DNA from: Deltaproteobacteria bacterium
Lineage (GTDB): Bacteria; Desulfobacterota; Desulfarculia; Adiutricales; Adiutricaceae
Assembly: GCA_031254895.1 (NCBI GenBank)
Contig: JAIRTO010000180.1
Location: 1 to 33,847, forward strand
Direction of reading: 5' to 3'
DNA: 33,847 bases
Program-made: the position numbers and the translations under genes
Notes under the pieces: generated by a model
What the model saw: the letters and a program-made list of their open reading frames with translations, nothing else
Told to the model about the DNA's origin: nothing
Databases searched by the model: none
Shown here: in pieces, positions 1-33,847 of the stretch
How the letters are laid out: the number at the start of each line of letters is the position of its first letter
Numbering within the stretch: the first letter of the stretch is position 1

Positions 1-120
1 AACGTCACCTTCACCATCAGTCTGATCATGCCCATCGCCATGGAAAAGGAGCTTCGCTTCGCCATCCGCGAAGGCGGACGGACTGTCGGGGCCGGAGTCA
101 TCTCGGAGATCATCGAGTAA
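1..120 (+). CDS. tuf: Elongation factor Tu, C-terminal fragment (truncated by window start)
   Basis: Frame 1 reads [39 protein letters not shown], the canonical EF-Tu C-terminus. Confidence 0.93.
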
Positions 121-139
121 TTTCAGAGATATGGATTCA

Positions 140-186
140 GGTGGGAGATGGGCTTCAATTATATGCCCTCTCCCGCCAGTTTTTTT
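140..186 (+). terminator. Rho-independent terminator downstream of tuf
   Basis: GGTGGGAGATGGGC ... GCCCTCTCCCGCC stem followed by AGTTTTTTTGTT. Confidence 0.75.
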
Positions 187-262
187 GTTATAATGAAAAA
201 TGCCTCTTTTCTGAACCCGGGGGAGGGGATATTGTCGGAACGCAAATATCAGGTAGTGACCT

Positions 263-415
263 ATGCCTAGAGAAATCATCCAGCTTCAATGCACCGAGTG
301 CAAGAACAAGAACTATTCCACGACGAAAAACAAAAGGCGCACCCCTGGTCGTTTGGAAATCAAAAAGTACTGTCCCTTCGATCGCCGTCATACCGTTCAC
401 CGCGAAGTGAAGTGA
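263..415 (+). CDS. rpmG: 50S ribosomal protein L33 (50 aa; too short for the supplied ORF track)
   Basis: [50 protein letters not shown]; typical position upstream of trnW-secE-nusG. Confidence 0.95.
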
Positions 416-655
416 GCTTTTTTCCTGTTTTGGGGCTTGGCGGCCATTTTTGACAAGTCGGCGACGCCGGTCTTTTGAAGTCTTTGGTTCCGACGAAGCC
501 TTCGAGGGGCGACGAAGTCGCGATTTTTGGCGAAGTCTTTTTTGCCGCGGCCGGTTAGATTCCCTTTTTGGTTCGCTGCAATTAGCTTCGGCTCCGTTTT
601 GGCGATTCGTCGACCGGACGATTTTTTGATTCAGAAAAATTTGATTTGCTCGCAC

Positions 656-731
656 AGGCCAGTAGCTCAATTGGCAGAGCACCGGTCTCCAAAACCGGGG
701 GTTGGGGGTTCGATTCCCTCCTGGCCTGCCA
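656..731 (+). tRNA. trnW: tRNA-Trp (anticodon CCA), CCA end encoded
   Basis: 76-nt cloverleaf: acceptor AGGCCAG/CTGGCCT, anticodon loop CTCCAAA, T-loop GGTTCGATTCC, 3' GCCA. Confidence 0.96.
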
Positions 732-859
732 TGAGTCTTTAAAGTTTTTAAGAGCGAAGCTGCCGAATGGGCGTCGTCTCGCCTTTCTATGCCGCGATGG
801 GCGTTAGTTTTCCGCCAAAAGGAAAACGAATCGGCCAATATCTTCTTTCCGGTGGTTTT

Positions 860-1177
860 ATGTCCAAGCATCGCAAAAATAAGCCCGCCTCCGCTGATAG
901 CGGGCCGATTTCCTCGATCATCGCCGCGTCGTCTTCGGCTCAGGCCCCCAAGAAGACTAAAAAAGAGCAGGAAGAGGTCAAGCCCCCTAACAGCGTGGAA
1001 AAATTCTTCATTTTTCTGAAAGACGCGAAAAATGAACTGACCAGAGTGACTTGGCCCACTCGCAAGGAAACGGTCACCTCCACCGGGATACTTCTAGTGC
1101 TGGTGGGCATATCGGCCGTCTATCTGGCTCTTGTCGACGGCATATTAAATAGGCTTCTTCGTCTGATAGTCGGCTGA
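860..1177 (+). CDS. secE: Preprotein translocase subunit SecE
   Basis: MSKHRKNKP...FLKDAKNELTRVTWPTRKETVTSTGILLVLVGISAVYLALVDGILNRLLRLIVG; start placed at the internal ATG of ORF 767..1177. Confidence 0.92.
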   Translation: MSKHRKNKPASADSGPISSIIAASSSAQAPKKTKKEQEEVKPPNSVEKFFIFLKDAKNELTRVTWPTRKETVTSTGILLVLVGISAVYLALVDGILNRLLRLIVG

Positions 1178-1279
1178 GCGATACGGCTTTCGTCCCCCAA
1201 AACTTGGGCCTTCGGCCCAATTAAACAAGTCTGACGAGTCTTCGCCGGACTCTTCAGAACAAATTAGCGAGATCAGAAA

Positions 1280-1819
1280 GTGGCCCATAATTGGTACGTG
1301 GTGCACACCTTTTCCGGGTATGAGAACAGGGTGAAGCAGGCCTTGGAGGAGAACATAAAAAAGCTCCACTTGGAGGAACTGATCACCGACGTCGTGTTGC
1401 CCATGGAAAACGTGATGGAGATGTCAAAGGCCGGTGGGCGCCGCACCTCTTCTCGAAAGCTTTTTCCCGGCTACATTTTCGTGCGCATGGAATTGAACCA
1501 GCTGACTTGGTCGACCATAAAGGAGACTCCCAAAGTCACGGGATTTCTGGGCGAGAAAAATACGCCTATGCCGATCTCTGACGTCGAAGCGGCGACCGTT
1601 CTGACTCAGATGGAAGAGGGCACCAAGAAGCCCAAGCATAAATTTCACTTCGAAGAAGGCGACGAAATCAAAGTCGTCGAAGGCCCCTTCACCAATTTCA
1701 CCGGAGTGGTCGAAGAAGTCAACGAAGACAAAGGCAAGCTCAGGGTTCTCATCAGCATATTCGGCCGGCCGACCCCCGTGGAGCTGGATTTCATACAGGC
1801 CGACAAGACCACCGGCTGA
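1280..1819 (+). CDS. nusG: Transcription termination/antitermination protein NusG (GTG start)
   Basis: AHNWYVVHTFSGYENRVKQALEE... with C-terminal KOW motif EGDEIKVVEGPFTNFTGVVEEVN. Confidence 0.97.
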   Translation: MAHNWYVVHTFSGYENRVKQALEENIKKLHLEELITDVVLPMENVMEMSKAGGRRTSSRKLFPGYIFVRMELNQLTWSTIKETPKVTGFLGEKNTPMPISDVEAATVLTQMEEGTKKPKHKFHFEEGDEIKVVEGPFTNFTGVVEEVNEDKGKLRVLISIFGRPTPVELDFIQADKTTG

Positions 1820-1940
1820 AGCCTGTCGCCTTCGTCGCGAGCGTCCGCGCGGCGCTCCCCAATCTCGGACAAGACGTCTCGGACAAGGCGTCTAGAGACA
1901 ATAATTGACCGCGCTCATCCATTGACGTAGCATCGCCCGA

Positions 1941-1970
1941 CAGAGAGGCCGACAAGCCTCTCTGTTTTTC
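1941..1970 (+). terminator. Rho-independent terminator after nusG
   Basis: CAGAGAGGC-CGACAA-GCCTCTCTG followed by TTTTTC. Confidence 0.85.
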
Positions 1971-2070
1971 TTGGGAAGTTCGACTTTTTTGGACTGCCTA
2001 GATCGGCTGGCCAAGAAATTTTTCAAAAAAACCAAGAGTTTGCCGTCATTTTATTTTTTTTGAAAAACTC

Positions 2071-2099
2071 TTGACAAAAACTAGATCTTCTGGCAGAAT
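2071..2099 (+). promoter_or_regulatory. Candidate sigma70-type promoter for rplK-rplA (-35 TTGACA, 17-nt spacer, -10 CAGAAT)
   Basis: TTGACA 2071-2076, CAGAAT 2094-2099; implies a ~420-nt leader before rplK. Confidence 0.55.
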
Positions 2100-2306
2100 C
2101 AACTATTTGACGGAGGCGTTTCCGGGTGGACTGGACGCTCTATTTTAAAGTCAACGAAAAGCTTATTAAAAGTTGTCCCTGGAATTGCTTTGACCATCAT
2201 TTTTATTTAAGACTTTTTTATTTTAAAAGATAGGCTATATTTGAAACATAATTGGAAACGAACATAAACAGCAAATAAAGAAATGCGCATTCTCGTCATC
2301 GGAGGC

Positions 2307-2362
2307 GAGGATGCGTCAATGAGGATGGGTCAACGAAGATTTGTCAACGAGGATGAGTCAAC
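2307..2362. repeat. Four tandem 14-nt degenerate repeats, consensus GAGGATGNGTCAAC
   Basis: GAGGATGCGTCAAT / GAGGATGGGTCAAC / GAAGATTTGTCAAC / GAGGATGAGTCAAC. Confidence 0.85.
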
Positions 2363-2522
2363 ATTGATCTTTCCTTTTTGGGATCGAAAACGGCCTTGAT
2401 TTCGCGAGGCCAAAAAGACGGAAAGCGAATCCGTAATTTTTCCAGGCCTCTGGCGTAGACGAGAATGATTTCGAACCTGCTTTGGCCTGACCAGATAGCG
2501 TCATTTTAAGGGAGATGGTTTC

Positions 2523-2948
2523 ATGGCAAAGAAAGTCGTGGCTCAGGTCAAGTTGCAGCTGCCGGCCGGCAAGGCCGTTCCCGGCCCCCCCGTCGGGCCG
2601 GCTCTGGGCCAGTACGGACTGAATCTAGGCGAGTTCACCAAGGCCTATAACGCCAAAACTCAGGACAAGACTGGGACCATCATCCCGGTGGTCATAACCG
2701 TGTATTCGGACCGAACCTTCACCTTCGTGACCAAGACGCCTCCGGCCTCCATTTTGTTGAAGGACTTCGCCAAGCTGCCCAAGGGCTCCACCACGCCTGG
2801 CCGGACCAAGGTCGGACAGATCACCGAGGCTCAGTTGGAAGAGATCGCCAAGATCAAGATGGAGGATCTCAACGCCTGGAACATGGAGGCGGCCAAAAAG
2901 ATCATCGCCGGCACCGCCCGGAGCATGGGGCTGGAGATCGTCTCCTGA
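2523..2948 (+). CDS. rplK: 50S ribosomal protein L11
   Basis: [43 protein letters not shown]... Confidence 0.98.
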
Positions 2949-3138
2949 GCGATTTTCGCGCCGGAAAAATTTCGCCGAAGGGAGGCGGCTTGGAACGTTT
3001 GTAAAACCTTTCCAGTCGTCCCGTTTCCTTTACATTGGTCTTTGGCGCCTCCCAAAAAGAGAGGTTCCAGACCTTCCGACAAAAATGCAAATCCTTTGCA
3101 GCTGACCAAGCTCTTCGAGAGCCTTTGGGAGGAAGATT

Positions 3139-3849
3139 GTGACCGCCAGCAGAAAACATCGCGAAGCCGTCTCCATGGTGGATCGGCTCAAGAAATACAC
3201 TTTTGAGGAGGCCATTGGCCTTCTTTTGGAGTCTCCCAAGGCCAAATTCGACGAGACCGTCGAAATCGCCGTGCGCTTAGGCGTCGATCCCCGTCACGCC
3301 GATCAGATGGTTAGAGGCACGGTGGCCTTGCCCAACGGCACCGGCCGGACGGTCAGAGTGGCCGTCTTCGCCAAAGGCGACAAGGAAAAAGAGGCCCTGG
3401 AAGCCGGAGCCGACGTGGCCGGAGCCGAAGATCTGGTGGAGAGGGTTCAGGGCGGCTTCATCGATTTCGACAAGTCCGTGGCCACGCCCGACATGATGGG
3501 CCTGGTCGGCCGACTGGGCAAAATCTTGGGCCCGCGCGGCTTGATGCCCAACGCCAAGCTGGGCACGGTCACTTTTGACGTGGGCACGGCGGTGAAGGAG
3601 CTCAAGGCCGGCAAAATCGATTTCAGGGTCGACAAAAACGGCATCGTCCATGCTCCCATGGGCAAGGTTTCCTTCGCCAAGGATAAGATCCTGGCCAACG
3701 TCTCGGCCTTTTTGGATCAGGTTCAGCGCCTGAAGCCGACGACTTCCAAAGGCGCCTACGTCAAAGGTATCGCCATGACCACCACCATGGGGCCAGGCGT
3801 CAAGATAGATCCTCTTTTGGTCAAGGAGCTCAAAGCTTATCTGACTTGA
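3139..3849 (+). CDS. rplA: 50S ribosomal protein L1 (GTG start)
   Basis: ...[27 protein letters not shown]...[20 protein letters not shown]... Confidence 0.97.
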
Positions 3850-3949
3850 AGCGAAAAATTAACGACTTCCCGCTCGCTCCCGCCTTTTTGGGGACGGGCG
3901 TTTTCACGATCCCCTCTTGGACCGGCGCCTTCGCGCCGGCCCGAGAGAA

Positions 3950-4112
3950 TTTTCGGACCAAAGACAACCGGTCGCCTAAGTGTAGGCTTTAATGGCGACG
4001 CCGCCGGTCGAGGTCGTGGTCATGCGCCACCTTGCTTGGGCCGAAAATGCGAACCAAAGGTCTCGGCTGGCCGAGCCGGTTCGAAATAGCCTAAGAAAGG
4101 AGGTTAAAGTAG
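3950..4112 (+). ncRNA. Candidate ribosomal protein L10 leader (autoregulatory) in the rplA-rplJ spacer
   Basis: Position directly upstream of rplJ-rplL; GTAGGCTTTAATGGCGACGCCGCCGG resembles L10-leader cores; no covariance search possible here. Confidence 0.35.
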
Positions 4113-4724
4113 GTGGACAAACAAAAGAAAAAGACTGTGGTCTCGGTTCTGCTCGATGATCTTAAGAACGTCAAAGCCATTTACGTGACGGACTTCAATT
4201 CTTTGCCCGTCGACGCCATGGTGAGTCTGCGCAACAAGATCCGAGAGTGCGGCGGCCAGTACAAGGTCGTCAAAAACACTCTCATCAAGTTGGCCGCCAA
4301 AGATCATCCCTTGGAAAAGCTGAACGATCTTCTGGTCGGCAACAACGGCCTTGGCATGACCGATTCCGATCCGGCCGTCTTGGCCAAAGTCATGCAGGAT
4401 TTCGCCAAGGAACAGAGCAAGTTCGTCGTCAAAGGCGGCTTGTTGGACGGCAAAGTCCTAGATCCAGCTCAGGTCAAAGCCCTGGCTTCTCTGCCTTCCC
4501 GGGAGATCTTGCTGTCGACCATGTTGGGCGCCCTGCAAGCCGTGCCCACTTCGTTGGCCAGAGTCCTGGCGGCCGTGCCCCAGAAGCTTCTCTACGCCCT
4601 GACGGCCCTTAAGGACAAAAAAGACGCCGGACCCGAAGCGTCCGCAGCCGCCCTAAGCCCGGCCGAACCGGAAGCCGTCGTCGCGGCCGCGACCGAAGCC
4701 GAAGCCGTCGTCCCGGCGACCTGA
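4113..4724 (+). CDS. rplJ: 50S ribosomal protein L10 (GTG start) with Ala/Glu/Pro-rich C-terminal extension
   Basis: MDKQKKKTVVSVLLDDLKNVKAIYVTDFNSLPVDAMVSLRNKIRECGGQYKVVKNTLIKLA...; SD AAGGAGG. Confidence 0.96.
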   Translation: MDKQKKKTVVSVLLDDLKNVKAIYVTDFNSLPVDAMVSLRNKIRECGGQYKVVKNTLIKLAAKDHPLEKLNDLLVGNNGLGMTDSDPAVLAKVMQDFAKEQSKFVVKGGLLDGKVLDPAQVKALASLPSREILLSTMLGALQAVPTSLARVLAAVPQKLLYALTALKDKKDAGPEASAAALSPAEPEAVVAAATEAEAVVPAT

Positions 4725-4823
4725 GCGTTTCCGCCGAGCCGCCGCCCAGTCAATTTCCCGGCTTAGCCGGACTAATTCCTACAAAATATTTCATCAGGCC
4801 GTTTATTGTCGGCTGGAGGAATC

Positions 4824-5207
4824 ATGACCATAACCAAAGCGGAAGTAATTGATTTTTTGAAGAACATGACCGTCCTTGAGCTCAGCGAACTCATCAAGGA
4901 CATTGAAGAGACCTTCGGCGTGACCGCCGCCGCCCCGGTGGCCGTGGCCGCCATGGGCGCCGCTCCCGGCGAAGCCGCCGCCCCCGTCGAGGAACAGACC
5001 GAGTTCAGCGTCGTTCTGACCGCCGCCGGCGCCACCAAAGTGGCCGTCTACAAGGAAGTCAGAACGATCACCTCTCTGGGCCTCAAAGAAGCGAAGGACG
5101 CCGTCGACAATCCTCCCATGGTCGTCAAGGAAGGTCTTTCCAAGGACGAGGCCAACAAGATCAAGGCTCAACTCGAGGGCGTCGGCGCCTCCGTCGAAGT
5201 CAAGTAA
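4824..5207 (+). CDS. rplL: 50S ribosomal protein L7/L12
   Basis: [33 protein letters not shown]...[49 protein letters not shown]. Confidence 0.97.
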
Positions 5208-5232
5208 ATCCCGGCCGGACCGCGCCCCTTTT

Positions 5233-5269
5233 TTCCGCTTTTTTGCCGTTTCAGGCAAAAAAAGCGGAA
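5233..5269 (+). promoter_or_regulatory. Strong hairpin downstream of rplL, candidate attenuator/processing site
   Basis: TTCCGCTTTTTTGCC-GTTTCA-GGCAAAAAAAGCGGAA. Confidence 0.65.
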
Positions 5270-5313
5270 TCTCCAAAGAGGCGTCAGTCCGGCTTGACCG
5301 CGTTTTTCGAGCG

Positions 5314-5349
5314 GCCGCCTTTTTGGAGCAGTCCTCCAAAAAAGGCGGC
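5314..5349 (+). promoter_or_regulatory. Second strong hairpin in the rplL-rpoB spacer
   Basis: GCCGCCTTTTTGGAG-CAGTC-CTCCAAAAAAGGCGGC. Confidence 0.65.
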
Positions 5350-5490
5350 GTCCAGCTCGATTCGACATGATGGCCTGATTTTACGCGACGATTTCAGGTC
5401 AGAGGCCGTCTCTAGCCGATCGGACGGTCTGCAATCGGCTTATTTCGGGCGTCGATTCGTTCGGCGTTTTGCGGCAAGCCGGTTATTCAG

Positions 5491-5520
5491 TCGACCTCGC
5501 CCAAAAAAGGGCGGAGTCGA
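5491..5520 (+). promoter_or_regulatory. Third hairpin in the rplL-rpoB spacer
   Basis: TCGACCTCGCCC-AAAAAA-GGGCGGAGTCGA, one mismatch and one G-U. Confidence 0.55.
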
Positions 5521-5666
5521 TTCCTCGCGCTTTAGCAGCCAGGTGGTCTTGCCGCTAAAGTTTCGCCTCACAAAGGGCCGCCATTCTTATGGTTACACCT
5601 GCAGCCCCTGGTCGGGTGGCAGACTGGAACTGCCAGTTTTTCCTGCTAAATTTTTTGGCTGTTTTA

Positions 5667-5719
5667 TTTTTGGCCAAGAAGGCCAAAAAGGAAGACGAAT
5701 CCGTCGAAGACGATTCGTC
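5667..5719 (+). promoter_or_regulatory. Two further consecutive hairpins upstream of rpoB
   Basis: TTTTTGGCC-AAGAA-GGCCAAAAA (5667-5689) and GACGAATC-N10-GATTCGTC (5694-5719). Confidence 0.5.
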
Positions 5720-5845
5720 GGAGCGGCTTTGCGCCGACCGTCGAACGCGTCCATGGCCGTTTCGCCTTTTTAGCCCAGCTTCTCGTTCATTTAAAACGAT
5801 CCGGTTCTGCTTTCAGGCAGAAGCCCCATTAGAGGAGGTCGAAAG

Positions 5846-8800
5846 TTGTCTTCTCCCGGCATAGACCTGCGCATCCGCAAAAGTTTCGGCAAGACGCAGC
5901 AAATAACCGAAATGCCAAATCTCATCGAGATGCAGCGCTACTCTTATGAGCGGTTTTTACAGAAAGACACCCCTCCTGAGGAAAGAGGCAACTTCGGCCT
6001 CCAGGCTGTGTTCAACAGCGTGTTTCCCATTCAGGATTCCCAGGGGCATTCGATTCTCAAATTCGAATCCTACGCCTTTGACGACGTCAAAAACGACGTG
6101 GACGAGTGCCTCTCCAAGGGCTTGACCTACGAGGCTCCCCTCAAGATCACCGTTTCTCTGGAGATCTTCAATCAGGACAGGGACACCGGGGCCACCAACA
6201 TCAGGGACGTCAAGCAGCAGGAGATCTATTTCGGCAATCTGCCTTTGATGACCAACCAGGGGACTTTCATCATCAACGGGTCCGAAAGGGTCATCGTCTC
6301 TCAGCTGCACCGCAGTCCGGGCATCTTTTTCGATCACGACCGCGGCAAGACCCATTCCACCGGCAAGATTCTTTATTCCAGCCGGATAATCCCCATGCGC
6401 GGCTCTTGGCTGGATTTGGAGCTGGATCCCAAGGGCTTGATCTTCGTGCGCATCGACAGGAGACGCAAGTTTCTGGTCACCGTGCTTCTGAAGGCTCTGG
6501 GCTACACCTCGCAGCAGCTGCTGGAGTATTTTTACCCCGTTCAGACGCTTCGCTTCAACGAAAGCGGCGTCGCCACCCGCGACGTGACGGGGATGCCCCG
6601 CAAGGAGGCCATAGAGCTTCTGGCGGGCAGCCGTTCCATGCAGGACGTCGTCGATCCCAAGACGAACAAGACCTTGGCCGCGAAGACCAAAAAGTTCACC
6701 AAGCCGGGTCTGGACGGTCTCTTCAAGATGGGCTACACCGAAGTCGAGGTCGATCCGAGGGATTTCTTCGGCGGCTACGCCGCCCGGGACGTTTACAATC
6801 CCGACACCGGCGAGGTCATCCTGGCCATGAACCAGGTGTTCGACGAGGACTCCTACCGTCTGATCCTGCATCACGGCATCGCCGAGGTTCCCCTCTTGTG
6901 CATCGACGACAAGATCAGGGTCAGTCATTCCTTCAGGGACACCCTGGCCGAGGACAAGCTGGAGACGGAAGAAGACGCCATCATCGATCTCTACAAGAAA
7001 AACCGGCCCAGCACTCCGCCGAACCTTGAAGTGGGCAAGGCTTTTTTGAACAATCTGTTTTTCAATCCCGAACATTACGATCTTTCCCCGGTCGGCCGGA
7101 TGAAGCTCAATTACCGGCTTTTCAGCTCCGACAAGCAGCTGGAGGCCGAGCCGACCCTGAACACTCTCCGGCCCATCGACATCTTGGCCGCCGTGAAGGA
7201 GCTCGTTCGCCTGAAAGACACCGACGGCGCCGTCGACGACATCGACCATTTGGGCAATCGTCGGGTCAGGGCCGTGGGCGAGCTTTTGGAAAATCAGTAC
7301 CGCGTCGGTCTGGTTCGCATGGAAAGGGCCATCAAGGAAAGAATCAGCCTTCAGGAAGTCGACACCATGCTGCCGCACGACCTGATAAATTCCAAGCCGG
7401 TCACCGCCGTGGTCAAGGAATTTTTCGGCACCAGCCAATTGAGCCAGTTCATGGATCAGAACAACCCCTTGTCGGAGATCACCCACAAAAGGCGACTGTC
7501 CGCTTTGGGTCCAGGCGGCTTGACCAGAGAGAGGGCCGGTTTCGAGGTTCGCGACGTCCATCCGACTCACTACGGCCGCATCTGTCCCATCGAGACCCCT
7601 GAAGGTCCGAACATCGGTCTCATCGTCTCTCTGTCCACCTTCGCCAGGGTCAACGAATACGGCTTCATCGAGACTCCTTACCGCAAGGTGGAGAACGGCG
7701 TGGCCACCGACGAAATCAACTACCTGACGGCTCTGGCCGAGGAAGACAAGGTCGTCGCCCAGGCGGACGTGGAGTTGGATTCAGGAAATCGTCTTGTTCA
7801 GGATTACGTGCCCTGTCACATCAACGGCGAATTCGTGCAAAAGCCGCCCGAGGAAGTCAAGCTCATGGACGTTTCGCCCAATCAGCTCGTCTCCGTGGCC
7901 GCTTCCTTGGTGCCCTTTCTGGAGCACGACGACGCCAACCGCGCCCTGATGGGCGCCAACATGCAGCGTCAGGCCGTGCCGCTTTTGCGGACCGACGCCC
8001 CCCTCATCGGAACCGGCATCGAGGACGTGGTGGCCCGGGACTCGGGAGTCATCATCACGGCTCAGTACGACGGGGTGGTCGAGGACGCCGACGCTTCCCG
8101 CATCGTCATGCGCTACACCAGTCAAGAGGCCAGCGACAAGGCCGACTGGATCCGCATCTACAAGCTCAACAAATTCCAGCGCTCCAATCAGAGCACCTGC
8201 TTCAACCAGCGGCCCATCGTCAAACCGGGCGACGTGGTCAAAAAGGGGCAGGTCATAGCCGACGGACCGGCCACGGATCTGGGCGAATTGGCTCTGGGCC
8301 GTAACGTCATGGTCGCCTTCATGCCCTGGGGCGGGTACAATTTTGAGGATTCCATCCTCGTTTCCGAGCGTTTGGTGAAAGAGGACATCTTCACTTCCGT
8401 GCACATCGAGGTCTACGACACGGTCGCCAGGGACACGAAGCTGGGCCCGGAAGAGATAACCCGAGACATTCCGAACTTGGGCGAAGAGTCTCTGTCCAAT
8501 CTCGACGAGGCGGGCATCATCCGCATCGGGGCCGAAGTCAAGCCCGGCGACATTCTGGTGGGCCGCATCACCCCCAAAGGCGAAACCCAGCTCACTCCCG
8601 AAGAAAAGCTTTTGAAGGCCATTTTCGGCGAGAAGGCCTCCGACGTGAAGGACACGTCTTTGCGGGTTCCGCCCGGCATCGAAGGAACCGTCATCGACGC
8701 CCGCGTCTTTTGCCGCAAGGGCGCCGACAAGGACAAGAGAAGCCTGGAGATAGAGGAAGACGAGATCAAGCGCATCCTGAAGGATCAGGACGACGAGATC

Positions 8801-10066
8801 CACATCATGGAGAAAAACACCCAGGCCAAACTCTCCGAGTATTTGGTCGGGAAAACTCTGGCCACCAACGTCGTCGACGAGAAAGGCCAAACAATCCTCA
8901 AAAAGAAGGACGCCGTGACGCAGGAGCATGTCGACTCCCTGCCTCCCGACGTCTGGCGCAAGGTCAAATTCAACGAAGACAAGGCCGGCGCGCTGTCCGT
9001 CGAGGTGGAGAATCTCGTTTCCTACTACAAGGAGCAGGTGGAGATCATCCGCCAGGTCTTCGAGAGGAAGAAGGGCAAGCTGCAGAAAGGCGACGAACTG
9101 CCTCCGGGCGTCATCAAGATGGTCAAGGTCTACGTGGCCATGAAGCGCAAGCTGTCGGTGGGCGACAAGATGGCCGGACGTCACGGCAACAAGGGCGTCG
9201 TCAGCCGCATCCTGCCCGAAGAGGACATGCCTTTCTTCGAAGACGGCGTCCCCGTGGACATCGTCTTGAATCCTCTGGGCGTGCCCAGCCGCATGAACGT
9301 GGGCCAGATCCTGGAGACTCATCTTGGCTGGGCCAGCCGCACCTTGGGCCAGCAGATAGGCGCCTTGGTCGACAGCCTCAACCAAGCCTCTCTGCGGGTC
9401 AAGCTGCGGGAAACGCTGGGCGACCGCGATTACGGCAAGTTCTGCGAGTCCTTGTCCGACGACGAGCTGTTTGAACTGGCCAACCGCAGCCGCCGAGGGC
9501 TGCATATGGCCACCCCCGTCTTCGACGGGGCCAGAGAGTCGGAAATCAGGGAAGTCCTTCGCGAAGCCGGTCTCCCGGAAATCGGCCAGGCCAGACTCCG
9601 AGACGGCCGCACGGGCGAAAAGTTCGACAACGACGTCACCGTGGGCATCATGTACATGCTCAAGCTGCACCATCTGGTCGACGACAAGATCCATGCCCGG
9701 TCCATCGGCCCGTATTCTCTCGTCACTCAGCAGCCCTTGGGCGGCAAAGCCCAGTTCGGCGGCCAGAGGTTGGGGGAGATGGAGGTTTGGGCCATGGAAG
9801 CTTACGGCGCCGCCTACAGTCTTCAGGAGTTCCTGACCGTCAAGAGCGACGACGTGGCCGGCCGCGCCCGCATGTACGAAAAGATCGTCAAGGGCGACAA
9901 CGTTCTGGAAGCGGGACTGCCCGAAAGCTTCAACGTTCTGGTCAAGGAGCTGCAGTCGCTGTGCTTGGACGTCGAATTGATCGAAAACGAGTCCGAGGCC
10001 GAGACCGACGAGACGGCTCCGGCCTTGCCGACGCCTGAGGCTTCTTCGGCCGAACAGGCCGTCTGA
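5846..10066 (+). CDS. rpoB: DNA-directed RNA polymerase subunit beta (TTG start)
   Basis: Full-length Rpo[78 protein letters not shown]. Confidence 0.98.
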
Positions 10067-10099
10067 GACTGCCGTCTGAGACTGCCGTCCGAGACTGCT
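10061..10099. repeat. Three tandem 13-nt repeats overlapping the rpoB stop codon
   Basis: GTCTGAGACTGCC / GTCTGAGACTGCC / GTCCGAGACTGCT. Confidence 0.88.
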
Positions 10100-10129
10100 C
10101 CCTTTGGTCCGTCGCGGAACCAAAGGGAG
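10098..10129 (+). promoter_or_regulatory. Strong hairpin in the rpoB-rpoC spacer (no T-tract)
   Basis: CTCCCTTTGGT ... ACCAAAGGGAG, 11-bp perfect stem with inner CCG-TCG-CGG. Confidence 0.65.
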
Positions 10130-10312
10130 AAACCGGAAAAAAACGGGCTTTTTGGCGAATTCGGCTGTCTTTTTCGCCGTCTTTTCGCCAGAAAAGCCTG
10201 AACGCATAGCCATCCCTAGCCAGGTCAGGCCAGGGACGGCGCTTCAGACAGGTTCGACCATCCTGGAGCCTATCTGCCCTCGTCGTCGCCGGCGAGGGCT
10301 TGGAGGGACGCA

Positions 10313-14821
<4,509 letters not shown>

Positions 14822-14929
14822 AAACCAAAAAGGTCGGCCGGAGAGTCGACGGGCGCGTTGGCGAAGGAGGCGTCCAAAAGTCTTTGTTTTTACCTCGTTC
14901 GCCGAAAACGGCTTAATTCCGATTGATTG

Positions 14930-14970
14930 AAAAAAAACCTGCGGCTCCGCTTGGATCCGCAGGTTTTTTT
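14930..14970 (+). terminator. Bidirectional rho-independent terminator after rpoC
   Basis: AAAAAAACCTGCGG-N12-CCGCAGGTTTTTTT. Confidence 0.92.
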
Positions 14971-14997
14971 ATTGGCTAAGCGGCGCAAAGGCGGCGA

Positions 14998-15076
14998 GCG
15001 AGCGAGAGGGGAGGCGAGCGAGAGGGGAGCGAGCGAGAGGAGAGGCGAGCGTGAGGAGAGGCGAGCGAGAGAGCGG
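14998..15076. repeat. Five tandem ~16-nt purine-rich repeats, consensus GCGAGCGAGAGGRGAG
   Basis: Units at 14998, 15014 (15 nt), 15029, 15045, 15061. Confidence 0.85.
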
Positions 15077-15143
15077 CGGAGAAAGGGCCGCGATGCCGTC
15101 AAAGACGCCAAGTCCTTGTCAAGTCAAGTAGTTTGGGGGTTAA

Positions 15144-15172
15144 TTGACTTGGCTTATTTTTTCGGGCATAAC
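15144..15172 (+). promoter_or_regulatory. Candidate promoter with overlapping operator-like repeats upstream of the lipoprotein gene
   Basis: TTGACT-N17-CATAAC; CAAGTC direct repeats at 15110 and 15120 and inverted GACTTG at 15146. Confidence 0.4.
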
Positions 15173-15463
15173 TAGAGAATGTTTGGGCTGACGTGGTCTT
15201 GGCCGGAAAACGTCAGGCAGCTTTCTCGCCGTTAGGCGAATATGGCCGCTTCGTCAGGGGACGCCAAAACGATCAGCTTCATGACGCCCTTTTTTTGGAG
15301 ACGAGAGCCCGTTCGATTTAGTTTTGGCGGCGGAACCGAAAAAGGCCCAAAAATAGCCGACGCGGAAGGTAGGCCAAAATCGTCGTCTTTTTTGCCAAAG
15401 CGGGCCTTTTTCGCGACCAGACGCGCGGTTTTTTTTCGTCGTCAAAAGATCCGGAGGCGCGGA

Positions 15464-17368
15464 ATGCCAAGAACCAACAAAGGGACGAACTTGCGGACGA
15501 ATTTGGCCGTCGTCTTTCTGGTCGCCTTCGGTCTGGCCGCCGTTTTTCCGGCCGGCTGCGGCAGTTCCGAAACGGATTCCGGCGCTTCCTCGAAGACGGC
15601 CGAGGGGGCGGCCGAAGGGCGGTCCGGCCCGCCGACTGTTCCTTTCGCCGCCGAGTGGATAGAAAACAGCTTGGCCGAGCACGATCGCGTTTTATACGTC
15701 TACAAGGATTTCGGGGACGGGGTCAATCATTTCACCCAAAAGGCCTGGATGGGCGACAATTTCAGAAAAATTCCGGTCATGAGGGAAGACTCCGTCGGCC
15801 GCGACGGGACGACGGGCCTAGCCTGCGAGATATTCTTCAAAGATCATGCCTGGGGCGGCTTCATGTTTTTGAACGGCGTCCTGAAGGCGGGTTCCGTCAA
15901 GCCTGAGCCGGATTTCGGCCAAGTCGACTCCGGTTTGGATCTCACTGGCGCGGACAAGCTGACCTTTTACGCCAGGGGGGACGAGGGCGGCGAACACGTC
16001 GAGTTTTTCGCGGGAGGACTCGGGCATGTCGGCTTTTTGACGCCGCCGTTTCCCGACTCGACCAAAAGAACCCTAGGTTACGTCGCCTTGACCAAAGAGT
16101 GGCGACGTTACGAGATTCCTCTGACCGGTCAAGACCTCAGTCGCCTCGGCGCCGGCTTCGGCTGGGCGACCAACGGCATGAACAACAGATATAGAGAGCA
16201 TGTCCGCTTCTATTTGGACGACATCCGCTTCGAGTTTCCGAACGGCGAGGCGAGACCGACGTTTTTGACCAGCTACGCCCCGGCCCGCCCGGGCACGGAC
16301 GGCGCGATCATAAACGACGCCGCCTATTTGCGCGACAACGCTTTGGCGATCATGGCTCTGACCAGGGCCGGCAAGCATGAGAGGGCCAGACAGGCGGCGG
16401 ACGCCATCGTCTACGCGCTATACAACGATCGCTTCCACGACGACGGGAGATTGCGCAACGCCTATAGCGGCGGTCGTCCCGAGAGCTTTCCGGGGTGGCT
16501 TTCCGCCAAAGGCGAGCCTTTCGCTCGTTTGCCCGGCTTCTACGATCCGGAGGCCAATGGCTTTTTTGAAGATTATCACGCCGTCGGCGTTTCGACGGGC
16601 AATCTCAGTTGGGCCATCTTGGCTTTGCTGGACGTCGCTCTCCACGCGCCGGAAAGCGACGGCTACCTGGCCGCCGCTCAGAAAATCGCGGATTTCGTCT
16701 TGACTCTGGAGGCTTATCCTTTCGGCTTTGCCGGCGGATACGAGGGGCGGGAAAACCAAGAGATCAAAGTCGGCTATTTGTCCACCGAACACAACGTCGA
16801 TCTGATGCCGGTCTTCACCCGTCTCCACAATCTCGCCGGCAAAGAGGAATATAAGAAGGCCGCCGACGGCGCCAGGTCTTTCGTCTTGTCCATGCACGAG
16901 CCTGAGGCAGGATTTTTTTACGCCGGAGTCGGCCCGGACGGCCGAACCGTCAACCTCGGCGTCGTGCCTCTGGATTGCCAGACTTGGTCTCTGCTCGCCT
17001 TGGGAAAGAACGTCGTGGACGAAGCCAAAGTGATCAGCTATCTGGAAGAGCACATGGCCGTCGACTACGGCTACGATTTTGACGGGGACTCCAAAGACGG
17101 CGTCTGGAACGAAGGCGCGGCTCAGGTGGGCGTCCTGTACGGTCAATTCGGCCAGCCTGAAGCCTTAAAGCGAATTTTGGACGCTCTCGAAGCCAGGCGC
17201 CTGTCTGACGGCAGCCTCGCCGCCGCCGACAGAGACGGCGTCGGCGCCGGGTTCATGGTTTCGGGCACGTCAATTCCCTGGAACTACGACAATCGTCGGC
17301 ATCTTGGAGCCACGGCTCGGCTGTCGTTTCTGCAGCAAGACGGCTTCAATCCCTTGGCCGTCAGGTGA
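15464..17368 (+). CDS. Putative secreted lipoprotein: N-terminal beta-sandwich (CBM-like) region plus (alpha/alpha)6-toroid glycosidase-like region
   Basis: Signal peptide with lipobox FPAGC; LTGQDLSRLGAGFGWATNG...VRFYLDDIRFEF resembles CBM-type domains; helical repeats AYLRDNALAIMALTRAGKHERARQAADAIVYALYNDRF. Start moved from 15242 to ATG 15464 with SD GGAGG. Confidence 0.6.
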   Translation: MPRTNKGTNLRTNLAVVFLVAFGLAAVFPAGCGSSETDSGASSKTAEGAAEGRSGPPTVPFAAEWIENSLAEHDRVLYVYKDFGDGVNHFTQKAWMGDNFRKIPVMREDSVGRDGTTGLACEIFFKDHAWGGFMFLNGVLKAGSVKPEPDFGQVDSGLDLTGADKLTFYARGDEGGEHVEFFAGGLGHVGFLTPPFPDSTKRTLGYVALTKEWRRYEIPLTGQDLSRLGAGFGWATNGMNNRYREHVRFYLDDIRFEFPNGEARPTFLTSYAPARPGTDGAIINDAAYLRDNALAIMALTRAGKHERARQAADAIVYALYNDRFHDDGRLRNAYSGGRPESFPGWLSAKGEPFARLPGFYDPEANGFFEDYHAVGVSTGNLSWAILALLDVALHAPESDGYLAAAQKIADFVLTLEAYPFGFAGGYEGRENQEIKVGYLSTEHNVDLMPVFTRLHNLAGKEEYKKAADGARSFVLSMHEPEAGFFYAGVGPDGRTVNLGVVPLDCQTWSLLALGKNVVDEAKVISYLEEHMAVDYGYDFDGDSKDGVWNEGAAQVGVLYGQFGQPEALKRILDALEARRLSDGSLAAADRDGVGAGFMVSGTSIPWNYDNRRHLGATARLSFLQQDGFNPLAVR

Positions 17369-17574
17369 TTCCGATTTTGGCGGAATCAAGTCCCCCTATT
17401 TGAACCGCCAAAAGGAACTAATTTGGCGGATGATCTCTGACGACTCTCTTTTTTTTCGGCGTTCTTCCGTTTTTCCGTCTTCCCCAAAAGGCTAAAGTCG
17501 CGGCCGCCGTCGAAAAAGAGCCTCAAGACGGCCGAGCTGGAAGGACGGCCCTTCCGCCAAAGGAGCCATAAAGC

Positions 17575-19212
17575 ATGATCAAACGGGTTGTCATAATTTT
17601 GTTTGGCTTCGCCGCCCTTTCAGCGGGAGTCGGTCTTAGTCCGGTTGCGGCGGAAGCGGAGGAGGGAGCCCCGGAAGCTCTCCTTGGCGAGGCCTATGCT
17701 TCGGGAGAGCCGGCTTCTCCGGATTTCAGCGCCATTTTGGCTCTGCACCGTCCGGCGGCCGAAAAGGGGAGCGCGTTCGCTCAGTTTTGTCTGGGCCACC
17801 TCTATTCTCTTGGGATCGGAGTTCCGGAAGATTCCGTCGAAGCCTTCAAATGGTTTCGTCTGGCGGCGGAACAAGGCTTCGCCGAAGCCCAGCTCGCTCT
17901 GGGGGCAGCCTATTACGTCGGCGAAGGAACGGAGCAGAATTATTCGGAAGCGGTGAAGTGGCATATTTTGGCCGCCGACCAAGGAAACGTCAAAGCCAGC
18001 AACATGCTTGGCTATATGCATTATTTCGGCGAAGGAGTCGAGCCGGACGTCTTCGAAGCGGTCAGGCGCTTCAGGCTCCCCGCCGAACATGGAGACTCCG
18101 CCGCCCGTTTTTTCCTTGGCCAGGCGCATTTTACCGGACTCGGCGCGGAGCAGGATTATGCCGAAGCCCTAAGATGGTTTCTCCTGGCGGCTGAGCGAGG
18201 CGACTTTGACGCTCAACTGCAACTGGGGAAGATGTATTACTTCGGCCAAGGGACGGAACAGAATTATCCGGAAGCTTTAAAGTGGCTTCTGTTGGCCGCC
18301 GAACGAGGGGTCGCGGAAGCGCAGAAAATGCTGGGAAACATGTATCAGATTGGCGAAGGGGTCGTCCGGAACGAAGCGGAATCGCTCAAATGGACTCATA
18401 TGGCCGCCTCTCAAGGCGATGCCGAGGCCCAGCACAATCTTGGTCTTGCCCTCATGTCCCATTTGCCGCAGGATCGCGGACAAGCGCTGGACTGGCTTCG
18501 CCGGGCCGCCTACCAAGGACACGCCGACGCCCAGGCGACTCTCGGCGATTTTTTGTCCGTCGGCCCCGCAGGTCGCCGCAGTTATGCCGAAGCCTTCAAA
18601 TGGTACAGTTTGGCGGCCGAACAGGGACGTCCCTCCGCCCAGAGAAGTCTGGCCGCCATGTATCGCAACGGGAAAGGCGTCGTTCGTGATTTTGCGGAAG
18701 CCGCCAGGTGGAATCGTCTGGCCGCAGAGCAAGGAGACGTCTATTCTCAGGTTGAACTCGGGAAAGCGTACTCCGCCGGCATAGGGGTGGAACGGGATTA
18801 CGCCGAAGCGATCAAGTGGTTTGAACTGGCCGCCGAGCAAGGCTCTTCCGCCGCTCAGTTGGCTCTTGGTCGGATGAGCGCCGAAGGGAAAGGAAAAGTT
18901 AGAGATTTTTCCGAAGCCGCCAAATGGTACAGATTGGCCGCCGCGCAAAGCGAGCCGGACGCTCAGTTCGAACTCGCCGAAGCGTATGCCAAAGGTCTGG
19001 GCGTCGAGAGAAATGAGGCCGAAGCGTTCAAATGGTACAGAGAGGCGGGCGCGCGTTGGAACGTCATGGCCGAGTTCAAAGTTTGTCAAATGCTCCACGA
19101 AGGAGAAGGAGTAGAGCAAGATGATGCGGAAGCCGGGAAATGGTGCGGCTACGCCGTCAAAAACGCTCTCTCCTATTTGCTGGATTTGCCGAGGCACGTA
19201 ATTTACCGCTAA
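17575..19212 (+). CDS. Exported Sel1-like repeat (SLR/TPR-type) protein, about 12 repeats
   Basis: Signal peptide MIKRVVIILFGFAALSAGVGLSPVAAEA; repeated AEAxKWxxLAAEQGxAxAQxxLGxxYxxGxGVxxDY units. Confidence 0.9.
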   Translation: MIKRVVIILFGFAALSAGVGLSPVAAEAEEGAPEALLGEAYASGEPASPDFSAILALHRPAAEKGSAFAQFCLGHLYSLGIGVPEDSVEAFKWFRLAAEQGFAEAQLALGAAYYVGEGTEQNYSEAVKWHILAADQGNVKASNMLGYMHYFGEGVEPDVFEAVRRFRLPAEHGDSAARFFLGQAHFTGLGAEQDYAEALRWFLLAAERGDFDAQLQLGKMYYFGQGTEQNYPEALKWLLLAAERGVAEAQKMLGNMYQIGEGVVRNEAESLKWTHMAASQGDAEAQHNLGLALMSHLPQDRGQALDWLRRAAYQGHADAQATLGDFLSVGPAGRRSYAEAFKWYSLAAEQGRPSAQRSLAAMYRNGKGVVRDFAEAARWNRLAAEQGDVYSQVELGKAYSAGIGVERDYAEAIKWFELAAEQGSSAAQLALGRMSAEGKGKVRDFSEAAKWYRLAAAQSEPDAQFELAEAYAKGLGVERNEAEAFKWYREAGARWNVMAEFKVCQMLHEGEGVEQDDAEAGKWCGYAVKNALSYLLDLPRHVIYR

Positions 19213-19272
19213 TATTTGGCCAGTTCGTCGCGGTCCGCCTTTTTGTCCTGCTTGTCAAAAACGTTTTTTTTC

Positions 19273-19301
19273 GGTTCGGACGACGAACCTCCCTTTTTTT
19301 T
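19273..19301 (+). terminator. Weak candidate terminator after the Sel1-repeat gene
   Basis: GGTTCG-GACGA-CGAACC then TCCC and 8 T. Confidence 0.4.
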
Positions 19302-19378
19302 GGCCTGGCCGACGTCCCCGTCGGCCCGAGGGAGGATCGGAAGTTAATCCCGTCAATTAGGATATGGAGGAATTGTCC

Positions 19379-20311
19379 ATGAATATCGCCATATTGGGCG
19401 CAGGGGCCATGGGCAGCGTCTATGGAGCGTTTCTGGCTTCGCAGCCGGAAAACGAAGTCGTCCTCATAAACGTGTGGGCCGAGCACATCGAAGCCGTCAG
19501 ACAAAAAGGGCTGCTCGTCGTCAGCGACGGCCATCCGGACATGCTGATTAGGAACGCCGCCGCCGCTGCTTCAGCTGACGGTCTCCCTCCGCAAGATTTG
19601 GTCATCGTTCTGGTCAAAGCCATGGCCACCGAAAGAGCCATGAGAAGCGGCCTATCGCTGGTGGGGCCCGAAACCATGGTTCTGACTTTGCAAAACGGGC
19701 TGGGGAATCTGGAAAAACTTGGCCGGGCGGTCAATCCGGCCCAAGTCGTCGGCGGCGTCAGTTCTTTCGGAGCTTACGTGAGAGGGCCAGGGGAAATTTT
19801 CCTGGCCGCGCGGGGAGAAACGGTTCTCGGGGAAACGAACGGCCGGATCACCGACAGAATTTTGAAACTGCGGGACGTCTTCGACCGGGCCGGTCTCGCG
19901 CCCGTCGTCTCCGACAACATTCAGGGCCGCATCTGGACCAAGCTTGTCTGCAACGTCGGCATCAACGCTCTCTGCGCTCTTTTAAATTTCAAAAACGGTC
20001 AGCTTTTGGAGAATCCCGAATCGGAAGCCTTGATGACGGACGCCGTGAACGAAGCCGTTCGGGTGGCGAAAGGGGAGGGCATTGTTTTTGAGTCGGAGGA
20101 CGTCGCGGCCAACGCGAAAAAAATATGCCTGCTCACCAAAGACAACGTCTGCTCCATGCTTCAAGACGTCCGGACCGGGCGGCCGACGGAAATATGCGAA
20201 ATAAACGGAGCCGTCGTCGAACTTGGCCGGAAGCTCGGTCTGCCCACTCCGGTGAATATGGTGTTGACCAGTCTGGTCAAAGTCATGCAAACAGGCTATT
20301 TGTCGAAATGA
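19379..20311 (+). CDS. 2-dehydropantoate 2-reductase (ApbA/PanE family)
   Basis: MNIAILGAGAMGSVYGAFLASQPENEVVLINVW...; KLVCNVGINALCALLNFKNGQLLE; SD GGAGG. Confidence 0.82.
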   Translation: MNIAILGAGAMGSVYGAFLASQPENEVVLINVWAEHIEAVRQKGLLVVSDGHPDMLIRNAAAAASADGLPPQDLVIVLVKAMATERAMRSGLSLVGPETMVLTLQNGLGNLEKLGRAVNPAQVVGGVSSFGAYVRGPGEIFLAARGETVLGETNGRITDRILKLRDVFDRAGLAPVVSDNIQGRIWTKLVCNVGINALCALLNFKNGQLLENPESEALMTDAVNEAVRVAKGEGIVFESEDVAANAKKICLLTKDNVCSMLQDVRTGRPTEICEINGAVVELGRKLGLPTPVNMVLTSLVKVMQTGYLSK

Positions 20312-20609
20312 ACGGCTCTTTGAGCGACGGCTGCGTCTCGTCATGAGCTTTGTCGCCGGAAAAGCGGCCCTGGCCTTCGGCCGTCCTTTCGTCAAAAAAG
20401 TTTTCGAACTCCTCTAAATAAGCCGATCAGCCCGGACGCGTCGAACCGCCGATCAAGCCGGAAGGCTCCGTATGGGAAAGAAAAGCGTGAGAAGCTCTGG
20501 CCAACTCTTACAAAAATGAAAGCGCGACGATCCGTCAGGCCGCTCTGATCCGGTTCCCTTCGGCTTGCCGGCCGCCCTTTCGTCCCGTCCTTATGCCGGT
20601 CCCCGGATT

Positions 20610-21392
20610 TCAGACCTTAATATCCGTCAACCCCATGTCTTTCGCCAAAACCTGCTTCACCGTCAACAGCCGATCGATCATGCTCTTCAGCCTCTCTCCC
20701 GTGAACATCCGGGCCATGCCGGAAATGGAGAGGGCATGGGAGCATTCTCCCTGTCGGTTGTAGATCGGCGCCCCAACGCAACGAACCCCTTCGCTCCATT
20801 CCTCGTCGTCAAAGGCGTAGCCTTGGCGACGTATTTTCCTGATTTCCGTCCACAGCTGTTTCTTGTTCATGATGCTCTTTCGGGTATGGGCCTTGAAGAC
20901 TATGCGGTTCATGGTCTCTTCCAGTTCCTCGTCGTCCATGGCGGCCAAAATGCACTTGCCCATGGAGGCGTTGTGCAGCGGAGCCGTGTTCCCGATGTGG
21001 GAGACGTAACGAACCGGCAGACTGCTGCTGACGACGTCTATGGTCAGGACGTGCAGATCGTTGCGCTGTCCGAGACAGACGGTTTCGCCGAAGTCGTCGG
21101 CCAGAGCCCGCATGTGCCGATTGACCAGACGCGGCAGGGTGAGACCGTTCAAAGCCTTGCTGCTCAGACGGAAGAGCTTCATGGTCAGGGCGTAGCGCTT
21201 GTTGTCCAGCCGGGTCAGATAGCCGAGGTCGGTCAGGGTCAGCAAGACCCGATTCACGGCGTTCCGGTCGAGCTTCAAGGTCCGCACCAGGTCGGCCACG
21301 CTCATTTCGTCTTTGGCGGCCACCGTTTCCAGAATGTCCATGGTTCTTTTGACCAGATCGAGAAAATAATAAGGCTCAGGTTCATGCGGCAT
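20610..21392 (-). CDS. IclR-family transcriptional regulator
   Basis: N-terminal wHTH FLDLVKRTMDILETVAAKDEMSVADLVRTLKLDRNAVNRVLLTLTDLGYLTR and effector domain with ASMGKCILAAM. Confidence 0.9.
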   Translation of the reverse strand: MPHEPEPYYFLDLVKRTMDILETVAAKDEMSVADLVRTLKLDRNAVNRVLLTLTDLGYLTRLDNKRYALTMKLFRLSSKALNGLTLPRLVNRHMRALADDFGETVCLGQRNDLHVLTIDVVSSSLPVRYVSHIGNTAPLHNASMGKCILAAMDDEELEETMNRIVFKAHTRKSIMNKKQLWTEIRKIRRQGYAFDDEEWSEGVRCVGAPIYNRQGECSHALSISGMARMFTGERLKSMIDRLLTVKQVLAKDMGLTDIKV

Positions 21393-21493
21393 GATCGTTC
21401 ACCATTGGTTGAAGTGGGACGGGTTCGAATTGTCTTCATGGACAGATTATAGACGACATTCTCCCCGGCCGCAACAAAATGGGGCCGAAAATG

Positions 21494-21522
21494 ATTTAAA
21501 ATGCTCGCTGAACGAGTGTAAA
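21494..21522 (-). promoter_or_regulatory. Candidate iclR promoter with dyad operator inside the spacer
   Basis: Minus strand TTTACA-17 nt-TTAAAT; spacer contains CTCG-TTCAG-CGAG. Confidence 0.6.
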
Positions 21523-21584
21523 ACATTTTTTTGACTTATTGACAGAACGGGAAGAATGCGATATTTATTCTTTCAGCGAGCATT
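21500..21584. repeat. 13-bp perfect inverted repeat AATGCTCGCTGAA / TTCAGCGAGCATT, candidate paired operators
   Basis: Arms 21500-21512 and 21572-21584 in the iclR/M24 divergent region. Confidence 0.8.
21539..21567 (+). promoter_or_regulatory. Candidate promoter of the M24-TRAP-sdaA-M20 operon
   Basis: TTGACA 21539-21544, 17-nt spacer, weak -10 TATTTA; downstream operator arm at 21572-21584. Confidence 0.45.
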
Positions 21585-21798
21585 AATGATTGTTGATCGC
21601 CCTAATATGATCGCCTCAGCCGCGACCGGTCTCCTCTCCGCCGCAGGCGGGGACGATCGGCGGCGTTTCTTCTTTTTTGGTCGCCTCCGGTCGATCCGAT
21701 CGCCCGCGAGAGCCGCCGACTCGTCAAGATCCGATTGTCCGGAAGGCTTCCGGTCGTCCAATCATCATCCTCATGGCGCATCGCCGGAAGGAGTCATC

Positions 21799-22959
21799 AT
21801 GTCGATGGATCATCTGCGTCCCTTTCCTCCTGAAGAGCTGGAGGCCCGTTTGGCGCGTCTGCGGTTGGTCATGGCCGAACGCGGCTTGGATGCGGCTGTC
21901 GTCGTCGGCCCGGAGAACATCTACTATCTGACCGGCGTGGATCATTACGGCTATTTTTTTCAGTATTACCTGCTCGTCCCCCTCGAGGGCCAGCCGGTTC
22001 TGATCTGCCGCCGAATGGAGCAGGTGACCATGGACATAATGCTGCAAGGCGTCCGTTTCCATGGGCATCTGGATCATGAGCGCCCGGCCGATTACCTGAT
22101 CGAGGACGTCAAGGCGCTGGGGCTTGAGCGGGGCCGCATAGGTCTGGAGAAGCAGACGCTGTTCGGACCTTTGGAGAATTTCGAGATAATCTTCCAGGGT
22201 CTTCCCCAGGTCGAGTGGCGGAACTTCTCCGAGGCGGTCGACGAACTCCGGCGGGTCAAATCGCCTCTGGAACTGGACTACGTCCGACGGGCGGCCGCCG
22301 TCAGCGTCGCCATGACTAGAGCGGCCGTAGACGCCTGCCGAGCCGGGGCGGCCGAAAACGAAATCGCCGCCGCCGCCTGTTCGGCCATGTGTTCTCAGGG
22401 AGGCGCCTGGCCGGGCTTTCCGCCCTTCGTCCGCTCCACTCCCACCATGGGCATGGAGCACGGCGGCTGAACCACCCGTCGCCTGGAGAAGAAGGACGCG
22501 TTGTTTCTCGAACTGAGCGGCTGCTTCAAGCACTATCACGCCCCTATGGGTCGCCTGATCTTCGTCGGCGAAAAGCCCAAGGAAGCCGATTTCATCGCTA
22601 AAGCGACCATCGACGCCTTCAAGGCCGTGGTCGAAAACCTCAAGGACGGCCTCACCGCCGCCGAAGTGTACGAGAAATGGCAGGCCGTGGTCGACGAAGC
22701 GGGCTTGTCCCATTACACGCGCCACCATTGCGGCTACCTGGTGGGCATCGGCTTTCCGCCCGCCTGGACCGGCGGCAGCCGCGTGGTCGGGCTGCGACGC
22801 TACAGCGACATGACGCTGAAGAAGGGCATGACCTTTCACGTCCTGTCCTGGCTGGTGGGCAGCGGCCGGGGAGACTACCTGGTGACCAACGCCGCCGCTG
22901 TCGGCGAGGACTGCGGCGAGAACTTGATCGATTTCCCGATGGAACCGATCGTCAAATAG
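21799..22959 (+). pseudogene. M24-family (creatinase/prolidase-type, DoeA-like) hydrolase interrupted by one in-frame TGA at 22468-22470
   Basis: MSMDHLRPFPPEELEARLARLRLVMAERGLDAAVVVGPENIYYLTGVDHYGYFFQ...TPTMGMEHGG * TTRRLEKKDALFLELSGCFKHYHAPMGRLIFVG...LSHYTRHHCGYLVGIGFPPAWTGGSRVV; same frame on both sides of the TGA; SD GGAAGGAG. Confidence 0.75.
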
Positions 22960-23037
22960 AGCTGGCGTCGCCGCCGACAGGCGAGCGACGCCTCCGCGAC
23001 GGCGAGAACTGGAGCGATTCCCCGATGGGGCCGATCG
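22915..23037 (+). repeat. Degenerate duplication of the M24 gene 3' end (37-bp copies, offset 86 bp)
   Basis: GGCGAGAACTTGATCGATTTCCCGATGGAACCGATCG (22915-22951) vs GGCGAGAACTGGAGCGATTCCCCGATGGGGCCGATCG (23001-23037), 5 mismatches. Confidence 0.8.
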
Positions 23038-23164
23038 CAAAGGGAACGGGCGTCGTCGTCGAATAAATTTTTGGCGGCGCATCTGATCTGGCCCGCGCCG
23101 AAACCGGCGCGGCGCCTCCGCGTCCGTCTTCGCTGTTTCGCATCTTCAGTCAAAGGAGTTCATC

Positions 23165-24172
23165 ATGAGAAAGTTGTTCGGTCTGGCCGCCATGCTGGCC
23201 TGCTTCTGTTTGGCCTTTTCCGGCCAATCCGCCTCGGCCGCCGACGAGATCAGGCTGCGGCTGTCCTGTCCTGTGGCCACCAAAGGATCCTTCATGGGCG
23301 ATTCGATCGAATTGTGGAAAAAGCTCATTGAGGAGAAATCAGGCGGCCGCATCAAGATTTCCCTGCATTATTCCGGCGAGCTGGGCTCCGAGGGCGAAAC
23401 CTTCGACCAGCACTACAAAGGCACGGTTCCCTTGCTGCTGACCTACTCGACCACCAGATACAGCGAAAAGCTCGGCCTGCTGTCCACGCCCTATCTTTTC
23501 GACGACTGGAACGACGTGCGCGAAGCCTTCGCGCCCGACGGCTGGATGACCGAAGTCTACGGAAAGATCTACGAAGAGGTCGGACTCAAGTTTCTGGCTC
23601 CCTATCCAGGGGGCTTCGGCGGAGTGGACACCAAAGGCAAATACGCCACCAACATCGCCTCCGCCCGGGAGCAAGGCATCAAGGTTCGCTGCGCGGCCAT
23701 CTTCCCCTTGGCCGAGACCATGCAAGCCTTGGGCTACCAGGTCATACCCGTGGACTGGAACGAGACCTACACCGCCATCCAGACCGGGCTGGTGGACGGC
23801 AGCTCCAACAACCCCATCTTCTGGACCTACGACACCTTCCGGGATCTTCTGGAATATTTCGTCGACACCAGCCACACCTTCTCTTCGGCCGACATGACCA
23901 TGAACCTCGACGCCTGGAACAAGCTCAGCCCCGAGGATCAGAAGATCATCTTGGATTCGGCTCTGGAGGTGGCGGCCAAGCAGTTCGAGGACGCGGAAAA
24001 GACCGACTTGCATTACCGCCAGCTTTCCATTGATCACGGCATCAAGTACATCAAGCCTACGCCGGAGGAAATCGCCGAAATGAAGAAGGTCTGCCAGGAG
24101 CAGATCTGGCCGTTGGTGGAAAAGGTGGTCGGCGCCGAACTCATGGCTCTGGTTCGCGCCAACTCCAAATGA
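23165..24172 (+). CDS. TRAP transporter substrate-binding protein (DctP family)
   Basis: Signal peptide; IRLRLSCPVATKGSFMGDSIELWKKLIEEKSGGRIKISLHYSGELGSEGETFDQ...VDGSSNNPIFWTYDTFRDLLEYFVDTSHTF. Confidence 0.92.
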   Translation: MRKLFGLAAMLACFCLAFSGQSASAADEIRLRLSCPVATKGSFMGDSIELWKKLIEEKSGGRIKISLHYSGELGSEGETFDQHYKGTVPLLLTYSTTRYSEKLGLLSTPYLFDDWNDVREAFAPDGWMTEVYGKIYEEVGLKFLAPYPGGFGGVDTKGKYATNIASAREQGIKVRCAAIFPLAETMQALGYQVIPVDWNETYTAIQTGLVDGSSNNPIFWTYDTFRDLLEYFVDTSHTFSSADMTMNLDAWNKLSPEDQKIILDSALEVAAKQFEDAEKTDLHYRQLSIDHGIKYIKPTPEEIAEMKKVCQEQIWPLVEKVVGAELMALVRANSK

Positions 24173-24182
24173 AAGAAACGTG

Positions 24183-24256
24183 TTGAAGCCCCCCCAAGGA
24201 GGACGCGTCCGCCTCCTCCTTGGGAACCCGTCCCGGGAGAGTCGCCGGGGCTTCAA
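24183..24256 (+). promoter_or_regulatory. Large nested hairpin between dctP and dctQ genes
   Basis: Outer 10-bp stem TTGAAGCCCC/GGGGCTTCAA, inner 11-bp stem CCCAAGGAGGA/TCCTCCTTGGG. Confidence 0.8.
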
Positions 24257-24271
24257 AGGGAGGTCGAATCC

Positions 24272-24826
24272 ATGCTGGACAAACTTCTGCGCCTCTTCGA
24301 ACGTCTCGATTCCCGTCTGGTCAAAGTTCAGAGACTCATGGCCATCGCCTTCGGTCTGGTCATGAGCTTGGGCATGACTGCGGCCATCGTCTCCCGGCAG
24401 TTCTTCAAAAATCCCCTCCTGGGGATGGAGGAGATCGTCGTGGTCAGCGGTTTCTGGTTCTACATGACCGGGGTTGCCTTGGCCGCCTCCGAGCGTTCGC
24501 ACTTGCGGGTGGAGGTTATTCCCATGGTCGTCCGGAACAGGCGGGCGGTGGCCGTCATCGAGGTCTTGACGTCCGTTCTGGCCTTGTTTCTGGCCGGATT
24601 CATCCTCTACTGGTGCTTCGATCTGTTGGCCTGGTCGATCGAGAAGAGAGACATTCTGCCGGCCACCAAATTGCCGTCGTACGTTCCCCAAAGCTCCTTT
24701 CCCCTGGCCATGGGGCTGTTGACGCTGTATTTCGCGAGAGATCTGCTGCGGGACGTCAGGAATCTGAGCGACGCCTTCAGGGGCCGCGCCCCGGAGACGT
24801 CGGCTAGGGAAGGAGAAGGCGCATGA
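24272..24826 (+). CDS. TRAP transporter small permease (DctQ family)
   Basis: Four-TM small protein, ...KNPLLGMEEIVVVSGFWFYMTGVALAASERSHLRVEVI... Confidence 0.88.
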   Translation: MLDKLLRLFERLDSRLVKVQRLMAIAFGLVMSLGMTAAIVSRQFFKNPLLGMEEIVVVSGFWFYMTGVALAASERSHLRVEVIPMVVRNRRAVAVIEVLTSVLALFLAGFILYWCFDLLAWSIEKRDILPATKLPSYVPQSSFPLAMGLLTLYFARDLLRDVRNLSDAFRGRAPETSAREGEGA

Positions 24827-26127
24827 CCGCCGTTATAGGCTTCGCTCTTTTGATCGCGCTGATGATTCTCGGGCTGCCCATCGCCTTTTCCTTCGCGGCG
24901 GCCACTTTCTTCATGGCCCTGTCTTACGGCATAGACATCTCCATGGTCATAACCACCGGCTTCTGGTCGCTCAACTCCGTCATTCTCCTGGCCCTGCCCC
25001 TTTTCATCATGGGCGGCTATCTGATGGAAAAAGGCGGCTTGGCCGACAATCTGGTCAATTTCGTCTGCGCTTACGTCGGCCGGATCCGGGGCGGCCTCGG
25101 CGCCTCCATGGTGGTGACCTCGGCCATTTTCGGAGCCATCTCCGGCTCGTCTTCGGCCGCCATCGCCTCCATCGGCACCGTCATGATCCCGCCCATGGAA
25201 AAGATGGGCTATCCCAGGCCTTACTCCAGCGCCATCTGCAGCGCCTCCTCGGTTTTGGGCCTGCTTATCCCTCCCAGTCTGACCATGCTCGTCTTCGCCC
25301 TGGTCACCAGGCTGTCGGTGGCCGCCTGCTTCATCTCCACCCTGGTTCCGGGCCTCCTTCTGGCCGCCTGCTACATCGGGGTGAATCACTTCATGGTCAG
25401 GCGACTGAACATCGCTCCGCCCGAAACGGCGAAGCTGGATTTCCGGGACAGCGCCAGGGCCAAGGCCAAGGCGACTTTCAAGGCCGTTCCTGCCCTGATG
25501 CTGCCGGTGATAATTCTGGGCGGCATCTACGGCGGCGTCTTCACGCCCACCGAAGCGGCGGCCGTGGCTTTCTGCTACGCCCTGCCGGTGGGTTTCTTCA
25601 TCTACAGGGGACTGTCGAAGGCCGTCTTCTGTCAGGCCATGAGCGAAGCGGCGGCCACGACCGGCTCGGTCGTCGTCATCCTGATGTTCTCCTTCGCCCT
25701 GAGCCGCATCATGACCATGGAAGGCGTCCCTCACGCCCTGGCCCAGTTCCTGCTGGACACCTTCCGCAGTCCGGCGCTGATCCTCCTGGTCGTCAACGTC
25801 ATGCTCATCTTCATGGGCATGCTCATCGACGACATGAGCGTCACGGCCATCATGTCGCCCATGCTGCTGCCGGCGATGATGGAGATCGGAGTCCATCCCT
25901 TTCATTTCGCGGCCATCATCGGAACCAACACCATCATCGGCTTCAATTCGCCGCCTGTGGCCTTCGGCCTGTATATGGCCTGCCGCATCGGCAAGGTCAA
26001 GATGCATGAAATAGTTGGCCCCATCATGTATTTTTTGCTGTTCGCCTGCATTCCGGTGATGCTGGCGACCACCTACTGGCCCAAGCTGTCGATGTGGCTG
26101 CCGGATCTTTTGGGCTACGTCAAATGA
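24823..26127 (+). CDS. TRAP transporter large permease (DctM family)
   Basis: LIALMILGLPIAFSFAAATFFMAL...MEKGGLADNLVNFVCAYVGRIRGGLGASMVVTSAIFGAISGSSSAAIASIGTVMIPPM; ATGA-type overlap with dctQ. Confidence 0.94.
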   Translation: MTAVIGFALLIALMILGLPIAFSFAAATFFMALSYGIDISMVITTGFWSLNSVILLALPLFIMGGYLMEKGGLADNLVNFVCAYVGRIRGGLGASMVVTSAIFGAISGSSSAAIASIGTVMIPPMEKMGYPRPYSSAICSASSVLGLLIPPSLTMLVFALVTRLSVAACFISTLVPGLLLAACYIGVNHFMVRRLNIAPPETAKLDFRDSARAKAKATFKAVPALMLPVIILGGIYGGVFTPTEAAAVAFCYALPVGFFIYRGLSKAVFCQAMSEAAATTGSVVVILMFSFALSRIMTMEGVPHALAQFLLDTFRSPALILLVVNVMLIFMGMLIDDMSVTAIMSPMLLPAMMEIGVHPFHFAAIIGTNTIIGFNSPPVAFGLYMACRIGKVKMHEIVGPIMYFLLFACIPVMLATTYWPKLSMWLPDLLGYVK

Positions 26128-26138
26128 AGGAGGTCGAC

Positions 26139-27710
26139 GTGAGGAATTCCAGCATTTTCAACGAGGTGTTCGGACCGGTCATGGTCGGTCCCTCCAGTTC
26201 GCACACGGCCGGTCCGGCCAGGATCGGCAAGATGTGCCGACAGGCTCTGCCGGACGAGCCGGAGAAGATCGACGTGAGCTTCGACCGACGAGGCTCCTTC
26301 GCCGCCACCTACGTCGCCCAAGGCTCAAATTACGGTTTCGTCGGCGGAATCCTGGGCCGGGACATCGGCGACGAGAACATCAAGCATAGCCTTTCGGAAG
26401 CCCGGGAAAAAGGGGTGTCGTGCCGCTTCAACGTCGTCGATCTTCCCGGCGACAATCATCCCAACTTCGCCGTCATCGAAATCACCGCCAGAAACGGCTT
26501 CAAGCTTGAGGCGGAGGCGGCCTCCACCGGCGGAGGAATGTTCGAGATCAGTCGTCTGATGGGCCGGGAGGTCTCTCTGAAGGGCGACCTTCACGAGTTT
26601 CTGCTTTTCGAGGAGCCGGCCGAGGGAGCGGCCGAGGCGGTCCGCCGTTTTATGGGCGAGAAGAAAGTGGCCTGTCTTCTCCGTCAATCCCCCGGTCTTC
26701 TGAACGTCAAGACCGACGAGGCCCCGGAAGGTCTGAAGGAAGGCCTGGAAGCCGTTCTGGGTCGCCGGGTGACCCATCTGCTCCCGGCTCTGCCGGTGGT
26801 CAAACGGCTGGATGGGAGACCGCCGTTCGACGACGCCGCCGGGGCGTTGGCGAGCGCCGAGCGCGAGGGGGTGAACGAGCCTTGGCGGCTGGCGGCGGCC
26901 TATGAATCCGCCTTGAGCGGAAAGGACGAACAGGAAATCCTTAGCATGATGGCCTCCCTCGCTAAGGTGATGAGGCGGGCGGCCGAAAGGGGTTTGGCCG
27001 GCGACTACCGGCCTCGGGGCTTTCTGCCTCCCCAGAGCCCGAAGATGCGTCAGGCGGTCGAGAGCGGACGGGTTCGTCAGCTCGATCTCGGGGTTCTGAA
27101 CAGGGCCGCCCTTTGGGCTTGCGCGGCGCTGGACTACGACATCTGTCTGGGGGTGGTCGCCGCCGCGCCGACCGGAGGCTCCAGCGGGGTTCTGCCAGGC
27201 GCGGTGATCGCCGTCGGCGAGGACCTCGGTCTCGGCGAGGACGAGATAGTCAAGGCTCTTCTGGTCGGCGGTCTGGTGGGCGTCTTCATCGACCACCAGG
27301 CCACCTTTGCCGCCGAGACGGCCGCCTGTCAGGCGGAAATAGGCGCGGCCAGCGCCATGGCCGGAGCGGCGGCGGTTCAGCTCTTGGGCGGAACCCCGGA
27401 GCAGGCTTTCAGGGCCGCCGCCTTGTCGCTGCAAAACATGCTGGGGCTGATCTGCGACCCCGTGGCCGGGGTGGGCAACGTTCCCTGCGTCAGCAGAAAC
27501 GCCGCCGGCGCGGCCAACGCTCTGGTCTCGGCCAATATGGTCATGGCCGGCTTTGACCCCTGTCTGCCTCTGGACGAGGTCATCCAGGCCATGATGAGCG
27601 TGGGCGGCATGCTGCCGGCCGAATTGCGCTGCACCGGCCGGGGCGGATTGTGCCTCAGTCCGACGGCTCGGAAAATAAGCCGAGAACTCGATTTGACCCC
27701 GGCGCTCTGA
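26139..27710 (+). CDS. L-serine ammonia-lyase (dehydratase), iron-sulfur-dependent, single-chain beta+alpha
   Basis: SSIFNEVFGPVMVGPSSSHTAGPARIGKM; AAPTGGSSGVLPGAV; C...LICDPVAGVGNVPC; GTG start preferred because SD AAGGAGG lies 5 nt upstream; alternative ATG 26124 overlaps the dctM stop. Confidence 0.88.
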   Translation: MRNSSIFNEVFGPVMVGPSSSHTAGPARIGKMCRQALPDEPEKIDVSFDRRGSFAATYVAQGSNYGFVGGILGRDIGDENIKHSLSEAREKGVSCRFNVVDLPGDNHPNFAVIEITARNGFKLEAEAASTGGGMFEISRLMGREVSLKGDLHEFLLFEEPAEGAAEAVRRFMGEKKVACLLRQSPGLLNVKTDEAPEGLKEGLEAVLGRRVTHLLPALPVVKRLDGRPPFDDAAGALASAEREGVNEPWRLAAAYESALSGKDEQEILSMMASLAKVMRRAAERGLAGDYRPRGFLPPQSPKMRQAVESGRVRQLDLGVLNRAALWACAALDYDICLGVVAAAPTGGSSGVLPGAVIAVGEDLGLGEDEIVKALLVGGLVGVFIDHQATFAAETAACQAEIGAASAMAGAAAVQLLGGTPEQAFRAAALSLQNMLGLICDPVAGVGNVPCVSRNAAGAANALVSANMVMAGFDPCLPLDEVIQAMMSVGGMLPAELRCTGRGGLCLSPTARKISRELDLTPAL

Positions 27711-27811
27711 GAGCTGTCGACTAATCGCGTCCCCAGGGCCGGGACGGATCGCGTCTCGGCCGGACGGCTCGGAGAATGAGTCGAGAAATTTATTTGACCC
27801 TGGCGTTCTGA
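27637..27811 (+). repeat. Degenerate direct duplication of the serine dehydratase 3' end (74-bp copies, offset 101 bp)
   Basis: 27637-27710 vs 27738-27811, about 80% identical; copy 2 still reads RTARRMSREIYLTLAF* vs PTARKISRELDLTPAL*. Confidence 0.85.
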
Positions 27812-27832
27812 ACTCTTCCCACAGGATGAACC

Positions 27833-29092
27833 ATGACCCTATATGCTGATTTGGACGAAGCCGTGGACGAATTGGCCGAAAAAATCGTCGAATGCGCCAG
27901 GGAGATTCTCCGGCGTCCCTCTCTTTCCGGCGGCGAAGCCGAAGCCCAACGCCACGTCGGCGGTCTGATGGAATCGCTTCGGGCCGACCGCGTCGACCGC
28001 TGGGAGCCGGATATCGAGGAATTGGTCAGGCACCCGGCCTTCGTGTCCGGCCGCAGCAGCTTCGTCGGCAGTCCCAACGTGGCCGGGCTCTGGAGAGGAA
28101 CCGGCGACGGGCGAAGCCTGATCCTTTGCAGCCACATCGACGTCGTTCCCGAAGGCGATCCGGCTGAATGGACTCATCCGCCCTTCGCAGGCGAAGTGTC
28201 CGACGGCGTGATCTACGGACGCGGGGCTTCCGACATGAAGGCCACCATGGCCGCCATGTTCGGGGCGATCGAGGTCGTCCGCGCCTTGGGGTTGAAGCTG
28301 CGCGGAGATCTGACCGTCCTGAGCGTCGTCGAGGAGGAGACCGGCAGCGCCGGAGCCTTGTCGGCGGTCCTCCGAGGCTACCGGGCCGACGCGGCCATCC
28401 TGCCCGAGCCCACCGGCTTCGCCGTCTGCCCGGCGCAGCAGGGCGGCGCCCGTTTCCGGGTGGTCGTGAAAGGCAAGTCCGCCCACGCCGGCCAGCGCCA
28501 TCTCGGGGTCAGCGCCGTGGAGAAGACGGATCTGGTGAGGGCGGGGCTGGTCAAGTACGAAGCTCATTTGAACGAGAAGTACAGAACCGAGCTCTACGCG
28601 CATCTGGAGACGCCGTTCACCATCAACATAGGGCTGTTTCAAAGCGGGGACTGGTTCTGCACCGTGCCGGAATCGGCCAGGCTGGAAGGACGGATGGCCG
28701 TGCCGCCGGGCTTGAGCGTCAAGGAGAGCCTGAAGAACCTCGAGTCCTTCATTCTGGCTGAAACCGAGAAAGACCCCTGGTTGCGGAGCCATCCCCCGAA
28801 GGTGGAGATATTCGACACGTATTGGGAACCGGCGCAGATGAGAAGCGATCATCCCCTGATCGATCTGGTCGGAGAGGCCTACGCCAGGCGGACCGGGCGG
28901 CCGCCGAAGGTCCACGGAACTTCCTGGGGCACGGACGGCCGCATGTTCACCGAGTTCGCCGACACTCCGTCCCTCATCTTCGGGCCGGGAGTCAGTGCCC
29001 ATTGTCCCGACGAGTTTCTGCGGGTGGACGATCTTTTGGAATACGCCAAGATGCTGACCCAGATCGTCGTCGACTGGTGCGGGGTCGATTGA
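27833..29092 (+). CDS. M20-family metallopeptidase/deacylase (ArgE/DapE type)
   Basis: LCSHIDVVPEGDPAEWTHPPFAGEVSDGVIYGRGASDMKATMAAM; EEETGSAGALSA; PEPTGFAVCPAQQG; GPGVSAHCPDEFL. Confidence 0.9.
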   Translation: MTLYADLDEAVDELAEKIVECAREILRRPSLSGGEAEAQRHVGGLMESLRADRVDRWEPDIEELVRHPAFVSGRSSFVGSPNVAGLWRGTGDGRSLILCSHIDVVPEGDPAEWTHPPFAGEVSDGVIYGRGASDMKATMAAMFGAIEVVRALGLKLRGDLTVLSVVEEETGSAGALSAVLRGYRADAAILPEPTGFAVCPAQQGGARFRVVVKGKSAHAGQRHLGVSAVEKTDLVRAGLVKYEAHLNEKYRTELYAHLETPFTINIGLFQSGDWFCTVPESARLEGRMAVPPGLSVKESLKNLESFILAETEKDPWLRSHPPKVEIFDTYWEPAQMRSDHPLIDLVGEAYARRTGRPPKVHGTSWGTDGRMFTEFADTPSLIFGPGVSAHCPDEFLRVDDLLEYAKMLTQIVVDWCGVD

Positions 29093-29737
29093 ATCCGGCC
29101 ATGGTTTCGCCGAAACTTTTTGCCTCGCCGCGAGCGCCTTCAAGGCGGTTTGACCTGAAGTCGGCCTGGCGGGCGGCCGATGTCGGGGGGGATGTCGGGG
29201 GAATTGATCGGAAAGGAGGTCAGCTTGCGGAAGAATGAAAGCCGGTCATCGCGTGGCCGCTGAGCCCGTCTAGAGCGGCCGTCAGATCTGCGACAGAGGG
29301 GCGCGTCCGCGAACAGGTCGTCTATGACTCCCCTGTCGGCGAAAGGGCTTTCCGTCAGCGCTGAAGGGTTTTCGTCAGTCCGTTTTTGACTATGAAGCTT
29401 CCCGTACTATTCTAAAATATGTTGAAAGTAAGAAATTTTTAATATTTTTAGGATGTTATAAAACCAAGGGGAGGTTCCTAAGACAATTTTCCGCCGGAAA
29501 CCCAAAAATGCTCCGAATTAAGCGGCTTTGTCTCGGACGCCGGCCGACTCGTTTAACAGACTGATGTCTTTGAATAAAGCGGCCAGGTCGGAACCATTTT
29601 GGCGAAGAATTTGACCGCTCTCCGGCCAAAAGCCGGAGCGATCGCCCAAAATGAAATTCAGGCAGGCTTTGGAATCGAACCAAAAAGGTTCGACCGAAGT
29701 CTGTCTGGATTTTTTTTGTCCGGCCGCCAGATTTTTC

Positions 29738-29765
29738 TTGACATGGTTTCGTTTTGTGGTATATT
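29738..29765 (+). promoter_or_regulatory. Candidate feo promoter
   Basis: TTGACA 29738-29743, 16-nt spacer, TATATT 29760-29765. Confidence 0.65.
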
Positions 29766-29781
29766 GCAATTAGTTCTCAAT
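29763..29781. promoter_or_regulatory. Candidate Fur-type operator overlapping the feo -10
   Basis: ATTGCAATTAGTTCTCAAT (reverse complement ATTGAGAACTAATTGCAAT), Fur-box-like but imperfect. Confidence 0.4.
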
Positions 29782-29933
29782 AGCATTAAGAGTCGATCTG
29801 AGATGCTGAGAAACCGGCCGAAAAATTCGGTCTAGTCAGCCGCCCTAAAAAGCCTGAAAAAATGGCACAGCTTTCGGGACGGAATCAAGGCGCTCCTGCC
29901 GAGCGCGTTAACGTGAGCATAGGAGGCTTTATC

Positions 29934-30089
29934 ATGGAATACGCCATAGTCGCCGTAATAATAGTCGCCGCTTTAGGAGTGGCCGTTTATAAAGTCGCCT
30001 ATCGCCCCTCGTGCGGATGCGGGTGCGGTTGCAAGGGTCTAAAGAAAGACGGCAAGAAAGATTGCCGGGATCCTTTGGCCGACATTTAG
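29934..30089 (+). CDS. Small FeoB-associated Cys-rich membrane protein (51 aa)
   Basis: MEYAIVAVIIVAALGVAVYKVAYRPSCGCGCGCKGLKKDGKKDCRDPLADI; SD AGGAGG. Confidence 0.8.
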   Translation: MEYAIVAVIIVAALGVAVYKVAYRPSCGCGCGCKGLKKDGKKDCRDPLADI

Positions 30090-30242
30090 CCAAAAACCAA
30101 AGGCGCTTCGTTTTTTCTTGATCGGAAGCGCTCGAATCTGTTCAAGTCCGCTTGACGGATCCCAAGCGTTTGGTCAAGCTTTTTTCTATAAACATGCCGG
30201 CCGGAGAAGTCCGACCGAAGGAACATGTGGTGGAGAGCAACA

Positions 30243-30478
30243 TGGATGCCGATGTTTTATCTTTGCGCAGCCTGAAGAAAGGTCAAAAAGGGATCATCAG
30301 GACCATCGACGCCGACGGAGAGTTGGGGCGCCGCATCAGAGACATGGGCTTGGTGCCTGGCATTCAGATTCAGTGCATGGGGCGCGCTCCCCTGAAAGAT
30401 CCCGTGGCTTTGAGGTTGATGGGTTTCACCTTGACCCTTCGCAATCGCGAAGCCGATCACATAAACGTCCAGGTTTGA
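30243..30478 (+). CDS. feoA: Ferrous iron transport protein A
   Basis: LSLRSLKKGQKGIIRTIDADGELGRRIRDMGLVPGIQIQCMGRAPLKDPVALRLMGFTLTLRNREADHINV; start at ATG 30243 (upstream alternative 30152). Confidence 0.88.
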
Positions 30479-30620
30479 CGGCTTGAACATTTTCCGCCGG
30501 AGGGCTTCGTGGAGGCTGCCCTCTTTCCGGAAATCAGGCATGTCCTGACCTGACACGTCGGCCTGGCGGACTTCCCGACCGCAGAACAGGCTTTATCCGA
30601 GCTATGCTCAGACCATTTGT

Positions 30621-30660
30621 GGCCTACATTTTTTTTATAAAATTGTGGGCCTTTTATCTT
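30621..30660 (+). terminator. Candidate attenuator/terminator between feoA and feoB
   Basis: GGCCTACATTTT...AAAATTGTGGGCC stem followed by TTTTATCTTT. Confidence 0.5.
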
Positions 30661-30696
30661 TGTACTGACCAGCCAGATCATCAGGGGCCTTAGTTT

Positions 30697-32874
30697 ATGC
30701 AAAAGGACTTCAGCAACATCGCCATTGCCGGAAATCCGAATTCCGGGAAAACTACAGCTTTCAACCGCTACACCGGGGCGCGTCAGCATGTCGGCAACTA
30801 TCCCGGCATCACGGTTGAAAAAAAGGAAGGCATCGCCCATCTGGACGGGATTGAAGTCACCCTGGTGGATTTGCCGGGGACGTACTCTTTGACCGCCTAT
30901 TCCATGGAAGAGGTCGTGGCCAGAAGGGTTTTGTCGGAAGAACATCCCGGAGCCGTCATCGACGTCGTCAACTCCGGCGTTTTGGAGCGCAATCTTTATC
31001 TCTCGGTCCAGTTGATGGAATTGGGCATGCCCATCGTTTTGGCGCTCAACATGATGGACGAAGCCAAATCCAAAGGGGTGCACATCAACACGGAACGCTT
31101 GGCGGAACTCACCGGCCTCAAATGCGTGCCCATGATCGCTCGCAAAGGCGAAGGTCTGGACGACGCTCTCAGAGCGGCGGTGGAATTGGCGAAAGAGACG
31201 GGCGGTCGGGTGGCTCCCTTGGAAATTTCCTACGGCACGGACATTGATCTGTGTCTCAAGGAGATGGTTCCCTTGATTGAGGAGGCCCAACTTCTGACGA
31301 AGTACTACCCGGCTCGTTGGGTGGCCATGAAATTTTTGGAGCGCGACGAAGAGATCACCGACCGGGCCGCCAAGCTCAACCCGGAATTGGCCGCCAAGCT
31401 GCAGGCGAAAACGGAAACGCTGACCTCGCATCTGCAGAAGACCGCCAAAACCTACCCTGAGGCTCTCATCGCCGACTACAGATACGGCTGGATCAGCTCC
31501 ATTCTGAAAAACGGCGTCATGAAGGGAGCCGACGACATATCCCACGAAGACAGAGTCGCTTTTTCGGACAAGGCCGACCGGATTCTGACCGACGTCGTCA
31601 TGGGACCGGTCATCCTCTTCACCGTCTTGTATCTGATGTATTACGTGACCATCGAGGTCGGGGCCATTCCCAACGAGTGGCTGAGCGGCTTCTTCGACTG
31701 GTTGGGCGGAACCGTCGGCGACTTGATGGGCGACGGCCCGCTGAAGTCGCTGGTGACCGACGGAGTGATCGCCGGCGTGGGCGGCGTTTTGGGCTTCGTT
31801 CCCTTGATCATGATCATGTTCCTGTTCATAGCCGTTTTGGAAGATTCCGGCTACATGGCCCGGGTGGCTTACATTATGGACAGGGTCTTCAGATTTTTCG
31901 GACTGCACGGGGCTTCGATCATGCCCTTCATCATTTCCGGAGGCATCGCCGGCGGCTGCGCCGTGCCTGGGGTCATGGCCACCAGAACCTTAAGGTCCCC
32001 GAAAGAGAGGCTGGCCACCATTCTGACCGTGCCGTTCATGACCTGCGGGGCCAAGATACCCGTCTTTCTCCTTTTGGTGAACATCTTTTTCGAGCACAAC
32101 AGACCTCTGATCATGTTCTGCATAACTCTCGCCGGCTGGGCCGCCGCCCTGCTGGTGGCCAGATTGCTTCGCTCCACTCTCATTAGGGGCGTTCCCACGC
32201 CTTTCGTCATGGAGCTGCCGCCTTACCGCTATCCCACCTTTTCCGGCGTGGTCATCCACACCTGGGAGCGCACCTGGCAATACATCAAGAAGGCCGGCAC
32301 GGTCATTCTGGCCATATCCATTCTGATTTGGGCGGCCATGACTTTTCCCTCCCCTCCGGCTGAGGTGGAAGAGCAGTTCGAGGTCAACAAAGCGGCCATC
32401 GAAGAGAGACAGGCGACAGGCGCCCTGACCGAAGAAGAAGCGGAAGAGCAGTTGACCGAGCTGGAGAACTCCGACTTGCAGCAACATCTGCTTAATTCGT
32501 TCGCCGGTCGTCTGGGCACGGCCATGGAGACCATAACCAGTCCCGCCGGCTTTGACTGGCGCACCAATATCGCTTTGATTGGCGGCATCGCCGCCAAGGA
32601 GGTGGTCATCTCCACTCTGGGGACGGCCTATTCGCTGGGCAGCATAGACGAGGAAGACGTCAGTCTGGCGGACAGCATCCGCAACGATCCCCATTGGTCT
32701 CTGGCCACCGGAGTGGCCTTGATGGTCTTCACGCTCCTCTATTCCCCTTGTTTCGTGACCCTCATGGTCATCAAGCAGGAAACGGCCAAATGGCGCTGGC
32801 TGTTCTTCAGCCTGTTCTTCAATCTGGCTTTCGCCTATGTCCTTTCGGTCATAGCTTTCCAGCTTTTGAAATAA
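30697..32874 (+). CDS. feoB: Ferrous iron transporter B
   Basis: IAIAGNPNSGKTTAFNRYTGARQHVGNYPGITVEKKEG G-domain; GFVPLIMIMFLFIAVLEDSGYMARVAYIMDR; IGGIAAKEVVISTLGTAYSLG. Confidence 0.97.
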   Translation: MQKDFSNIAIAGNPNSGKTTAFNRYTGARQHVGNYPGITVEKKEGIAHLDGIEVTLVDLPGTYSLTAYSMEEVVARRVLSEEHPGAVIDVVNSGVLERNLYLSVQLMELGMPIVLALNMMDEAKSKGVHINTERLAELTGLKCVPMIARKGEGLDDALRAAVELAKETGGRVAPLEISYGTDIDLCLKEMVPLIEEAQLLTKYYPARWVAMKFLERDEEITDRAAKLNPELAAKLQAKTETLTSHLQKTAKTYPEALIADYRYGWISSILKNGVMKGADDISHEDRVAFSDKADRILTDVVMGPVILFTVLYLMYYVTIEVGAIPNEWLSGFFDWLGGTVGDLMGDGPLKSLVTDGVIAGVGGVLGFVPLIMIMFLFIAVLEDSGYMARVAYIMDRVFRFFGLHGASIMPFIISGGIAGGCAVPGVMATRTLRSPKERLATILTVPFMTCGAKIPVFLLLVNIFFEHNRPLIMFCITLAGWAAALLVARLLRSTLIRGVPTPFVMELPPYRYPTFSGVVIHTWERTWQYIKKAGTVILAISILIWAAMTFPSPPAEVEEQFEVNKAAIEERQATGALTEEEAEEQLTELENSDLQQHLLNSFAGRLGTAMETITSPAGFDWRTNIALIGGIAAKEVVISTLGTAYSLGSIDEEDVSLADSIRNDPHWSLATGVALMVFTLLYSPCFVTLMVIKQETAKWRWLFFSLFFNLAFAYVLSVIAFQLLK

Positions 32875-32889
32875 GCCGATAGGGCCTCG

Positions 32890-32935
32890 CCGTCTCCTCG
32901 GGCTTTCGCGTCGCCTGGGGAGACGGTTTTTTTTT
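32890..32935 (+). terminator. Rho-independent terminator after feoB
   Basis: CCGTCTCC ... GGAGACGG followed by 9 T. Confidence 0.88.
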
Positions 32936-33230
32936 GTCGAACGTTTGCCGCTTTTCGTCTTCTATAGCTTTAAATTACATCTAAAGATTATAAAAAATTA
33001 AATTTATAAGTTAATTAAAATAAATATTGTATATAAAGATAAATTGTTTCTGATTTTTATTGTCAATAAACTCGCCCGAAAAAATCTTTTTTAGGCCAAC
33101 ATCCAGAAAACGGCTTGTTTTTCCTGACCGCTTTTAGTAGGATCATGTAGGAGACTTGTCGATTTCGTTTTTGGCTTGTCGGACTCGAAAAGGCGCATCG
33201 AGGGATTGTAGCCATTTTTCCAAAAACGCT

Positions 33231-33290
33231 GTTCAACGATTTTCAACTTTGCTCAACGATTTTTAACGTTGTTCAACGTTGTTCGATGAC
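33231..33290. repeat. Degenerate 20-nt (2 x 10-nt) tandem repeat upstream of the catalase gene
   Basis: GTTCAACGATTTTCAACTTT / GCTCAACGATTTTTAACGTT / GTTCAACGTTGTTCGATGAC. Confidence 0.75.
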
Positions 33291-33315
33291 GAGGATTGGC
33301 CGCTCGATTTCAGTC

Positions 33316-33365
33316 AGCCCCTTTGTGTTCGGAGCCCCTTTGTGTTCAGAGCTCTTTGTGCTCGG
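33316..33365. repeat. Three tandem ~17-nt repeats upstream of the catalase gene
   Basis: AGCCCCTTTGTGTTCGG / AGCCCCTTTGTGTTCAG / AGCTCTTTGTGCTCGG. Confidence 0.88.
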
Positions 33366-33405
33366 AGCCCATTGGCGCGGCGTTTTTTTCTCGTCTTGCT
33401 CGACT

Positions 33406-33423
33406 AATGAGCGCTCGTTCATT
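33406..33423. promoter_or_regulatory. Candidate operator dyad upstream of the catalase gene
   Basis: AATGAGCG-CT-CGTTCATT, 8-2-8 inverted repeat with one mismatch. Confidence 0.45.
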
Positions 33424-33502
33424 TTTTTTGGAGAGAAGATCTCTCCCTAAAAATTCGTTTTGAAAGGATTTTTGTTTTTTTTTGCTGACGAGGAGTTTAT
33501 TT

Positions 33503-33847
33503 ATGCCCCATGACAAAAAACTCACCACGATGGCCGGAGTTCCGGTAGTCGACAACACCAACAGCGTTTCCGCCGGCGCCAGGGGTCCCCTGACTCTTCA
33601 AAATCCTTGGCTTATAGAGAAGCTGGCTCACTTCGACCGCGAGGTCATTCCGGAAAGACGCATGCACGCCAAAGGTTCAGGGGCTTTCGGGACCTTCGTC
33701 GTGACCAAGGACATCACCAAATTCACCAAGGCTCAGGTCTTTTCCAAGGTCGGACTCGAAACCGACGTGTTCGTCCGCTTTTCCACGGTGGCCGGAGAAC
33801 GCGGAGCCGCCGACGCCGAGAGGGACATTCGCGGTTTCGCCATAAAG
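33503..33847 (+). CDS. Monofunctional heme catalase, N-terminal part (truncated by window end)
   Basis: [77 protein letters not shown]...[25 protein letters not shown]. Confidence 0.95.

Follow-up and report, generated by a model that had tools for sequence, protein, structure and literature searches.

An in-frame TGA at the invariant tryptophan of a DoeA-like M24 gene is very probably a nonsense codon in a selenocysteine-decoding deltaproteobacterium

The closest described relatives of the gene reported here are DoeA/EutD and related creatinase-fold M24 enzymes (NF038259, TIGR02993; PDB 6twk, 6twj, and 6yo9). Its product shares with them a two-domain fold, the HxxW, YH, and FPPxW motifs, and a full-length collinear alignment. 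However, the gene carries an in-frame TGA at the motif tryptophan, scores far below the equivalog cut-offs, and adjoins TRAP transporter and serine dehydratase genes, with no identified ectoine cluster. In-frame stops in genes with dN/dS below 1 have been reported widely in prokaryotes, and UGA is leaky, with tryptophan inserted in E. coli and Salmonella (PMC7918605). The M24 gene resembles the genes of that set in being conserved apart from an isolated stop, but its stop occurs in one genome only and would be removed by the filter against sequence errors used there, which retains in-frame stops present in two or more genomes (PMC7918605). The fdhA gene of the same genome provides another parallel, namely an in-frame TGA in a selenocysteine (Sec)-decoding host; unlike in such Sec-UGA genes, the homologues of M24 have tryptophan rather than cysteine at this position, and no SECIS core hairpin above background accompanies the stop. 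Expansion of the code by both Sec and pyrrolysine (Pyl) has already been reported for marine Deltaproteobacteria (PMC8318568). The M24 TGA is very probably an ordinary nonsense codon.

The gene is located on the plus strand of the window, by which we mean the whole 33,847-nucleotide contig JAIRTO010000180.1 of a deltaproteobacterial draft genome in 376 contigs (GCA_031254895.1). Re-translation reproduced the frame described in the first-pass annotation: it runs from the ATG at 21799 to the terminal TAG at 22957–22959, and its sole internal stop is the TGA at 22468–22470 (codon 224), between MGMEHGG and TTRRLEKKDALFLEL. No other stop or frameshift was found in the gene. The N-terminal part (223 residues, 21799–22467) spans Creatinase_N and the start of Peptidase_M24 and ends just past the motif histidine, and the C-terminal part (162 residues, 22471–22956) is intact. 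In profile searches, residues 1–223 matched Creatinase_N plus Peptidase_M24 positions 2–63, the residues past the TGA matched Peptidase_M24 positions 68–185, and ectoine_DoeA_2 matched the two halves consecutively (8–221, then 227–385 of 386). Because both halves hit consecutive stretches of the profiles, they represent one gene of normal length, as had been proposed. Codon-position GC is coding-like both 5' and 3' of the TGA. Scored separately against the NCBIfam DoeA equivalog, the halves reached 128 and 80 bits, the sum of which is far below the cut-off of 575. Based on its Creatinase_N and Peptidase_M24 composition and its collinear full-length match, the predicted protein is a DoeA-like relative.

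The first-pass annotation had placed a tryptophan of the HxxW motif at the position of the stop, one base change away from TGG, and the homologues agree on both counts. All 62 realigned full-length homologues have tryptophan opposite the TGA (cysteine in 0/62) and a histidine three residues before it, and in the direct tblastn alignments, the 78 tryptophans at this site are all encoded by TGG (78/78). A further 18 apparent threonines in the tblastn alignments were gap artefacts of HTTW/HTSW that disappeared after realignment. Cysteine was absent from the site in all 104 aligned homologue segments, none of the homologues carried a stop there, and tryptophan is found in each of six homologues from same-phylum genomes. 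In a larger homologue set, tryptophan is present in all DoeA-like members and the distant aminopeptidase P-type proteins mostly have proline or alanine. A scan of genome contigs with alignment A2 as the query yielded 80 further homologue loci, a single-protein pattern having found no relative; one relative from another draft genome (L012) has a lone TAA elsewhere in its gene. Our searches for a closer strain or species carrying the M24 gene found none, the same-genus homologues being ~30% identical. Likewise, a tblastn search of plasmids with M24 returned only relatives below 60% identity, and a scan of IMG/VR for the exact TGA site gave no match.

The M24 sequence behind the TGA has not drifted, because the ratio of C-part to N-part identity is at the level of controls. 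Identity to homologues is 39.5% before the TGA and 45.2% after it, which corresponds to a ratio of 1.149; homologues of comparable divergence show a ratio of 1.158 (s.d. 0.059). Among the 59 columns conserved at ≥95%, 55 are intact in the M24 query, and the TGA itself is one of the four deviations. By these comparisons, the undecayed C-terminal part would be compatible with a mutation that is very recent, with an error, or with readthrough at high efficiency, but not with an old pseudogene. The latter was rejected given the absence of any further lesion and the control-level identity ratio, and a pseudogene could be at most very recent.

We consider it very probable that the M24 TGA is an unprogrammed single-base nonsense codon, produced by a change of TGG to TGA at the invariant tryptophan. 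It would have originated either in the assembly, through a consensus error or a mixture of strains, or as a very recent nonsense mutation, which we judge about equally likely. Ribosomes are expected to stop at this codon. If the mutation is real, residue 223 would be the last one translated, leaving an inactive fragment, trace leaky readthrough aside; low-level leakiness of UGA may yield traces of the full-length protein, which we do not count as programmed.

A second isolated stop in this assembly is relevant to the origin of the first. A codon-usage scan of 64 stretches of the genome (597 kb, ~17% of the genome), which was loosened since a stricter version missed the M24 site itself, identified ten same-frame stops between coding-like stretches, of which two besides that of M24 proved informative, one in dxs and one in a trimethylamine methyltransferase gene. 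The dxs gene on contig C20, the assembly's sole match over the family cut-off, carries a lone TAA at the tyrosine of YSTFLQR (L190:9077–9079, plus strand) but is otherwise intact, with TIGR00204 matched consecutively on both sides. A lone UAA in a gene that is normally essential has no explanation in any known use of the code, and so the draft assembly probably contains at least one trivial stop, the dxs TAA being probably a consensus error or a recent mutation. This lesion makes a trivial origin of the M24 TGA more likely without proving it. No internal stop was present in the PF00005 genes among the matches listed, which indicates that lesions of this type are infrequent. In a comparison of stops within the genus, most of those reported lay in antisense frames and were discarded. 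The trimethylamine methyltransferase gene (MttB) contains a TAG at L219:667–669 (minus strand, contig C240) with TIGR02369 matched on both sides; since PylS is found over its cut-off elsewhere in the same genome (C202:2517–3197), this TAG appears to encode Pyl. Two additional amino acids, Sec (FdhA UGA, tRNA-Sec, SelA, and SelB) and Pyl (MttB UAG and PylS), appear to be encoded by the host genome.

Efficient readthrough would likewise leave the sequence past the stop undecayed. We regard it as quite unlikely that the UGA is decoded often enough, whether as tryptophan by a near-cognate tRNA or as Sec by the resident Sec machinery, for the DoeA-like hydrolase to remain functional. If true, readthrough of M24 would represent leaky or regulated recoding where UGA already means Sec and UAG already means Pyl. 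The version in which near-cognate tRNA-Trp(CCA) inserts tryptophan and provides a useful amount of full-length enzyme accords with the requirement for tryptophan at this position, with the conservation of the part downstream of the TGA, and with the leakiness of UGA and the wide occurrence of in-frame stops under dN/dS below 1 described above. We nevertheless find it improbable. The tRNA-Trp gene of the window (656–731, plus strand), the CCA anticodon of which had been correctly identified at the outset, encodes a 5-bp anticodon stem closed by C27-G43, together with A9 and G24, and shows no UGA-suppressor signature; the features that promote UGA reading by tRNA-Trp are a 4-bp anticodon stem, A9C, and G24A (PMC13092985). 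Furthermore, TGA is the normal stop of at least six intact genes in the window (rpoB, dctP, dctQ, dctM, serine dehydratase, and M20), and a TGA at the M24 site was found in no second genome, two-genome presence being the filter mentioned above. The base that follows the M24 TGA is A, whereas a C after UGA makes for a leakier context.

Insertion of Sec, which would make this protein a new M24 selenoprotein, we consider very unlikely. The host is itself a Sec-decoding organism: tRNA-Sec (anticodon UCA), SelA, and SelB, which the first-pass annotation had suggested looking for, are all encoded on contig C85, as is an FdhA with a Sec-UGA in NVDHCARI-UGA-HAPSVAGL (L054:6979–6981, minus strand). Because this machinery is present, Sec could be excluded only from evidence at the M24 site itself. 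Nearly all selenoproteins possess cysteine homologues, and bacterial SECIS elements are recognised as a hairpin with a G within the first two loop positions, 16–37 nucleotides from the UGA (PMC13188914). The M24 homologues have tryptophan and none has cysteine, and no orthologue carries a stop at this position. In our own implementation of a loose SECIS folding test (threshold −7.5 kcal/mol), the M24 TGA reached −9.0 kcal/mol; taken alone, this would favour Sec, but the threshold is passed by 41% of ordinary TGG contexts from the same genome, and folds as stable as that of M24 are formed by 36%. Because a test based on energy only is thus non-discriminating, the contiguous core hairpin was used instead. 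For this hairpin, M24 shows −0.2 kcal/mol, a value that 49% of the ordinary TGG contexts equal or better and hence no signal above the in-genome background, compared with −4.6 kcal/mol for FdhA, which is reached by 17% of the background, a moderate separation only. Plain folding around the M24 TGA was no better than that of shuffled sequence, the weak downstream stem pointed out earlier (CGTC...GACG) was no better than chance, and Rfam at a lax threshold returned only sub-threshold chance matches. The M24 family is hydrolytic and is not known for redox chemistry, which also counts against Sec. Judged from the sequence data, nothing positively supports Sec at the M24 site and the residue evidence opposes it, in agreement with the first assessment of this locus.

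We likewise regard as highly unlikely a split gene, the halves of which are translated independently, the second from the TTG at 22501. An ORF spanning 22501–22959 exists mechanically, but the break falls inside the Peptidase_M24 domain, the homologues examined run continuously across it, and the TTG is positioned 10 codons past the TGA, within the conserved domain. General reassignment of UGA to tryptophan in this organism, also doubted in the first-pass annotation, is extremely unlikely: the M24 stop does fall on a tryptophan position, but TGA terminates the intact window genes listed above, the 597-kb sample contained no other strong candidate for TGA at tryptophan inside a gene, and a search with the tRNA-Trp gene as query revealed no further copy with a UCA anticodon in the organism's own genome (87.8% complete), the other matches that carry a tRNA being tRNA-Gly and tRNA-Thr.

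The TGA lies in a gene that is probably accessory and horizontally acquired: the nearest relatives found in named genomes are alphaproteobacterial, with up to 47% identity, and contig C265 of the host genome carries two other DoeA-like genes, both intact. Downstream of M24 are intact genes for a TRAP transporter (dctP, dctQ, and dctM) and L-serine dehydratase (23165–27710, plus strand), which probably belong to the same operon. This neighbourhood recurs in part in a genome of the same family (G022), the contig of which ends inside dctM. The L-serine dehydratase (26094–27710) is encoded by a single ORF that fuses the beta and alpha domains and adjoins the TRAP transporter genes. A 38-nucleotide imperfect direct repeat (87%) is found at 22914–22951 and 23000–23037 of the window and corresponds to a partial duplication of the M24 3' end just past the TAG. 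Two ORFs in the window, at 15242–17368 (708 residues) and 20565–21452 (295 residues), have no Pfam match at 1e-5.

This case illustrates how sequence alone can be used to classify an in-frame TGA where the genome decodes Sec, by the residue found in homologues, by the hairpin relative to an in-genome background, by the features of tRNA-Trp, and by decay past the stop. It also illustrates that trivial stops, as in dxs, can occur in a draft genome alongside Sec and Pyl codons that seem genuine, and that these stops are not to be counted as recoding.
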